Shown piece after piece: positions 1-64,000 of a stretch of 64,000 nt of DNA; positions within the stretch are counted from its first letter, which is position 1, and the number at the start of each line of letters is the position of its first letter. This DNA is from Actinoplanes nipponensis (GTDB lineage: Bacteria; Actinomycetota; Actinomycetes; Mycobacteriales; Micromonosporaceae). The notes under the pieces are model-generated. The model was not told the DNA's origin and did not search any database. It was given only the letters and a program-made list of their open reading frames with translations. The DNA lies in the NCBI RefSeq assembly GCF_016862275.1, contig NZ_BOMQ01000026.1, positions 124,001 to 188,000 of the forward strand, read 5' to 3'. A program made the translations under genes and the position numbers.

Positions 1-971
1 GCTCGACGTCGGCCTGCAGGTCGCCGCCGCCGGCGCCGGCCGCGGCCGTCGGGCCGGGCAGGTTCGCCGCCGCCGCGCGCACCTTCGGGTCGCCGGACAG
101 CGCCCGGGCGAACACCGACTCGGCGATGCCGGAGACCGGCACGCCCAGGTCCAGGGCCGCCTGCACGGTCCAGCGGCCGGTGCCCTTCTGCTCGGCCTGG
201 TCGACCACGATGTCGACGAACGGCTTGCCGGTCTCGGCGTCGACCTGCTTGAGCACCTCGGCGGTGATCTCGATCAGGTACGAGCCCAGCCGGCCCTCGT
301 TCCAGCCCTTGAAGATCTCCGCGATCTCCGCCGGCGCGTGCCCGCCGACCGAGCGGAGCAGGTCGTACGCCTCCGCGATGAGCTGCATGTCGGCGTACTC
401 GATGCCGTTGTGCACCATCTTCACGAAGTGCCCGGCGCCGTCGGGGCCGACGTGCACGCAGCACGGCTCGCCGTCGACCTTGGCCGAGATGTCCTCCAGC
501 AGCGGGCCGAGCGACTCGTAGGACTCCTTGGAGCCGCCGGGCATGATGCTCGGGCCGTGCAGCGCGCCCTCCTCACCACCGGACACGCCGGTGCCGACGA
601 AGTGCAGGCCCCGCTCCCGCAGCGCCGCCTCCCGCCGCCGGGTGTCGGCGAAGTGCGCGTTGCCCGCGTCGATGAGCATGTCGCCCTCCTCGAGCAGGGG
701 CGCGAACTCGTCGATGACCGCGTCGGTGGCCTTGCCGGCCTTGACCATGATCACCACGCGGCGCGGGCGCTCCAGGCTCGCGACGAAGTCCTCGGCGGTC
801 TCCGAGGGGATGAACGTGCCCTCGTGGCCGTACGACTCCACGAGTTCCTTGGTGCGCCCGTAGCTGCGATTGTGCAGCGCGACCGTGTGGCCGTGGCGGG
901 CGAAGTTCCGGGCCAGGTTGCGACCCATCACCGCCAGCCCGGTTACCCCGATTTGGGCCTTTTCCGTCATG
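1..971 (-). CDS. gnd: 6-phosphogluconate dehydrogenase (decarboxylating), 3' part outside window
   Basis: Oxidises and decarboxylates 6-phosphogluconate to ribulose 5-phosphate with reduction of NAD(P)+, in the cytoplasmic oxidative pentose phosphate pathway. About 323 residues are visible; the family usually has 300-480, so the C-terminal part lies beyond position 1. The N-terminus carries the Rossmann motif GVTGLAVMGRNLA, then GTGVSGGEEGAL (substrate loop) and HFVKMVHNGIEY, which holds the catalytic lysine of this family. The ATG at 969-971 is chosen because MTEKAQIGVTGLAVMG puts the nucleotide-binding motif at the usual position. It is transcribed away from the PemK/MazF-type gene. No other pentose phosphate gene is in view. 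Assignment is firm; only the edge truncation is unusual. Confidence 0.96.
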
Positions 972-1131
972 AACGTCCTTCCTCCACGCGACCGCCGGCA
1001 CTCCAGCCCGGCGCTCGCAAGCCGTCGCGCTCATTCTTACGTGTCGGCGCGGTCCAGGGTTCGACAGTCCCGAGCACCGGTTACGCCGGGCGGCACAAAA
1101 CCGAAGATCGGCCCGACGGTACGCTCCGTGC

Positions 1132-1446
1132 GTGAAGCGCGGCGAGATCTGGACCATCGGCAGCCGCACCGACCTGCGCTACCGGGTCCTCGTGCTCTCC
1201 TCCGACTCCTACAACGAACGACCGAACGCGTCACCCTTCTGCGCGCCCATCGTGCGCCAGCGCGGCGCCACCGAACTGCCGCCGTTCGCGGTGGCCCTCA
1301 CCGAACAGGACCCGATCACCGGGGTCGTGGTGGTCAACCGGATGCGTCGGCTGCCCGCATCGGTGGGCGCGGAGAAGATCGGGATGGTGACCGGGTCGAG
1401 CATGGCTCGCCTGGCTGAGGCGATGCGCGAGCTCTTCGAGGTGTGA
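1132..1446 (+). CDS. PemK/MazF-type toxin-like protein, no antitoxin seen
   Basis: A 104-residue protein beginning with a GTG (MKRGEIWTIG). The N-terminal RGEIW plus a small beta-barrel-sized length is the hallmark of the PemK/MazF family, whose toxins are sequence-specific mRNA interferases. The usual family also shows a PV/VV segment and a C-terminal region like KIGMVTGSSMARL, both recognisable here. Toxins of this fold normally overlap a small upstream antitoxin gene. Upstream here is only the divergent gnd promoter region of about 160 bases, where no antitoxin-like frame is apparent. It could be a solitary toxin remnant, or a non-toxic member of the family common in actinomycetes. Family call is good; activity is inference. 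Confidence 0.8.
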   Translation: MKRGEIWTIGSRTDLRYRVLVLSSDSYNERPNASPFCAPIVRQRGATELPPFAVALTEQDPITGVVVVNRMRRLPASVGAEKIGMVTGSSMARLAEAMRELFEV

Positions 1447-1920
1447 GGGGTGGGGTCGGATCGAGATCAGACGCTGTCGTGCCTGATTGCCGACAGCTGA
1501 CCGGCGCTCCCGGCGGTTGCGTGCTCGGTCTGATCGGGGGCGGTCAGCGTTGATCCTTGCGGGACATTGCGCGTGTCCTTGCTGACCTCGGGTGGACACC
1601 TTGGTCCGGTGTGGGCGTCTGGTTGGCCTTGTTTGGACATCCGGCCGGCCTCGCGCGGGCAGCCGAGCTGGTCGACCTCGCGGGGCTGTCGGCCTGGGGG
1701 TCTCGGGCGGGCGCCTGGCTTGTCTCCCTGAGGCCGGGTCGCCTCCTTCGTTGACGCTGGTCAACGACACCGCGCTGTCTGCGCCGCTTCCGCCCGCGCG
1801 CAGCCGGTTGCCCCGCAGACCCCTTTCCGTCCGCGGGTTGCGGACCGCCAGCGGCCACATCCAGCTTGCGGTCCGGTAAGGAGTTGGCTGGCTTGGGCGC
1901 TGCTCTCTTGGCGTCCCTAT
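1447..1920. other. 474-base stretch without a recognisable gene
   Basis: Open frames cross this stretch on both strands but none has a ribosome binding site, a domain motif or a convincing composition. The only structure noted is a short inverted repeat CGTTGAC-GCTG-GTCAACG at 1749-1766. Together with the repeat array that follows, it makes about 1.5 kb of gene-free DNA between the PemK/MazF-type gene and the transglutaminase-like gene. Confidence 0.6.
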
Positions 1921-1977
1921 CGGGTGAATCTTGATGATTCAGTGTCCCGGGATTGGTCTCTACTCCACAAGATCTGC

Positions 1978-2019
1978 GCCGGTGGCCGGTGGCCGGTGGC
2001 CGGTGGCCGGTGGCCGGTG
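1978..2019. repeat. Heptamer tandem repeat, 6 copies
   Basis: Six exact copies of GCCGGTG in the spacer of the first composite unit. Confidence 0.95.
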
Positions 2020-2123
2020 CGCTGACGCGATGCCCACCAGGGTCGTGCCGTACCCCTCGACGCCTCTATCCGGTGGATCTTGATGACTCGGTGTCCCGGG
2101 ATTGGTCTCTACTCCACAAGATT

Positions 2124-2155
2124 CGGGTCGGCGGGTCGGCGGGTCGGCGGGTCGG
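2124..2155. repeat. Octamer tandem repeat, 4 copies
   Basis: Four exact copies of CGGGTCGG in the spacer of the second composite unit. The period differs from the heptamer of the first unit. Confidence 0.95.
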
Positions 2156-2377
2156 TGTGACGCCCGCCAGGGTCGTGCCCCGCCGCTTGGCGTCCCTATC
2201 CCGTGGATCTTGATGATTCGGTGTCCGGAATTGGTTTGCGCTCCACAAGGTCTGCGCCGGTGGCGGTGGGCGATGGCCGGTGCGATGCCCACCAGGTCGC
2301 GCCTCGCCCTTGGCGCCCCAATCGGGCGGATCTTGATGATTCGGTGTCCCGGGATTGGTCTCCACTCCACAAGATCC

Positions 2378-2409
2378 AGGTCGGCAGGTCGGCAGGTCGG
2401 CAGGTCGGC
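2378..2409. repeat. Octamer tandem repeat, 4 copies
   Basis: Four exact copies of AGGTCGGC in the spacer of the fourth composite unit. Confidence 0.95.
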
Positions 2410-2524
2410 AGGCTAAGGGGTTGGTGCGATGCCCCTCAGGCCGCTCCTCGCCGCTTCGCGTCCCTATCCCGTGGATCGTGATGATTCGGTGTCCCGGAAT
2501 TGGTTTGCACTCCACAAGATCCGC

Positions 2525-2587
2525 ACCGGTGACCGGTGACCGGTGACCGGTGACCGGTGGCCGGTGACCGGTGGCCGGTGACCGGTG
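2525..2587. repeat. Heptamer tandem repeat, 9 copies
   Basis: Nine copies of RCCGGTG (A or G first) plus a partial tenth in the spacer of the fifth composite unit. The first five copies begin with A, then G and A alternate. Confidence 0.95.
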
Positions 2588-3018
2588 GCCGGCGGGTCGG
2601 TGCGATGTCCGCCAGGGTCGTGCCCTGCCGCTTAGCGTCCCGATCGGGTGGATCTTGATGATTCGGTGTCCCGGAATCGGTCGCCACTCCACAAGATCCG
2701 ATCGGTGGGTCGGTGCGATGTCCGCCAGGGTCCTGCCCCACCCCTCGACGCCTCCACCCGGGGGATCTTGGTAACTCGGTGTCCCGGACGGGTCCTGCAC
2801 TCCCCAACTTCTGCGCACCTGGTGGCGCCGGGAAACCGGTGAGTGGAGACAGCCTCTCGACCTGGTCCGCCGCATGAGTCGATCGGCGGCCGGACCCGGC
2901 CCTCCCCAGAGTCCCCGGCTGACATCCCGCCAACCGCGGCGACATCCTCCCCGCCGAAGGTCCCCCGCCCGGATCGGGAAGCGGCCACGGGCTCCTCACA
3001 CAGCAGGCATCCCAGGTG

Positions 3019-3867
3019 TCACTCCACGCTCACCACACTCACCTTGCGGCTGCCGGTCAGCGTGCCCCCCGGCGCCCCCACGTACGTGCCCGAGGTCGGC
3101 GCCACGTCCGCATAGTCGCGTCCCACCGCCACCGTCACGTACCCGTTGCCCGCCCGCCGACCGTGGCACGGGTCGAACGCCAGCGCCACCGCCCGGTCGC
3201 CGCGCGGCACCAGCGCCTCCACCCACGCGTGGGTGCCGCCCTGGCCGACCAGGTGCCCGGAGACGTAGCGTGCCGGCACGCCGAGCAGGCGGCACAGCGT
3301 CAGCATGATGTGCGCGGAGTCCTGGCAGACGCCCCGGCCGCCGGCCAGGGCCTGCGCCGCCGTGGTGCTGACCGACGTCACGCCGTACTCGTAGGTGAGG
3401 GCCGTGTGCGCCGCCGCGCACGCCTGTTCGGCCGTCCGCTCCGGGTCCGGGCCGGCGCAGTCCGCCGCCAGGTCCCGCAGCGCGTCGTCGGGTGTGGTCA
3501 GCCGGGTGGCGCGCAGCAGCCGCGGGTCGCGCAGCGCCGCCGGTGGCAGGTTCGGCGGGCCGTCGCCGACCACGCGGTCCAGGGTGGCGGTGAGGCGGAA
3601 CTCCACCGCGTGTTCGACCCGTGCGGCGACCACCCGCACCACTGTGTTGCCCGCCGCGTCCAGCCGGGCGCGGCGGGCGTGCGCCGCGCCGGTCACCGCC
3701 AGGCGGTGGCTGCGGCGGTAGAGGTCGCCGTGGCGGCGGCGGGGCACCACCACGAGCTTCTGGGCGAGGGCGGTCACCGGTTCGCGGTAGGCGTACCGGA
3801 AGCTCTGCTCGACGTGGAAGCCGATCCGCCGCGCCCCGTCGAGGTCCATCCCGCCATGATCCGGCAT
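3019..3867 (-). CDS. Transglutaminase-like cysteine protease-fold protein
   Basis: A 282-residue protein of the bacterial transglutaminase-like group (N-terminal beta domain followed by the transglutaminase core). The catalytic triad is visible: Cys181 in GGRGVCQDSAH, His213 in GGTHAWVE and Asp232 in FDPCHG. The N-terminal sequence SFRYAYREPVTALAQKLVVVPR resembles the beta domain that precedes the core in these proteins. No signal peptide is seen, so it should be cytoplasmic. Family members act as proteases or amidases on unknown substrates, often near circularly permuted ATP-grasp genes, which are absent here. An internal ATG at 3849 is an equally plausible start. It is divergent from the SpoIIE-type phosphatase across about 250 bases. 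Confidence 0.88.
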   Translation of the reverse strand: MPDHGGMDLDGARRIGFHVEQSFRYAYREPVTALAQKLVVVPRRRHGDLYRRSHRLAVTGAAHARRARLDAAGNTVVRVVAARVEHAVEFRLTATLDRVVGDGPPNLPPAALRDPRLLRATRLTTPDDALRDLAADCAGPDPERTAEQACAAAHTALTYEYGVTSVSTTAAQALAGGRGVCQDSAHIMLTLCRLLGVPARYVSGHLVGQGGTHAWVEALVPRGDRAVALAFDPCHGRRAGNGYVTVAVGRDYADVAPTSGTYVGAPGGTLTGSRKVSVVSVE

Positions 3868-4121
3868 CGCCGTTTCCGGCGCATCACCGCGCCGGGGCGC
3901 GGCGCGGTGGGGCGGGTGTCCGGGCCGTTCGGTGCGGGCCGCCGTCCGGGTGGCCGGGCGGCGCCGCCGGACGGCCCCGGGGGTGCGGTCGTCCTTCCGG
4001 GTGACCGGGCGGCGCTGCGCCGCAGGTGGGTAACCGGGGCAGGTGAACGGGGGATGACGCCGCGCCGCGCTCTGGCGTATGCAGGGAACCGCACGAGGCG
4101 ATTTCAGCAGGCGGGAGCGGT

Positions 4122-5975
4122 ATGGGCGGGCAGCAGGCGTACCTGGAGGCGATGGAGCACCGCCGCGCGGTGGCCCGGCCGGCCACCGACGAGGGGTACC
4201 GGGCCTCCGTCGACCGGGCCGTGGGGCTGCTCGCCGGGCGTACCCGGTGCCGGCTGGCCGAGGCCCACCGCCACCTGCTGCAGCTGGCCGCCGACCAGAA
4301 CCGCGACGTGGCCGACATCGCCGCCGGGGTGATCGGCATGCTGGACGTGCCCGAGCCGGCCGACGGCCGGAGCCCGCCGGCGACCGTGCTGCCGGCCCCG
4401 GGCCGGTCCTCGGGCGCCGGGGCGCGGCCGGGGGAGCCGTGGGTGGGGGTCGTGCAGGCCGTCCTCGACCTGCTGCCCGGGCACTGTGCGCTGCTCACCC
4501 CGCTGCGGGACCGGCGGGGCGGGCTGGCCGACCTGGTGTACGCCGCCGTGACCCCGGAAGCCTCCGCCCCCGACGGGCGGCGCGGCTCGTGGCTGGTCGG
4601 GGCCCGGCTGCGCGAGCAGTTCCCCGAGTCGGCGGCCGGGGAGCGGTGGGCGGTCTACGAGCGGGTGCTGGACACCGGCGAGCCGGCCGAGCTCGGCCCG
4701 TTCACGATCGGCGAGGGCCGGTTCACGGTGCGGGCCCACCGGCTGGGTTCGGCCCTGTTCACCACGTGGGTGTGTCACGGCTCGGGCGGCGGCGAGAGCG
4801 ACCGGATCGCCGGCACCGAGCAGCTCGGCAACCTCGGCTGGGGCGAGTGGGACCTGGTCAGCGGGGATGTGCGCTGGTCGGCGCAGCTCTACCGGATCTA
4901 CGAGCGGGATCCCGCGCTGGGCCCGCTGCCGACCGCGGAGACCGAGGCCCTGACGGTGCCCGAGGACGCGCCGCTGCGGGTGGCCGCCGCGGAGGCGTTC
5001 GCGCGGGGCGAGCGGGTCGACCTGACCTGCCGGGTCAGGGTCAACGGCCGGATCAAGTACCTGCGTACGGTCGCGGACGCGACCCGCGACCGGGCCGGCC
5101 GTCCGCTGCGGGTGTACGGCATCGTGCAGGACGTCACCGCCCGGGAGGCCGGCGCCCGCCGGCTGGCCGATGTCGAGCAGCAGCTCGCCGAGCAGCGCCG
5201 CAGCCTGCACGCCGAGCACGAGCTGGCCGCCCGGCTGCAGCACATCATCCTGCCGATCCCGGAGCGCCCGGTGGAGCTGCCCGGCGTGAAGGTGGTGGTG
5301 CGCTACCTGCCGGCCGGCCAGGAGAACCTGGTCGGCGGCGACTGGTACCACGCGGCGGCGCTGCGCGACGGCTCGGTGCTGCTGGCGGTGGGCGACGTGG
5401 CCGGGCACGGCACGCTGGCCGCGACCACCATGGCGCAGTTGCGGTACTCGCTGCGGGCGCTGGCCGTGACCACCACCGACCCGGCCGAGCTGCTCGGGCA
5501 CCTCAACCGGATCACCTGCGACCTGGACGCGGAGCGCCCGGAGACGGCGGCGACGGCGGTCGTTGCCCGCTACGAGCCGCTGCTGCGCCGGCTGACCTGG
5601 GCCCAGGCCGGTCATCCGCCGCCGCTGCTGAGCCGCGGTGGCCGCACCGAGCCGCTGGCCCGGCCGGCCGGGCCGATGCTGGGGGTGGTCGAGGACGCCC
5701 GGTACGAGTGCGCCGAGCTGCGCCTGGCCCTCGGCGACCTGCTGCTGTTCTACACCGACGGGCTGGTCGAGCACCGCTACCGCGGCCTGGACGACGGGCT
5801 GAACGCGGTCATCCGTACCGTGGACGAGGCCGTGGCGGCCGCCCCCCGGCAGCCGCTGGCCGAGCTGGTCAGCCGGTTGCGCCAGGCCAACCCGGACGAC
5901 GACACCTGCATCCTGGCGGTGCGCCCCACCACCGGGACCACCCAGGACCTGCGCGGCTACCTGCGCTCGCGCTGA
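4122..5975 (+). CDS. ANTAR-PAS-SpoIIE serine phosphatase
   Basis: A 617-residue signalling protein. Residues about 27-73 look like an ANTAR-type helical region (DRAVGLLAGRTRCRLAEAHR). A poorly defined sensor-like segment follows, then a PAS domain at about 233-345 (LGNLGWGEWDLVSGDVRWSA, ending in YGIVQDVTAREA), a short coiled coil, and a PP2C/SpoIIE domain from about 365. Metal-binding aspartates are seen in GGDWYH (Asp407) and GDVAGHG (Asp425), with FYTDGLVEHR and PDDDTC near the end. Such enzymes dephosphorylate anti-sigma-factor antagonists in partner-switching cascades; the partner is not in this window. An N-terminal ANTAR domain would suggest RNA binding or antitermination, but that domain call is weaker. 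The ATG follows GGGAG at a short distance. Confidence 0.88.
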   Translation: MGGQQAYLEAMEHRRAVARPATDEGYRASVDRAVGLLAGRTRCRLAEAHRHLLQLAADQNRDVADIAAGVIGMLDVPEPADGRSPPATVLPAPGRSSGAGARPGEPWVGVVQAVLDLLPGHCALLTPLRDRRGGLADLVYAAVTPEASAPDGRRGSWLVGARLREQFPESAAGERWAVYERVLDTGEPAELGPFTIGEGRFTVRAHRLGSALFTTWVCHGSGGGESDRIAGTEQLGNLGWGEWDLVSGDVRWSAQLYRIYERDPALGPLPTAETEALTVPEDAPLRVAAAEAFARGERVDLTCRVRVNGRIKYLRTVADATRDRAGRPLRVYGIVQDVTAREAGARRLADVEQQLAEQRRSLHAEHELAARLQHIILPIPERPVELPGVKVVVRYLPAGQENLVGGDWYHAAALRDGSVLLAVGDVAGHGTLAATTMAQLRYSLRALAVTTTDPAELLGHLNRITCDLDAERPETAATAVVARYEPLLRRLTWAQAGHPPPLLSRGGRTEPLARPAGPMLGVVEDARYECAELRLALGDLLLFYTDGLVEHRYRGLDDGLNAVIRTVDEAVAAAPRQPLAELVSRLRQANPDDDTCILAVRPTTGTTQDLRGYLRSR

Positions 5976-6703
5976 GCCGACCAGACCCGCAGGGCGCGGC
6001 GCACCAGCGCCGCGTTGTCCGTCGCGGGCCGGCCGTCGTCGGTGACCAGGGTGTCCTCCAGGCCGATCCGGGTGGGCAGCCCGAGCCGCCCGGCGTGCGC
6101 GACCAGCGGCCAGCAGGCGTCGTCCTCGCCGTGCAGCAGGCGCGGGCCGGTCACGCCCAGCCGGTCGAGCCGGCCGAGGATCGCGTCGGCCGCGGCGACC
6201 GCGCCGGCGGCGGGGGCGTCCAGCACCTCGATCAGGATCCGGTCGACCGGTACGCCGGCCACCCGCTCGGCGTCGGCGGGCGACCAGACGCCGGCCTCCA
6301 CCGCGATGCCGGCCGCGCCGAGCAGCCCGGTCAGCGCGGCGAAGCCGTCCTCGCCGGCGTTGACCGAGGCGAACGCGGGCCGCCGGCCGGCCGGCAGCCC
6401 CGCCCACCGGGCGACGGCGGCGTGCCGCGCCGCGACGTCGCCGCCGGTGATCCACAGTCCGGTGGAGACGCCGACGGCAAGGCCCGGGCAGCGCTGCCGG
6501 ACCGCGGCGACGGCGGCGCCGATGTCCGCCGCGTCGAGGCTCTCGGCGCCGTCCGGGCCGCGCGGGTGCAGGTGCACGGCCTCGGCTCCGGCCGCCACCG
6601 CCTGCGCCGCGTCCCGGGCCAGCTCGGCGGCGGTGACCGGGACGGCCGGATGCTCGGCGCGGGAGCGGCCGCCGTTGAGGCAGGCCTTCAGGCGCCGGAT
6701 CAT
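5957..6703 (-). CDS. BKACE family (DUF849) beta-keto acid cleavage-type enzyme
   Basis: A 248-residue protein starting MIRRLKACLNGGRSRAEHP. The N-terminal CLNGGRSR-H-PVT segment and the metal-binding AVHLHPRGPDG (His44 and His46) identify the BKACE family, which condenses acetyl-CoA with beta-keto acids and splits the adduct. It is shorter than the usual 270-310 residues, and the substrate-specificity loops cannot be read by eye. Its ATG overlaps the stop of the upstream DUF427 gene by ATGA, so the two are very likely translated together. Its 3' end overlaps the SpoIIE-type gene tail-to-tail by 19 bases. The true substrate is unknown. Confidence 0.85.
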   Translation of the reverse strand: MIRRLKACLNGGRSRAEHPAVPVTAAELARDAAQAVAAGAEAVHLHPRGPDGAESLDAADIGAAVAAVRQRCPGLAVGVSTGLWITGGDVAARHAAVARWAGLPAGRRPAFASVNAGEDGFAALTGLLGAAGIAVEAGVWSPADAERVAGVPVDRILIEVLDAPAAGAVAAADAILGRLDRLGVTGPRLLHGEDDACWPLVAHAGRLGLPTRIGLEDTLVTDDGRPATDNAALVRRALRVWSAQRERR

Positions 6704-7476
6704 GCGCCGCCGTCGGAGAACGGGGTCCGCGGCCGGTCGAGCCGTACGCCGTCGACGACCAGGTCGACCTTCTCGTTGTAGAAGGCGACCATTCCGGCGA
6801 TCGGCAGCAGCTCCCGGGTCGGGAAGTCGTACGACCAGGCCAGGTCCCGGTGCAGGGTGCCGCCGGCCCGCGCCGACCAGTACGCCGTGGTGCGCCCCTT
6901 GTACGGGCAGGCGGTCACCGTCGGGCTGGGCCGCAGGTGGGTCAGGTCGAGCGCGGTGCGCGGCAGGTAGTAGCGGGTCGGCAGCCCGGTCTCGAAGAGC
7001 AGCACCGGCGCCGCCGACTCGGCCAGCACGAGGCCCTCCAGCTCCACCCGCACGTGCCGGGTGGAGCGCAGCGCGTCCACCCGGGCGTACGGGCTGCGCG
7101 GGTGGACGAAGACCTCCTCGTCCTCCTCGAACCAGGCGTCGACCGCGTCCCACTCCAGCCGGACCAGCCCGGCCAGCTCCGGGATCCGGTCCCCGGTGTG
7201 CAGGTGGCCGGCGGCGGGGCGGCTGACCTCGCCGGCCCGCAGGCCCACCCGGCGGGCGGTGCCCAGCGGGCGCTCGTCGATCTGGTCCTGGAGCACCAGG
7301 ACGCCCGGCGCGAGGTCCGCGGCCGGGAGGTAGTACTGCGGGTACGGCGGCCACTCCCACACGTACACCGCGCCGGTCGTGTCCAGCACGGTCTGCCCGC
7401 CCAGGACGGCGCGGACGCGGCGCGGCGCCGGTTCGAGGTGGCCGGCCGGTACGAGGGGTCCCGGGTAGCTCGCCAT
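6700..7476 (-). CDS. Tandem DUF427 domain protein
   Basis: A 258-residue protein containing two DUF427 copies: roughly residues 20-115 (VRAVLGGQTVLDTTGAVYVWE, YPQYYLP) and 140-235 (VRVELEGLVLAESAAPVLLFE, LPTRYYLP, CPYKGRTTAYW). The repeated RYYLP/QYYLP signature shows the internal duplication. DUF427 proteins are small beta-rich cytoplasmic proteins of unclear function, common in actinomycetes. It is the first gene of a two-gene unit with the BKACE-type enzyme (ATGA overlap), so a linked role is likely but undefined. Confidence 0.9.
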   Translation of the reverse strand: MASYPGPLVPAGHLEPAPRRVRAVLGGQTVLDTTGAVYVWEWPPYPQYYLPAADLAPGVLVLQDQIDERPLGTARRVGLRAGEVSRPAAGHLHTGDRIPELAGLVRLEWDAVDAWFEEDEEVFVHPRSPYARVDALRSTRHVRVELEGLVLAESAAPVLLFETGLPTRYYLPRTALDLTHLRPSPTVTACPYKGRTTAYWSARAGGTLHRDLAWSYDFPTRELLPIAGMVAFYNEKVDLVVDGVRLDRPRTPFSDGGA

Positions 7477-7502
7477 GGTCCCGACCGTACCCGGACGGCC
7501 GG

Positions 7503-7533
7503 GGACCGGCGGGGCCGCGCGCCCCGCCGGTCC
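7503..7533. terminator. Strong hairpin after the cutinase gene
   Basis: Arms of 12 bases, GGACCGGCGGGG and CCCCGCCGGTCC, are perfectly complementary with a 7-base loop. The hairpin begins 9 bases past the stop of the minus-strand cutinase-type gene and has no T-tract, as is common in actinomycetes. Confidence 0.65.
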
Positions 7534-7542
7534 GGTCGCGGG

Positions 7543-8433
7543 TCAGGACAGCGGGCAGGTGCTGCGGTAGTCCGAGATGGACAGGCTGCTCGGGCCGGGG
7601 CAGATGAACTGGTCGTAGCGGGTGTCGTCGTCGACGAAGCGCTTGAGCCAGGCGACCATCTGCCGCCCGGTCGGGGTGTTGGTGGTCTGCGGGAAGAAGT
7701 GGCTGGCGTTGTTGAGCTCCAGGTACGACTTCTCCGTGGCCGACGGGATGGACGTGTAGAAGGGGATCGAGTGGGACGCGACGGGCGCGACGGTGTCGCT
7801 CTCGCCGCCGATGATCAGGGTGGGCACCCGCAGGTCGGACCACAGCTTGTTCAGGTTCCAGGGCGCCAGCGGCACCGCGGCCTGCAGCGACGGCCGGTCC
7901 CGGGCGGCCTCCAGGGAGCCGCCGCCACCCATCGAGTGCCCGGCCACGGCGAGCCGGCTCGCGTCGATGCGCGCGCGCACGGAGCTGCTGCGGGTCAGGT
8001 AGTCCAGCGCCGCCAGCAGCTGGTCGCCGCGGGAGGCGGGCTGGTCCAGCACCGTGTTGGTCTCGATGCCGATGACCACGAAGCCGTGCGAGGCGATCCG
8101 CGGGCCCAGCCAGCTGATGCTCGACCAGCGCGCGGTGTAGCCGGGGGAGATCGCGACCGCGCCGAAGGTGCCCTCGGCGGTGCTGGTCGGGTAGTAGATG
8201 ACGCCGCCGCCGAAGCCGGCGACGGCCGACGAGACGCTCTGCTGGGCGATGGCGAAGGGGCCGCGGCTGGCGTCGAGGGCGGCGGCGGTGGGGTTGGGGC
8301 CCCGCTGGTACGGGCTGGCCGCCTGGGCCGCGGTGGCGCCGGTCAGCGAACCGGCGACCAGGGCGAGGGTGGCGGCCGCGGTGACGAGCCAGCGGCGGGC
8401 CCGGTGCCGGGCGGGGATGGTGGGTGACTGCAC
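7543..8433 (-). CDS. Secreted cutinase / PET-hydrolase-type polyester hydrolase
   Basis: A 296-residue secreted serine hydrolase. A signal peptide with RARRW followed by a hydrophobic stretch ends at about residue 38 (ATAAQA). The mature part begins [10 protein letters not shown], as in actinobacterial cutinases such as TfCut2. Ser167 lies in GHSMGG, Asp213 in GESDTVAP and His245 in NASHFFP. Compared from memory with TfCut2, all three are offset by exactly 37, consistent with one conserved core. Tyr99 (SPGYT), Met168 and Trp192 (APWNLNKLW) match the oxyanion and substrate-cleft residues of that family, and Cys278 and Cys293 give the C-terminal disulphide. The GTG start at 8433 has GAGGAGAG just upstream. 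Polyester or cutin hydrolysis is the expected activity; PET activity is inference. Confidence 0.93.
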
Positions 8434-8548
8434 GTCGGACTCTCCTCGGATGGGACGGGATCGACGAGCGTCAGTGTTCGGCCGGACCGCGCGGTGACAC
8501 ATCGGTGAAATCACCGGTCTTGACATCGACCGGCGCGGGTTCTTGAGT

Positions 8549-8564
8549 GTTACCCGGAGGTAAC
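8549..8564 (+). promoter_or_regulatory. Inverted repeat that encloses the ribosome binding site
   Basis: GTTACC-CGGA-GGTAAC forms a 6-base-arm hairpin. The GGAGG ribosome binding site (8556-8560) of the following GTG start lies in its loop and 3' arm, so folding could hide the site. It might equally be a protein operator. Confidence 0.45.
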
Positions 8565-8567
8565 CCT

Positions 8568-9998
8568 GTGAGAATCAGCCGGAAACATTTCGCCCTGGCG
8601 CTGGCCCCGGTGCTGCTCGCCGGGGTGCTCAGCGCCCCGGCGGCGGCCGCCGCCGCGCCGACCTGCACGGCCCCCGTCGCCAGCACCACCCAGCCGGGCT
8701 ACCTCGTGGCCGACCCGGCGTGCGAGCTCAACGGCACCCCGTTCACCGCCACGCCGGAGTCCGTGGTGCACACCGGCATCCGCGACGGCGCCGCGTACCG
8801 GATCGAGGTGCCGAAGGCGTGGAACGGCCAGCTGGTCCTCTACGCGCACGGCTACCGCGGCACCGGCACCACCGTCTACGTGGACAGCCCCGCGCTGCGG
8901 GCGCACTACATCGCCCGGGGCTTCGCGTGGGCGGCCTCCAGCTACCAGACCAACGGCTACGACGTGGGCCAGGGCGTGCGGGACTCGTACGCCCTGATCG
9001 GCCTGTTCCGCGAGGTCACCGGCCGGGCCGCCAGGTCGGTCTACATGACCGGCGCGTCGATGGGCGGGCACATCACCGCGGTCGCGATCGAGGAGTACCC
9101 GCGGGCGTTCGTGGGCGCCATGCCGGTGTGCGGGGTGCTGGGCGACGCCGAGCTGTTCGACTACTTCCTGGACGCCAACGTCACCGCCGCCGCGCTCGCG
9201 GACGTCGACATCGAGTTCCCGCGGGCGCCCGACGCCGGGTACATCGACCGGTGGCGGGGCCAGGTCCAGCAGATCCTGCCCGCGCTGGGCGTCACCACCG
9301 GCCGGCCCCCGGCGCTCACCGCCGCCGGCAGGACCTGGTCCGACGTGGTCGAGCGGCGCAGCGGCGGGGAGCGGCCGGGCTTCGCCGGGGCGTTCGCGTA
9401 CTGGAACGCCGCGCCGTCCTCGGCGCCGACCCCGGACCTGCCGTTCCTGTTCGGCCTCTACCCGGGGCTGACCGGCGGCACCGCCCGGATCGCGGCCGGC
9501 AACGTCACCGACAACCGGTTCACCCTGTACCGCAGCACCGACCGCCTGCTGCCCACCGCCGCCGAGTGGCGCCTGAACGCCGACGTGCTGCGCGTGGCCC
9601 GCACGGCCCGGCCCAGCCGCGGTCTGGACGGCGTGCCGCGGGTGGACGGCCGCCCGCCCGTGCCGGTGCTGTCCATGCACGACGTCGGCGACCTGTTCGT
9701 GCCGTTCTCGATGGAGCAGGTGTACGCGCGCCGGGCGCTGAGCAACGGGCGTGGGCGGCTGTTCGTCTCCCGGGCCGTCCGGGGTGTCGGGCACTGCGAC
9801 TTCACCGCGCCGGAGCTGCAGCGCGGCTTCGACGACCTGGTCACCTGGGTGCGCGGCGGGCACCGGCCGGGCGGCGATGCGATCCTCAACCCGCGGGTGG
9901 TGGCGGCCGCCGACTTCGGGTGCCGCTACACCGTCGGTGAGCGTGCGGTCTTCGGGGCCGCCTGTCCCGCGAAAAGGGCCGCCGGCCGCGAGCGGTGA
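8568..9998 (+). CDS. Secreted alpha/beta hydrolase
   Basis: A 476-residue exported protein. The start is set at GTG 8568 because GGAGG lies 7 bases upstream and the sequence then opens with a clean signal peptide ([20 protein letters not shown], cleavage near AAAA-APTC). The hydrolase fold is indicated by [12 protein letters not shown] (oxyanion-type HG), the nucleophile elbow TGASMGGH, a probable acid in [11 protein letters not shown] and a histidine in GVGHCDF. Substrate is not evident; related actinomycete proteins are annotated only as alpha/beta hydrolases or lipase-like. It is divergent from the cutinase-type gene, so the two secreted hydrolases may share control through the 134 bases between them. 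Confidence 0.85.
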
Positions 9999-10012
9999 CC
10001 CCTGGTGACCCC

Positions 10013-10053
10013 GGTCCCGGCCGTCGACGCGACCCGCTTCGACGGCCGGGACC
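10013..10053 (+). terminator. 15-base-stem hairpin after the hydrolase gene
   Basis: GGTCCCGGCCGTCGA and TCGACGGCCGGGACC are perfectly complementary with an 11-base loop, starting 14 bases after the stop codon. There is no T-tract. Confidence 0.65.
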
Positions 10054-10093
10054 ACCGGCGGGGGCGGAACCGGCTGGGGCAGAATCAGCCCTC

Positions 10094-10510
10094 ATGTCGA
10101 GAGAACCCCGCGTCTCCTGCGTCTTCATCTGTCACGACGGCGCCGGCGACATCCTGCTCGCCCGGCGCTCGGCCGGGGCCCGCGACGAGCCGGGCGCCTG
10201 GGACACCGGCGCCGGCGCGCTGGAGTTCGGCGAGACCTTCGACGCCGCCGTCATCCGCGAGGTCCGGGAGGAGTACGCGGCCGAGCCCCGCGAGATCACC
10301 ATGCTCGGCGTGCGCAACGTGGTCCGCGCCGAGCCGCCCTCGCACTGGGTGGCCGTGGTCTTCGCCGTCCGGGTGGACCGGGACGCGGTGGCCATCGGCG
10401 AGCCGCACAAGTTCGACGAGCTGGGCTGGTTCCGCCCGGGTTCCCTGCCGGCCCCGCTGCACTCCCAGCTCCCGGCCACAGTGGAGCTGTTCCGCGGCGC
10501 CCAGCTGTAA
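10094..10510 (+). CDS. NUDIX hydrolase
   Basis: A 138-residue stand-alone NUDIX protein. The NUDIX box runs GALEFGETFDAAVIREVREE, followed by YAAEP, so the glutamates and arginine needed for metal-dependent hydrolysis of nucleoside diphosphate-X bonds are present. The usual glycine after EE-x is replaced by alanine. The segment KFDELGWFRPGSLP is typical of MutT-like members that clean oxidised or surplus nucleotides. The ATG at 10094 is preferred over longer in-frame starts that would run into the hairpin at 10013-10053. Substrate is unknown, and the neighbours give no clue. Confidence 0.9.
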   Translation: MSREPRVSCVFICHDGAGDILLARRSAGARDEPGAWDTGAGALEFGETFDAAVIREVREEYAAEPREITMLGVRNVVRAEPPSHWVAVVFAVRVDRDAVAIGEPHKFDELGWFRPGSLPAPLHSQLPATVELFRGAQL

Positions 10511-10569
10511 CGCGGGGTTTTCTGCCACGAAACACTGGATTTGGCTTGGTCGATGTTCCATGCTGTGCC

Positions 10570-10583
10570 TGGGAGCGCTCCCA
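10570..10583. promoter_or_regulatory. CebR-type operator
   Basis: TGGGAGCGCTCCCA is a perfect 14-base palindrome identical to the operator bound by the LacI-family cellobiose/cellotriose repressor CebR in streptomycetes. It lies 35 bases before the cellulase start, a position suited to repression released by cello-oligosaccharides. No cebR gene is adjacent; the LacI-family gene at 47352-48395 is distant. Confidence 0.85.
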
Positions 10584-10617
10584 CATCCTCGTCGTCCCCC
10601 TTCGGAGGAACCCGCGC

Positions 10618-12330
10618 ATGTTCTCGACCCGATCCAAACGGCGTCTCGCCGCAGCCGCGGCGGCCGTCCTCGCCGCCCCGCTGCTGTGGTTCGCCACCAC
10701 CGGCACCTCCTCGGCCGCGGCGGCCGCCCCGGCCGAGGACTGGCTGCACGTCAGCGGCAACCAGATCGTCGACGAGGCCGGCAACCCGGTCTGGCTGACC
10801 GGGACCAACTGGTTCGGCTTCAACGCCGGCGAGCGGGTCTTCCACGGACTCTGGTCGGCCAACCTCACCGAGGTCACCCGGTCGATGGCCCAGCGGGGCA
10901 TCAACCTGGTCCGGGTGCCTATCTCCACCCAGCTGCTGCTGGAGTGGAAGGCCGGCCAGGCCACCGTGCCCTCCGGCGTCAACACGTACGCCAATCCCGA
11001 GCTGACCGGCAAGACCACGCTGCAGGTCTTCGACGCCTTCCTGGCGCTCTGCCGCCAGTACGGCATGAAGGTCCTGCTCGACGTGCACAGCGCCGAGGCC
11101 GACAACTCGGGCCACAACCACCCGGTCTGGTGGAAGGGCACCATCACCACCGAGAACTTCTACCAGGCGTGGGAGTGGGTGACCGCGCGCTACAAGAGCG
11201 ACGACACGCTGGTCGCGATGGACCTCAAGAACGAGCCGCACGGCGCGCAGAACGAGACCCCCCGCGCCAAGTGGGACGGCTCCACCGACGCGGACAACTG
11301 GAAGAACGTCGCCCAGACCGCGGCCCGGCGCATCCTGGCCATCAACCCCAAGGTGCTGGTGCTGGTCGAGGGCATCCAGGTCTACCCGAAGCCCGGCGCC
11401 ACCTGGTCCTCGCCGAACACCAACCCGGACCTGAGCTCCAACTTCGACAACACGTGGTGGGGCGGCAACCTGCGCGGCGTCAAGGACTACCCGATCAACC
11501 TGGGCGCCGACCAGGACCAACTGGTCTACTCCCCGCACGACTACGGTCCGCTGGTGTACGACCAGCCGTGGTTCCAGAAGCCGTTCACCAAGGCCTCGCT
11601 GACCACCGACGTGTGGACGCCCAACTGGCTCTACGTGCACGACAGCGGCACCGCGCCGCTGCTGGTGGGCGAGTGGGGCGGGCGGCTCGGCCAGGACGAG
11701 CGGCAGGACCGCTGGATGACCGCGCTGCGCGACCTGATCGTGGACAAGCACCTGCACCAGACGTTCTGGGTGCTCAACCCCAACTCCGGCGACACCGGCG
11801 GCCTGCTGCTCGACGACTGGAAGACCTGGGACGAGCAGAAGTACGCCCTGCTCAAGCCGGCCCTGTGGCAGTACGCGGGCAAGTTCGTCAGCCTGGACCA
11901 CCAGGTTCCGCTGGGCGGCGCGGGCAGCACCACCGGCATGAGCCTGGCGGCCCGGTACGGCGGCGGCACCGAGCCCACCGGCTCGGCCTCGCCGTCGGCC
12001 TCCGCGTCGACCTCCACCCCGCCGGTGCCCTCCGGCGCCTGCACGGCCACCTACGCCCAGACCGGCGCGTGGTCGGGTGGCTTCCAGGGCGAGGTCACGA
12101 TCAAGAACACGGGTACGTCGGCCACCCGCTCCTGGACGGCGACGTGGACGATGCCCTCCGGCACGTCGGTGGCGTCACTGTGGAACGGGACGCTGAGCAC
12201 CTCGGGCTCGACGCTGACGGTGCGCAACGCGGCCCACAACGGCGCCCTGGCCGCCGGGGCGAGCACCACGTTCGGCTTCGTCGGCTCCGGCCCGGCGCCG
12301 ACCCCGGCGATCACCTGCTCGGCGTCGTAG
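10618..12330 (+). CDS. Secreted GH5 endoglucanase with C-terminal CBM2
   Basis: A 570-residue exported cellulase. A signal peptide (KRRLAAAAAAVLAAPLLWF) leads into a GH5 domain with acid/base Glu206 in DLKNEPHG and nucleophile Glu352 in LLVGEWGG. A Ser/Pro/Thr linker (SPSASASTSTPPVPSG) precedes a family 2 cellulose-binding module from about residue 475 (CTATYAQTGAWSGGFQGEV) to the C-terminal cysteine. It should cleave internal beta-1,4-glucan bonds outside the cell. The ATG at 10618 is preferred over an earlier GTG because GGAGGA lies 9 bases upstream, and an earlier start would place the operator inside the gene. Control by the CebR-type box just upstream is expected. Confidence 0.95.
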   Translation: MFSTRSKRRLAAAAAAVLAAPLLWFATTGTSSAAAAAPAEDWLHVSGNQIVDEAGNPVWLTGTNWFGFNAGERVFHGLWSANLTEVTRSMAQRGINLVRVPISTQLLLEWKAGQATVPSGVNTYANPELTGKTTLQVFDAFLALCRQYGMKVLLDVHSAEADNSGHNHPVWWKGTITTENFYQAWEWVTARYKSDDTLVAMDLKNEPHGAQNETPRAKWDGSTDADNWKNVAQTAARRILAINPKVLVLVEGIQVYPKPGATWSSPNTNPDLSSNFDNTWWGGNLRGVKDYPINLGADQDQLVYSPHDYGPLVYDQPWFQKPFTKASLTTDVWTPNWLYVHDSGTAPLLVGEWGGRLGQDERQDRWMTALRDLIVDKHLHQTFWVLNPNSGDTGGLLLDDWKTWDEQKYALLKPALWQYAGKFVSLDHQVPLGGAGSTTGMSLAARYGGGTEPTGSASPSASASTSTPPVPSGACTATYAQTGAWSGGFQGEVTIKNTGTSATRSWTATWTMPSGTSVASLWNGTLSTSGSTLTVRNAAHNGALAAGASTTFGFVGSGPAPTPAITCSAS

Positions 12331-12542
12331 GCCGTCGCGGTCCCAGCGGGCCCCCGCCGGGGAGGACGTCATGACCTCGTCGGCGGCCCCGCGGATGGAG
12401 CCGCCCAGGGCGGCGCGCAGCTCCGGATCCTCCGGCCGCCGCGCGCCGTCCAGGGCGGCCACGAAACGGTTCGGCCACCCTCCCGGACAGGCCGGAACGG
12501 TCAGACGTATGAACGGCGCGGGCCCCGGGTAGGCCGCGCCGC

Positions 12543-13820
12543 ATGGCACGCTACGGCGACGAGGTGGCGGCGCTGGCGACCGCGCTGCGCGATGCCGGTG
12601 ATCTGGACCGGCTGGTCGAACGGGCCGGCCCGGCCCGGGTGGTCCTGGTGGGCGAGGCCAGTCACGGCACCCACGAGTTCTTCACCTGGCGGGCCGCGCT
12701 CACCCGGCGGCTCATCGAGGAGCACGGCTTCTCGTTCGTCGCGGTGGAGGGGGACTGGCCGGACTGCGCCCGGGTGGACCGGGCGGTGCGGGACCCGGCC
12801 GGTGCGGCCGGCCCACCTCGGGAGGCGCTGCTGGGGCACGACCGGTGGCCGGCGTGGATGTGGGCCAACGAGGAGGTCGCTGACTTCTGCGCCTGGCTGC
12901 GGGCGTACAACCTGGGGCGGGAACGGCCGGTGGGCTTCCACGGGCTGGACGTGTACTCGCTGTGGGAGTCGCTGCGCGAGGTCCTCGGGCACCTGCGGGA
13001 GCACGACCCCGACCAGGTGCCGGCCGCGCTGGCCGCGTACCGGTGCTTCGAGCCGTTCGCCGAGGACCCCCAGTCGTACGCCTGGGCCACCCGCTTCGTC
13101 GCGGCGAGCTGCGAGAACGAGGTCGTGGACCTGCTCGTGCGGCTGCGCGAGCGGGCCGTACGCCAGGCCGGCGAGTTCGCCGCCTGGCAGAACGCGGCGG
13201 TGGTGGCCGGCGCGGAGCACTACTACCGGGCGATGGTGCACGGCGGCCCCCGCTCGTGGAACGTCCGCGACCGGCACATGGACGACACCCTGGACCGGCT
13301 GCTGGAGCACTACGGCGCGGGCGCGAAGGCGGTGGTGTGGGCGCACAACACCCACGTCGGCGACGCCCGGGCCACCGAGCAGTCGCGGCACGGCGAGAAC
13401 ACCCTGGGGGAGCTGGCCCGCGACCGCCACGGCCGGGACCGGGTGGTGCTGGTCGGCTTCGGCACGCACCGCGGCACGGTGCTGGCCGGCGACTCCTGGG
13501 GCGCGCCGGGGCGGGCCCTGCCGGTGCCGCCGGCCCGCCCGGACTCGCTGGAGGACGTGCTGCACGCGACCGCCCCGGCGCGGGCCCAGCTGGTCTTCCC
13601 GGCCCGGTACGGCCCGCCGCTGCTGACCGACGAGCTGGCCCACCGGGCCATCGGCGTGGTGTACCGCCCGGAGCGTGAGCGCGGGGCCAACTACGTCCCG
13701 ACGGTGCTGGGCGAGCGCTACGACGCCTTCCTGTGGTTCGACGAGACCCGGGCGGTCCGCCCCCTGCACCCGGCGACGCTCGACAGCCGCGAGCTGGAGA
13801 CCTTCCCGTCCGGCGTCTAG
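12543..13820 (+). CDS. Erythromycin esterase family protein
   Basis: A 425-residue protein of the EreA/EreB-like family. Characteristic parts are VVLVGEASHGTHEFF near the N-terminus, VAVEGDWPDCARVDR, and VVWAHNTHVGDARAT in the second half, carrying the Glu/His residues thought to activate water. EreA/B hydrolyse the lactone ring of 14-membered macrolides, but most chromosomal actinomycete relatives have no proven antibiotic substrate. No signal peptide is seen. It has no operon partner. The 212 bases before it hold nothing recognisable. Family call is strong; resistance function is uncertain. Confidence 0.88.
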   Translation: MARYGDEVAALATALRDAGDLDRLVERAGPARVVLVGEASHGTHEFFTWRAALTRRLIEEHGFSFVAVEGDWPDCARVDRAVRDPAGAAGPPREALLGHDRWPAWMWANEEVADFCAWLRAYNLGRERPVGFHGLDVYSLWESLREVLGHLREHDPDQVPAALAAYRCFEPFAEDPQSYAWATRFVAASCENEVVDLLVRLRERAVRQAGEFAAWQNAAVVAGAEHYYRAMVHGGPRSWNVRDRHMDDTLDRLLEHYGAGAKAVVWAHNTHVGDARATEQSRHGENTLGELARDRHGRDRVVLVGFGTHRGTVLAGDSWGAPGRALPVPPARPDSLEDVLHATAPARAQLVFPARYGPPLLTDELAHRAIGVVYRPERERGANYVPTVLGERYDAFLWFDETRAVRPLHPATLDSRELETFPSGV

Positions 13821-13970
13821 CCCTGAACCCATCATCCTAGGACGCCTTAGAGGGTGTGTGCGGGGTCGCCGAAGGCCGGACTTGAGGATTCGCCGGGCCC
13901 GAACCGAACGGCAACCCGGGCGCCCCCGATCTGCGCTCCCCGGCTGCGGCGGTGTCCCGATGGGGTTGGC

Positions 13971-14240
13971 ATGACGGACACGCAGATTGTTGAGCTGGGG
14001 CTGCAGGCCATGACGATCGCGGCGAAGATGTGTGCGCCGGTGTTGTTGACGGCGTTGCTGATCGGGTTCGCGATCTCGTTGTTCCAGTCGGTGACCCAGA
14101 TCCAGGAGGCGACGTTGTCGTTCGTGCCCAAGGCGGTGGGGGTGGGTGCGGCGATTCTGTTCTCGGGGAACTGGATGTTGCATGAGATGGTGACGTTCAC
14201 GACGCAGCTGTTCGAGAGGATCCCGACGCTGGTCGCCTGA
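13971..14240 (+). CDS. fliQ: Orphan flagellar export protein FliQ
   Basis: An 89-residue, full-length FliQ: MTDTQIVELGLQAMTIAAKM, one membrane helix around 21-40, and a second around 56-75 ending in the conserved FTTQLFERIP. FliQ is part of the FliPQR export gate of the flagellar type III secretion apparatus. It is normally encoded between fliP and fliR, but no other flagellar gene is in the window. Codon use is unlike the neighbours: six of twelve leucines are TTG and nearly all alanines are GCG, whereas flanking genes favour CTG and GCC. The ATG has GGGG 5 bases upstream, and a near-perfect terminator follows. It may be a transposed duplicate or a member of a split flagellar regulon. Confidence 0.9.
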   Translation: MTDTQIVELGLQAMTIAAKMCAPVLLTALLIGFAISLFQSVTQIQEATLSFVPKAVGVGAAILFSGNWMLHEMVTFTTQLFERIPTLVA

Positions 14241-14256
14241 GCGCGAAGCTGACGAG

Positions 14257-14284
14257 AAAGGGCCGCCCACCGGGCGGCCCTTTT
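14257..14284. terminator. Rho-independent terminator after fliQ
   Basis: GGGCCGCCC-ACC-GGGCGGCCC is a perfect 9-base stem with a 3-base loop, preceded by AAA and followed by TTTT. It separates fliQ from the convergent SRPBCC gene and could serve both strands. Confidence 0.93.
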
Positions 14285-14296
14285 CGTGTGCCTGGT

Positions 14297-14758
14297 TCAG
14301 CCCAGCTTGCGCAGGTACGCGTCCAGCGCCTCGTAGCTCTGGTTCGCGCCCGCCTCCATGCCGGACTCCAGCATGCCGTCGCGGTCCTCCTGCGAGCTGA
14401 ACGTGCTCATCCCGGTCACCGTGGTCCGGCCGTTCTCCTCGGTGAAGACGTACCGCTCCACCAGCACGTGCCCGGCCATCGGCTCGTACTCGAAGGTCCA
14501 GGTGAACGTCTCGGGCGCCGAGATCTCCCGGAACTCGCCGCGGAAGGCGTGTTCCTGGCCGTCGGCCGTCTCCACGAACCGCCACTTGCCGCCGACCCGG
14601 AAGTCGATCGTCACGTCCAGCGGGTTGCCCCGGCCCCACCAGTGGCGCAAGTGCTCGGCCTGGGTGTGCGCGGCGAAGACCAGGTCCCGGGGCGCGTCGA
14701 ACGTGCGGCTCATGACCAGTTCGGTGGGGCTGGGGGTGCTGACGCTGATGGTGCTCAT
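14297..14758 (-). CDS. SRPBCC / AHSA1-like protein
   Basis: A 153-residue protein of the START/SRPBCC ligand-binding fold (AHSA1-like group). It shows SRTFDAPRDLVFAAHTQAEH, HWWGRGNPL, DFRVGGKWRF and the C-terminal GMEAGANQSYEALDAYL typical of the group. These proteins bind small hydrophobic ligands; no catalytic residues are defined. Its ATG overlaps the stop of the upstream ArsR gene (ATGA), so the pair is one operon, a very common actinomycete arrangement in which the regulator controls the effector. Transcription probably starts at the direct-repeat operator before arsR. Confidence 0.92.
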   Translation of the reverse strand: MSTISVSTPSPTELVMSRTFDAPRDLVFAAHTQAEHLRHWWGRGNPLDVTIDFRVGGKWRFVETADGQEHAFRGEFREISAPETFTWTFEYEPMAGHVLVERYVFTEENGRTTVTGMSTFSSQEDRDGMLESGMEAGANQSYEALDAYLRKLG

Positions 14759-15090
14759 GGCTGCTCCTTCTGCAGGTCGTCCAGGTATCCGCCGAGCGTG
14801 TCGTAGCGCTCCTCCCAGAGCCGCCGGTACTGCTCCACCCAGCCCGCGACCTCGCGCAGCGGCGCCGGCTCGATCCGGCAGCGCCGCCACTGGGCCTCGC
14901 GGGTCCGGGCGATCAGGCCGGCGCGTTCCAGCACGTTCAGGTGCTTGGAGATCGCCTGCATGCTGATCGGGAACGGGGCCGCGAGCTCGTTGACCGTGGC
15001 CTCGCCGCGGGCCAGCCGGGCGAGGATCGCCCGTCGGGTCGGATCGGCGAGGGCGGCGAAGACGCCGCTGATCGGGTCGACCGTCGTCAT
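14755..15090 (-). CDS. ArsR family transcriptional regulator
   Basis: A 111-residue winged-helix repressor: FAALADPTRRAILARLARGE, then the recognition region ISMQAISKHLNVLERAGLIAR. The cysteine pairs of metal-sensing ArsR proteins are absent, so the signal is likely not a heavy metal. The C-terminal WVEQYRRLWEERYDTLGGYL is typical of the subfamily paired with SRPBCC proteins. The ATG at 15090 is chosen because AGGTGG lies 8 bases upstream; a TTG at 15096 is an alternative. It is likely autoregulated through the repeats at 15106-15133. Confidence 0.92.
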   Translation of the reverse strand: MTTVDPISGVFAALADPTRRAILARLARGEATVNELAAPFPISMQAISKHLNVLERAGLIARTREAQWRRCRIEPAPLREVAGWVEQYRRLWEERYDTLGGYLDDLQKEQP

Positions 15091-15105
15091 GCTCAACCAC
15101 CTGGA

Positions 15106-15133
15106 TTATCAACTGATCGGCTTATCAACCGAT
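15106..15133. promoter_or_regulatory. Probable ArsR operator (direct repeat)
   Basis: TTATCAACTGAT (15106-15117) and TTATCAACCGAT (15122-15133) are near-identical repeats 16 bases apart. Each contains an ATCA-N2-TGAT or ATCA-N2-CGAT dyad. They lie just before the arsR ribosome binding site, where an autoregulatory site is expected. Confidence 0.6.
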
Positions 15134-15214
15134 GGGTTTAGCGTACTGCTCAGTCGGGTCCTGTCAAGGGGTGACGGGGCGGGAATCGGGCGGAGCCGGC
15201 GGCGCGCCGGAGCG

Positions 15215-16012
15215 TCAGCGGTCGGCCACCACGACGCGGATGGTGGTGGTGAGGTGGATGGCGCCGTCGTCGGCCCGGGCGGCGGCCAGCTCGGCCGCGG
15301 CGTCGGCGGTCGCGGCGGCCAGCCGGTCCGGGGGAACCTTGGCGACGACGGCGCGACCGCCGTGCGACGCCACCCAGGTCAGCCAGTGCCCGACGTCGGC
15401 GAAGCGGCTCACCTGGGTGAACTCGGTGACCCGGACGGCGGAGAAGGCGCCCAGGGCCGCCCGCAGCGACTCCTCGGAGCCGAACACGCCGGGCGCCGGA
15501 TCCCGCCGGGGCGTCCCGGTGTGCGCGGCCAGCGCCTTCATCGCGCGCTCGTACCGGGGGTCGAACGCGACGAACGAGCTGAACGCCAGCCGCCCGCCCG
15601 GCCGCAGCAGCCGCCGGTACGCCGCCAGGGCGGCCGGGAGATCCGGCAGGAAGAACAACACCAGGCCGGCCGTGACCACGTCGAACGAACCCGGCGGGAA
15701 ATCGGGCGCCCCGGCGTCGCCCACGCGCACCGACACGCCCGGCAGCGACGCGGTCGCCGCCCGGGTGAGCTCCACCATGGCCGGCGCCAGGTCGATCCCG
15801 ACGACCCGGCCGGTCGGCCCGGCGGCGGCCGCGGCGCTGAGCAGCACCGCGCCGCGCCCACAGCCGACGTCCAGGACGTGCTCGCCGGGCCGGACCGCCG
15901 CGCGGCGCACCAGCTCGGACCCCATCGGCGTGAAGAAGTCGACGCCCACGCTGTCGTAGCTCGCGGCCGCCTGGTCGAACGTCCCGACCACGCCGGGCAC
16001 CTCAGAAGGCAT
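15215..16012 (-). CDS. Class I SAM-dependent methyltransferase
   Basis: A 265-residue methyltransferase of the UbiE/Methyltransf_11-like type. AdoMet motif I is HVLDVGCGRGAVLL, motif II GRVVGIDLAPAMVEL, and motif post-I includes VRVGDAGAPDFPPGSFDVVTAG, followed by YRRLLRPGGRLAFSSF. It lacks membrane segments and should be cytoplasmic. Its start overlaps the end of the Spl-like radical SAM gene by 11 bases, which makes it the last gene of the MFS/radical SAM/methyltransferase operon. The methyl acceptor is unknown. Confidence 0.9.
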   Translation of the reverse strand: MPSEVPGVVGTFDQAAASYDSVGVDFFTPMGSELVRRAAVRPGEHVLDVGCGRGAVLLSAAAAAGPTGRVVGIDLAPAMVELTRAATASLPGVSVRVGDAGAPDFPPGSFDVVTAGLVLFFLPDLPAALAAYRRLLRPGGRLAFSSFVAFDPRYERAMKALAAHTGTPRRDPAPGVFGSEESLRAALGAFSAVRVTEFTQVSRFADVGHWLTWVASHGGRAVVAKVPPDRLAAATADAAAELAAARADDGAIHLTTTIRVVVADR

Positions 16013-17069
16013 AGCGGATCCGACAATACGGGATGCGGGCGGTGATCAGGTCGGTGAGGGCGGCGACGTACCGTCCTTTGTCGCCGGTGCGGTAGCGCAC
16101 GTTGAGCGCGCCGTTCTCCGACCGCTTCACCTGCTGCAGCTCGGGGCGCCAGAGCAGCTCCTCGGCCCGCGGATGCCAGCCCAGGTTGACCTGGTGCAGG
16201 TCCCGGTTGTGGGTCAGGAAGATGACCTCGGCGGCCAGCTGGGCCCGGGCCGCCGGCCCGATGCCGGCGTCGAGCTGCTCCAGCAGGACGGCCCAGTCCT
16301 CGAGCCAGCCGTCGCGGACCACCACCGGGCTGAAGTTGACGTGCACCTCATAGCCGGCCGCCACGAAGTCGTCGATGGCGGCGATCCGCGCGGCGACCGG
16401 GCTGGTGCGGATGTCGAGCAGCTTGGCGTCGCCGGCCGGCATCAGCGAGAAGCGGATCCGGGTGCGGCCCTGCGGGTCCCAGCCCAGCAGGTCGCGGTTG
16501 ACGTGCTTGGTGGCGAAGCTGGCCTTGGCGGTGGGCAGCCAGCGGAACAGCTCGACCAGGTCGCGGACGTTGTCGCTGATCCGGGCGTCCAGCGAGCAGT
16601 CGGAGTTCTCGCCGATGTCGTACACCCAGGCCAGCGGGTCGCACTCGTTCGGCGCCGACTTGACCCCCTGGCGGGCGACGTGGCGCTGCACGTACCCCTG
16701 GATCTTGTCGATGTTGGCGAACACGGTGATCGGGTTGCTGTAGCCCTTGCGCCGCGGCACGTAGCAGTAGGCGCAGGCCATCGCGCAGCCGTTCGCGGTC
16801 GACGGGGCGATGAAGTCGGCCGAGCGGCCGTTCGGGCGGGCGGCCAGGGACTTCTTGATCCCCAGCACGAGCGCCTCGCGCTTGATCCGGACCCAGCGGT
16901 CGACGTTGGTCTCGTCGCCGTACAGCTCCGGGATGCGGTGGTGGCTGTCCACCTCGACCCGCTGCGCGTCGGGGAAGCGGGCCAGGATCTCCCGGCCCCG
17001 CGGCAGGGCGGCGGCCTCCGGCTCGACGTAGATCCGGCGGATGTCCAGCAGCTCGGCCGGGGTCGTCAC
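16002..17069 (-). CDS. Spore photoproduct lyase family radical SAM protein
   Basis: A 355-residue radical SAM enzyme. The cluster motif CAMACAYC (CX3CX2C, Cys95, Cys99, Cys102) sits in STANGCAMACAYCYVPRRKG. The overall pattern, including SHHRIPE near the N-terminus and HVNFSPVVVRDGWLEDW, matches the spore-photoproduct-lyase-like family of actinomycetes. Bacillus Spl repairs the thymine dimer spore photoproduct; the actinomycete relatives have not been tied to that lesion. It starts with GTG overlapping the MFS stop (GTGA) and is followed by a methyltransferase. Its place in an efflux-type operon is odd for a DNA repair enzyme and may suggest another substrate. Confidence 0.85.
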   Translation of the reverse strand: MTTPAELLDIRRIYVEPEAAALPRGREILARFPDAQRVEVDSHHRIPELYGDETNVDRWVRIKREALVLGIKKSLAARPNGRSADFIAPSTANGCAMACAYCYVPRRKGYSNPITVFANIDKIQGYVQRHVARQGVKSAPNECDPLAWVYDIGENSDCSLDARISDNVRDLVELFRWLPTAKASFATKHVNRDLLGWDPQGRTRIRFSLMPAGDAKLLDIRTSPVAARIAAIDDFVAAGYEVHVNFSPVVVRDGWLEDWAVLLEQLDAGIGPAARAQLAAEVIFLTHNRDLHQVNLGWHPRAEELLWRPELQQVKRSENGALNVRYRTGDKGRYVAALTDLITARIPYCRIRYAF

Positions 17070-18475
17070 GCGATCGCCTCGACGGGCGCGGCCGTGGTGC
17101 GGGCGCGGCGGCCGGTGGTGGCCAGGCCCAGGGCGAGCACGGCCAGGCCGCAGCCGCAGACGATCCACCAGCCGGTGCGGCTGGCCGCGGCGAAGTGCGC
17201 GGCCGCCGGCCCGCTCAGGCCGGACGCCACCGCGGCGCCCACGACGGCGACGCCGAGCGCGGTGCCGACCTGGCGGCTGGTCGACGCGATCGCCGCGGCC
17301 ACGCCGGCCTGGGCCCGCGGCATCCCGGAGACCGCGGTGTTGGTGATCGGGGTGTTGACCATGCCGAAGCCGAACCCGAACGTCGCGTACGCGGTGAACA
17401 GCAGCCAGACCGGGGTGTCCGCGGTCACCCGGGTCAGCGGCAGCATCGCCACCGCCATGGCCGCGCCGGCCAGCACCAGCGGCAGCCGGGGGCCGCGGGC
17501 CGCGACGATGCGGCCCGACAGCGGCGCCACGACCGCGGTGAGCGCGGCCATCGGCAGCGTGTAGAGCCCCGCGTGCAGGGCGGACAGGCCGCGGACCTCC
17601 TGCAGGTACAGCGAGTTGAGCAACAGGAAGCCGGCCAGCGCGCCGAAGGCGCAGACCGCGATGACGGTCGCCCCGGAGAACGGCACGCTGCGGAAGAAGC
17701 GGGGATCCAGCAGCGGATCGGCGCGGCGTGACTCGTACGCCACCAGCGCGGCCAGGGCCGCCGCGCCCAGCCCGAAGCAGCCCACGATCGACGCCGAGCC
17801 CCAGCCGGCGCCCGGGCCCTCGATGATCCCGTACGTGACCGCGGCGAGCACCAGCAGCACCAGCACCTGCCCCACCGGGTCGGGCCGGCGCGGGTGCTCG
17901 GCGCGCGACTCGGGCACGTAGCGCGCGGCGAGCGCGAACGCCGCCACGCCGATCGGCACGTTGATCCAGAAGATGGACCGCCAGCCCAGCCCGGCCACCA
18001 GCACCCCGCCGAGCACCGGCCCCAGCGCCATGCTGAGCCCGACCACGCCGCCCCACACGCCGATCGCCCGGGCCCGCTCGCGCGGCTCGGTGAACGTGTT
18101 CGTGATGATCGACATGGCGACGGGGTTGAGCATGGAGCCGCCGACGGCCTGCATCATCCGGAACGCCACCAGCCAGCCCAGCCCGGGCGCGACGCTGCAC
18201 AACAGCGACCCGGCGGTGAACAGGGCCAGCCCGGCCTGGAAGGTGCGCCGCCGGCCCACCCGGTCGGCCGTGGCCCCGGACAGGATGAGCAGGCTGGCCA
18301 GCACCAGCGTGTACGCGTCCAGCACCCACTGCAGCTGGGCGACCGACGCGTCCAGATCGGCCCGCAGCGAGGGCAGGGCGATGTTCACGATCGTCGCGTC
18401 CAGCGCGACGATGAACAGGCTCAGGCAGCAGATGGTCAGCACGAGCAGGCGGCGGCGGTGGCTGAGCGGGGGCAT
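17066..18475 (-). CDS. MFS drug/H+ antiporter, DHA2 (EmrB/QacA) type
   Basis: A 469-residue membrane protein with about 14 hydrophobic segments. It begins SHRRRLLVLTICCLSLFIVA, and DATIVNIALPSLRADL is the classic DHA2 helix 1 motif. GATADRVGRRRTF is the MFS loop 2-3 motif, and GVVGLSMALGPVLGGVL is the antiporter motif C. Export of small molecules driven by protons is expected. The ATG at 18475 is chosen over the one at 18505 because AAAGGA lies 5 bases upstream. It heads an operon with the Spl-like and methyltransferase genes and is divergent from a TetR gene, its likely repressor. Confidence 0.93.
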   Translation of the reverse strand: MPPLSHRRRLLVLTICCLSLFIVALDATIVNIALPSLRADLDASVAQLQWVLDAYTLVLASLLILSGATADRVGRRRTFQAGLALFTAGSLLCSVAPGLGWLVAFRMMQAVGGSMLNPVAMSIITNTFTEPRERARAIGVWGGVVGLSMALGPVLGGVLVAGLGWRSIFWINVPIGVAAFALAARYVPESRAEHPRRPDPVGQVLVLLVLAAVTYGIIEGPGAGWGSASIVGCFGLGAAALAALVAYESRRADPLLDPRFFRSVPFSGATVIAVCAFGALAGFLLLNSLYLQEVRGLSALHAGLYTLPMAALTAVVAPLSGRIVAARGPRLPLVLAGAAMAVAMLPLTRVTADTPVWLLFTAYATFGFGFGMVNTPITNTAVSGMPRAQAGVAAAIASTSRQVGTALGVAVVGAAVASGLSGPAAAHFAAASRTGWWIVCGCGLAVLALGLATTGRRARTTAAPVEAIA

Positions 18476-18578
18476 CGGATCCTTTGTACCGCCCGGGTCC
18501 GACATCGGCGCCGGCCGCGCCGGGCCACGTGACACACTTCATGGCGCCGCGCTGGACGACGCACAGGCCGGAGGAGCC

Positions 18579-19304
18579 ATGCGGGACGACGCCGAGGCCG
18601 CACGCACCGGGCTGGACGAGAGCCGGATCGTGGCGGCCGCCGTCCGGTTCATCGACGAGCGGGGGCTGCGGGAGCTGACCATGCGGCGGCTCGGCGCGTA
18701 CCTCGGGGTCGAGGGGATGGCGCTGTACCGCTACCTGCCGGGCCGGGAGGCGCTGCTCGACGCGGTGGTGGAGTCGGTGGTCGACGCGCTCTACCGCGAC
18801 CCCGACGTGCTGCTGGAGGCGCCGGCGGGCTGGGTGGACTACCTGCAGCGGCTGGCGCACGGGCTGCGGCGGATCGCGCTGACCCACCCCGAGGTCTTCC
18901 CGCTGGTGGCGACCCGGCCCGCCGCGGCGCCCTGGGTCCGGCCGCCGCTGCGCAGCCTGCGGGGCATCGAGTCGCTGCTGGCGGTGCTGACGGCCGCCGG
19001 GTTCTCCGACGAGCACGCCGCCGCGGTCTACCGCGCGTTCAGCAGTTTCCTGCTCGGCCACCTGCTGCTGGAGGTCTCCGCGCTGGGCGTGGAGACCGGG
19101 CCGGTGGAGGAGCCGGACGTGGCCCCGGCCGGCGACCTTGACGCGTACCCGATCCTGCGGCGGCTGGAGCCGACCCTGTCGCAGGACCACGCCGGGGCGG
19201 ACTTCGAGGAGGCCCTCGAGACGCTGCTCGACCGGATCGCCCTGCTGCTGCCCGCCCGGCGCCGGGGCGGGCGCGCCGCATTACCCAGAAATGGCGATCA
19301 ATAA
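18579..19304 (+). CDS. TetR family transcriptional regulator
   Basis: A 241-residue regulator. The N-terminal HTH reads IVAAAVRFIDERGLRELTMR followed by LGAYLGVEGMALYRYLPGRE. The C-terminal helical part (WVDYLQRLAHGLRRIALTHPE) is of the tetracycline-repressor-like type. The ATG at 18579 has GGAGGA directly upstream. It faces the MFS operon across about 100 bases and probably represses it, responding to the transported compound. No convincing palindrome was found between the two genes, so the operator is unresolved. Confidence 0.9.
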   Translation: MRDDAEAARTGLDESRIVAAAVRFIDERGLRELTMRRLGAYLGVEGMALYRYLPGREALLDAVVESVVDALYRDPDVLLEAPAGWVDYLQRLAHGLRRIALTHPEVFPLVATRPAAAPWVRPPLRSLRGIESLLAVLTAAGFSDEHAAAVYRAFSSFLLGHLLLEVSALGVETGPVEEPDVAPAGDLDAYPILRRLEPTLSQDHAGADFEEALETLLDRIALLLPARRRGGRAALPRNGDQ

Positions 19305-19453
19305 CGCGCGGAACCTTTCTGGAAAGGATGGGAGATCGCCTGTTTATGCGGTAAACGGCCGGGCACCTCTAGCGTCGTAGAGATGTTCGCCCACCGCGTT
19401 GAGCAGGGACTTCGACGCCTGGGCGGCAACAGTTCGACCCTCCGGAAAGGACA

Positions 19454-20278
19454 ATGATGCTCACCCAGCATGACACCCAGAAGCTCATCGGCGCCGACGT
19501 CTACGAGACCGACGGCACCAAGATCGGCTCCGCCGCGGACGTCTACCTGGACGCGCAGACCGGCGACCCGGAGTGGGTCTCGGTCAAGACGGGCCTGTTC
19601 GGCACCAAGCAGTCCTTCGTGCCGCTGGACCGCGCCACCCTCGAGGGTGACCGGATCGTCGTGGCGTTCAGCAAGGACCAGGTGAAGGACGCCCCGCGGA
19701 TCGACCCCGACGGCCGGCTCAGCCCCGCCGAGGAGGACGAGCTGTACCGCTACTACGGCCTCTCCTCGACCGGCGGCAACCTCGACCGGGACCGCGACGG
19801 GTACACCGACACCACCACGACCACGGGCCGGCAGTCCACCACCGGCACCGCGTACGACACCACCGACGACCGGGGCGACGTGTCCGGGCGCAACACCGAC
19901 GACGCCATGACCCGCTCCGAGGAGCGCCTGGTCACCGACACCCGCACCGAGGAGGCCGGCCGGGCCCGGCTGCGCAAGTACGTCGTGACCGAGCAGGAGC
20001 AGGTCAGCGTGCCGGTCAGCCGCGAAGAGGTACGCCTGGAGCGGGAGCCGATCACCGACGCCAACCGCGGCGCGGCCCTCGACGGCCCGGACATCTCCGA
20101 GGAGGAGCACGAGGTCACGCTGCACGCCGAGCGCCCGGTGGTCGACACCGAGGCGGTGCCGGTGGAGCGGGTGCGCCTGGGCAAGGAGACCGTCACCGAC
20201 ACCGAGCGCGTCTCCGGCGAGGTCCGCAAGGAGCAGATCGAGTTCGACGACGAGACCGGCGGCCGCAACCGCCGCTGA
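19454..20278 (+). CDS. PRC-barrel and DUF2382 (YsnF-like) protein
   Basis: A 274-residue acidic protein. Residues 1-85 form a PRC-barrel (LIGADVYETDGTKIGSAADV, DPEWVSVKTGLFGTKQSFVP). A Thr/Gly/Asp-rich linker follows, then a DUF2382 domain (about 150-265) with its repeated alternating charged strands (KYVVTEQEQVSVPVSREEV, ERPVVDTEAVPVERVRLGKE). Proteins of this build are cytoplasmic general-stress proteins of unknown mechanism. GGAAAGGA precedes the ATG; the ATG three bases on is equally possible. Upstream, GTTTAT at 19342 and GGGCAC at 19361 look faintly like a sigma-B-type promoter, too weak to list separately. Confidence 0.9.
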   Translation: MMLTQHDTQKLIGADVYETDGTKIGSAADVYLDAQTGDPEWVSVKTGLFGTKQSFVPLDRATLEGDRIVVAFSKDQVKDAPRIDPDGRLSPAEEDELYRYYGLSSTGGNLDRDRDGYTDTTTTTGRQSTTGTAYDTTDDRGDVSGRNTDDAMTRSEERLVTDTRTEEAGRARLRKYVVTEQEQVSVPVSREEVRLEREPITDANRGAALDGPDISEEEHEVTLHAERPVVDTEAVPVERVRLGKETVTDTERVSGEVRKEQIEFDDETGGRNRR

Positions 20279-20290
20279 TCCCCGCTTCGC

Positions 20291-20323
20291 GGCGTCCCCC
20301 GGGCCCTGAGCCCGGGGGACGCC
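20291..20323 (+). terminator. 14-base-stem hairpin after the PRC-barrel gene
   Basis: GGCGTCCCCCGGGC and GCCCGGGGGACGCC pair perfectly with a 5-base loop, 12 bases past the stop codon. No T-tract follows. Confidence 0.75.
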
Positions 20324-20413
20324 GGTGTGTCGGGCCCCGCAGGCCGGGCAGGGTTCGGGGGGCGGCAGAGTGGGAAGCACAGCGCGCAGCGTCCGTTCGT
20401 GATGAGGAGAGAC

Positions 20414-22522
<2,109 letters not shown>

Positions 22523-22535
22523 AACCGGTTGCCCG

Positions 22536-23612
22536 GTGCGGCCCGCTGGAGCCGTGTCCGGTATCGCGCTGAGCAGGCGTTTCTACACCCAGGCCGTCCG
22601 TCCGCTGCTGGGCGGGCGGCCGCACGCCGCCGCCCTGCTGGGCGCGGGCTCCGAGGTACTCGGCTTCGACGACGACGTCTCGACCGACCACGACTTCGGC
22701 CCGCGCGTGCAGGTGTTCCTGCCCGCCGGCGTGGCGCCGCCGTCGCTGGCCGGCCTGCCCGCCACCTTCGAGGGACATCCAACGGTGTTCGCGGCCGCCG
22801 ACCGCGACGGCGGGCCCTGCCACCAGGTCGAGGTGACGACCCCCGGCGCGTTCTTCGCGCGCCGGTTGGGCGTGGACCCGGCCGCCGGGATGGGCCTGGC
22901 CGACTGGCTGCTGACGCCGACGCAGACGCTGGCGACTCTGACCGCCGGGGCGGTGTTCCACGACCCGGCGGGTGAGCTGGCGCGCCGCCGGGCGGCACTG
23001 CGCTGGTATCCCGGCGACGTGTGGCGCTACGCGCTGGCGGCCGGCTGGCTGCGGGTGGCCCAGGAGGAGGCGTTCGTGGGCCGGGCCGGCGGGGCGGGTG
23101 ACGACCTCGGCTCCCGGCTCGTGGCGGTCCGGCTGGTCCGGGAGCTGGTCCGGCTGGCGTTTCTCGTCGAACGCCGCTGGGCGCCGTACCCGAAATGGCT
23201 GGGCAGCGGGTTCGCCCGCCTGGACCTGGCCGCGACGGCGGGCCCGGCGCTGGCCGCGGCGGCCGCGGCGGCGGACTGGCGCGACCGCGAGGACGCGCTG
23301 GTCACGGCGGCCGGCGTGCTCATCGCCGCGACCAACGAGCTGGGGTTGGCCGCACCCGTGGACCCGGCGCCGCGGGCCTTCCACGGCCGGGACATCCGGG
23401 TGCCGGGCGCCGAGCGGTTGACCGTGGCGCTGACCGCGGCGATTACCGACCCGCCGGTGGTGGCCCTGGTCGAGGGCTTCGGCGGGCGCCGGGGCGGGCC
23501 GGTGCCGACCGTGCCGGGCACGATCGACCAGCTCACGGACTCGACCGAGATCCTCGGCGACGCCGGGCGCCGGCGGCGGGCGGCGGCGCTGCTCGGGCTT
23601 CCGCCGGGGTGA
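22536..23612 (+). CDS. DUF4037 nucleotidyltransferase-like protein
   Basis: A 358-residue protein. The N-terminal region LLGAGSEVLGFDDDVSTDHD followed by FGPRVQVFL resembles the DxD-containing nucleotidyltransferase-like core of DUF4037 proteins. The C-terminal two thirds is helical, with WYPGDVWRYALAAGWLRVAQ and RLVRELVRLAFLVERRWAPY, also seen in that family. No biochemical role is established. It starts 13 bases after glgX and may be co-transcribed. The GTG at 22536 is used; a GTG at 22554 is an alternative, and neither has a good ribosome binding site. Confidence 0.75.
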   Translation: MRPAGAVSGIALSRRFYTQAVRPLLGGRPHAAALLGAGSEVLGFDDDVSTDHDFGPRVQVFLPAGVAPPSLAGLPATFEGHPTVFAAADRDGGPCHQVEVTTPGAFFARRLGVDPAAGMGLADWLLTPTQTLATLTAGAVFHDPAGELARRRAALRWYPGDVWRYALAAGWLRVAQEEAFVGRAGGAGDDLGSRLVAVRLVRELVRLAFLVERRWAPYPKWLGSGFARLDLAATAGPALAAAAAAADWRDREDALVTAAGVLIAATNELGLAAPVDPAPRAFHGRDIRVPGAERLTVALTAAITDPPVVALVEGFGGRRGGPVPTVPGTIDQLTDSTEILGDAGRRRRAAALLGLPPG

Positions 23613-23675
23613 AAGGTGCCCTTTTCGGGTGTCTGTCCGGCGTGTACCGCTCGCCGGGCCGCGGGGCGTTACAGG

Positions 23676-25721
23676 ATGTCCGGCGTGACATCTTCGACGG
23701 GCGGTCGCCCGATCACCATCGACGAGTGCAGCGACGGCAACGCGCGGGCGCTCGCCCGGCAGCGGGTCAGCCGCCGTTCCATGCTCAAGGCCGTCATGGC
23801 CGGCGCCGGGGGCGCCGCGTACGCCCAGTTCCAGCTGGCCGACGCCGCCTTCGCCGCCGGCGGTGGCCGGGCCGGCCGGGCCGGCGTGGTGGTGTCGGGC
23901 CGGCACCTGTCGTTCGTGCCGCACACCGACGGCGAGCTGCGCCCGGCGATGGCCGTGACGGCCCAGCTGGTCAGCCGGACCGGCAGCCTGCCGCGCAAGC
24001 TGCGGGCCTTCGTCGACGTCGGTTCCGCGCCGCGGGAATACGGCACCCGGGTGGAGGCGGAGATCCGGCACCTGGTCGGCCGGTACGCGATCCCCGGCGG
24101 CCCGATCGGCAGCCAGTTCTACCTCAAGGCCACCGTCGACGGGTTGCGCCCCGGCACGGTGTACCACTACCGGATCCGGCTCTCCGACGGCACGGTCAGC
24201 GGTGACGCGCACTTCACCACCGCGGCGGCCCGCGACGCCGGGGTGCCCGCCCCGTTCACCTTCACCGCCTTCGCCGACGTCGGCACCAACACCGCGCCGA
24301 CCGACCCGCGGTACGCCTGGGGCCACGACCCGGACTCCGTCGTCGCGGCCGGCGGCACCTGGCCGGCGGGGGTCTTCGACGACAACGCGTACCTGGCGGA
24401 CGACCCGGTCGCCGGCGAGCACGGCACCGACCGGCGTCCCGCGCTGACCCAGACCCTGCTCATGGCCACCCAGCGGCCCGTGTTCACGCTGCTGGCCGGC
24501 GACATCTGCTACGCCAACCCGTCCGGCTCCGGCCTGCCCGCCGACGACACGACCGCGCTCACCCGCACGGCGCCGCCCGGCCGCAACCTCTACAACCCGT
24601 ACGTGTGGGACGTCTTCCTCAACCAGATCGAGCCGCTGGCCTCCCGGGTGCCGTGGATGTTCGCCACCGGCAACCACGACATGGAACCCCTGTACGGCGA
24701 CACCCGGTTCCTCGGTGACAGCCCCACCCACGGCTACGGCGGCCTGGTGGACCGGCTCGACTTCCCGGCCAACGGCCCGCGGACGTGCCCGTCGGTCTAC
24801 CGGTTCGTCTACGGCAACGTCGGCGTCATCTCGATCGACGCCAACGACCTGTCCGCCGAGCTGCAGACCAACACCGGCTACTCCGGCGGGGCCCAGCTGA
24901 GCTGGCTCAAGCGGACGCTGCGGGAGTGGCGCACCGAGGGGGAGCGGGCCAAGGAGATCGACTTCGTGGTGGCGTTCCTGCACCACTGCGCGTACTCGAC
25001 CACGCAGAACCACGCCTCCGACGGCGGGGTCCGCGACGCGCTCGACCCGCTGTTCAGCCGCTACCAGGTCGACCTGGTCGTGCAGGGGCACAACCACCTG
25101 CTCGAGCGCACCGACCCGATCCGGTACGGCCGGCGGACCAAGGCCGCGCCCGACGGGGCCACCATCTTCCCGGCCAAGGACGGCGTCACGTACCTGTGCG
25201 TGGGCTCCGGCGGGCGGGCGCGCTACCCGTTCCGGGCCGCGCCCTCCGCCACCGCGCCGGCGCCGCCGGGGATCACCCCGGCCGGTCCGCAGGCCCTGCC
25301 CGCGGGCCAGCGCTACCGCGGCTACCGGCCGCCCGGCGGCCCGAACGCGGCCGAGAACAACACCGAGAACATCGTCAACAGCTACGTGTGGTCGACCGCG
25401 GACAGCGAGATCAAGCCGGCCGGACACCGCGCGGGCTCGCGGATCCCGGAGGTGGCCGACTGGTCCCAGGTGCGCTACGACGACTATGCGTTCATCGCCG
25501 TCGACGTCGTGCCGGCCGCGCGCGGCGCGCGGACCACGCTCACCGTGCGCAGCCTGGCCGACGCGCTGCCGGGCAGCCGGAAGCCGTACACCGAGATCGA
25601 CCGGATCACCCTGGCCCGCACCGCGGGCCGCGGGGCCGTGCCGGCGACCGCCGCCGGGCACCCGGACCGTACGGGCCTCAGCGACCGCGCCGGTCCGCGG
25701 GCTGACGGGGCCGCGGGCTGA
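23676..25721 (+). CDS. TAT-exported metallophosphoesterase (purple acid phosphatase-like)
   Basis: A 681-residue exported phosphoesterase. The N-terminus has a twin-arginine motif (VSRRSMLKAVMAGAGGAAYA). A fibronectin-like N-domain (GLRPGTVYHYRIRLSDGTVSGDAHFTT) leads into a calcineurin-type metallophosphoesterase: FTAFADVG, LLAGDICYANP, FATGNHDME, FLHHCAYST and QGHNHLLERTD supply the metal ligands. Purple acid phosphatase-like proteins act on phosphomonoesters outside the membrane. The segment of about 130 residues after the last metal ligand is of unclear role. The ATG at 23676 is used; the preceding Shine-Dalgarno is weak. Its 3' end overlaps the HTH gene tail-to-tail by 44 bases. Confidence 0.88.
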   Translation: MSGVTSSTGGRPITIDECSDGNARALARQRVSRRSMLKAVMAGAGGAAYAQFQLADAAFAAGGGRAGRAGVVVSGRHLSFVPHTDGELRPAMAVTAQLVSRTGSLPRKLRAFVDVGSAPREYGTRVEAEIRHLVGRYAIPGGPIGSQFYLKATVDGLRPGTVYHYRIRLSDGTVSGDAHFTTAAARDAGVPAPFTFTAFADVGTNTAPTDPRYAWGHDPDSVVAAGGTWPAGVFDDNAYLADDPVAGEHGTDRRPALTQTLLMATQRPVFTLLAGDICYANPSGSGLPADDTTALTRTAPPGRNLYNPYVWDVFLNQIEPLASRVPWMFATGNHDMEPLYGDTRFLGDSPTHGYGGLVDRLDFPANGPRTCPSVYRFVYGNVGVISIDANDLSAELQTNTGYSGGAQLSWLKRTLREWRTEGERAKEIDFVVAFLHHCAYSTTQNHASDGGVRDALDPLFSRYQVDLVVQGHNHLLERTDPIRYGRRTKAAPDGATIFPAKDGVTYLCVGSGGRARYPFRAAPSATAPAPPGITPAGPQALPAGQRYRGYRPPGGPNAAENNTENIVNSYVWSTADSEIKPAGHRAGSRIPEVADWSQVRYDDYAFIAVDVVPAARGARTTLTVRSLADALPGSRKPYTEIDRITLARTAGRGAVPATAAGHPDRTGLSDRAGPRADGAAG

Positions 25722-26022
25722 CCGGGCCGTCGGCGTAGACCCGCTGGAACGTGATGAGCCAGCGGATCTGCTCGCGCGGCGGCACCCCGCAGCCCCGCAG
25801 GAACCCCACCAGGGTCTCCTGCCGGGGTGTGCTGGCCGCGGTGACCAGGTTGTGCACGGTGGCCCGGGAGATCGGTGTCCCGGCGTCCTTGCTGCGCCGG
25901 GCCACGCTGTCCAGGGAGCGGCGGCGCGTGTCCATCAGGGCGCGCAGCCGGCCCGCGAACTCGACCGGCGTGGCGGCGCCGGTGGGATCCGGGGGCACCA
26001 CCGGCCTGGTTGCTGCGTTCAT
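25678..26022 (-). CDS. Small helix-turn-helix protein
   Basis: A 114-residue basic protein. TPVEFAGRLRALMDTRRRSL, then DSVARRSKDAGTPISRATVH, then NLVTAASTPRQETLVGFLRG follow the pattern of the XRE-like HTH proteins common in actinomycetes (helix, turn, recognition helix around SRATVHNLV). Such proteins often regulate or accompany signalling modules, but no partner is evident here. The ATG at 26022 has AGG 5 bases upstream; a longer start at 26061 is less likely. The C-terminal tail PRPRQPADRRGR lies in the overlap with the phosphatase gene. Confidence 0.7.
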   Translation of the reverse strand: MNAATRPVVPPDPTGAATPVEFAGRLRALMDTRRRSLDSVARRSKDAGTPISRATVHNLVTAASTPRQETLVGFLRGCGVPPREQIRWLITFQRVYADGPVSPRPRQPADRRGR

Positions 26023-26127
26023 CTGACCTGCCTCGTCCCTGGCCGGCTCTTGGCGGAGCACCGGCCGGTACCGATCGTGGTGCGGGCGATCAGCGGGAAC
26101 AAGAACGCAGTTGCGTACGAGTTCCGG

Positions 26128-27672
26128 TCAGTAGCGCCCGACGTGGTCGTCGTGGCTGTTGAGGCCGCCGGGGGCCGCCCGCACCGGCGCCAGCGCGTCG
26201 AACGGCGTCACCGTCAGGTAGCGCACCAGCTCCGGCTCCGGCTGCGCGGTCACCGTCGGCACGCCGATCTCTCCCGGCGCCACCCCGTTCTCCACCCAGT
26301 CCAGCAGCGGGGTCAGCAGCTCAGGGACGCCGATCTCGGTCACCCGGCGCACGTCCGGACCGAACAGGCAGTGGTAGCCGGCCGGGATGAGGTAGAGCCG
26401 GGAGAACGCCTGCGCCCGGGCGAAGCCGCCGGCCCGGCGCTCCACCGCGCGGTAGTAGTCGATCGTGGACCACGGCGGGATCACGCCGTCCGCCCAGCCG
26501 TGGTACATGATCAGTTTGCCGCCGCGGGCCCGGAACGCGCCGAGGTCGGGGTCCTCCGCCCGGTAGAGCGCGTCGCCGACCACGGCCAGCCGGTCGCGGG
26601 CGGCCCGGTCGAAGCGCACGTCGGCCAGGCTGTACGTGGCCGGCGGGTTGACCGGGTAGGCCAGATAGCGCAGGTAGTTCAGCGCGATCGTGGCCGCGTC
26701 GGTGCCGTCGGGCCGGGTGCCCGCCGGACCGGTGAACCAGGTCCAGGTCAGCTCCGAGCCGTACGGCACGCCGCCGTTGGAGAGGCTGCGCCCGGCCCGG
26801 TCGGTGGGGCCGCGGTAGAACGCCGTCACGGCGGCGACCTGGGCGCCGGTCAGGCAGCCCGGGCGGTCCACGCCCGGCGGGCAGCGCAGCGAGTCCGGCC
26901 GGAAGCCGCACCGCCGTGGGTCCTCGATCACCTCGCCGCAGGCCCCGGCGACCGCCGCGTGCAGGGCCGGCAGCTTCTCGCTGGTGAGGACCTGCGTACC
27001 GTCCGCGCCGGTGTTGCTGCGGACCAGCCAGGGGTTGAGCAGGCCGGAGAGCACGGCCGGGTTGCTCGCCGGCGCCCCGGCCAGGATGCCGTCGAAGTCC
27101 GCCGGGTAGCGCTGGGCCAGCATGAGCCCCTGCCGGCCGCCGGTCGAGCAGCCGTCGAAGTAGCGGTGGGTGGGCTCGGCGCCGTAGTAGGCGCGCAGGA
27201 CGGCGGTCGCGACGCCGGCGAGCTTGTGCTCCGAGGTCAGTCCGAACTCGACCCGCAGGCGCGGATCGGCGCCCCAGGTGGCCGGCTCGGTGTCGGCGCC
27301 GCGGTGGCCGCTGTCGGACGCGGCCAGGGCCAGCTTGCCGGCCAGGGCCGGCGCGCAGCCGTAACCGACGGGCGGGACGTCCAGCTCGGGCACGCTGCCG
27401 CACAGGCCGGAGCAGCCCTGTTGCACGTACTGGCCGGTCCAGCCGCCGGTGGGCAGCTTGAGCGTGAAGGAGGTGCCCGGCGCGAAGTGGCCCCGCACCA
27501 CGCAGAACTCGTTGCCGCGGATGGTGGCCGGGCCGGCCGAGGCGATCCGCACGCCGGGCAGGTCCACGCGGGACAGCGCGGCGCAGCCGATCACGGGAGC
27601 GCCGGGTGGGGCAGCGGGCGCGCCCAGGGCCAGGGGTACGGCGGTCAGCGCCGCCAACAGCAGATTCATCAT
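26128..27672 (-). CDS. Secreted tannase / feruloyl esterase family protein
   Basis: A 514-residue exported serine esterase. A signal peptide (MNLLLAALTAVPLALGAPA) precedes a tannase-family domain. The nucleophile lies in FDGCSTGGRQGLMLAQRYP, an acid in MYHGWADGVIPP and the histidine in PAGYHCLFG. Cysteines flanking the active site (DGCSTGG and GYHC) match the disulphide-linked catalytic pair of this family. The family cleaves ester bonds of galloyl or feruloyl groups in plant polymers; mono-(2-hydroxyethyl) terephthalate hydrolases belong to the same superfamily. Specificity is not predictable by eye. It lies downstream of the two-component genes on the same strand, 58 bases away. Confidence 0.88.
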   Translation of the reverse strand: MMNLLLAALTAVPLALGAPAAPPGAPVIGCAALSRVDLPGVRIASAGPATIRGNEFCVVRGHFAPGTSFTLKLPTGGWTGQYVQQGCSGLCGSVPELDVPPVGYGCAPALAGKLALAASDSGHRGADTEPATWGADPRLRVEFGLTSEHKLAGVATAVLRAYYGAEPTHRYFDGCSTGGRQGLMLAQRYPADFDGILAGAPASNPAVLSGLLNPWLVRSNTGADGTQVLTSEKLPALHAAVAGACGEVIEDPRRCGFRPDSLRCPPGVDRPGCLTGAQVAAVTAFYRGPTDRAGRSLSNGGVPYGSELTWTWFTGPAGTRPDGTDAATIALNYLRYLAYPVNPPATYSLADVRFDRAARDRLAVVGDALYRAEDPDLGAFRARGGKLIMYHGWADGVIPPWSTIDYYRAVERRAGGFARAQAFSRLYLIPAGYHCLFGPDVRRVTEIGVPELLTPLLDWVENGVAPGEIGVPTVTAQPEPELVRYLTVTPFDALAPVRAAPGGLNSHDDHVGRY

Positions 27673-27730
27673 GCGTCGAGACTGCCGACGCCGGCCGGCC
27701 CGCACATCGGTCCGCGGAGCGGTTCCCGGC

Positions 27731-28405
27731 TCAGCCCCGGGGCGCAGTGCCGCCCGGCCGGACCAGCCCCACCTCGTACGCGAGCACCGCCGCCTGGACC
27801 CGGTCGCGCAGCCCCAGTTTGGACAGGATGGCCGACAGGTGCGTCTTGACCGTCGCCCGGCTCAGGGTCAGCCGCTCGGCGATCTCGTCGTTGGACAGCG
27901 CCCGCGCGACCAGCGTGAGCACCTCGACCTCCCGCTCGCTGAGCGCCGCCAGGCTCGGCGGCGGCGCGCCGCCGGGCAGCTCGTGGGCGAACCGGTCGAG
28001 CAGCCGCCGGGTCACCGTGGGGGCCAGCAGCGCCTCCCCGCCGGCCACCACCCGGATCGCGCCGATCAGCTCGTCGGGCCGGATGTCCTTGAGCAGGAAG
28101 CCGCTGGCGCCCGCGCGCAGCGCGGCGAACACCGGCTCGTCCAGGTCGAAGGTGGTCAGCATGATGATCCGGGCCGGATGGCCGGAGCCGGCGAGCCGGC
28201 GGGCGGCCTCGATGCCGTCCATCCGGGGCATCCGGACGTCCATGAGGATCACGTCCGGCCGGACCCGGGCGGCCAGCGCGACGGCCTGCAGCCCGTCGCC
28301 GGCCTCGCCGACCACCGCGAGACCGTCGCGGCCGTCGATGATCATCGCGAAGCCGGCCCGGACCAGCTCCTGGTCGTCGGCGATCAGCACCCGGATCGGC
28401 GTCAT
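27731..28405 (-). CDS. NarL/LuxR-type response regulator
   Basis: A 224-residue DNA-binding response regulator. The receiver has the acidic pair in RVLIADDQELVRAG, the phosphoacceptor Asp56 in VILMDVRMPRMDG and the lysine in FLLKDIRP. The C-terminal LuxR HTH is LSEREVEVLTLVARALSNDE, then IAERLTLSRATVKTH. It overlaps the upstream kinase gene by ATGA, so the two form one operon and a cognate pair. Targets are unknown; the nearby tannase family gene on the same strand is a possible one. Confidence 0.95.
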   Translation of the reverse strand: MTPIRVLIADDQELVRAGFAMIIDGRDGLAVVGEAGDGLQAVALAARVRPDVILMDVRMPRMDGIEAARRLAGSGHPARIIMLTTFDLDEPVFAALRAGASGFLLKDIRPDELIGAIRVVAGGEALLAPTVTRRLLDRFAHELPGGAPPPSLAALSEREVEVLTLVARALSNDEIAERLTLSRATVKTHLSAILSKLGLRDRVQAAVLAYEVGLVRPGGTAPRG

Positions 28406-29487
28406 GCCGCCCGCGCCAACGGCAGGTCGGCGCGGACCTCGAAGCCGCCGCCGGGCAGCGGGCCGGCCCGCAGGGTGCCGCCCAGCAGCTGCGCGCGTTC
28501 CCGCATGCCGACGATGCCGCGGTGGTCCGACCCGGTCACCCGGCCGACGGACCGGGCCGGGCCGTCGTCGCGGACCGCCAGCCGCAGCGCGTCCGGCTCG
28601 CACCGCACGGTCACCACCGCGCGCGTCGCCTGGCTGTGGCGCAGCGTGTTGGTCAGCGACTCCTGGACGATCCGGTACGCCGACCGGTCGACCGCCGCCG
28701 GCAGCTCGCGCAGCTCGGTGCGCACCTCCACCCGCAGCCCGGTGGCGCCCAGCGCCGCGGCGAGCGCGCCGAGCTGGGCCAGCCCCGGCTGCGGCCCGCC
28801 CGAACCGGGGTCGTCCGCGCTGGTGGTCTGCAGCAGGACCCGCAGCTCGGCCAGCGTGGACCGGGCCGCCGCCGCGATGGCGCCCAGCGCCTGGCGGGCC
28901 AGCTCGGGCCGGCGGTCGAAGGCGTCCTCGGCCGCCGTGGCCTGCACGACGATGACCGCCACCGTGTGGGCCAGCACGTCGTGCAGCTCCCGGGCGATCC
29001 GGTCGCGTTCCTGCGTCACGATGCGCCGGCGCAGGTCCGAGCGCCGCAGCGCGCGGGTGCGGCCCAGCTCGCCCAGCGTCCAGCCCAGCGCGGGCCCGGC
29101 CGCGGCGAGCAGCATGGTGCGCCAGTCGCCGGTGACCAGCTTCCACGGCGTCGCCGCGACCAGCGCCGCCAGCACCCCCAGCGAGCGGCGCGGGCTGCGT
29201 ACCCGGGCGTAGCCGGCCAGCACGGCGGCGGACTGGCCCAGCCAGCCGGTGCCCGGGGCCAGCGCCTCCAGCCCGGCGCCGCTCACGACGGCGACCGCCA
29301 TGGCCGCCTCGGGCCGGGTCCGGACGGCCGCCACCATGGCGCCCTGCACCAGCGCGCAGGTGAGCGCGACGACCCGGCCCGCGGCGGTGACCGGACCGTC
29401 CGGAGTGATCAGCACGAGGATCGCCAGGATCAGGGCCAGCGCCGCCGCGGCGGCGTGATCCCCGATCCGGTCCCGGGCAATGCGCAC
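28402..29487 (-). CDS. Sensor histidine kinase (HisKA_3 type)
   Basis: A 361-residue membrane kinase. About five hydrophobic segments occupy residues 10-140, with no sizeable extracellular domain. The dimerisation domain ERDRIARELHDVLAHTVAVI carries the phospho-acceptor His169, and the ATPase domain ends with GIVGMRERAQLLGGTL and GGGFEVRADLPL. This is the NarX/DesK-like class usually paired with NarL-type regulators, as here. The lack of an input domain suggests sensing within or at the membrane. Start is the GTG at 29487. Confidence 0.94.
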   Translation of the reverse strand: MRIARDRIGDHAAAAALALILAILVLITPDGPVTAAGRVVALTCALVQGAMVAAVRTRPEAAMAVAVVSGAGLEALAPGTGWLGQSAAVLAGYARVRSPRRSLGVLAALVAATPWKLVTGDWRTMLLAAAGPALGWTLGELGRTRALRRSDLRRRIVTQERDRIARELHDVLAHTVAVIVVQATAAEDAFDRRPELARQALGAIAAAARSTLAELRVLLQTTSADDPGSGGPQPGLAQLGALAAALGATGLRVEVRTELRELPAAVDRSAYRIVQESLTNTLRHSQATRAVVTVRCEPDALRLAVRDDGPARSVGRVTGSDHRGIVGMRERAQLLGGTLRAGPLPGGGFEVRADLPLARAA

Positions 29488-29587
29488 GCTGCGATCCTAG
29501 GCAGCGCGGGGCGGGCGGGCATCGGTCGCGGGAACGGGCCGCCGCTCATCCCCGGGAACGAGGCCCCCGGGGTGGTAGGCAGGGTGG

Positions 29588-31144
29588 GTGGACGACACCG
29601 CCCGGCCCCGCCCCCGCCGGCACTTCACGCCGTCGGCCGGCTGGCTCAACGACCCGCACGGCGTGGTCCACGCCGACGGCCGCTACCACGTGTTCTTCCA
29701 GCACAACCCGGCCGCGACGCGCTGGCGCCCGGAGATCCACTGGGGACACGCCACCTCGGCCGACCTGATCCGCTGGACCGAACAGCCGGTCGCCCTGGCC
29801 CCGGTGGCGGCGGAGACGGGCTGCTGGTCCGGCTCCGTGGTCCTGCCGGCCGGGGCCGCGCCCGCGCTGTTCTACACCCGGGTCCCCGCCGGCGGGGACC
29901 CGGCCCTGGCGCAGGTCGTACGCGCCCGGGGCGCCGCCGACCTGCGGACCTGGCGGCGTGACCCCGTCGCGCCCGTCATCGCCGGGCCGCCGCCCGCCGT
30001 GGCCGAGATGCGCGACCCGTCGGTGTGGCGGGCCGCCGACGGATGGCGCATGGTGCTCGGCGCCCGCCTGAGCGACGGCGCCGCCGCCGTGGTGCAGTAC
30101 CGCTCGGCGGACCTGCGGACCTGGCGCCACGACGGGATCGTGGCGCGCCAGGACGGCGGCGCGCCACCCGGCTCCCTGTGGGAGTGCCCGCAGCTCTTCC
30201 CGCTCGACGGCACCTGGGTGCTGCTGGTGTCGGTGCTGCACGACGGCGCCGGGCAGGGCGTGGCCTACGCGCTCGGCGACTACGACGGACGGCGGTTCAC
30301 CGCCCGCACCTGGGGCCGGTTCAGCCACGGCGCCCCGATGTACGCCACCACGGCGTTCCGGGACGCCGCCGGACGCCGCTGCGTGCTGTCCTGGCTGCGC
30401 GAACACGGGGACGCCGCGCCGCCGGGCTCGCCCTGGGCGGGCGCGCTCAGCCTGCCCTGGGTGCTCTCGGTCGCGGGCGACCGGCTGCTGGCCGCCCCGC
30501 ACCCCCACCTCGGCCGGTGCGGAACGGTCGTGCGCGCCCCCGGCCGGGTCACGGCCGGCGGCCTCACCTTCGTGGTGGGCCCCGACGCCGTCACGCTGAC
30601 CGGCGGCGGCCGCCCGTTGCTGCGCCTGCCCGGCGGACCGTCGGCCCGGCTGATCAGGGACGCCGACCTGCTGGGGTGGTCGTCGAGGGGGTCGCCGGGA
30701 TCGGCGCCGCCCGGTTTGACGCCCGGGACGCCGGGAAAGGTGCACCTCATGGCGACTCGTGACATGCCGGGGACGCTCAAGCGCTCCCCGAAGAAGGCCC
30801 AGGACACCTACGTGGCGGCGCACGACTCCGCCGTCAAGGAGTACGGCGAGGGCGAACGCGCCCACCGGACGGCGCTGGCCGCGGTCAAGCACGCCTTCGA
30901 GAAGGTCGGCGACCACTGGGAGCCCAAGGCGAAGAAGGGGCCCAGCGACGCCAAGGCGGCCGGCGGACGGGACACGAAGAAGAAGACCGCCGGCGGTGTG
31001 GACGCCAACGCCAGCAAGGAGCACCTGCGCTCGGTGGCCAAGAAGCTGTCCATCGGCGGCCGGTCGTCGATGAAGAAGGCGGAGCTGGTCGAGGCCATCC
31101 AGAAGGCCAACGCGAAGAGCACCCGCAAGGCCCGCGCCCGGTGA
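29588..31144 (+). CDS. GH32 beta-fructosidase-like gene reading in frame into chaB (probable frameshift)
   Basis: A GTG-started reading frame of 518 codons. Residues 1 to about 330 are a glycoside hydrolase 32 domain: HFTPSAGWLNDPHGVVHADG holds the nucleophile Asp, AEMRDPSVWR the RDP motif and LWECPQLFP the acid Glu. Such enzymes cleave sucrose, levan or inulin. No signal peptide is seen. The C-terminal beta-sandwich is cut short after LIRDADLLG, and the frame then runs through Ser/Gly/Pro-rich sequence into the ChaB protein that starts at 30750. The next frame from 30676 reads VVVEGVAGIGAARFDARDAG and stops at 30760-30762, just inside chaB. One base missing from the G run at 30673-30676 would explain this. 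The GH32 gene probably ends at 30762. Confidence 0.75.
   Translation: MDDTARPRPRRHFTPSAGWLNDPHGVVHADGRYHVFFQHNPAATRWRPEIHWGHATSADLIRWTEQPVALAPVAAETGCWSGSVVLPAGAAPALFYTRVPAGGDPALAQVVRARGAADLRTWRRDPVAPVIAGPPPAVAEMRDPSVWRAADGWRMVLGARLSDGAAAVVQYRSADLRTWRHDGIVARQDGGAPPGSLWECPQLFPLDGTWVLLVSVLHDGAGQGVAYALGDYDGRRFTARTWGRFSHGAPMYATTAFRDAAGRRCVLSWLREHGDAAPPGSPWAGALSLPWVLSVAGDRLLAAPHPHLGRCGTVVRAPGRVTAGGLTFVVGPDAVTLTGGGRPLLRLPGGPSARLIRDADLLGWSSRGSPGSAPPGLTPGTPGKVHLMATRDMPGTLKRSPKKAQDTYVAAHDSAVKEYGEGERAHRTALAAVKHAFEKVGDHWEPKAKKGPSDAKAAGGRDTKKKTAGGVDANASKEHLRSVAKKLSIGGRSSMKKAELVEAIQKANAKSTRKARAR
30750..31144 (+). CDS. chaB: ChaB family protein with Rho N-terminal-like domain
   Basis: A 131-residue lysine-rich protein. 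The N-terminal part PGTLKRSPKKAQDTYVAAHD followed by VKEYGEGERAHRTALAAVKH is the ChaB fold. After a Lys/Gly-rich linker the C-terminus (EHLRSVAKKLSIGGRSSMKK, AELVEAIQKAN) looks like a Rho_N/SAP-type nucleic acid-binding helix pair. ChaB is linked to cation transport regulation in Escherichia coli by name only; function is unclear. The ATG at 30750 has GGAAAGG 7 bases upstream, which argues that chaB is an independent gene and not a true fusion to GH32. Its stop overlaps the GTG start of the DUF1810 gene (GTGA). Confidence 0.88.
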
Positions 31145-31551
31145 GCGACCTCGCCCGCTTCGTCGACGCCCAGCGCGACGTCTACCCGCAGGCGCTGGCC
31201 GAGTTGCGGGCCGGCGGCAAGCGCAGCCACTGGATGTGGTTCGTGTTCCCGCAGATCGCCGGGCTCGGCCGCACCGCCACCGCGCAGCACTACGCCGTCG
31301 CCGACCTGGCCGAGGCCCGGGCGTACCTGGCCCATCCGGTGCTCGGCCCGCGGCTGACCGAGTGCGCCGAGGCGCTGCTGGCGGTACGGGGCCGCACCGC
31401 CACCCAGATCCTCGGCACCCCGGACGACCTCAAGCTGCGCTCGTCGATGACGCTGTTCGCGCACGCCGCCGACGACCCGGGCGTGTTCCGGGCCGTCCTC
31501 GAGCGTTACTACGGCGGCCAGGACGACCCGCTCACGCTTCAGCGGCTGTAA
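31141..31551 (+). CDS. DUF1810 protein
   Basis: A 136-residue cytoplasmic protein. SDLARFVDAQRDVYPQALAE, SHWMWFVFPQIAGLGRT and the C-terminal DDLKLRSSMTLFAHAA follow the DUF1810 pattern. The family is widespread and uncharacterised. It begins with GTG overlapping the chaB stop and is probably co-translated with it. It ends tail-to-tail 13 bases inside the DEAD-box gene. Confidence 0.92.
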   Translation: MSDLARFVDAQRDVYPQALAELRAGGKRSHWMWFVFPQIAGLGRTATAQHYAVADLAEARAYLAHPVLGPRLTECAEALLAVRGRTATQILGTPDDLKLRSSMTLFAHAADDPGVFRAVLERYYGGQDDPLTLQRL

Positions 31552-33215
31552 CGCTCCCGGCGCACCTGCGGCCGACGGCCCCGGACGGTGGCCTGCGACA
31601 TCGCCGCGATCACCATCTCGGCGGCCGACTCGGGCACCTCGACCAGGGAGAACCGGTCGGTGATCTGGATCGCGCCGATGTCGCGGGCGTTGAGCCCGGA
31701 CTCGCCGGCGATCGCGCCGACCAGGTCCTGCGGGCGCAGGCCGGCGCGCCGGCCCAGGCCGATGAACAGCCGGGCGACGCCTTCGCCGGCCGGTCCGCCG
31801 CGGCGCTCGGGCCGCTCGGTCCGCCGGCCGTCGCGGCCCTCCGGGCGCTCCCGGACCAGCTCGCGCGGCGTCGGGATCTCCTGCTCGTCGACGTCGCCGC
31901 CGGCCGCCTCGTGGGCCAGCTTGACCGCGGCCAGGGCCACCGTCTCGATGTCGAACTCGCTGGTCAGCGACTCGATGACGACCCGGAAGCGCTCCAGGTC
32001 GTCCGACTGCAGGCTGCTCTCCAGCGACGCGCGGGTCAGCTCGAGGCGCCGGGCCCGCAGGTCGGTGACCGTGGGCACCTTCTCCAGGGTGATCCGCTGC
32101 CGGGTGAGCCGCTCGATCGCCTTGAGCATGCGCGACTCGCGCGGCTCGGCCAGGGTGATCGCCGCGCCCTCCCGGCCGGCCCGCCCGACCCGGCCGATGC
32201 GGTGCACGTACGCCTCGGGCGCCGACGGCACGTTGTAGTTCACCACGTGGGTGAGCTGCTCCACGTCGAGGCCGCGGGCGGCCACGTCGGTGGCCACCAG
32301 CAGCTCGGTGCTGCCCGCCCGCAGCCGGCCCATGACCCGGTCGCGCTGGTCCTGGCTCATGCCGCCGTGCAGCGCCTCGGCCCGGTAGCCGCGCCCGTTG
32401 AGCGTCTCGGTGACCTGGTCGACCTCCTCGCGGGTCCGGCAGAAGATGATCGCCGCGGTGGGCGCCTCCACGTCGAGCACCCGCCCCAGCGCGGCCGACT
32501 TGTGCGCCCGGGCCACGATGTACGCGCTCTGGCGCACCAGCGGGATCTCGCCCGGGGCCGACGCCTCCCGGCCCATCTGGATGCGCACCGGGTCCTTGAG
32601 GTGCCGGCGGGCGATGCCGTCGATGCGCGGCGGCATCGTGGCGGAGAACAGCACGGTCTGGCGGGTCTGCGGGGTCTCGGCGAGGATGGCCTCGATGTCC
32701 TCGGCGAAGCCCATGTCGAGCATCTCGTCGGCCTCGTCGAGCACCACCGTGCGCACGTCGCTCAGGTCGAGGGTCTCGCGGCTGATGTGGTCCAGCACCC
32801 GGCCCGGCGTGCCGACGACCACGTCCACGCCGCGCTGCAGGGCCTGCAGCTGGCGCCCGATCGGCTGCCCACCGTAGACCGGCAGCACCCGCACGCCGAG
32901 GTCGCGGCCGTAGCGGTGGACCGCCTGCGACACCTGCTCGGCCAGCTCGCGGGTCGGCACCAGCACCAGCGCGGCCGGGCCGCCCCTGGCGTCCGGCTCG
33001 AGGCGGTGCAGCAGCGGCAGCGCGAAGGCCGCGGTCTTGCCGGTGCCGGTCGCGGCCTGGCCCAGCAGGTCGTTGCCCGCCAGCAGCGGCGGGATGGCCT
33101 CGCGCTGGATCGGCGTCGGCTCTTCGTAGCCCAAGCTGGTCAGTGCCTTCAGCAGCTCGGGACGGAGCGCCAGACCGGCGAAGCCTGTCGCGTCCGCGAA
33201 CAGGTGCTCGCTCAT
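31539..33215 (-). CDS. DEAD-box RNA helicase
   Basis: A 558-residue ATP-dependent RNA helicase. Motifs in order: the Q motif (GYEEPTPIQREAIPPLL), I (AATGTGKT), Ia (PTRELAEQ), Ib (TPGRV), II (VLDEADEML), III (SATMP), V (TDVAARGLD) and VI (HRIGRVGRAG). The C-terminus (VARLFIGLGRRAGLRPQDLV and IAGESGLNARDIGAIQITDR) is a DbpA/CsdA-like RNA-binding domain followed by a short Arg-rich tail. This build fits a cold-shock or ribosome-assembly helicase of the DeaD type. The start is an ATG; no operon partner. Confidence 0.95.
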   Translation of the reverse strand: MSEHLFADATGFAGLALRPELLKALTSLGYEEPTPIQREAIPPLLAGNDLLGQAATGTGKTAAFALPLLHRLEPDARGGPAALVLVPTRELAEQVSQAVHRYGRDLGVRVLPVYGGQPIGRQLQALQRGVDVVVGTPGRVLDHISRETLDLSDVRTVVLDEADEMLDMGFAEDIEAILAETPQTRQTVLFSATMPPRIDGIARRHLKDPVRIQMGREASAPGEIPLVRQSAYIVARAHKSAALGRVLDVEAPTAAIIFCRTREEVDQVTETLNGRGYRAEALHGGMSQDQRDRVMGRLRAGSTELLVATDVAARGLDVEQLTHVVNYNVPSAPEAYVHRIGRVGRAGREGAAITLAEPRESRMLKAIERLTRQRITLEKVPTVTDLRARRLELTRASLESSLQSDDLERFRVVIESLTSEFDIETVALAAVKLAHEAAGGDVDEQEIPTPRELVRERPEGRDGRRTERPERRGGPAGEGVARLFIGLGRRAGLRPQDLVGAIAGESGLNARDIGAIQITDRFSLVEVPESAAEMVIAAMSQATVRGRRPQVRRERYSR

Positions 33216-33400
33216 TATCTTTGCTCCGGATCCGTCGTGCGCCGGTCACAGTGGCGACCGGCATCAACGACGACAAGGATACGGGGCCGGCCCGCGGCGG
33301 CCGCCGGCCGGGACCCGCAACCGGCGCCGGCCGCCCTCCGCGCGGTCGTACCTCCGACTCAGGCCGGGTGCGCGGCGCCGGATTGGGCCAGGATCGCGGT

Positions 33401-34330
33401 ATGGCGGACGTGATCGTGGTGGGCGGCGGGATCATCGGGCTGACGGCGGCGACCCGGCTGCGCGAGCGCGGCGCGGAGGTGACCGTGTGGTCGGCGCAGG
33501 AGCCGGCCGAGACGGTGTCCGCGGTCGCGGCGGCGGCCTGGTACCCCACCCGGACCGGGCCCGGCGAGCGGATCCTGGCCTGGGCGGCGGCCAGCTACGA
33601 CCAGTTCCGCCGGGACGCCTTCGACCGGGTGCCCGGCGTGCTGGTGCGCGAGACCCGCAATCTGGAACGTTCCGGGGCGACCGGCGAGCCGTGGTGGGCG
33701 CCGGCCGCGCGCGGGGTGCGGTACCACCCCGCGCCCGCGCCGTGGACCCGCGAGGTGCGGTTCCGCGCGCCGCTGGTGGAGATGGGCGAGTACCTGCCGT
33801 GGCTGCGGGAGCGGCTGCGGACGGCCGGCGCGCGGGTGCTGCGGCGCCGCGTCGACCGGCTGGAGGAGGCCCTGGTCGAGGCGCCGGTGGTGGTCAACGC
33901 GACCGGGCTGGCCGCCGGCCCGCTGTGCGGCGACCCGGACGTGCTCCCGGCCCGCGGGCAGATCGTGCTGGTGGCCAACACCGGCATCTACACCAGCGTG
34001 CGCGACGAGGGCGAGCCCGGCACGTACGTGCACCCGCGCAGCCGCGACGTGGTGCTCGGCGGCACCTGGCAGGAGGGCGACTGGAACACCACGCCCGACC
34101 CGGCGACCCGCGACGCCATCCTGGAACGTTGCCGGGCCCTGGTGCCGGAGCTGGCGGGCGCGCCGATCGTGGGGGAGAAGGTCGGGCTGCGGCCGGTGCG
34201 GCGCGGCGGGCCGCGGGTGGAGGCGGAGAAGTGGCCGGGCGGGACGGTGGTGCACGCGTACGGGCACGGCGGCGCCGGCATGACGCTGTGCTGGGGCTGC
34301 GCGGACGAGGTCGCCGCGCTGGCCCTCTGA
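33401..34330 (+). CDS. D-amino-acid oxidase-type FAD oxidoreductase
   Basis: A 309-residue flavoprotein. The N-terminal dinucleotide-binding motif VIVVGGGIIGLTAATRLRER is followed by SAVAAAAWYPTR, the family motif VVNATGLAA, and the C-terminal VRRGGPRVEAEKW and VVHAYGHGGAGMTLCWGCA, all as in D-amino-acid oxidases. It should oxidise D-amino acids to keto acids with hydrogen peroxide. The ATG at 33401 places the motif at residue 4. No signal peptide, no adjacent racemase or permease. It is divergent from the DEAD-box gene. Confidence 0.93.
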   Translation: MADVIVVGGGIIGLTAATRLRERGAEVTVWSAQEPAETVSAVAAAAWYPTRTGPGERILAWAAASYDQFRRDAFDRVPGVLVRETRNLERSGATGEPWWAPAARGVRYHPAPAPWTREVRFRAPLVEMGEYLPWLRERLRTAGARVLRRRVDRLEEALVEAPVVVNATGLAAGPLCGDPDVLPARGQIVLVANTGIYTSVRDEGEPGTYVHPRSRDVVLGGTWQEGDWNTTPDPATRDAILERCRALVPELAGAPIVGEKVGLRPVRRGGPRVEAEKWPGGTVVHAYGHGGAGMTLCWGCADEVAALAL

Positions 34331-34591
34331 CGACGCTTTGTCGATCTTCGGCGCGGCCCCGGCCACGGCGGAGGCCGCGGGGTCCGGTCCGGCGCCGCGG
34401 TCCGGCGGCGGTGCTCCCGCCGGCGCGGCCGGGCGGCCGGCGCCCCGCTGCTGCGCACCGCGGCCGACCCCCGGGGACGACCCCGGTCGGCACGCTGAAC
34501 AACTGCTCCGGCGGCGTTCGACGGCACCGGGTGTTCACCGCCGTCCAGCACCCGGGGGAGATCACCGGCGCCACCCGCTGAGCACGACGGC

Positions 34592-34617
34592 CCGCTCCCG
34601 GCGCCCGCCGGGAGCGG
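34592..34617. terminator. 11-base-stem hairpin between convergent genes
   Basis: CCGCTCCCGGC-GCCC-GCCGGGAGCGG is a perfect hairpin 5 bases beyond the stop of the minus-strand propeller-like gene, without a T-tract. The remaining bases between 34331 and 34591 hold nothing recognisable. Confidence 0.65.
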
Positions 34618-34622
34618 TACGT

Positions 34623-35696
34623 CTACACCGTGCGCAGGTCCAGCGTGTGCCAGGCCAGCGAGTCCTGGTCGCCGGTCGCCCACCACAGCACGCCGTTGCG
34701 GCAGAACACCCCGTCCGCCGCCGGGGTGACGTCCACGGTGCGGTCCGCCTTGATGTCGTAGACCAACAGCCCCGCCGTGCCGGTCAGGTCGGAGTCCGGG
34801 GCCGTCTCGGACAGCAGCTCGAAGCGGTCCAGCACCGCCACGTCGGGCACCGCCGCGCCGGCCGCGCCGCCCGCGATGCGCCGGCGGGCGGAGCCGTCCG
34901 GGTGCATCAGGTCGATGCGGGCCAGGCCGTCGCCGTTCATCACCAGCACCCGGCACCAGGCCGGGGCGCAGGTGATCAGTTCCGGTCCGGAGGTCTCGAC
35001 CGGGGTGTCCCGCCCGGTCTCCGTGTTGCGCAGCCGGGTGGTGCCCGCCTGGTCCCCGCCGCCGTCGGTCAGCCAGGGCCACGCGGTCAGCGCCCAGGAG
35101 CCGGGCTCCTCCCGGACCGCGACCGCGCCGCCGGTCAGGGCCACGGAACGGATCTCGGTGGTCGGCTCGCCGCCCGGCCCGGCGGCGGCCCAGTGCACCC
35201 GGCCGCCGGCCAGCACCAGGTCCCACTGCGAGCCGAAGAACACCGCGTTGCCGGTGTCGGTGGTCAGCCGCCGGGCCGGGCCGCCGGAGGTCTTCGCGGT
35301 CCACAGCTCGGTCGCGCCGCCGTCGGCCGACTCCACCCACGCGAGGTCGTCGCCCGCGGTCGCGAAGGCGCTGAAGTCCGGGTTCGTCGACAGCGGGCGG
35401 CGGCGCAGCTCGCGGACGGCGCCGTCGGCGCCGCGCAGCACCAGCCGTTCGGCCGTGCCGTCGGGGCTCGGCGCGGTGCCCACGCTGGTGCGGGCGTCCA
35501 GGAACAGGCCCGGGTGGTAGAGCGGCCCGTCGCGCAGGTTGCCGGGCAGCTCGGCGCGCTGGGCGCCGGGCCAGGCGGTGGCCAGCGGCACCCGGGCCGC
35601 GGGGGCGGGCGCCGGGTCGTGCGGGGCGTACACCAGCAGGGCGGCGCCCGCGGCCAGGGCGACGCCGAGACCGGCGAGGGCGGGCAGCCGTCTCAC
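34623..35696 (-). CDS. Membrane-anchored beta-propeller-like protein
   Basis: A 357-residue protein. RRLPALAGLGVALAAGAALL forms an N-terminal signal anchor. The rest is rich in repeated short strands with WVESADGGATELWTAKTSGG, RVHWAAAGPGGEPTTEIRSV and LVYDIKADRTVDVTP, resembling TolB/WD40-like propellers, although blade boundaries are not clear. It is probably exposed outside the membrane; function is not recognised. It starts with GTG overlapping the stop of the upstream TIGR03943-type gene (GTGA), making it the last gene of a three-gene operon with a permease, so an accessory or binding role in that system is possible. Confidence 0.72.
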   Translation of the reverse strand: MRRLPALAGLGVALAAGAALLVYAPHDPAPAPAARVPLATAWPGAQRAELPGNLRDGPLYHPGLFLDARTSVGTAPSPDGTAERLVLRGADGAVRELRRRPLSTNPDFSAFATAGDDLAWVESADGGATELWTAKTSGGPARRLTTDTGNAVFFGSQWDLVLAGGRVHWAAAGPGGEPTTEIRSVALTGGAVAVREEPGSWALTAWPWLTDGGGDQAGTTRLRNTETGRDTPVETSGPELITCAPAWCRVLVMNGDGLARIDLMHPDGSARRRIAGGAAGAAVPDVAVLDRFELLSETAPDSDLTGTAGLLVYDIKADRTVDVTPAADGVFCRNGVLWWATGDQDSLAWHTLDLRTV

Positions 35697-36460
35697 TCGT
35701 ACTGCTGCTTCGGCGGGGTGACCTCCTGCCAGGAGCGGACCTCCAGGTACGGCACCTCGGCCTGGTTCACCGGGTCCCGCGCCGTGCGCGCCGTCCACCC
35801 GCCGACGACCTGGATCCAGGTGTCCGCCGGCACGGCCGCCGGGACGTCCCCGCTGAGCGCCACCTTGATCGGCCGGCCGTCGGCGGCGCAGCACGACATC
35901 ACCATCCGGGCCAGCATCGGCTGCCCGTCCGGGCCGGGCGTGACGAAACCGGTCAGCCGCAGGGTGCGGCCGGTCAGGCTGCGCCCGCCGTCGAACACCG
36001 CCCGCGAGGCGTAGTCCAGCAGCCCGAGATCGACCGGGTCGCCGGCCGGCAGGGTCGGGTAGTCGGAGTCGGCGCCCGGCGCGGTCAGCACCGTGCCGGC
36101 CTGCCCGGCCGCGTCGGAGCCCAGCGCCGGCGGCGCGACCAGCAGCAGTCCGAGCACCGGCAACAGCAGCAGCCAGCCGACCCGCGGCTCGTGGTGGTGC
36201 CCGCCGTGCTCGTCGTGCCCGCCCGGCGTGGTGTCCTCGTCGGGGCCGCCGGGGCCGGCGGGCCGGTCGGGCCCCGCGGTCCGGCCGCGCAGGTCGTACC
36301 ACAGCGTCAGCACCGCGGCCGCGACCAGCAGCACCCCCGCGCCGATCAGGAACGGCCGCAGGCCCTCCTTGACGTAGCGCAGGTACAGCTCGGAGAGGCT
36401 CGCCTTGAGGATCGCGCCGCCGAACAGCAGCATGATCACGGCCTGGGCCTGCCGGTTCAC
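35693..36460 (-). CDS. TIGR03943 family putative permease subunit
   Basis: A 255-residue membrane protein with two N-terminal helices (residues about 5-45) and a third (about 105-125). Between them lies a histidine-rich stretch, HDEHGGHHHEPR, a likely metal-binding loop. The C-terminal soluble part has LTGFVTPGPDGQPMLARMVM followed by the conserved CC pair of this family, and WIQVVGGWTA. It is coupled to the DUF318-type permease by GTGA overlap, the standard pairing for this family. The transported substrate is unknown; the His-rich loop hints at a divalent metal. Start is GTG 36460. Confidence 0.88.
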   Translation of the reverse strand: MNRQAQAVIMLLFGGAILKASLSELYLRYVKEGLRPFLIGAGVLLVAAAVLTLWYDLRGRTAGPDRPAGPGGPDEDTTPGGHDEHGGHHHEPRVGWLLLLPVLGLLLVAPPALGSDAAGQAGTVLTAPGADSDYPTLPAGDPVDLGLLDYASRAVFDGGRSLTGRTLRLTGFVTPGPDGQPMLARMVMSCCAADGRPIKVALSGDVPAAVPADTWIQVVGGWTARTARDPVNQAEVPYLEVRSWQEVTPPKQQYE

Positions 36461-37491
36461 AGCAGCACCGCCCCGACGCCGGCGCCCACCAGCACCGCCG
36501 CGACGAAGGTGGCGGGGGCGAAGCGGACGGTGAAGCGCCGGCCGAAGACCCCGGCCTGCATGGCGATCAGCTTGAGGTCGACCATCGGGCCGACCACCAG
36601 GAACACCAGCCGCGAGGTGAGCGAGAACTGCGACAGCGACGCGGCCACGAAGGCGTCGGCCTCGCTGCAGATCGACAGCAGCACGGCCAGCACGGCCAGG
36701 GCGATGATCGACAGCACCTCGTTGTCGGCCAGCGTCTGCAGCCAGCTCTCCGGCACCACCACGTTGATGGTGGCGGCGGCCGCGGCGCCCAGCACGAGGA
36801 AGCCGCCGGCGTGCATGACGTCGTGCCGGCAGGCGGCCACGAACGCCTGGAGCCGGGAGCCGTCCTCGGCCGGGCGGGCCGGCAGCTTGATCCACTCGCT
36901 GCGGCCCAGCCGCAGCCACAACCAGCCCATCGCCACGGCGACGGCGAGGCTGGCCACGCCGCGGGCGACGACCATCTCCGGCCGGCCCGGGAACGCGACC
37001 GCGGTGGCGGTCAGCACGATGGGGTTGATCGCCGGCGCGGCCAGCAGGAACGCCAGCGCGGCGGCCGGGGTCACCCCGCGGCGGATCAGCGACCCGGCGA
37101 TGGGCACGCTGCCGCACTCGCAGCCGGGCAGGACCACCCCGGCCAGGCCGGCCGCCGGCACCGCCAGGGCCGGGTGCCGGGGCAGCGCCCGGGCCCAGAA
37201 CGACCGGGGCACGAACACGGCGATGACGGCCGAGAGCACCACGCCGAACACCAGGAACGGCACCGCCTGCACCAGCACCGAGACGAACACGGTGGTCCAG
37301 GTCTGCAGCCGCGGCGCGGAGACCAGCGCGGCCAGCGGGTTGCGCAGGATCACCAGCAGCACGAGCAGCACGGCCAGGAGCTCGACCGAGCCGAACCGCC
37401 GGCCGCCGGCGGGGGCCGGCGGCGGCGCGGCCGGCTCCGGGCCGGCCGGCGCGCTCTCGCGCCGGTCGGTGACGTCCTCGGGTGCGGTCAC
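36457..37491 (-). CDS. DUF318 (UPF0718) permease
   Basis: A 344-residue integral membrane protein with about eight helices. The signature GVVLPGCECGSVPIAGSLIR and AFLLAAPAINPIVLTATAVA identify the DUF318/YraQ permease family, whose members carry conserved cysteines in the first motif; ICSEADAFVAASL forms the second half signature. It heads the permease/TIGR03943/propeller operon. The start GTG 37491 is preferred to GTG 37500 because GGAG then lies 8 bases upstream. No Zur-like or other metal-regulator box was seen before it. Substrate unknown. Confidence 0.9.
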   Translation of the reverse strand: MTAPEDVTDRRESAPAGPEPAAPPPAPAGGRRFGSVELLAVLLVLLVILRNPLAALVSAPRLQTWTTVFVSVLVQAVPFLVFGVVLSAVIAVFVPRSFWARALPRHPALAVPAAGLAGVVLPGCECGSVPIAGSLIRRGVTPAAALAFLLAAPAINPIVLTATAVAFPGRPEMVVARGVASLAVAVAMGWLWLRLGRSEWIKLPARPAEDGSRLQAFVAACRHDVMHAGGFLVLGAAAAATINVVVPESWLQTLADNEVLSIIALAVLAVLLSICSEADAFVAASLSQFSLTSRLVFLVVGPMVDLKLIAMQAGVFGRRFTVRFAPATFVAAVLVGAGVGAVLL

Positions 37492-37582
37492 AGTGGTCAC
37501 TCCGGATGACGGGGTCGGTCGGTCGCCGCCCACCCTATCCACCCCGCCGCCCGGGACCGGAACCCCGAACCGGGCGCGTTGG

Positions 37583-39067
37583 CTATGCAGAGCTGCGCAT
37601 ATGCACACGTGTCGATTCGCCGGGGAGGGACGTGCCGATCTGGTTGCGGCCGGCGTGCTTGGCCGCGTACAGGGCGGCGTCGGCCCGCTGGACGAGATCC
37701 TCCGAGGTCTCGGCGCCGTCCCACTGCGCCGCCCCGGCCGAGAAGGTCTGGCCCAGCGGCGTCGCCGCCAAGGCGCGGGCGAGCACGTCGCGGGCCTCGT
37801 CCACGCCGGCGCCCGGCAGCAGCACGATGAACTCCTCGCCGCCCCAGCGGGCCAGGGTGTCGATCTGGCGCAACGCGCCGTGCCAGGCCGCGCTGGCCTC
37901 CTTGAGGAGCCGGTCGCCGGCGGGGTGACCGTAGCTGTCGTTGAACCTCTTGAAGTGGTCGAGGTCGAGCAGCGCCACCGTCACCGGGGCGCCGTCGCGG
38001 CGGGCGTGCTCCAGCGCCCGGGGCAGCTCGTCGTTCCAGGCGCGGCGGTTCGGCAGCCCGGTCAGCTCGTCGGTGCGCGACAGTTCCCGCACCTGCCGGC
38101 TCTGCAGTTCGACCTGCCGCACCAGCTGCGCCATCCGGGTCACGACCAGCAGGAACAGCGCCGTGCAGCCGATCACGATGGCCGGGCCGTCGGTGATCTC
38201 GCCGTGGTAGAGCTGCGTCGCCAGGATGGCCGGGGCGATCAGCGAGGTGGTGGTCAACGCGACGAGCTGCAGCTTGCCCAGCCGCGGGGGCTGCGGCGTC
38301 GCCGTGCGGCCCAGCTCCCGGGCGCCGGCGTGCAGCGCGGCGATGCCGAACAGGGTGAAGGCGATCAGGAACACCTCGTCGAGGCCGCGGCGGAACCACA
38401 GCACCTCCTCCAGGTGGGCGCCGAGGTCGCCGAGGTTGCCCAGCACCACCCAGGTGGTGTCGCCGACCAGGAACGCGGCCAGCGACCCGGTGATCCACCA
38501 GAACGGCGCGCCGCGGCTGCCGCCGGTACGCAGCAGCCGGGTCATCATGGCCAGCAGCAGCAGGTCGCCCACGGGGTACGCGACCTGCGCCGTGCGCCCG
38601 AGGATCGACATGCCGGTGTCCTGGGCGGCCGGGTGGATCACGTACACCCAGGCGAGCAGGCCCAGGCCGGTGGTGATGGTGGTGGCGTCGACCATCGCCG
38701 TCCAGTTGCGCCGCGCGTCGCGGCGCCGGATCAGCAGGCCCAGTCCGAGCGCGCACGCCGGGTACAGCCCGAGGAAGAACGGGTCCGACGGCGTCGGCAT
38801 GTCGCTCCAGCCCAGCACCTCGGCGCTGTAGATGGCCACCGCGATGCCGGTCGCGTTGCTCCAGATGCCCAGGGCGAAACACCACCAGGGCAGCCGGTCG
38901 CGCAGCGGCAGCCGGCGGACCCCGAGCACGATGGCCGCGGTGCCGGCGTAGCCGATGGCGACCTCCCAGCAGCTCTCCCACCAGCCGTTCTCCGGGATCA
39001 GCTGGTAACCCGCGACGGCCAGGGCCATCGCGGCGGCGTAGAGCTTCCAGGTGCGCCCACTCGTCAT
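37583..39067 (-). CDS. Membrane diguanylate cyclase (GGDEF)
   Basis: A 494-residue protein. The N-terminal half holds about eight to ten hydrophobic helices with no extracellular domain. From about residue 330 a GGDEF domain begins with LSRTDELTGLPNRRAWNDEL. The active site is GGEEF, preceded by the substrate-loop DLDHFKRFNDSYGH, so it should make cyclic di-GMP. Its N-terminal region (LLAWVYVIHPAAQ, VAYPVGDLLLLAMMTRLL) resembles that of the GGDEF-EAL protein at 43116-46133, suggesting a shared membrane sensor. The ATG at 39067 is used. No operon partner. Confidence 0.94.
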   Translation of the reverse strand: MTSGRTWKLYAAAMALAVAGYQLIPENGWWESCWEVAIGYAGTAAIVLGVRRLPLRDRLPWWCFALGIWSNATGIAVAIYSAEVLGWSDMPTPSDPFFLGLYPACALGLGLLIRRRDARRNWTAMVDATTITTGLGLLAWVYVIHPAAQDTGMSILGRTAQVAYPVGDLLLLAMMTRLLRTGGSRGAPFWWITGSLAAFLVGDTTWVVLGNLGDLGAHLEEVLWFRRGLDEVFLIAFTLFGIAALHAGARELGRTATPQPPRLGKLQLVALTTTSLIAPAILATQLYHGEITDGPAIVIGCTALFLLVVTRMAQLVRQVELQSRQVRELSRTDELTGLPNRRAWNDELPRALEHARRDGAPVTVALLDLDHFKRFNDSYGHPAGDRLLKEASAAWHGALRQIDTLARWGGEEFIVLLPGAGVDEARDVLARALAATPLGQTFSAGAAQWDGAETSEDLVQRADAALYAAKHAGRNQIGTSLPGESTRVHMRSSA

Positions 39068-39143
39068 CCGTCCAGCAGACAGCGGCCCGGGTGCGCGGAC
39101 GGGACCGGTCCGGGTGCGGGACGGTTGCCCCTACGATCGGACG

Positions 39144-40319
39144 GTGCCGATTCTCGCCTCACATGACGCCGCCCTCGCCGCCGCCGCCCGGGTCGCCGCC
39201 GCCCTCGCCCCCGGAGCGGTCCAGCGCGACCGGGACGGGGCGGACGCCGTACCCGCCGCCGCCCTGGCCGAGCTCGACGGCTCCGGCCTGCTCGCCGTCA
39301 CCGTGCCGGCCGCCGACGGCGGCCCGGGCCTGGGGCCGGCCACGCTGGCCGAGGTCACCCGGATCATCGCCGCCGTCGACCCGGCGCTGGCCCAGGTCCC
39401 GCAGGCCCACTACCTGATGGTCGACGTGCTCGCCGTGCACGGCGAGGCGCCGCTGCGCGCCCGGCTGTGCGCCGACGTGCTGGCCGGCCGGCGGATCGGC
39501 AACGCGCTCGCCGAACGCGGCGGCAAGCACGCCCAGGACCTGACCACCCGGCTGACGGACGGCCGGCTCAGCGGCCGCAAGTACTACTGCACCGGGGCAC
39601 TGACGGCCGCCTGGATCGCGGTCAGCGCGCTGGACGGCGACGGCCGCCTGGTGCTGGCCTTCGTGCCGCGCGACGCGGCCGGCGTCACCGTCGACACCGA
39701 CTGGGACGTCATGGGCCAGCGGGCCACGATCAGCGGCACCACCACGTTCGCCGACGTGCCGGCCGACCTGGTCCTGGACTACGCGGGGGCCTTCGAGGTG
39801 CCGCAGCAGCTGGGCGCGCGGGCCCAGCTGGTGCACGCGGCGATCGAGGTGGGCATCGCCGAGGGGGCGCTGCGCGACGCGGCCGCGTACCTGCGGGACA
39901 AGGCCCGCCCCTCCACCGAGGCGGTCCGGGCCGGTGCGGCCACGGCCGCCGGCGACCCCCACGTGCTGCACCGGTACGGCCGCACCGCCACCCGCGTCCG
40001 CGCGGCGGCGGCCCTGCTCCGCGAGGCGGCCGCCGAGCTGGAGGAGATCGGGCTGGTCCCGGCCGACGCCGCGGCGGCCGCCCGGGGCTCGCTGGCGGTG
40101 GCCGCGGCCAAGGCGTTCGCCAGCGAGGTCGCGGTCGAGACGGCGTCGGAGCTGTTCGCGATGTGCGGCACCAGCGCCACGGCGGCCAAGTACGACCTGG
40201 ACCGGCACTGGCGCAACGCCCGCACGCACAGCGTGCACGACCCGGTGGACTGGAAGTACCACCACCTGGCGGCGTGGGAGCTGGCCGGGGTCCAGCCGCC
40301 CAACCACGGCCAGCTCTAG
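39144..40319 (+). CDS. Acyl-CoA dehydrogenase-fold oxidoreductase (SfnB/DszC-like)
   Basis: A 391-residue flavin-dependent protein of the acyl-CoA dehydrogenase fold. The N-terminal helical part reads AELDGSGLLAVTVPAADGGP, the middle strand part GRKYYCTGALTAAWIAVSAL and DTDWDVMGQRATISGTTTF, and the C-terminus ends RHWRNARTHSVHDPVDWKYH. That last motif is typical of SfnB/DszC-like monooxygenases that use reduced flavin, in sulphur acquisition or desulphurisation. It lacks the catalytic glutamate region of true acyl-CoA dehydrogenases. Substrate is unknown and no flavin reductase is adjacent. Start is GTG 39144. Confidence 0.85.
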   Translation: MPILASHDAALAAAARVAAALAPGAVQRDRDGADAVPAAALAELDGSGLLAVTVPAADGGPGLGPATLAEVTRIIAAVDPALAQVPQAHYLMVDVLAVHGEAPLRARLCADVLAGRRIGNALAERGGKHAQDLTTRLTDGRLSGRKYYCTGALTAAWIAVSALDGDGRLVLAFVPRDAAGVTVDTDWDVMGQRATISGTTTFADVPADLVLDYAGAFEVPQQLGARAQLVHAAIEVGIAEGALRDAAAYLRDKARPSTEAVRAGAATAAGDPHVLHRYGRTATRVRAAAALLREAAAELEEIGLVPADAAAAARGSLAVAAAKAFASEVAVETASELFAMCGTSATAAKYDLDRHWRNARTHSVHDPVDWKYHHLAAWELAGVQPPNHGQL

Positions 40320-40327
40320 GGTGTGGG

Positions 40328-41005
40328 TCAAAGGGGAGTGGGCCGGTACGCGCCGAAGACGATCGGCGTGCGGACCGTGAACCCGAGCTCGGCGTAGAGC
40401 CGCACCGCCCCCGTGTTGGCGTCCGCGGCGTGCAGGAACGGCACCTCGTCGCGCGCGCGGATCCCGGCCACCACCGCCGCGATCAGCCGCGACGCCAGCC
40501 CCGCGCCGCGGTACGCCGGGTCGGTGCAGACCGCGCTGATCTCGGTGTGCCCGGCCGGTCGCATCCGTTCCCCGGCCATCGCCACCAGCTGGCCGCCGCG
40601 CCGGATGCCCAGGTACGTGCCCAGCTCCGGGGTGCGCCGGCCGAACGGCCCGGGCCGGGTCAGCGCGGCCAGGTCCAGCATCTCCGGCAGGTCGGCGGCG
40701 GTCAGCACCACCGCCTCCGGGTCCGCCGCGCCGCGGACGCCGGCCCCGACGAGTTGCACGCCCGGTGTCCCGCCGGCGCGCGTCCAGCCCGGCGCGGCGG
40801 TCAGCCCGGGCGCCGCGAGCAACGGCTGGTACCCGGAGGTGGCCAGGGCCGCCAGGTCGTGCCAGGCCGCCGGGTCGGCGGGGTCGTCGACGGCCGCGAA
40901 CGGGCTGACGTCGGGCCGGTAGCGGGCGCTGCGGCCGTGCCGCTCGGCCAGGCCGGCCTGCGTTCCGGTGAGGGCGGACCAGGCGGGGTTGTCCAGGACA
41001 TGCAC
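40328..41005 (-). CDS. GNAT family N-acetyltransferase
   Basis: A 225-residue protein with a C-terminal GNAT domain. The acetyl-CoA loop is ISAVCTDPAYRGAGLASRLI, followed by VPFLHAADANTGAVRLYAEL ending in GFTVR. The N-terminal 90 residues (including YRPDVSPFAAVDDPADPAAW) resemble the extra domain of FR47-like acetyltransferases. Substrate unknown. It converges with the SfnB-like gene, only 8 bases apart, and is divergent from the TetM-like gene. Confidence 0.9.
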   Translation of the reverse strand: MHVLDNPAWSALTGTQAGLAERHGRSARYRPDVSPFAAVDDPADPAAWHDLAALATSGYQPLLAAPGLTAAPGWTRAGGTPGVQLVGAGVRGAADPEAVVLTAADLPEMLDLAALTRPGPFGRRTPELGTYLGIRRGGQLVAMAGERMRPAGHTEISAVCTDPAYRGAGLASRLIAAVVAGIRARDEVPFLHAADANTGAVRLYAELGFTVRTPIVFGAYRPTPL

Positions 41006-41123
41006 CCGGCCGATTCTGCCCGCCGGTCACCGGCGCGGGTAAGGCGCGGGTAAACCGGTGGCGCCGCCCGGGGCGCCGCCCTAGGGTGGCGGTGACCACG
41101 GCAGCTCGGGGAAGGGTACGGAC

Positions 41124-41228
41124 ATGCGAGGAACCGGTGTGTTCAGGCCGTCCATCCGTTCCCTGACCTCCGAGGATCTCCTTGCCCACGCTCAATCTCG
41201 GCATCCTGGCGCACGTCGACGCCGGTAA
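41124..41228 (+). CDS. Possible leader ORF overlapping the TetM-like start
   Basis: A 34-residue frame, beginning MRGTGVFRPSIRSLTSEDLL and ending in an Arg-rich HPGARRRR, opens with ATG and has GGGAAGG about 8 bases upstream. It runs past the TTG start of the TetM-like gene in another frame and stops 47 bases inside it. Translation through the start could therefore affect initiation of the main gene, as in leader-peptide control of resistance genes. Whether it is expressed is unknown. Confidence 0.4.
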   Translation: MRGTGVFRPSIRSLTSEDLLAHAQSRHPGARRRR

Positions 41229-43188
41229 GACCAGCCTCACCGAGCGCCTGCTGTACGCGCACGGCGCCGTCGCCACGCTCGGCAGTGTGGACGCCGGCAG
41301 CGCCACCACCGACAGCGGCGAGCTCGAACGCGAGCGCGGCATCACCATCCGGTCCGCGGTGGCCTCGTTCGCGCTCGGCGACCTGCGGGTCAATCTCATC
41401 GACACCCCGGGGCACCCGGACTTCATCGCGGAGGTGGAGCGGGCCCTGGCCGTCCTCGACGGCGCGGTGCTGGTGCTGTCCGCCGTCGAGGGCGTGCAGG
41501 CGCAGACCCGGGTGCTGCTGCGCTCGCTGCGCCGGCTGGGCATCCCCACGCTGGTGTTCGTCAACAAGATCGACCGGGCCGGCGCGCGCGGTGACGCCCT
41601 GCTGGCCGACATCCGCGCGAAGCTGGGCGTCGCCGTGGTCGCGCTGAACGCCGTCCGCGACCCCGGCGGTCCCGCGGCCGAGGCGGTGCCCCGGGCGTGG
41701 GCGGGCGCCGCCGCGGAGATCCTGGCCGACCACGACGACGAGCTGCTGGCCGCGCTGGTCGACGGCCACGAGCCGGGCCCGGCCGAGCTGCGGGACCGGC
41801 TCGCCGCGCAGACCGGCGCGGGCCACGTGCACCCGCTGTTCTTCGGCTCGGCCACCACCGGCGCGGGCACCGGTCAGCTCGCCGAGGGCATCGCGACGCT
41901 GCTGCGGCCCCGCCCGGTCGACGACGACACCGCCGACGACGCCCGCGGGCTGGTGTTCGCCGTGGAGCGCGGGGTGGCGTACCTGCGGCTCTTCTCGGGG
42001 GTGGTGCGTGAGCGGCAGCGTCTCGTGCTGCACCGGCCCGGCCCGGACGGCACGACGGCGCCGATCCGCGGTCGGGTCACCGCGGTCGAGGTGGTGGGCG
42101 CGGCGGGGGCCGAGCTGACCGCCGGCGGCATCGGCCGGCTGCACGGCCTGCGCGGCGTGCGGGTCGGCGACCGGCTCGGCGGGTCCGGCGATCCCGTCCC
42201 CGCCGCCCTGTTCTCCCCGCCGAGCCTGGAGTCGCTGGTGCGCCCCCGGGACCCGGCGCAGCAGGGGCGGCTGCACGCCGTGCTGACCGCGCTGGCCGAC
42301 GAGGACCCGCTGATCCGGGCCCGCGCGGTGCCCGGGGGTGGCACGTCGGTGCTGCTGCACGGCGCGGTCCAGCGCGAGGTGCTGGCCGACCGGCTGGCCC
42401 GCGACTTCGGGCTGGCCGTGGAGTTCGGGGAGATCCGGCCGGTCTACTTCGAGCGGGTCACCGGCACCGGGGAGTGCGTGATCGCGTTCGACCCGCGCCG
42501 GCCCAACGACTTCTGGGCGACCGTGGGGCTGCGGGTGGAGCCGGGGCCGCCCGGGTCGGGGCTGCGCTACATCCGCGACGTGCAGCCGGGCGCGGTGCCG
42601 CAGGCGTTCCACCGGGCCACCGAGGAGGCCGTACGCCGCACCGTCGAGCAGGGCCTGTACGGCTGGGAGGTGGTCGACTGCACGGTCACGGTGATCCGTA
42701 CCGGCTATCGGGCGCCGATCTCGGCGGCGGCCGACTTCCGCGGGCTGGCCCCGGTCGTGCTGCTGCGGGCCCTGCGGGACGCCGGCACCCGGGTGTGCGA
42801 GCCGTGCCAGGCCTTCGAGGCCGAGGTGCCCGCGGCCGCGGTGAGCGCGGTGCTCGGCCGGCTCGCCCTGCTCGGCGCCGACGTGACGGGTTCGGCCGAG
42901 CGGGACGGGTCGTGGCTGGTCACCGGCCGGCTGCCGGCCCGGTTGACGCACGAGTTCGCCGGCGCCCTGCCGGGGCTCACCCACGGCGAGGGCGCGCTGT
43001 GGAGCCGGCCCGGGCCGGACCGGCCGTTGCGGGGGCCCGCCCCGCGCGAGCCCCGGCGCGACGGCAACCCGCTGCGCTACGAGGAGTACCGGCGCTTCCT
43101 CGCCGCCCGGTCGCCTCAGGCGGCGACGGTCACCGCGCCCACCAGCGGCGGGACGTCGGCCGGCCACAGCGGCCGGGCGAACAGGTAG
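41182..43188 (+). CDS. TetM/OtrA-like ribosomal protection GTPase
   Basis: A 668-residue translational GTPase of the tetracycline ribosomal-protection type, related to EF-G. It starts TLNLGILAHVDAGKTSLTER, matching the start of TetM, so the TTG at 41182 (GAGGA 5 bases upstream) is well supported. Further motifs are GSVDAGSATTDSGELERERG (switch I region), DTPGH (74-78) and NKID (128-131). The domain IV/V region includes IRPVYFERVTGTGECVIAFD. It would release tetracyclines from the ribosome; chromosomal copies in actinomycetes may serve another role. The last 24 codons lie antisense to the GGDEF-EAL gene, so its native stop may have been lost. A possible leader ORF overlaps the start. Confidence 0.92.
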   Translation: MPTLNLGILAHVDAGKTSLTERLLYAHGAVATLGSVDAGSATTDSGELERERGITIRSAVASFALGDLRVNLIDTPGHPDFIAEVERALAVLDGAVLVLSAVEGVQAQTRVLLRSLRRLGIPTLVFVNKIDRAGARGDALLADIRAKLGVAVVALNAVRDPGGPAAEAVPRAWAGAAAEILADHDDELLAALVDGHEPGPAELRDRLAAQTGAGHVHPLFFGSATTGAGTGQLAEGIATLLRPRPVDDDTADDARGLVFAVERGVAYLRLFSGVVRERQRLVLHRPGPDGTTAPIRGRVTAVEVVGAAGAELTAGGIGRLHGLRGVRVGDRLGGSGDPVPAALFSPPSLESLVRPRDPAQQGRLHAVLTALADEDPLIRARAVPGGGTSVLLHGAVQREVLADRLARDFGLAVEFGEIRPVYFERVTGTGECVIAFDPRRPNDFWATVGLRVEPGPPGSGLRYIRDVQPGAVPQAFHRATEEAVRRTVEQGLYGWEVVDCTVTVIRTGYRAPISAAADFRGLAPVVLLRALRDAGTRVCEPCQAFEAEVPAAAVSAVLGRLALLGADVTGSAERDGSWLVTGRLPARLTHEFAGALPGLTHGEGALWSRPGPDRPLRGPAPREPRRDGNPLRYEEYRRFLAARSPQAATVTAPTSGGTSAGHSGRANR

Positions 43189-46133
43189 CCCTGGCCGTAC
43201 GGGCAGCCCATCCGCTCCAGCAGGTCGCGCTGGTCGTCGTCCTCGATGCCCTCGGCCACCACGGTCAGGTCCAGGTTGCGGGCCAGCGTGACGATCGCGT
43301 CGACCAGCGCCCGCTGCTGGCGGCTGGCGGTGATGTCGTCGATGAACGACTTGTCGATCTTCAGCACGTCGACCGGCATCTGCCGCAGGTAGCTCAGCGA
43401 GGAGTACCCGGTGCCGAAGTCGTCGATGGCGATCCGCACGCCCAGCTCGCGCAGCGCCCGCAGTTCGGCCCAGACCTGCTCGGCGTCGCGCAGCACCAGG
43501 CTCTCGGTGATCTCCAGCAGCAGCCACTCGGGCCGCGCGCCGGCGTCGGCGAGGGCCCGGCGGACCCGGTCCACGAAGCCGGGGGCGCGGAACTGCCGGG
43601 CGGAGACGTTGACGCTCACGTAGCGCAGCGCCAGCTGCGGGTCGGCGGCGTGCCAGGCGGCGAACTGGCGCAGCGCCTCGCCGAGCACCCAGGCCCCGAG
43701 GCCGGCGATCGCGCCGCTCTCCTCGGCCAGCTCGATGAAGTGGTACGGGCCCAGCAGCCCCCGCTCGGGGTGCTGCCAGCGCACCAGCGCCTCCACGCCC
43801 ACGGCCGCCCGGGTCCGCACGTCGACGATCGGCTGGTACTGCAGCACGAACTGCCGGGCGTCGATGGCCTCCAGCAGCGAGGTCCGCAGGGCCAGCCGTT
43901 CGACCATGGCGGTGTGCAGGTCGCTCCGGTAGCGCTGCCAGGTGCCCTTGCCGGCCCCCTTGGCCAGGTAGAGGGCCAGGTCCGCGTGGCGCAGCAGCTC
44001 GGTCGGGCCGCCGGCGTCGCGGCTGGTGGCGATGCCGACGCTGGCCGCGCCGCTGACGATGTGCGTGCCGCCGAGGCCGTCGCTCACCTCGACCGGCGTG
44101 GACAGCACGGCGACGATGTGCGCCGCGACCCGCTCGGCGGCGCTCGCGTCGGCGGCCGGCGCGACCAGCACCGCGAACTCGTCGCCGCCCATCCGGGCGG
44201 CCGTGTCGCCGGGGCCGATGGCCTGCGCGATGCGCCGGCCGACCGCGACCAGCAGCTGGTCGCCGACCGCGTGCCCGAGCGTGTCGTTGACCTCCTTGAA
44301 GTCGTCGAGGTCCACGAACAGCACGCCGACCTCGTCGGCGCCGCTGCCGGCCAGCGTGAGCGCCTGGTCGAGACGGTCGCGGAACAGCACCCGGTTGGCC
44401 AGGCCGGTGAGCCCGTCGTGGAACGCCTGGTGGGCCAGGTCGTTCTCGAGCCGGCGGCGTTCGGTGACGTCGCGGACGGTCAGCACCACGCCGCCGACGG
44501 TCGGGTCGGCCCGCAGGTCGCGGCCGCCGCACTCCACCTGCAGCAGGCGCCGGTCCGCGCACACGGCGGTCAGGTCGATGCCCTCGGCGTGCCCCCGCCC
44601 GGCGCGGATCCGGACGAGCGCGTCGGCCAGGGCGTCGTGGTGGGTGTCGGCGATGAGCAGGGCCAGCGGGGCGCCGGTCAGCTCCGGCCGGCCGAAGACG
44701 GCGGTGGCCGACGGGCTCGCGTACCGGATCCGGTCGTCGTCGCCGACGATGAGGATGACGTCCGACGCGCTCTGGATGAGCGTCCGGAAGTACGCCTCGC
44801 CGTCGCGGCGGCTGATCTCGCCGGCCAGCCCGATCCGCTCGACGACCATGGTGACCTGGGCCGCCAGCGCCCGGACGGCCGGCAGCACCGACCGCAGCAC
44901 GGGCGTCGGGGCGGCCAGCAGGACCGAGCCGTGGTGCGGCGGGGAGCCCGGCAGAACCAGCGTGGCTCGCAGGGCCGACGCGAAGCCGTGCTCCGGGGCC
45001 GGCACCAGGCTGACGCCGGGCTCCGGGGCGGACGCGTCGGTCAGCGGGGCCCGGTCACCGACGATCAGCTCGTACCGCCGGCCGGCGGGCATCAGCATGG
45101 CGATCGCGGCCCGTACCGCGGCCACGATGTCGTCCTCGGTCGTCGCGGCGGCCAGGTCGGCGTTCGCCCGGCGCAGCGCGCTCTCCCGCAGGTTGGTGCG
45201 GCGCTGCTCGCCCAGCAGATCCCCGACCCGGGCCATGACCAGCAGGAACATCACCGCGGAGCCGGCCGCGATGACCGGGGCGTCGACCACCGCGCCGTTC
45301 AGGTGCTGGGCCAGCAGCACCGCGGGCGCGATCAGCGCGGCGAGCGAGAGCAGCAGCAGGCGACGCCCGCCGGTCGCCACCGTGCCGGGCGCCGGCTCCT
45401 GGGCGTCGGTGAGCCAGGTCATCGACGGGTGCAGCGCGGCGTAGCCGGCCGCGGCGTAGAAGACCACCCAGCCGAGGTCGACCGGGCCGCCCACGGCCCA
45501 GTAGCTGTCCAGGCGGGCCAGGCCGTAGACCACGTCGGAGATCAGCACCCCGACGATCGAGACGGCCAGCCAGCTCACCGCCGGCGGCTTGCGGCCGGCC
45601 CCGGTGAGCAGGCGCAGCATCATGGCCAGGGCCAGCACGTCACCCAGCGGGTACGCGACCGAGACGGCCTTCTCCAGCTGCGTGAGGTCGGCGGCCCGGG
45701 TGTACGGGGCGATCAGGCAGACCCAGGTGAGCAGGCCCAGGCTGACGGTGGGCACGAGGGCGTCGAGCAAAGCGGCCCGGTTGCCCGCGCCGGAGCGGGT
45801 CCGGATGAACCCGGCCAGGGCGGCCGCCAGCAGCGGGTAGACGAGCAGGTAGAGCACGTCGCCCTGGCCCGGGAACGGCGCGTCGAGCCCCAGGGCGAGG
45901 CGGGCGTACCCGATCGTGTCGCCGCCGACGAAGAACAGCAGGGCGGCGGCGAGCAGATACCAGGGCAGGCGCCGGGCCGGGCGGTGCCGGCGGACGCCGG
46001 CCACGATCGCCGCCGCGCCGGACAGGCCGATCAGGCCCCAGGTGAAGACGTGCAGGCCGGGCCAGGCGTAGTAGACCGCGGTCAGCCCGGCGAGCCACCC
46101 GGCGAAGCCGGCGCGGAGCGCGCGCGTGGTCAT
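43116..46133 (-). CDS. Membrane PAS-GGDEF-EAL cyclic di-GMP protein
   Basis: A 1005-residue protein. Residues 1 to about 300 form a multi-helix membrane domain. A GAF-like segment (ANADLAAATTEDDIVAAVRA) and a PAS domain (YFRTLIQSASDVILIVGDDD) follow. The GGDEF domain (FHDGLTGLANRVLFRDRLDQ) has an intact GGDEF active site, and the EAL domain holds EALVRWQHPERGLL, NVSARQF and IDDFGTGYSSLSYLRQMPVD. Both synthesis and breakdown of cyclic di-GMP are possible. The membrane part resembles that of the diguanylate cyclase at 37583-39067 (AVSVAYPLGDVLALAMMLRLL against VAYPVGDLLLLAMMTRLL). It overlaps the TetM-like gene tail-to-tail by 73 bases. Confidence 0.94.
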   Translation of the reverse strand: MTTRALRAGFAGWLAGLTAVYYAWPGLHVFTWGLIGLSGAAAIVAGVRRHRPARRLPWYLLAAALLFFVGGDTIGYARLALGLDAPFPGQGDVLYLLVYPLLAAALAGFIRTRSGAGNRAALLDALVPTVSLGLLTWVCLIAPYTRAADLTQLEKAVSVAYPLGDVLALAMMLRLLTGAGRKPPAVSWLAVSIVGVLISDVVYGLARLDSYWAVGGPVDLGWVVFYAAAGYAALHPSMTWLTDAQEPAPGTVATGGRRLLLLSLAALIAPAVLLAQHLNGAVVDAPVIAAGSAVMFLLVMARVGDLLGEQRRTNLRESALRRANADLAAATTEDDIVAAVRAAIAMLMPAGRRYELIVGDRAPLTDASAPEPGVSLVPAPEHGFASALRATLVLPGSPPHHGSVLLAAPTPVLRSVLPAVRALAAQVTMVVERIGLAGEISRRDGEAYFRTLIQSASDVILIVGDDDRIRYASPSATAVFGRPELTGAPLALLIADTHHDALADALVRIRAGRGHAEGIDLTAVCADRRLLQVECGGRDLRADPTVGGVVLTVRDVTERRRLENDLAHQAFHDGLTGLANRVLFRDRLDQALTLAGSGADEVGVLFVDLDDFKEVNDTLGHAVGDQLLVAVGRRIAQAIGPGDTAARMGGDEFAVLVAPAADASAAERVAAHIVAVLSTPVEVSDGLGGTHIVSGAASVGIATSRDAGGPTELLRHADLALYLAKGAGKGTWQRYRSDLHTAMVERLALRTSLLEAIDARQFVLQYQPIVDVRTRAAVGVEALVRWQHPERGLLGPYHFIELAEESGAIAGLGAWVLGEALRQFAAWHAADPQLALRYVSVNVSARQFRAPGFVDRVRRALADAGARPEWLLLEITESLVLRDAEQVWAELRALRELGVRIAIDDFGTGYSSLSYLRQMPVDVLKIDKSFIDDITASRQQRALVDAIVTLARNLDLTVVAEGIEDDDQRDLLERMGCPYGQGYLFARPLWPADVPPLVGAVTVAA

Positions 46134-46206
46134 CCGGGGCTCCGTTCGGCGCAGGGCGGGCAGGTCCTCCCTCCCATCGGCGGCGAACGGGCCGGCTTGA
46201 GATCGT

Positions 46207-47253
46207 TCAGGCCCACATCTCGGTGGCCGTGGTGACCGTGCGGTCGGTGTCGGCCGCCTCCTCGACGGCGAGCGCGACGAGGTGGTCCTGGGCGCCGTCG
46301 GCCAGCGGGTACGGCGCCGGGGCGGCGCCGCGGACCCAGGCCGCGGTCGCGTCGAGCAGGGTGGCGATGGCGATCTCCTCGTCGCTCCAGCGCCGCCCCG
46401 GGTACGGGTTGCGGTACAGCACCTCGCCGCCGAGGGTGATCGTGTCGGTGTCGAAGCCGTCCAGGTCGAGGTCGTAGCCGGTCTGCCGGCGGACCAGCGG
46501 TGAGCGCACCAGCGTGCGCGGCTCGCTCAGCCGGATCACCTCGTCGTCGCGCAGCTCGCCGTGGCTGCCGCGGACCAGCAGCCGGCGGAAGCGCAGCTGG
46601 TTGTGCCACTGGTTGTCGGTGAAGTCGTAGAGCCCGCTGCGGCCGTCGCCGAAGTCGAGGGTGGCGATCGTCGTGGTGGCCGGCCGCGGGTCGGGGTCGT
46701 CGGTCCAGCCGTCGCGGGTCAGCGGGTCGACCAGCGGGGCGGTGCTGCGGCTGGCGCGCACGGTCACCGGGCCGCGGCCGGCGCCGAGCAGGCCCCGGAT
46801 CAGCGAGACCGCGTGGTACTGATGGGTCGAGGAGACCTGGACCTGGGTGGGGGTGCCGATCAGCCCGGCCCGTACGGCGGCGGCGCGGGCGGCGTGCGAG
46901 GGCATCAGCAGGTACTGCTCGGCCACCTGGACCAGCCCGGAGTCGCCCACGGCGGCCCACAGCTCGCGCAGGCCGGCGGCGTCGGGGGCGGGCGGCGTCT
47001 CGGCCAGCACCGGCAGGCCGCGCTCGACGGCCTCGACGATCACGCCGGGGGTGACCGGCCAGGGCACCGCGGTGACCACGAAGTCGGGCCTGGTCGCGGC
47101 CACGCACTCGGCCAGCGAGGCGAACGTCGGCACGCCCAGCTCGCGGGGGGAGCGGACCACCGCCCCGGCGCACCGGACGCCCTCCAGGCCGGCGGCGATC
47201 CGCCAGAACATCTCGGCGCGCCAGCCGGCGCCCACCACCGCGAACGCCGTCAT
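46207..47253 (-). CDS. Gfo/Idh/MocA family oxidoreductase
   Basis: A 348-residue NAD(P)-dependent dehydrogenase. The N-terminal fold has FAVVGAGWRAEMFWRIAAGL, and the family pattern continues with PDFVVTAVPWPVTPGVIVEA, GLPVLAETPPAP (in place of the usual EKP) and VAEQYLLMPSHAA. Substrates in this family are sugars, inositols or their derivatives. It lies downstream of the LacI regulator on the same strand, 98 bases away, and probably acts in the same sugar response as the GH30 enzyme across the divergent promoter. Substitution of the catalytic lysine of EKP by Thr is notable and may alter activity. Start is ATG 47253. Confidence 0.88.
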   Translation of the reverse strand: MTAFAVVGAGWRAEMFWRIAAGLEGVRCAGAVVRSPRELGVPTFASLAECVAATRPDFVVTAVPWPVTPGVIVEAVERGLPVLAETPPAPDAAGLRELWAAVGDSGLVQVAEQYLLMPSHAARAAAVRAGLIGTPTQVQVSSTHQYHAVSLIRGLLGAGRGPVTVRASRSTAPLVDPLTRDGWTDDPDPRPATTTIATLDFGDGRSGLYDFTDNQWHNQLRFRRLLVRGSHGELRDDEVIRLSEPRTLVRSPLVRRQTGYDLDLDGFDTDTITLGGEVLYRNPYPGRRWSDEEIAIATLLDATAAWVRGAAPAPYPLADGAQDHLVALAVEEAADTDRTVTTATEMWA

Positions 47254-47351
47254 GACCGACCGCACCGGGCGGCGCCGCGCCGCGCTGCGCCGCGGCCTCG
47301 CGGGCGGGGGTCCGGAGGGCCGGGCAAGGATGAAAGGGTCACCGGCGCACC

Positions 47352-48395
47352 CTATCCGGGCGGGACGGCCCCGGTGGAGTCGCGGACCACCAGTTCGGTG
47401 GCCAGCTCCACGTGCAGCGCCTCCAGGGTGTGCCGGTCCAGCAGCCGGATCAGCAGCGTGACCGCCATCCGGCCCAGCTCGCCGAGCGGCTGGCGCACGG
47501 TGGTCAGCATCGGGCTGGTGGCCCGGCTCAGGTCGATGTCGTCGAACCCGGCGACCGACAGGTCCCGGGGCACCCGCAGGCCCCGCTCGGCGGCGGCCTG
47601 CAGCGCGCCGACCGCGGCCTTGTCGTTGAAGGCCACCAGCGCGGTCGGCCGCTCGCCGAGGTCGAGCAGCTCCCCGGCGGCGCGCCGGCCCCAGGCCACG
47701 GTGGGCTCGACGTGGCGGATCAGGTCCGGCGCACCGATCATCCCCGCGTCGGCCAGGGCGGCGGCGTGCCCGGCCAGCCGGGCGTCGCTGGCCAGCCATT
47801 CGCGCGGACCCGCCACGACGCCGATGCGCCGGTGACCCAGCCCGGTCAGGTGGGCGGTGAGCTTGCGCGCGCCGGCGGCGTGCGCGGCCGAGACGGCGGC
47901 GACGTCGCGCGGCGGGGGCAGCCGGGGGTCGACGACGACGAACGGGAACCGGCGGCTGCGCAGGGTCTCCAGGTCGGCCGCCGGCTCGGGCGGCAGGATC
48001 AGCACCGCCCCGGCGATGCCCGCCCGCCCGGGCAGCCCGGCCAGCACGGCGGCGTCCTGGGCCGCCTCGCCCGCGCTGAGCAGCACCGGGCGTTCGTGCA
48101 GCTGGAGCGTCTCGGCCACCGACGAGACGATGATCCCGAAGTAGTCGGTCAGCAGGTAGGGGCAGCGCACCAGCACGGCCCCGGGGATGGGCCGGGCCGG
48201 GCCGCGCGGCCGCGGGCCGGGCCGGTTGAGCCGGGCGACGGTGCTCTCGACCAGCTCGCGGGTCTCCGCGGTGACGCTGCCGCGGCCGTTGAGGACGCGC
48301 GACACGGTCGCGATGGAGACGCCCGCCGCGGCGGCCACTTCCCTCACAGTGCTGCGACCGCGCTCTGTTACATCGCCTTGTTTCACAGTTTCCAC
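47352..48395 (-). CDS. LacI family transcriptional regulator
   Basis: A 347-residue repressor. The HTH with hinge reads VREVAAAAGVSIATVSRVLN, followed by GRGSVTAETRELV; the periplasmic-binding-protein-like core ends in VPRDLSVAGFDDIDLSRATS. Sugar-responsive control of the divergent GH30 gene and the downstream oxidoreductase is likely. The GTG at 48395 is listed, but GTG 48386 or GTG 48347 could be the true start. The first two would overlap the direct-repeat element at 48378-48394. Confidence 0.92.
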   Translation of the reverse strand: METVKQGDVTERGRSTVREVAAAAGVSIATVSRVLNGRGSVTAETRELVESTVARLNRPGPRPRGPARPIPGAVLVRCPYLLTDYFGIIVSSVAETLQLHERPVLLSAGEAAQDAAVLAGLPGRAGIAGAVLILPPEPAADLETLRSRRFPFVVVDPRLPPPRDVAAVSAAHAAGARKLTAHLTGLGHRRIGVVAGPREWLASDARLAGHAAALADAGMIGAPDLIRHVEPTVAWGRRAAGELLDLGERPTALVAFNDKAAVGALQAAAERGLRVPRDLSVAGFDDIDLSRATSPMLTTVRQPLGELGRMAVTLLIRLLDRHTLEALHVELATELVVRDSTGAVPPG

Positions 48396-48470
48396 CGTAG
48401 CAGCGTTGACATCCTCGTTTCCGCATTGTCTCCTGTCGATGGCAAGTGGCGTATTGTTTCATTTGTTCCA
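48378..48470. promoter_or_regulatory. Divergent lacI/GH30 control region with paired 17-base repeats
   Basis: TTGTTTCACAGTTTCCA (48378-48394) and TTGTTTCATTTGTTCCA (48454-48470) match at 13 of 17 positions. One sits at the lacI start, the other immediately before the GH30 ribosome binding site. They are candidates for LacI-regulator binding sites that could form a repression loop. Confidence 0.5.
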
Positions 48471-48482
48471 GAGGGAGCGGCC

Positions 48483-50390
48483 ATGAGACGACGAGCGTTC
48501 GGCGCGGCGGCCACCGCCGCGCTGCTGATCCTGGCGACGGCGCCCGCGCAGGCGCGCGGCGCCCGCCCGGTCGAGGCCCGGGTCTGGGTCACCACCGTCG
48601 ACCGGGCGGAGCAGCTGCACGAGCGCGCCCCGGTCGCCTTCGCCCGCGGCGGCAGCCCCGAGACGACGATCACCATCGACCCGCGCACCCGCTATCAGAG
48701 CATGGACGGCTTCGGCGCCTCGCTCACCGACTCCGCCGCGAGCGTGCTGTACCGGCTCGACCCGGCCGCCCGGGACGACGCCCTGCGCTCGCTGTTCGAC
48801 CCGCGCGCCGGCATCGGCGTCGGCTTCCTGCGCCAGCCGATCGGCTCCTCCGACTTCACCGCCGCCGCGGCCCACTACAGCTACGACGACGTGCCGGCCG
48901 GGCGGACCGACTTCGCGCTGCGGCACTTCAGCATCGACCACGACCGGGCGCAGATCCTGCCGCTGCTGCGCCGGGCCCGGCAGCTCAACCCCGACCTCAA
49001 GATCATGGGTACGCCGTGGAGCCCGCCCGCCTGGATGAAGACCAGCGACTCGCTGATCGGCGGCCACCTCATCGACGACCCGAGGATCTACGACGCGTAC
49101 GCCCGCTACCTGGTCGCCTTCGTGCAGGCGTACACCCGGGCCGGCGTGCCGATCGACTACCTCACCGTGCAGAACGAGCCGCAGAACCGCCACGACGGCG
49201 GCTACCCGGGCGCGGCCGTGCCGGTGGCCCAGGAGGCCCGGGTCATCGCCGCGCTCGGGCCGCTGCTGCGCCGGGTCAGCCCCCGCACGAAGATCCTCGG
49301 CTACGACCACAACTGGGCCACGCACCCCGGCGACGTGGCCACCACGCCGCCCGGCGAGGACCCGGAGACCGACTACCCGTACCGACTGCTGGAGACGCCG
49401 GCGGCGCGGTGGGTCGCCGGGACCGCGTACCACTGTTACGCCGGCGACCCGAGCGCCCAGACCGCGCTGCACGACGCCCACCCGGACAAGGGGATCTGGT
49501 TCACCGAGTGCTCCGGCTCGCACGGGCCCGCCGACACCCCGGAGCAGATCTTCCGCGGCACGCTGACCTGGCACGCCCGTACGCTCGCGATCGGCGCCAC
49601 CCGCAACTGGGCCAAGTCCGTGGTCAACTGGAACATCGCCCTGGACCACACCGGCGGGCCGCACCTGGGCGGCTGCGGCACCTGCACCGGCCTGCTGACC
49701 CTGCAGGCCGACGGCACGGTCACCCGAGACGCCGAGTACTTCACGATCGGGCACCTGGCCAAGTTCGTGCGCCCCGGCGCGGTCCGCATCGCCAGCACGT
49801 CGTTCGGCACCACCGGCTGGAACGGCCAGATCATGGACGTGGCGTTCCGCAACCCGGACGGCTCCACCGCGCTGGTGGTGCACAACGAGAACGACGACCC
49901 GCGGACCTTCGCCGTCGCGGTCGGCGGCCGTTCCTTCGTGTACACCCTGCCCGGCGGCGCGCTGGCCACCTTCACCTGGCCGCGCGGGATCACCGCGGAC
50001 CGCGACCCGGTGCCGCTGACCGGCGTCACGGCGACGGCCTCGCCGGCGGGGGAGACCCCGGCGGCGGCCGTCGACGGCGACGCCTCGACCCGGTGGTCCA
50101 GCGGCGCCGCCCAGCAGCCCGGCCAGTACCTGCAGGCCGACCTGGGCCGGGCCCGGGTGTTCCGCCGGGTGGCGATCGACAGCGGCGGCTACACCGGGGA
50201 CTACGCCCGCGGCTGGGAGCTGACCGCCAGCACCGACGGCGCCACCTGGCGCACCCTCGCCCGCGGCGCCGGGGCCGGCCAGCTGAACACCGTCGACCTG
50301 CGCCCGACCCGCGCCCGCTACCTGCGGATCACCTCGACAGGCAGCAGCGGGAGCTGGTGGAGCATCGCGGACCTGCGCCTGTACCGGTGA
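48483..50390 (+). CDS. Secreted GH30 glycosidase with C-terminal F5/8C (CBM32-like) domain
   Basis: A 635-residue exported enzyme. A signal peptide (MRRRAFGAAATAALLILATA) precedes a GH30 domain with TRYQSMDGFGASLTDSAASV, the acid/base Glu232 in TVQNEPQNRHDG and the nucleophile Glu342 in IWFTECSGSHG. The C-terminal 125 residues (VTATASPAGETPAAAVDGDA, STRWSSG, YLQADLGRARVFRRVAIDSG) form a coagulation factor 5/8 C-type carbohydrate-binding module. Family 30 covers glucosylceramidases, beta-1,6-glucanases and xylanases; the QSMDGFGA motif fits the glucosylceramidase/beta-1,6-glucanase side. The ATG has AGAGGGAG upstream. Regulation by the divergent LacI protein is expected. Confidence 0.93.
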   Translation: MRRRAFGAAATAALLILATAPAQARGARPVEARVWVTTVDRAEQLHERAPVAFARGGSPETTITIDPRTRYQSMDGFGASLTDSAASVLYRLDPAARDDALRSLFDPRAGIGVGFLRQPIGSSDFTAAAAHYSYDDVPAGRTDFALRHFSIDHDRAQILPLLRRARQLNPDLKIMGTPWSPPAWMKTSDSLIGGHLIDDPRIYDAYARYLVAFVQAYTRAGVPIDYLTVQNEPQNRHDGGYPGAAVPVAQEARVIAALGPLLRRVSPRTKILGYDHNWATHPGDVATTPPGEDPETDYPYRLLETPAARWVAGTAYHCYAGDPSAQTALHDAHPDKGIWFTECSGSHGPADTPEQIFRGTLTWHARTLAIGATRNWAKSVVNWNIALDHTGGPHLGGCGTCTGLLTLQADGTVTRDAEYFTIGHLAKFVRPGAVRIASTSFGTTGWNGQIMDVAFRNPDGSTALVVHNENDDPRTFAVAVGGRSFVYTLPGGALATFTWPRGITADRDPVPLTGVTATASPAGETPAAAVDGDASTRWSSGAAQQPGQYLQADLGRARVFRRVAIDSGGYTGDYARGWELTASTDGATWRTLARGAGAGQLNTVDLRPTRARYLRITSTGSSGSWWSIADLRLYR

Positions 50391-50394
50391 TCGC

Positions 50395-50443
50395 TTGACC
50401 CGGCCCCAGGGGCAGGCGGCACGCTGGACGCCTGCCCCCGGGG
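50395..50443 (+). promoter_or_regulatory. Possible MerR-type promoter overlapping a hairpin
   Basis: TTGACC (50395-50400) and CACGCT (50420-50425) are separated by 19 bases, the long spacer typical of MerR-controlled promoters. The palindrome GCCCCAGGGGC (50403-50413) lies inside the spacer. The same bases form a 15-base stem with one mismatch (50404-50418 with 50429-50443) that could instead terminate the GH30 transcript. The two readings are not exclusive. Confidence 0.4.
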
Positions 50444-50470
50444 TTCCGGTCCGACGATCAGGAGAAAGCG

Positions 50471-50971
50471 ATGGAGATCCGCACCCGTGACGTGCCCGCA
50501 CAGCACGTCGTCAGCGAGCAGCGCCGCGTCGACCAGGCCGCCCTCGAGGCGTGGCTGCCCGGCGCGATGGCCCGGATGGCCGCGGCCGCCACCGCCGCCG
50601 GCGGGCTGCTCGGCACGAGCTCGTGGCCGTACCTGGACCGGGCCGGCGCCGACCAGCCGGTCTTCGTGGTGATCTACGAGGGCGACCCGCACGAGGGCCC
50701 GACCCCGGTCGAGGTCTGCGCGCCGATCGCCGACGCCGGCGCCGCGACCCGCACCGTCCCCGCCCACCGCGAGGCGTACCTGCGGGTCACCAAGGAGCAG
50801 GTGGTCACCGGCGCGCTCGGCGGCGTCTACGAGGGCATCGAGAAGTGGATCGGCGAGCAGGGCCTGGTGGTCGCGGCGGCGCCCCGGGAGACGTACTGGA
50901 CCGACTTCCCCGCCGCGGGGGCGCAGGACCCGGTCTTCGACGTCGCCTTCCCGGTGGCCGCCCGTGGCTGA
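50471..50971 (+). CDS. Stand-alone GyrI-like effector-binding protein
   Basis: A 166-residue protein of the GyrI/BmrR ligand-binding fold: EIRTRDVPAQHVVSEQRRVD, VFVVIYEGDPHEGPTPVEVC, and AHREAYLRVTKEQVVTGALG with GGVYEGIEKWI. It resembles the C-terminal domain of the MerR-type protein encoded next, whose start it overlaps by 8 bases, so the two are co-translated and probably arose by duplication. It may bind the same drug-like ligand and act as a decoy or co-sensor. No DNA-binding part. Confidence 0.88.
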   Translation: MEIRTRDVPAQHVVSEQRRVDQAALEAWLPGAMARMAAAATAAGGLLGTSSWPYLDRAGADQPVFVVIYEGDPHEGPTPVEVCAPIADAGAATRTVPAHREAYLRVTKEQVVTGALGGVYEGIEKWIGEQGLVVAAAPRETYWTDFPAAGAQDPVFDVAFPVAARG

Positions 50972-51797
50972 GCGGCTCTCCGGGCTGCTCACCACCGGCG
51001 AGTTCGCCCGCCGCTCGCGGCTGTCGGTCAAGGCGCTGCGCCTGTACGACCGCAGCGGCCTGCTGCGCCCCGCCGAGGTGCACCCGGGCACCGGCTACCG
51101 GCGCTACGCCGAGCACCAGCTCTACGCCGCCCGCCTGATCGTGCTGCTGCGCCGCCTCGACATGCCGCTGACGCAGATCGCCGCGATCCTCGACGCCGGC
51201 GGCGCGGACGCCGGCGCCCGGCTGGCCCGCTACTGGACGGACGTGGAGCGGCGGCTGGCGGCCCAGCGCGACCTCGCCGACCGCCTGGTCCGCAGCCTCG
51301 CCGGGGAGGCCGTCGCCCCGGCCGGGGACTGGCCGGTGGCCACCCGCGAGGTGCCCGAGCAGCTGGTGCTGACCGAGCAGCGGTACGTCACCTCCGCCGG
51401 GCTGGGCTGGACCCGGGAGGCGGCGGCCCGGCTCACCGAGGTCGCCCGGCGGCACGGCGGGCCGGCCGGGCCCCGGTTCGTGGTGTTCCACGGCGAGGTC
51501 GGCGAGGACGGCGACGGGCCGGTCGAGGTGTGCGTGCCGGTCCCGGCGGGCGCCGTCGACCCGGCCACGGTCGCCGTCCGCCGGGAACCGGCGCACCGGG
51601 AGGCGTACATCCCGGTGATCCGCGGGCACTTCGAGGCGCCGCAGATCCTCTCCGTCTACGACGCGGCCCGCCGCTGGGTCCGCGCGCGGGGGATGACCGT
51701 CGCCGCGCCACCGCGGGAGGTGTACGCCTACCCCGCCGACCTCGACCACGGCGCCCCGGACGACCTGATGTGTGACGTGGCAGTCCCGTACGCCTGA
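50964..51797 (+). CDS. MerR family regulator with GyrI-like C-terminal domain
   Basis: A 277-residue BmrR-like regulator. The N-terminal HTH reads LTTGEFARRSRLSVKALRLY with DRSGLLRPAEVHP, followed by a dimerisation helix to about residue 120. The C-terminal domain (VPEQLVLTEQRYVTSAGLGW, FVVFHGEVGEDGDGPVEVCV) is of the GyrI type that binds lipophilic cations in BmrR. It probably activates its own operon and the DHA2 transporter 44 bases downstream. The preceding gene encodes a free copy of the same ligand domain. Confidence 0.93.
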   Translation: MAERLSGLLTTGEFARRSRLSVKALRLYDRSGLLRPAEVHPGTGYRRYAEHQLYAARLIVLLRRLDMPLTQIAAILDAGGADAGARLARYWTDVERRLAAQRDLADRLVRSLAGEAVAPAGDWPVATREVPEQLVLTEQRYVTSAGLGWTREAAARLTEVARRHGGPAGPRFVVFHGEVGEDGDGPVEVCVPVPAGAVDPATVAVRREPAHREAYIPVIRGHFEAPQILSVYDAARRWVRARGMTVAAPPREVYAYPADLDHGAPDDLMCDVAVPYA

Positions 51798-51841
51798 TCA
51801 CGCCCACGTTTGCTGCCGCACCGGCCGGGCACTGGCGCACG

Positions 51842-53299
51842 GTGACCACGAACGCCTCCGACGCCAACCGCTGGAAGGCGATGTCCGTCGCCCTGGTGGC
51901 CGGCTTCATGACCCTGCTCGACGTCAGCATCGTCAACGTCGCGCTGCCGTCCATCCGGGCCGACCTCGACCTGAGCCCCGGCGGGCTGCAGTGGGTGCTG
52001 TCCGGTTACGCGCTGACCTTCGGGCTGCTGCTGGTGCCGGCGGGCCGCTTCGGCGACGCCCGCGGCCGGCGCAGCGTCTTCATCGCCGGCCTGGCCGTCT
52101 TCACCCTGTCCAGCGCCGCGGCCGGGCTGGCCACCAGCGCCCTGTGGCTGATCGTGGCCCGCCTGGTCCAGGGTGCCGCCGCCGGCGTGGTCAACCCGCA
52201 GGTCTCCGGCCTGATCCAGCAGCTGTTCCGGCCGGCCGAGCGCGGCCGCCCGTTCGGCCTGCTCGGCGCCACCATCGGCATCTCCACCGCGGTCGGCCCG
52301 CTGCTGGGCGGCCTGCTCATCCAGGTGTTCGGCGCCGAGTCCGGCTGGCGCTGGATCTTCTTCATCAACGTGCCGATCGGCGCGGCGGCCATCCTGCTGG
52401 GCGCCAAGTGGCTCCCGGCCCGGCGCGAGGACCAGCGCGAGCGGGAGAGCCTGGACCCGGTCGGCGTGGCCCTGCTCGGCCTGGGCGTGCTGCTGGTCCT
52501 GCTGCCGCTGGTCCAGGAACGGGCGTGGCCGGGCCCGGGCAAGTGGCTGCTGCTGGTGGCCGGGCTGGCCGTGCTGGCCGGCTTCCTGGCCTGGGAACGC
52601 CGGCACGCCCGGCACGCCACCCCGCTGATCGAGCTGCACCTGTTCCGGGTCCGCTCGTACGGCCTGGGCGCGCTGATCGGCCTGCTGTACTTCGCCGGCT
52701 TCACCACGCTGTTCTTCATCTACACGCTCTACCTGCAGAACGGCCTGCGCTACAGCGCCCTGCTGGCCGGCCTGGCGATCACCCCGTTCGCGCTCGGCTC
52801 GGCCGGCGCCGCGGCGCTCGGTGGCCGCATCGTGAACCGCTACGGCCGGCCGCTGGTGGCCGTGGGCCTGGCCCTGGTCGCGGTCGGCCTGGCCGGCACC
52901 GTGCTGGCGCTGCAGCTGGTCCCGGGCTCCGGCGGCGGCTGGGCGGCGGCGCTGCCGCTGCTGGTCGCCGGCCTGGGCAGCGGCCTGGTGATCAGTCCGA
53001 ACCAGACCCTGACGCTGGCCGAGGTGCCGGTCGAGCGGGCCGGCAGCGCCGGCGCGGTGCTGCAGACCGGCCAGCGCATCGGTACGGCGGTGGGCATCGC
53101 CGTGGTCGGCGCGGTCTTCTTCAACCGGCTCGCCGCGAGCGGCAACGACTGGGGCTCGGCGCTGCGCACGGCCCTGCTGGTGACCATCGGCCTGGTGGTG
53201 GTGGCCCTGGCGGCGGCGCTGTCCGACGTGGTCTCCGACCGCCGCGCGTCCCGCCGGGCCGGCGAGGTCGCGGACCGGGAGCCGGAGCGCGTCGGATAG
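51842..53299 (+). CDS. MFS drug/H+ antiporter, DHA2 (EmrB/QacA) type
   Basis: A 485-residue membrane protein with about 14 helices. MSVALVAGFMTLLDVSIVNV followed by ALPSIRADLDLSPGGLQWV marks helix 1 of the DHA2 family, and GRFGDARGRRSVF is the loop motif. It exports drugs or metabolites using the proton gradient. It starts with GTG just after the MerR gene and is likely the target of that regulator, forming a GyrI/MerR/pump unit. A near-copy of its last 18 bases lies 42 bases downstream (53323-53340). Confidence 0.93.
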   Translation: MTTNASDANRWKAMSVALVAGFMTLLDVSIVNVALPSIRADLDLSPGGLQWVLSGYALTFGLLLVPAGRFGDARGRRSVFIAGLAVFTLSSAAAGLATSALWLIVARLVQGAAAGVVNPQVSGLIQQLFRPAERGRPFGLLGATIGISTAVGPLLGGLLIQVFGAESGWRWIFFINVPIGAAAILLGAKWLPARREDQRERESLDPVGVALLGLGVLLVLLPLVQERAWPGPGKWLLLVAGLAVLAGFLAWERRHARHATPLIELHLFRVRSYGLGALIGLLYFAGFTTLFFIYTLYLQNGLRYSALLAGLAITPFALGSAGAAALGGRIVNRYGRPLVAVGLALVAVGLAGTVLALQLVPGSGGGWAAALPLLVAGLGSGLVISPNQTLTLAEVPVERAGSAGAVLQTGQRIGTAVGIAVVGAVFFNRLAASGNDWGSALRTALLVTIGLVVVALAAALSDVVSDRRASRRAGEVADREPERVG

Positions 53300-53340
53300 C
53301 CGCCCGGCCGCCGGGTGGTCGTGCCGGAGCGCGTCGGACA
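53281..53340. repeat. 18-base direct repeat at the end of the DHA2 gene
   Basis: The sequence GCCGGAGCGCGTCGGAYA occurs at 53281-53298 (within the last codons and stop of the transporter) and at 53323-53340, with one mismatch (T or C). A short local duplication is the simplest explanation. Confidence 0.85.
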
Positions 53341-53356
53341 ACCGGGCGCCGGTCGG

Positions 53357-53393
53357 TTGCGGAATACCGCAAGCCGATTGCGGAATACCGCAA
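53357..53393. repeat. Two identical 16-base palindromes, 21 bases apart
   Basis: TTGCGGAATACCGCAA occurs at 53357-53372 and again at 53378-53393. Each has 6-base arms around AATA. Centre spacing is 21 bases, two turns of the DNA helix, as in paired operators. The site is between the ends of two convergent genes, so a terminator or RNA-hairpin role is also possible. Confidence 0.9.
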
Positions 53394-53413
53394 CGCCGGC
53401 GCGGGACGTCATT

Positions 53414-53456
53414 GTTCGCGACGGCCACCGGCAGACCTCCGGTGGCCGTCGCGAAC
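53414..53456. terminator. Perfect 18-base-stem hairpin
   Basis: GTTCGCGACGGCCACCGG (53414-53431) and its exact complement (53439-53456) flank a 7-base loop. It lies 33 bases beyond the stop of the minus-strand repeat-peptide gene and downstream of the plus-strand DHA2 gene, so it could end transcription from both sides. No T-tract. Confidence 0.7.
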
Positions 53457-53489
53457 GTTATTCCCGGTGGTGTCGAATGGCGTTCCGGG

Positions 53490-53603
53490 TCAGCGGGTCG
53501 GCCCCGCCCAGACCGTCGGGCCGGCCCAGCGGCTCGGTCCGGCCCAGACCGTCGGACCAGCCCAGGCGGTGGTGGTGGCGGTGGTGGTGGCGGTGGTGTG
53601 CAT
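53490..53603 (-). CDS. Repeat peptide gene: Thr/Ala leader and four WAGP-xx hexapeptides
   Basis: An ATG at 53603 with AGGGGAG 5 bases upstream opens a 37-codon frame. Residues 1-13 are MHTTATTTATTTA; residues 14-37 are four hexapeptides, WAGPTV, WAGPSR, WAGPTV, WAGPTR, so the larger unit is a 12-residue WAGPTVWAGP(S/T)R twice. The two 36-base units differ at five positions; four are silent wobble changes in Ala and Gly codons (GCT/GCC, GGT/GGC, GCC/GCG, GGA/GGG) and one is Ser/Thr. This pattern suggests selection on the peptide. No known family is recognised. The gene is divergent from an MFS transporter and is followed by an 18-base-stem hairpin. It could be a multi-core precursor, a secreted peptide or a structural repeat; no processing enzyme is adjacent. 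An alternative is that the repeats are non-coding. Confidence 0.55.
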   Translation of the reverse strand: MHTTATTTATTTAWAGPTVWAGPSRWAGPTVWAGPTR

Positions 53604-53620
53604 GGCAGCTCCCCTCGTGA

Positions 53621-53638
53621 AAGGACACTTGCGTCCTT
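53621..53638 (-). promoter_or_regulatory. Hairpin in the leader of the repeat-peptide gene
   Basis: On the minus strand AAGGAC-GCAAGT-GTCCTT forms a 6-base stem followed by TT, about 10 bases before the ribosome binding site of the repeat-peptide gene. It could act as an attenuator or an operator. Confidence 0.35.
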
Positions 53639-53767
53639 CGGCTTGGCGGCGACTTTACGCACGACGGCGCGGGGAGGGAATGCCTGAGAACTGTTCGGCA
53701 ACCGACAGTGGACGGCGGCCCGGAATCGGCGCATCATTCGGGGAACGCCAAGCCACGGGGGGCTCTG

Positions 53768-54976
53768 ATGGCGCTTTCTCTGCTGCTCACCCAGCCGGAT
53801 TTCGGCCGCTACTGGGCGGCGCGGCTGGTGTCGTACGCCGGCGACCAGATCGCCCGCACCGCGCTGCTGATCGCGGTCTTCGACCGTCACGGCGGCGCCG
53901 CGCTGGGGCTGCTGCTCATCGCCGGCACGGCGCCGCGGCTGCTCGGCCCGGCGCTCGGCGCGCTCGCCGACCGCTTCGACCAGCGCCGCATCATCGTCGT
54001 CTGCGACGTCGCCCAGGCCCTGCTGTACGTGGCCATCGCGGTGCTCGCCCCGCCGGTGCCGGTCCTGCTCGCGCTGGTCGCCGCCGCGGCGACGGCCGCG
54101 ACCGCGTTCACCCCCGCGGGCCGCAGCCTGCTCCCGCGGCTGGTCGCGCCCGACCGCCTGGGTACGGCCAACGCCCAGCTCGCGGTCGGCGTGAACCTGG
54201 GCTTCGCGGCCGGCCCGGCGCTCGGCGGCCTGCTGCTGGCCGGGCTGGGCCTGGCGCCGACGCTGCTGCTGAACGCGGCGACCTTCGTGGTCTCGGCGAG
54301 CCTGGTCGCCGGCCTGCGGACGCTGTCAAGTCCGGCGTCGGCCGGGGCGCGCCCGTTCGGGGTCATCCTGCGCGAGGGCCTGACGACGGTGCACGGCAAC
54401 CCGGTGGTCCGCGCGGTGGCGACGGGTTTCCTGGTGATGGTGGCGTTCGCCGCGCTGGACAACGTGGCGCTGGTCCCGTTCGCCCGGGCCGGCCTGGAGG
54501 CGAGCGCCGCGCAGATCGGCCTGCTCGGCTCCCTGTACGGCGCCGGCATGGTCCTGGGCCCGCTGCTGGTCGCCCGGGCCCGGATGGACCTGGTCCTGTA
54601 CGCGGCGTTCGCCGCGCTGAGCGTGGGCACGCTGCTGACCGGGGCGAGTTCCGTGCTGCTGCTGGCGTTCGCCGGTCAGGCGCTGGCCGGCGCGGGAGCG
54701 GGCTGGCACAACGTCGCCGCGGACACCCTGATCCAGCGGCACGTGCCGGCCGACCGCCTGGGCACGGTCTTCGGCACCGTCTACATGTTCCCGTACGCGG
54801 CGGAGCTGATCGCGTACGCGGCCGGCGCCGCGCTGCTGACCGCCGTGGGCGGCCGCGGCCTGCTGCTGATCTCGGGCCTGGGCGTCGCGGCCACGCTCGG
54901 CGTCGTCGGCCCGCTGCTGGCCCGGGCGCTGCGCGGGGCCGCCGCCGCACCGCAGCCCGCACCTGCCCTGACCTGA
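53768..54976 (+). CDS. MFS transporter (MFS_3/enterobactin-exporter-like)
   Basis: A 402-residue membrane protein with about 12 helices. It begins LLLTQPDFGRYWAARLVSYA, with GDQIARTALLIAVFDR, ALADRFDQRRIIVVCDVAQA and PAGRSLLPRLVAPDRLGTAN, typical of the EntS-like MFS_3 group that exports metabolites or siderophores. The ATG at 53768 has GGGGGG 6 bases upstream. It is divergent from the repeat-peptide gene, with 164 bases between the starts, so export of that peptide or its product is a reasonable but untested idea. CTGAC occurs four times in tandem across its stop codon (54968-54987). Confidence 0.92.
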   Translation: MALSLLLTQPDFGRYWAARLVSYAGDQIARTALLIAVFDRHGGAALGLLLIAGTAPRLLGPALGALADRFDQRRIIVVCDVAQALLYVAIAVLAPPVPVLLALVAAAATAATAFTPAGRSLLPRLVAPDRLGTANAQLAVGVNLGFAAGPALGGLLLAGLGLAPTLLLNAATFVVSASLVAGLRTLSSPASAGARPFGVILREGLTTVHGNPVVRAVATGFLVMVAFAALDNVALVPFARAGLEASAAQIGLLGSLYGAGMVLGPLLVARARMDLVLYAAFAALSVGTLLTGASSVLLLAFAGQALAGAGAGWHNVAADTLIQRHVPADRLGTVFGTVYMFPYAAELIAYAAGAALLTAVGGRGLLLISGLGVAATLGVVGPLLARALRGAAAAPQPAPALT

Positions 54977-55001
54977 CCTGACCTGACCTAGGATCGGCCG
55001 C

Positions 55002-55652
55002 GTGTACCGGGCCGTGCTCCTCGACGTCTACGGCACCCTCGTCCGCGACGACGACGCCTGGGCCGCGCGGGCCGCGTCGCTGATCGCGGGTCGCTCCGCG
55101 GCGGACCCGGCCGTCGTCGCCAGGGACTGGGACGAGCGGATCTGGGCGATGGCCGACGCCGCCCACGGCGCCGCCTTCCGCACCCTGGCCGACCTCACCG
55201 TCAGCAGCCTCGCCCGGACGGCGGCCCTCTTCGGCGTCCCCGGCGCCGTCCCGCCACCGCGGCCCGGCGGTCACCCGCCCCTGTACGCCGATGCCCGGCC
55301 CTTCCTGGCGGCCCGCACCGTGCCGGTGTGCCTGGTCTCCGACGCCGACCGCGACAGCCTGCACGCGCTGCTGGACCACCACGGCATCACGGTGGAGGCC
55401 GTGGTGACGAGCGAGGACGCCCGGGCGTACAAGCCGCGCCCGGAGCCGTTCCGGATGGCGCTGCGCCGGCTGGGCGTGACCGCCGCCGAGGTGCTCCACG
55501 TCGGTGACTCCCCGGCGGCCGACATCGCCGGGGCGGCCGCGCTGGGCATCGCCACGGCCTTCGTCCGCCGCGCCGGCCGCTGCCTGCCGGCGTCCCTGAC
55601 CGCCACCCACACCGTCGACGCCCTGACCGAGCTGCTGCCCGTGCTGGCGTGA
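55002..55652 (+). CDS. HAD family hydrolase
   Basis: A 216-residue haloacid dehalogenase-type phosphatase. Motif I is AVLLDVYGTLVRDD (DVYGT in place of DxDGT, as in 2-haloacid dehalogenases), motif II VCLVSDADRDSLHALL, motif III YKPRPEPFRMALRRLG, and motif IV VLHVGDSPAADIAGAAALGI. The tyrosine in place of the second Asp of motif I means phosphatase activity is not assured. GTG start at 55002, 25 bases after the transporter, so they may be co-transcribed. Substrate unknown. Confidence 0.9.
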   Translation: MYRAVLLDVYGTLVRDDDAWAARAASLIAGRSAADPAVVARDWDERIWAMADAAHGAAFRTLADLTVSSLARTAALFGVPGAVPPPRPGGHPPLYADARPFLAARTVPVCLVSDADRDSLHALLDHHGITVEAVVTSEDARAYKPRPEPFRMALRRLGVTAAEVLHVGDSPAADIAGAAALGIATAFVRRAGRCLPASLTATHTVDALTELLPVLA

Positions 55653-55734
55653 GATCACGGGAACTTTTCGGCGCCGGCGAGCGACTGTGCCTCCGATCGA
55701 CTTTCTTCCCGCTTCCGCGAAGGTGGTTCCCGGC

Positions 55735-56451
55735 GTGCGTAACAGGTTCCGGTTGACGACGGTCGGCGTGCTCACGGGGCTGGGGGTGCTGGCCCTGGCC
55801 GCGCCCGCGGCGGCGCACGTCGAGGTGAGCGCCGACAAGACCCGCGCCGGGTCCACCAACGTGACGCTGACGTTCCACGGCGAGGCCGAGAACCCGTCCG
55901 GCATCCGCAGCGAACGGGTGGTCCTGCCCGCGGGCATCGCCCCGGCCGACGTGACGCTGGTCAAGGCGCCGCCCGGATGGTCGTTCCAGGCGACCGCGGA
56001 CGGCTTCACGGTCGGCGGCAAGGCGCTGCCCTCGGGCACGGACGCGGAGTGGAAGGTCAGGATCGCGAAGCTGCCCGACGGCGAGACCCGGCTGTCGTTC
56101 AAGACGCTGGAGACGTACGCCGACGGTGAGGTCGCCCGGTGGATCGAGATCCAGGAGCAGGGCGCGGAGGAGCCGGAGCAGCCCGCCCCGCTGATCACCT
56201 TGAAGCCCGGACCGGCCGCCGCGCCGGCCCCGTCGAGCGCGGCGCCGGCGGCCCCGAGTTCCGCGGCTGCTCCGGCCGCGTCTTCGCCCCAGGCCGCGGA
56301 GGTGCCGGCCACCGTCCAGGCCGAATCGGTGGCGGAGACCGATGAGGGGTCGTCCACCTGGTGGATCTGGGTGCTGGTTGCGCTGGTGGTCGCCGGCGGG
56401 GCGGGATATCTGCTGGTGCGCCGGCGCGCGGGACAGCACCCGGCCGAGTAG
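55735..56451 (+). CDS. YcnI family copper-binding-type membrane protein
   Basis: A 238-residue exported protein. After a signal peptide (RLTTVGVLTGLGVLALAAPA) the mature chain begins AHVEVSADKTRAGSTNVTLT. The histidine exposed at the N-terminus by cleavage is the copper ligand in YcnI proteins. The DUF1775 domain continues to about residue 145, then a Pro/Ala/Ser linker and a C-terminal helix (WWIWVLVALVVAGGAGYLLV) anchor it outside the membrane. YcnI delivers or stores Cu(II); the usual YcnJ/CopD partner is absent here. GTG 55735 is chosen over 55687 because AAGGTGG lies 9 bases upstream and the signal peptide then has normal length. Confidence 0.9.
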   Translation: MRNRFRLTTVGVLTGLGVLALAAPAAAHVEVSADKTRAGSTNVTLTFHGEAENPSGIRSERVVLPAGIAPADVTLVKAPPGWSFQATADGFTVGGKALPSGTDAEWKVRIAKLPDGETRLSFKTLETYADGEVARWIEIQEQGAEEPEQPAPLITLKPGPAAAPAPSSAAPAAPSSAAAPAASSPQAAEVPATVQAESVAETDEGSSTWWIWVLVALVVAGGAGYLLVRRRAGQHPAE

Positions 56452-56890
56452 CCCGCCGCCGGGTTCCCTCGCCGGTCCCGGCCATCGCACACGGCGCGCA
56501 GCGGTCGAGCCTTCCGGGCGAGGCCGCGGGCGGCTCGGCGCCCTCACAGGTGCCGGCCGGGGTATCGCCCGATCGGGGCCCGATGGTGAAGCGCCGGGTC
56601 ACCCACGGCGCGGGCCGCGCATCAAGATTCAGACCGCTGCCGACCGCCGCGACAGTCCGGCCCGCCGGCGGGCATCGTCCCTCCGATTCCGGAAGCGCGC
56701 TGATCAGCTGCCCGCCGGGCGGCCGGAGCCCGCGCGGACACTCACCCGGCTCCGACGAGCAGGTTCGCCGGCGGCGAAAGGCGGGGTACCACTGCGTCAA
56801 CCGGCGCCACCAACGGCGAGACCTGGCCGCCCGCGCCGCCCTTGACCGCTCGTCGCCGTCCAGTCCCGGCCCGATGGCCGGCAGGACACG
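56452..56890. other. 439-base stretch without a recognisable gene
   Basis: GC-rich sequence with open frames on both strands but no ribosome binding site, domain motif or convincing start. It leads into the tandem repeat at 56891. Confidence 0.55.
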
Positions 56891-57012
56891 GCTGCACCCC
56901 CGGCGGGCCGCACCCCCGGCGGGCCGCACCCCGGCGGGCCGCACCCCGGCAGGCCGCACCCCGGCAGGCCGCACCCCGGCAGGCCGCACCCCGGCAGGCT
57001 GGTCCCCGGCAG
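56891..57012. repeat. 15-base tandem repeat, 8 copies
   Basis: Eight consecutive copies related to GCCGCACCCCGGCAG. The first two are 16 bases (one extra C) and copies four to seven are identical. The array starts 22 bases past the stop of the minus-strand exonuclease gene. Because the period is a multiple of three, all frames through it read as 5-residue repeats (for example LPGCG), which are not taken as coding. Confidence 0.95.
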
Positions 57013-57034
57013 GTGAGCCGCCCGGACCACCGGC

Positions 57035-57946
57035 TCAGCCCGCCAGCGCGTCCACCAGCCGCCGCGCCGACCCCGCCAGATTCCACCGCTCCGCCAGCGC
57101 CAGCAACGCCTCCGCATCCCGCGGCGACGCCGGCAGCGCCGCGTCGAACCCGGGCAGCCGCACGTCCAGGGCCACCTTGCACACCGGCAGCGCCGCCGCC
57201 AGGTAGTCCCGGGCCGCGTCCAGCTTGGTGCGCAGCCCGGGCGCGAAGCCCGCGTCCCGGTCGTCCAGCGCGGCCAGGATCTGCTCGATGCCGCCGTAGC
57301 GGGTGACCAGCCGGGCGGCGGTCTTCTCGCCGACGCCGGGGACGCCGGGCAGGCCGTCGCTCGGGTCGCCGCGCAGCGCCGCGAAGTCGGCGTACCAGCG
57401 GGCCGGGACGCCGTACTTGGCCTGGACCGCGGCCTCGTCGCTGTCCTCCAGCTTGGCCACGCCGCGGCCGCAGTACAGCAGCCGGGTGCCGCGGGTGTCG
57501 TCGACGAGCTGGTAGAGGTCGCGGTCGCCGGAGACCACCTCGACCGGCGCGGGCTGGGTGGCGGCGAGGGTGCCGAGCACGTCGTCGGCCTCGTAGCCGG
57601 CGACGCCGAAGGCCGGGATGCCGACCGCGTGCAGCACCTCGAGCAGGACCGGGACCTGTTTCTCCAGGGCCGCCGGCACCTCCTCGACGTCGCCGTGGGC
57701 GACGCGGTGCCGCTTGTACGACGGCACCAGCGCGACCCGCCACGCCGGGCGCCAGTCGGCGTCCAGGGCGCACACCATCCGGTCGGGCCGCCGGGTGCGG
57801 ATGAGCTGGGCCAGCATGTCCAGGAACCCGCGGACCGCGTTCACCGGCTCGCCGGCGGTGGTGCGGGCCGCGGACTCGGGGATGCCGTGGAACGCGCGGA
57901 AATACAGGCTGGGGGCGTCCACCGCCAGCAGAGGTCGCTCGGTCAC
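57035..57946 (-). CDS. 5'-3' exonuclease (PolA N-domain-like)
   Basis: A 303-residue nuclease resembling the N-terminal domain of DNA polymerase I, without the polymerase. LLAVDAPSLYFRAFHGIPES, the metal ligands in VAGYEADDVLGTL and VVSGDRDLYQLV, and the helix-hairpin-helix GLPGVPGVGEKTAARLVTRY are all present. It removes 5' flaps or RNA primers. Actinomycetes often carry such a stand-alone copy in addition to polA. GTG start at 57946. No operon partner. Confidence 0.95.
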   Translation of the reverse strand: MTERPLLAVDAPSLYFRAFHGIPESAARTTAGEPVNAVRGFLDMLAQLIRTRRPDRMVCALDADWRPAWRVALVPSYKRHRVAHGDVEEVPAALEKQVPVLLEVLHAVGIPAFGVAGYEADDVLGTLAATQPAPVEVVSGDRDLYQLVDDTRGTRLLYCGRGVAKLEDSDEAAVQAKYGVPARWYADFAALRGDPSDGLPGVPGVGEKTAARLVTRYGGIEQILAALDDRDAGFAPGLRTKLDAARDYLAAALPVCKVALDVRLPGFDAALPASPRDAEALLALAERWNLAGSARRLVDALAG

Positions 57947-58022
57947 GGGACCAACCTAGTGGCACCCACCGACAATCCGCGGGATCCGGCCGCCGGTCCG
58001 GGGTCGGGGCTGACGCTGAGCC

Positions 58023-58034
58023 TAACGACCGTTA
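58023..58034. promoter_or_regulatory. Palindrome before the acyl-CoA dehydrogenase gene
   Basis: TAACGACCGTTA is a perfect 12-base dyad (TAACG-AC-CGTTA), 10 bases before the GTG start. A related AACG-N4-CGTT element (AACGGGTTCGTT) occurs near 59190, before the Lrp-type gene. Both may bind one regulator. Confidence 0.4.
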
Positions 58035-58044
58035 AGCTTGCGGG

Positions 58045-59187
58045 GTGACGGTCGAGCGGATCCTGCCAACGGACGAGGCGTACGAGTTGCTGGGCCTGAC
58101 CCGGGAGATCGCCGCCGGCGAGCTCGCGCCCCGGGTCGCGCGGCACGAGGCGGAGGGTCTGTTCCCCCGCGACGTGCTGCGCACGGTGGGCCGGGCCGGG
58201 CTGTTCGGGCTGCCCTACCCGGAGGCCGACGGCGGGGCGGGCCAGCCCTACGAGGTCTATCTGCAGGTCCTGGAGATCCTGGCCGGGTCCTGGCTGGCCG
58301 TCGCCGAGGCGGTCAGCGTGCACACGCTGTCCTGCTACCCGGTGTGGGCGTACGGCAGCGAGCGCCAGCGCAAGTCGCTGCCCGACCTGCTCGGCGGCGA
58401 CCTGCTGGGCGCGTACTGCCTGTCCGAGCCGCAGGGCGGCTCCGATGCCGCCGCCCTGACCACCCGGGCCCGGCGCGACGGCGAGGACTGGGTGCTGAGC
58501 GGCACCAAGGCCTGGATCACCCACGGTGGCCAGGCCGACTTCTACAACGTCTTCTGCCGCACCGGCGGCCCCGGCCCGTCCGGCATCTCGTGCGTGCTGG
58601 CCGACGCCGACACGCCCGGGATCCTGCCGCAGGCGCCGGAGCGCACGATGGGCCTGCGCTCGTCGCCGCCGGCCCAGATCGTCTTCGACGGCGCCCGGGT
58701 GCCGCTCGACCGCCTGGTCGGCGAGGAGGGCGCGGGCTTCCGCATCGCCATGCAGGCGCTGGACGCCGGCCGGCTGGGCATCGCCGCCTGCGCGGTCGGC
58801 CTGGCCCAGGCCGCGGTCGACTACGCGGCCGGGTACGCCCGCGAGCGCACCCAGTTCGGCCGGGCGATCGGCGAGTTCCAGGGCGTCGGCTTCCTGCTGG
58901 CCGACATGGCCACGCAGGTGTCGGCGGCCCGGGCGCTGCTGCTGCACGCCGCGCGGCTCAAGGACGCGGGGCGCCCGTTCTCGGTGGAGGCGGCCAAGGC
59001 CAAGCTGTTCGCCACGGACGCGGCCATGCGGGTGACGACCGACGCCATCCAGGTGCTGGGCGGGGCCGGCTACGTCAGCGACCATCCGGTGGAGCGCTGG
59101 TTCCGCGAGGCCAAGGTGCTGCAGATCGTCGAGGGCACCAACCAGATCCAGCGCCTGGTCATCAGCCGGTCGCTGACCCGCGGCTGA
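58045..59187 (+). CDS. Acyl-CoA dehydrogenase
   Basis: A 380-residue flavoenzyme for alpha,beta-dehydrogenation of acyl-CoA. It shows AYCLSEPQGGSDAAALTTRA (FAD-binding strand), VLSGTKAWITHGGQADFYNV, GYARERTQFGRAIGEFQGVG and, near residue 365, VEGTNQIQRLVISRSL, whose Glu is in the position of the catalytic base in one main class of the family. Chain-length preference cannot be read. It is followed 44 bases later by an Lrp-type regulator, and a palindrome sits at its start. Branched-chain amino acid or fatty acid catabolism is likely. Confidence 0.95.
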   Translation: MTVERILPTDEAYELLGLTREIAAGELAPRVARHEAEGLFPRDVLRTVGRAGLFGLPYPEADGGAGQPYEVYLQVLEILAGSWLAVAEAVSVHTLSCYPVWAYGSERQRKSLPDLLGGDLLGAYCLSEPQGGSDAAALTTRARRDGEDWVLSGTKAWITHGGQADFYNVFCRTGGPGPSGISCVLADADTPGILPQAPERTMGLRSSPPAQIVFDGARVPLDRLVGEEGAGFRIAMQALDAGRLGIAACAVGLAQAAVDYAAGYARERTQFGRAIGEFQGVGFLLADMATQVSAARALLLHAARLKDAGRPFSVEAAKAKLFATDAAMRVTTDAIQVLGGAGYVSDHPVERWFREAKVLQIVEGTNQIQRLVISRSLTRG

Positions 59188-59230
59188 AACGGGTTCGTTA
59201 CGGCGGCGCCCCGACCGGTATCTTGTCGCC

Positions 59231-59695
59231 GTGGAAGAGATCGACCGGGCGATCGTGGGCGCCCTCACCGTGGACGGCCGGCTGTCCTACACCGATCTCG
59301 CCGAGCGGGTCGGGCTGAGCGTGTCGGCGGTGCACCAGCGGGTACGCCGGCTCGAGCAGCGCGGCGTCATCAGCGGGTACACGGCGAAGGTGTCGTACGA
59401 GGCGCTGGAGCTGCCGCTGACCGCGTTCGTGGCGATCCGCCCGTTCGACCCGTCGCAGCCCGACGACGCGCCGGAACGGCTGGCCCACCTGGCCGAGATC
59501 GACTCGTGCTACTCGGTGGCCGGCGAGGACTTCTACCTGCTGCTGGTGCGGGTGGCCAGCCCGGCCGACCTCGAGCGTCTGCTCCAGGAGATCCGCACGG
59601 CGGCCAACGTGACGACCCGCACGACTGTTGTGCTGAGCACCCCGTACGAGAACCGCCCGCCGCGGATGGCCCCCGTTCCCGCCGCGGAGGCGTAG
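59231..59695 (+). CDS. Lrp/AsnC family transcriptional regulator
   Basis: A 154-residue regulator. The N-terminal HTH reads IDRAIVGALTVDGRLSYTDL then AERVGLSVSAVHQRVRRLEQ, and the RAM ligand domain follows (AFVAIRPFDPS, SCYSVAGEDFYLLLVRVASP). Members respond to amino acids. Its position directly behind the acyl-CoA dehydrogenase suggests control of amino acid-derived acyl-CoA breakdown. GTG start at 59231. It converges with the DUF4185-FN3 gene with only 3 bases between them. Confidence 0.94.
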   Translation: MEEIDRAIVGALTVDGRLSYTDLAERVGLSVSAVHQRVRRLEQRGVISGYTAKVSYEALELPLTAFVAIRPFDPSQPDDAPERLAHLAEIDSCYSVAGEDFYLLLVRVASPADLERLLQEIRTAANVTTRTTVVLSTPYENRPPRMAPVPAAEA

Positions 59696-59698
59696 TTC

Positions 59699-62167
59699 CT
59701 AGGACACCGTGACGGAGGCTGCCGCCGAGGCGTCGCCGGCCGGGGTGAGCACCCGGAACTCGTAGCGGTGGCCCGCGGTGAGCAGCACCGTGTCGAAGCG
59801 GTTGCCGGTGACCGGGTACGGGTCGGTGCGCCACGACTCGCCGGCGGTCACGTCGCGCACCTGCACCCGGTACGACTGCCCCGGCCTGGTCTCGCGCCAG
59901 GTGACCCGCACGGCGCCCGGGCCGGTGCTCACGGCCCACAGATCCACCGGTACGGCCGACGGCATGGTCACCGTCAGCGGCGGCGACTGCGGCCCCACCC
60001 CGCCGGGGCTGAACGCGGCCACCCGCAGCTCGTACTCGTGGCCGTCGCGCAGCCCGCGCAGGGTGCTCCGGGCGCCCTCGACCGGGATGTCGTCGCGGGT
60101 GAAGGTGCGCTCGCCCGCGGTCACGTCCCGCCGGAACACCCAGTGCCAGCGCTCCGGCGACGTCCACCGCAGCTCCACCAGGCCGTCCTTGATCTCGGCG
60201 CGCAGGTCGGCGGGGACGGCCGTGGGCGTGGCGACCCGGGCCCGCACCCGGACCCGCTCCGACAGCGGCCCCTCGCCGCCGTCGTTGAGGGCCGCGACGG
60301 CGAACTCGTACTCGTGGCCGTGCTTGAGCAGGCGCGCGCGGTAGCTCGTGCCGGTGGCCAGGGCGGGGCGGCCCAGCCGGGTCTCGCCGGCCGTCACGTC
60401 CCGGCTGTGCACCCGGTACGCCAGCTTCGGCGCGACCTGCGGCCAGGTCAGGTCGACCGTGCCGTCCGGGCGGGCGGTCGCGGTGGGCGCCGCCGGGGGA
60501 GCGGCGGGCGGCGCCACCCGTACCCGCACCCGGGCCGGCGGGGACGGCTTGCTCTCGCCGCCGCCGCCGACCGCGACGACGGTGATGTCGTAGGTGCGCC
60601 CGCTGCGCAGCGGGCCGATGGTGGCGCTGGTGCCGGGGAAGGCGCCCGCCGGGGTGGCCCGTTCCGCCCCGCCGGTCACGTCGCGGTGGAAGACCTTGAA
60701 GAGCTGGACGAACGGGATCGTGGACCAGCGCGCGGTGACCTCGCCGGTGGCGTCGGTCTCGGCCCGGACGCCGGTCGGCGCGGGCGGTGGCGGCACGGTG
60801 GCGGTCATGGTGGCCACGTTCGACAGCGCGCTCTCGCCGTGCTTGTTGACCGCGGTCACCGCGAACTCGTACCTGTGCCCGTTGACCAGGAAGTCGGACC
60901 GGAAGGTGCGGGCCGCGCCGGGGCCGTCGCCGGGCAGCCGGACGAAGTGGGTCTGCCCGGCGGTGGTGTCGCGGCGGTACACCCGGTAGGTCGGGTTGTC
61001 GCCCGGCGGCGGCTGCCAGGCCAGCCCGGCGTTGCCCGCGCCCTCCGCGGCGGCGGTCAGCCCGCTCGGCGGGCGGGGCGCCTTGCGGGACCGGGTGCGT
61101 GGCGGCCAGTCGACCTCCACGAAGCGCGGCCGGTAGATGCTCGCGTCGGCGTACGCCACCCGCTCGTCCAGGTTGTTGACGTTGTAGGAGATCAGCAGCT
61201 TGCCCGGCCGGGCCAGCTCGGTGTGCAGGTCGGCGTCGTAGACGATGTGCCCGGCGTCGGTCTCGGGGGCGCGGAACAGGTAGTGCGGACCGTCGAACGG
61301 CCCGGTGGGCGAGTCGGCGGTGTACGCCACGAAGTCGGCGCTGAACATCAGGTTGTTCTCGTGGGTGACCAGCACGTACCGGTCGCCGACGCGGCGCACC
61401 CCGTAGTTGGTGCCGACGCCGCTGAGCACGCGGGCGGAGTCGGTCACCCGGGCCGACCAGCCGGAGCCGGTCCAGAACTCCCACGGCCGGCGCAGGTCGG
61501 TGCCGGCCACCCGGGCCAGGTGCGCGAACTTCATGCTGCCGGCGGCCTCGGTGCCGTACACGTAGGTGTGCCGGCCGGCCGGCAGCACCTCGGAGCCCCA
61601 GGAGACCCGGTTGCCCAGCGGCAGGGGCTCGACCCGTCCGGCCCGCAACCCGGGCAGGTCGAAGGTGGCCAGGGCGGTGCCCAGCAGCTTGTGGTCCAGC
61701 GGCCCGGTGCCGGTGAGGCCGTACCGGTTGACCAGCACCTGCACGTCGCCGCCGGAGACGGCGGCGTCGCCGACCCAGTGGAACTCGTCGTCGCGGTCGG
61801 TGGGGACCAGCGAGTACGGCGCCTGCTCGGTGCCGCCGTGCACGGTGCGGCCCAGCGTCCGGCCGTCCTGGACGATCGCCGAGTTGTGCACCAGCGGCGC
61901 GGACGCCGGGCGGGAGCCGTCCGCGGCCGGCCGGCCCAGGAAGGTGTCGGAGAACAGCCACAGCGTCCGCCCGTCGGGCAGGCGGACCGAGGCGGTGCGG
62001 TCGGCGCCGAGCCACTGCCCGGAGGTGTCGCCGTACTGGCGGAACAGCGTGGTCAGGGCCTTGGCCGAGAATCCGCCGGAGGCGGCCGGCACGGCCGCGG
62101 GGCCGGCCGCCGCGGTGACGACGAGCAACAGCAGGGCGGCCCAGCCACCGAGCAACCACCGCGACAT
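59699..62167 (-). CDS. Secreted DUF4185-like protein with five fibronectin type III repeats
   Basis: An 822-residue exported protein. A signal peptide (MSRWLLGGWAALLLLVVTAA) precedes a propeller-like domain of about 360 residues with GQWLGADRTASVRLPDGRTL, WLFSDTFLGRP and HENNLMFSADFVAYTA, as in DUF4185 proteins. Five fibronectin type III-like domains follow. Each contains a version of one strand motif: RDTTAGQ, RDVTGGA, RDVTAGE, RDVTAGE, RDVTAGE. It may bind or process an extracellular polysaccharide. It lies downstream of the flippase-like gene on the same strand, about 30 bases away. ATG 62167 is used; upstream in-frame GTG codons are less likely. Confidence 0.85.
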   Translation of the reverse strand: MSRWLLGGWAALLLLVVTAAAGPAAVPAASGGFSAKALTTLFRQYGDTSGQWLGADRTASVRLPDGRTLWLFSDTFLGRPAADGSRPASAPLVHNSAIVQDGRTLGRTVHGGTEQAPYSLVPTDRDDEFHWVGDAAVSGGDVQVLVNRYGLTGTGPLDHKLLGTALATFDLPGLRAGRVEPLPLGNRVSWGSEVLPAGRHTYVYGTEAAGSMKFAHLARVAGTDLRRPWEFWTGSGWSARVTDSARVLSGVGTNYGVRRVGDRYVLVTHENNLMFSADFVAYTADSPTGPFDGPHYLFRAPETDAGHIVYDADLHTELARPGKLLISYNVNNLDERVAYADASIYRPRFVEVDWPPRTRSRKAPRPPSGLTAAAEGAGNAGLAWQPPPGDNPTYRVYRRDTTAGQTHFVRLPGDGPGAARTFRSDFLVNGHRYEFAVTAVNKHGESALSNVATMTATVPPPPAPTGVRAETDATGEVTARWSTIPFVQLFKVFHRDVTGGAERATPAGAFPGTSATIGPLRSGRTYDITVVAVGGGGESKPSPPARVRVRVAPPAAPPAAPTATARPDGTVDLTWPQVAPKLAYRVHSRDVTAGETRLGRPALATGTSYRARLLKHGHEYEFAVAALNDGGEGPLSERVRVRARVATPTAVPADLRAEIKDGLVELRWTSPERWHWVFRRDVTAGERTFTRDDIPVEGARSTLRGLRDGHEYELRVAAFSPGGVGPQSPPLTVTMPSAVPVDLWAVSTGPGAVRVTWRETRPGQSYRVQVRDVTAGESWRTDPYPVTGNRFDTVLLTAGHRYEFRVLTPAGDASAAASVTVS

Positions 62168-62198
62168 GACGCGCACCACCGGACCCCCGCCCCCTGGG

Positions 62199-63413
62199 CT
62201 ATTCGATCGATACTGTGCCACGGTCCGGCCGGTGCTCGTGAACCGCCCGGCCCATCCGCCGTCCCACCAGGACGGCCGAGACGGCGAGGGCGAGGGCGGC
62301 GGCGCCGAGCGCGCCGAACGCGATGCCGGGCAGGGTGTGCGGCAGCACCAGCCAGGCGGCGGCCACGAAGACCGCGGTCACCATCCACAGTGGCGCCGAG
62401 GGCCACGGGGCGTGCGCGGCGACCTGGGCGTTGATCAGGACGAAGACGACCCCGTAGAGGGCGCCGGTGGCGGCGAAGACCGGGGCGTAACGGCCCAGGC
62501 CGGCGTAGTCCGGGCCGCCGGCCAGCCGGAACGCCAGCCCGCCGCCGGCCGCGGCGGCCGCGGTCAGCGCGAGCCCGCTGGCGCCGACCAGGATCAGGGC
62601 GAGCCGCAGCGTACGGGTGTTGCCCTGGGCCAGCCGCGGCAGCGCCAGCACGGTGACCACCTGCGGCGCCCACAGCGCGCCCTTGGTCAGCACGGTGCCG
62701 ACCGCGTACGCGCCCGAGGCGTCGAACGGCAGGAACCGGCGGGCCAGCAGCAGGTCGGCGTACGAGACCACCAGCATCGCCAGCGTCGCCCCGCCCGCGG
62801 TCAGCACCGACCGGGCCGCCAGCGGCGAGCCGCCGGCCACCACCCCGGGCCGGCGGGCCAGCACGTGCAGCACCGGCAGCACCAGGATCGCGGTGGCCGC
62901 GCCGATCAGCAGCGCCCCGGTCAGCCCGGCGCCGAGGGCCAGGCCGGCCACCACGCCGCCGTACCGGCCGCCGGCCAGCACGGCCAGCCCGGCGGCGAGC
63001 GGCAGGAAACGCTGGTCGCCCTGCATCTCGCCGAGCCAGCGGCCGGCGGCCACCACGCCGACGGTGGAGACGCCGGCGAGCACGGTGGCCATGGCCGGCA
63101 GCCGCAGCACCAGCACCGCCAGCGGCAGCGCCACCAGCAGCGCTCCGGCGGTGACCGCCACGGTCAGCACGGCGGACCGGGTGGCCGGCGACGGGCCGTA
63201 GCGGGCGCGGTGCACGGCCACCGCGATCTGCAGGCCGGTGCTGGCCACGCCGGCGATCGCGGTCATCGCCAGCAGGGTGGCCAGGGCGCTCAGGTCGGCC
63301 GAGGTCAGCAGGCGGGCGCCGAGCACCGGCACGACGTAGGCGAGCAGGTTGGCCAGCACGCCCGCCGCGGTGACCGCGATCCCCGCCACGCCGATGCCCT
63401 CGCGACTGGTCAT
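62199..63413 (-). CDS. Polysaccharide flippase-like membrane protein
   Basis: A 404-residue protein with about 12 hydrophobic helices and few charges: GVLANLLAYVVPVLGARLLT near the start, YADLLLARRFLPFDASGAYA in the middle, and APVFAATGALYGVVFVLINA. The pattern resembles Wzx/MATE-like exporters that flip lipid-linked sugars. It is divergent from the GT-C-like gene at 63482 and upstream of the DUF4185-FN3 gene, so an envelope or exopolysaccharide cluster is likely. The ATG at 63413 is chosen; an upstream start at 63452 has no signal. Confidence 0.8.
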   Translation of the reverse strand: MTSREGIGVAGIAVTAAGVLANLLAYVVPVLGARLLTSADLSALATLLAMTAIAGVASTGLQIAVAVHRARYGPSPATRSAVLTVAVTAGALLVALPLAVLVLRLPAMATVLAGVSTVGVVAAGRWLGEMQGDQRFLPLAAGLAVLAGGRYGGVVAGLALGAGLTGALLIGAATAILVLPVLHVLARRPGVVAGGSPLAARSVLTAGGATLAMLVVSYADLLLARRFLPFDASGAYAVGTVLTKGALWAPQVVTVLALPRLAQGNTRTLRLALILVGASGLALTAAAAAGGGLAFRLAGGPDYAGLGRYAPVFAATGALYGVVFVLINAQVAAHAPWPSAPLWMVTAVFVAAAWLVLPHTLPGIAFGALGAAALALAVSAVLVGRRMGRAVHEHRPDRGTVSIE

Positions 63414-63481
63414 GCTGCCATCCCGTCCGGTAGTTGCGTATCGTGGCGCCACGTAAAGGGCGGATCTTCGAGGGGGCGAGC

Positions 63482-64000
63482 GTGCGGGACCGGCTGGCCC
63501 TGCCGCTGACCGCCGTGGCCGTGACCCTGGCCGTGCTCGCGCCGCTGGCCGCGCCAGGGTACGTGCTCGTCTACGACATGGTCTTCGTGCCCCGCCAGCC
63601 GCTGCGGGCCGAACTGATCTGGCCGTCCGGGACGCTGCCGCGCGCGGTGCCGCTGGACGCGCTGGTCTCGCTGTCGGCCACCGTCGCGCCGGGCTGGCTG
63701 GTGCAGCGGGTGGTGCTGGTGGCCGTGGTGCTGCTCGCCGCGCTCGGGGCGGGCCGCCTGGTGCCGACGGGGCGGCTGCTGCCCCGGCTGATCGCCGCGG
63801 TCGGCTACGCGTGGACGCCGTACCTGGCCGAGCGGCTGCTGATCGGCCAGTGGGGGCTGCTGCTGGCCTACGGGGCGCTGCCCTGGCTGGTCTCCGGGGC
63901 GCTGCGGCTGCGCGCCGGTGACCGCCGCGCCCTGCTCCCGGTGCTCGGTTTCGGGGCGCTGGCCGCGGTGACGCCGACCGGTGGGCTGATCGCGCTGGTG
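63482..64000 (+). CDS. GT-C-like polytopic membrane protein, cut by window end
   Basis: The first 173 residues of a membrane protein: an N-terminal helix (LALPLTAVAVTLAVLAPLAA), a short exterior loop (MVFVPRQPLRAELIWPSGTL), then further helices (VVLVAVVLLAALGAGRLVPT, GQWGLLLAYGALPWLVSGAL). The layout with a loop after helix 1 and a hydrophobic body resembles GT-C glycosyltransferases and related large actinomycete membrane proteins, but the diagnostic residues cannot be confirmed in this fragment. GAGGGGG precedes the GTG at 63482. It is divergent from the flippase-like gene. Confidence 0.7.
   Translation, partial: MRDRLALPLTAVAVTLAVLAPLAAPGYVLVYDMVFVPRQPLRAELIWPSGTLPRAVPLDALVSLSATVAPGWLVQRVVLVAVVLLAALGAGRLVPTGRLLPRLIAAVGYAWTPYLAERLLIGQWGLLLAYGALPWLVSGALRLRAGDRRALLPVLGFGALAAVTPTGGLIALV

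Follow-up and report, generated by a model that had tools for sequence, protein, structure and literature searches.

We report that a small gene on the minus strand of the window (53490..53603), by which we mean the whole 64,000-nucleotide stretch of Actinoplanes nipponensis DNA that was analysed, encodes a W-x-G-P repeat peptide of 37 aa, and that its constant partner is a head-to-head gene for an MFS exporter (53768..54976, plus strand). The original prediction of a selected peptide gene adjoining an exporter is strongly supported by mostly silent divergence and by linkage at 21 of 22 close orthologues of the exporter. As judged from sequence comparison, the peptide family is real and has not been described before. 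We favour, with a probability of roughly 45%, the reading that the two genes form a peptide/exporter unit, the exporter serving to move the peptide, whole or as hexapeptide fragments.

The repeat peptide gene

The product of the frame at 53490-53603 (minus strand, ATG start; MHTTATTTATTTAWAGPTVWAGPSRWAGPTVWAGPTR followed by a stop codon) has a Thr/Ala-rich N-terminus of 13 residues and then four hexapeptide units, the C-terminal 24 residues being WAGPTV-WAGPSR-WAGPTV-WAGPTR, exactly as predicted for a 37-codon frame with WAGP hexapeptide repeats. The two 36-base halves of the repeat differ at five sites, of which four are silent and one gives a Thr/Ser difference; the same counts had been claimed before. 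A pattern of two W-x-G-P units ending in GPTR-stop had a single match in the window, and none of 100 shuffles contained it. Folding of the coding stretch was no better than that of shuffles (z 0.12), and by inspection the window peptide has no hydrophobic N-terminal Sec signal, the homologue N-termini being Thr/Ser/Ala- or Gln/Lys-rich. The peptide had been placed outside known families and our searches agree with this: three peptides gave no family match in NCBIfam and Pfam (the best match had a chance-level E of 0.48) and one peptide gave no match in PHROGs. Moreover, a literature search on motif strings including WAGPTR returned nothing relevant to the peptide-exporter system.

A Shine-Dalgarno-like sequence, GAGGGGAG (53609..53616, minus strand), precedes the ATG; the site, which had been called strong, is present but moderate rather than very strong, since its best match to GGAGGA is 4/6 bases. 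GGAGGA-like sites (4-6 of 6 bases) are found 5' of the peptide ATG in 21/21 homologues. The divergent intergenic region between the peptide gene and the MFS exporter gene spans 164 bp (53604..53767, with the start assigned by us).

On its other side the peptide gene is convergent with a DHA2-type MFS gene, distinct from the MFS gene at 53768-54976 (+), and a perfect 18-bp hairpin lies between the two (53414..53456, z -5.3). The hairpin is thus real, but the claim that it belongs to the peptide gene is less clear, since the stem lacks a U-run and is positioned between two convergent genes; it is probably a bidirectional terminator that serves both. A structured RNA at 53331-53456 was considered on the basis of a single sub-threshold Rfam match (asX3, E 0.084, 20.3 bits vs 40), which was taken as chance. 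Between the convergent genes there is also a palindrome-like 16-mer, TTGCGGAATACCGCAA, at 53357-53372 and 53378-53393, 5 bp apart, with no further copy in the whole genome even at one mismatch. Elsewhere in the window we noted a 15-bp tandem array at 56898-57013 (7.7 copies, 95% matches) just 3' of a minus-strand frame, which we take to be exonuclease-like, and at 1978-2592 heptamer/octamer arrays (GCCGGTG, CGGGTCGG, CAGGTCGG and ACCGGTG) clustered around a 130-bp repeat (3.1 copies).

The MFS exporter gene

The partner had been described as a divergent MFS exporter of the EntS type. The divergent MFS gene is indeed there, but its match to EntS (E 1.5e-17, 63.7 bits vs a cut-off of 324) is weaker than that to TIGR00900, the best NCBIfam match (E 3.2e-41, 141.9 bits vs a cut-off of 319.6), and both are below the curated cut-offs. 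A weak local match was obtained to NF041056, a ryptide-export MFS (E 2.5e-6, 26.8 bits vs 575), and among PDB sequences only SLC37A4 was matched (E 0.006-0.007), which was not used. Motif C, a signature of antiporter-type exporters, reads GFAAGPALGG in the window protein, and motif A together with motif C (G-x3-GP-x2-GG) was found by pattern in 21/21 unbroken close orthologues; in the distant MFS of genome G135 the same pattern test did not find motif C. The two motifs suggest that the partner is of the exporter type.

Of 397 genomes sampled across the order, eight were matched by the MFS N-terminus at E<=1e-22, each of them a Micromonosporaceae genome, and the close orthologues occurred only in Micromonosporaceae in the samples searched; among plasmid records, searched with the low-complexity filter on, the MFS N-terminus had no match. 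In a tree of 22 MFS proteins (omitting the frameshifted protein of G275 and seven distant proteins missed at extraction), all 20 peptide-linked proteins are on one side of a branch with support 90/81. Only G342 and G135 lie outside, with a long-branch warning, and the tree evidence is therefore weak.

Occurrence of the peptide family

The homologue search was anchored on the MFS and covered 67 genomes of the window's genus and 354 genomes of the family. In the genus, the MFS was matched at E<=1e-40 in 5/67 genomes, the window's own included; G052, G018 and G063 (69-70% MFS identity) have an upstream divergent small frame ending in WAGPTR-stop, and G046 (40% identity) has no small repeat frame upstream. 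In the family, the MFS N-terminus was matched at E<=1e-14 at 48 places in 44/354 genomes, and the close orthologues (E<1e-31) account for 22 places, i.e. four in the window's genus, 17 in Micromonospora (g23) and one in g39. Searching beside the MFS in these relatives gave a head-to-head W-x-G-P peptide gene at 21 of the 22, G342 being the single close-orthologue locus without one; the linkage is to one MFS clade. No peptide gene was found at the nine more distant MFS places checked (L097-L104 and G046, out of 26). Stops, frameshifts or a broken start were not seen in the relatives, all 21 homologues having an ATG (starts assigned by us) and an open frame.

The 21 peptides are 20-60 aa long, and the start codons of peptide and MFS are 163-214 bp apart in 21/21 homologues, where starts were assigned with a hand-made pattern and the spacing of 202 in G254 is counted from the first Met (223 from an internal Met). 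C-terminal Arg is present in all 21 in a scan that did not require it (in the later peptide-extraction and locus-mapping tests it was a search condition), and 17/21 end in W-x-GPTR. The number of W/Y-x-G-(P/A) units, as counted by script, varies between two and seven per peptide. Micromonospora N-termini are MSTSTNA-like or MATTTTTTTT-like; that of the window peptide is also Thr-rich, the other three Actinoplanes N-termini differ, and no N-terminal leader, which would be short, is conserved across the two genera. In two loci (L084 and L089, from G208 and G273) a stop codon occupies the place of the Trp of a further W-x-GPTR unit, with VGPTR or IGPTR beyond it, which suggests that stop codons, in addition to repeats, alter how many units a peptide has.

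The protein sequence is under selection. Comparison of silent and non-silent change, which had been suggested as a check, gave mostly silent divergence with a pN/pS of 0.14 over six pairs (53.5 synonymous changes in 246.5 sites and 20.5 non-synonymous in 671.5), the pairs being chosen by us so that no genome is shared, which does not prove them independent. Among the Micromonospora pairs listed (pN below 0.14) pN/pS ranges from 0 to 0.53, and the sole Actinoplanes pair listed, G018/G063, has 0.99 over 20 codons with an uncertain repeat alignment.

The pattern of two units ending in GPTR-stop gave seven matches over 84,980 species, all of them family members: Actinoplanes sp. TBRC 11911, Paractinoplanes durhamensis, P. 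tereljensis, Micromonospora humi, M. fulviviridis and the Micromonospora strains MP36 and MA102. These coincide with G052, G018, G063, G189, G181, G254 and G187, and all have the MFS; since the pattern requires the GPTR end, WPGATR types escape it. A pattern search of the 354 family genomes gave 17 matches in 9 genomes vs 4 in 2 for a backward control pattern, and a match in G211, which consists of identical 18-mers inside a longer arginine-rich frame, was dropped. A GPG-aromatic pattern gave 0 matches in 394 class genomes, but no genome with a known peptide of this type appeared in that draw, which therefore lacked a positive control. With the 37-aa peptide as query against its own genome and the genus, the only true member among 36 loci checked (L002-L037) was L010 in G018, and six other loci among them with at least two motifs were set aside as frames in which G+C at position 2 exceeds that at position 3; the true member in G052 ranked low (E 0.146) among the matches outside these loci. 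One peptide gave no match among plasmid and phage records, where the BLAST low-complexity filter may hide repeats.

Peptide and MFS genes as one unit

Both the MFS and the peptide gene are present in 11/11 mapped Micromonospora loci, and the pair adjoins a CRP-type gene in all 11; a DUF7210-like gene is located on the MFS side in 9/11 and was not hit in G227 and G254. By the same test the peptide gene was found in 0/13 loci picked for having no close MFS orthologue, among which G149, G198 and G232 have a distant MFS elsewhere in the genome; a looser look gave single W-x-GP units in three of the 13, in arginine-rich frames, and these were taken as chance. The flanks of G187 and G188 align (90.7% over 367 bp on one side, 97.8% over 785 bp on the other), and between them G188 has 6 bp where G187 has ≈1,750 bp (boundary +/- ≈20 bp), a stretch that yielded no gene other than those for the MFS and the peptide. 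As judged from this clean indel of ≈1.75 kb the two genes behave as one unit.

In Actinoplanes the pair has other surroundings, and the only further shared gene seen, in 2/4 loci, is DUF5317-like. In G063 (L072, 9212-9844) and G018 (L073, 9190-9879) the peptide gene is followed on the same strand by a gene for a small membrane-like protein, presumably DUF5317-resembling. In G275 (L070, 8428-9650) the MFS reads as two frames because its length differs by 2 bases from that in G189, with an identical peptide; this frameshift may be an assembly error.

In line with the original prediction that no modifying enzyme is adjacent, none was seen to recur across the two genera in eight loci within ≈7.5 kb, and no dedicated protease was seen among the genes neighbouring the pair; these neighbours were inspected by eye using the first 60 residues of frames of at least 70 aa, without profile search.

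A second carrier of the motif

The DUF7210-like protein has Pfam matches below cut-off in 6/9 members (best E 6e-4) and a single PHROGs match, to a head-tail connector (E 0.03); one such protein gave no match among phage records with the low-complexity filter on, and no literature on DUF7210 was found. A match was present in 214/354 family genomes and, at E<=1e-4, in 0/67 genomes of the window's genus. We examined 73 rows (including two duplicates), of which 32 belong to a Micromonospora type whose IGPG tail lacks the aromatic motif. Among the other 41 tails, which were picked across genera from the listed matches and not at random, 37 carry one or more aromatic-x-[GS]-[PE] motifs and 31 carry two or more; when the tails of the 73 rows were shuffled, two or more motifs arose in 42/14,600 cases (0.3%, with an upper bound of 0.5% were the 41 the source of every one). 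Examples are a tail with five YVGPT (the maximum), one with four WAGPT and one with three WIGPT; L159, L163, L175 and L183 are among the loci with such units. Copies within a tail are mostly the same variant, as if they had spread by duplication.

The tails thus resemble the peptide in their W/Y-x-G-P-(T/G/S) units, often repeated, and the IGPG type in Micromonospora mostly has a poly-Thr stretch as do the Micromonospora peptides. The protein differs in having a conserved N-terminal domain of ≈38 residues, longer and often acidic spacers, and a cyclase-type/CRP-type locus, with most carrier genomes being without the MFS. In 9/9 further loci (eight other genera plus G155) it is flanked by a cyclase-type and a CRP-type gene, both named by inspection without profile search. 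Given this constant position the DUF7210-like gene appears to be long established, the MFS unit next to it having come in or been lost. In Micromonospora a tie between tail type and the peptide-MFS unit was considered and rejected, the IGPG tail being the same with and without the unit. G342, with the MFS and no peptide gene, carries three YVGPS on the neighbouring DUF7210-like tail, and the free peptide could have derived from such a tail, Thr runs being common to both in Micromonospora.

Aromatic-x-G-P looks like a family-wide short linear motif. It is conceivable, if somewhat doubtful, that aromatic-x-Gly-Pro-(Thr/Gly/Ser) serves as a molecular address of the Micromonosporaceae, present in many copies on the tails of a conserved small protein at a cyclase/CRP-type signalling locus and also as a free, exporter-coupled peptide made up of the motif, in which case the pair would represent an internal binding code in a form that is mobile, secreted or in competition with it.

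Possible function and alternatives

We propose that the small, probably disordered multi-unit peptide and the MFS exporter, transcribed divergently from it, function together as a unit. If translated in vivo, the peptide would be cleaved by general host proteases into W-x-G-P-T-R and W-x-G-P-G-(Y/F) fragments; the exporter would carry the peptide or its fragments out of the cell, where they might act as a signal or an antagonist, and the pump would also hold the internal peptide level low. The linkage argues that peptide and pump are one unit, with a role as cargo as the suggested consequence. Export would fit the constant exporter partner, the lack of any other gene recurring across the two genera and the repetition of units as separate products would be repeated; that the unit and the C-terminal Arg are kept while unit number varies is expected where each unit is a product. 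Microcin C offers a precedent for a ribosomal peptide that leaves the cell through an MFS pump (PMC7680869). At 20-60 residues the peptide is a large substrate for such a pump, and the reading therefore has to assume cleavage. Against export are the MFS without peptide in G342, the pN/pS of G018/G063, the intact peptide beside a frameshifted MFS in G275, and the fact that neither a dedicated protease nor a modifying enzyme was noticed in the neighbourhood.

That the motif also occurs in the tails of a small protein, presumably a cytosolic one, points to a role in binding rather than to a product for export, and the peptide might then stay in the cytosol as a multivalent short-linear-motif ligand, its W-x-G-P units binding the exporter or a partner of the DUF7210-like tails and thereby switching or scaffolding the exporter. 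Variable copy number with a fixed unit, as seen in the peptide family, is typical of multivalent motifs, and the enrichment of repeated motifs in 31/73 tails over shuffled tails points the same way, as do the YVGPS units next to the peptide-less MFS of G342. However, the window's genus keeps the peptide-MFS pair in four genomes and has no DUF7210-like match, the MFS is possible in at most 44 of the 214 genomes with such a match, and many tails have acidic spacers whereas the peptide units are basic and mostly unspaced; we consider such a ligand possible but rather unlikely. The short N-terminus (Thr-rich in most) followed by Trp/Tyr/Arg/Pro repeat units, together with the adjacent MFS exporter, could also belong to a multi-core RiPP precursor whose maturation enzyme is encoded elsewhere in the genome and whose exporter is the MFS. 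This is improbable given that neither an enzyme (eight loci, by eye) nor a leader was seen to be shared across the two genera and that two genes take part in the indel and in the change of surroundings.

A run of Trp codons with a hairpin after it, and the same-strand gene downstream in G018 and G063, would suit a Trp-rich leader peptide that controls a downstream gene by attenuation, but the next downstream gene is convergent in the window, in 11/11 mapped Micromonospora loci and (by reading) in G052, and the MFS partner, being divergent, is not on the peptide transcript; gene order largely refutes this very improbable option. That the repeat arose by chance in non-coding G+C-rich DNA might be argued from low-complexity translations of a like kind elsewhere in the genus, in frames with G+C at position 2 above position 3; it is refuted by the 21 open homologues at the same place, the mostly silent change and the 0/100 shuffles, and its probability is negligible.

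Were the peptide exported, as we prefer to think, the pair would count among very small units for peptide secretion, consisting of a single unmodified repeat-peptide gene and a single MFS pump, located outside any biosynthetic cluster and of a sort missed by enzyme-directed genome mining. Were the motif instead an internal address, it would represent an unrecognised binding code in an antibiotic-producing bacterial family. On either reading the motif is short and easily synthesised, which allows a direct search for its reader.

Comparison with known systems

The TIGR00900 H+ antiporter subfamily and EntS are the best NCBIfam matches of the window MFS, which differs from them in scoring below both cut-offs and in having close orthologues only in Micromonosporaceae in our samples. 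Tandem units (2-7) of the kind that a multi-core RiPP precursor might carry are present in our peptides, behind a short N-terminus that differs from one genus to the other. The weak local match relates the MFS to ryptide exporters, but it is far below the cut-off of that family, and ryptides are described as radical-SAM RiPPs of streptococci (PMC13361665), while no radical SAM gene was noticed near the pair in gene lists inspected without profile search.

In microcin C a ribosomal peptide is exported by what is described as an MFS pump, which a table in the same article labels an ABC exporter (PMC7680869). Its peptide gene is given as 21 bp (PMC6795089), and it has dedicated nucleotide-adding enzymes (PMC6495379) and self-immunity enzymes (PMC7680869). 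The precursor has seven residues versus two to seven repeat units here, and here the peptide and MFS genes are head-to-head. We do not file the pair as a microcin C member because neither nucleotide-adding nor immunity enzymes were noticed among the neighbouring genes, whose lists were read without profile search. By analogy, microcin C (the MccA heptapeptide and the MFS pump MccC) would still be the closest known system that works alike, with a tiny ribosomal peptide gene and a dedicated pump, a partnership that in the present family appears as linkage at 21/22 loci.
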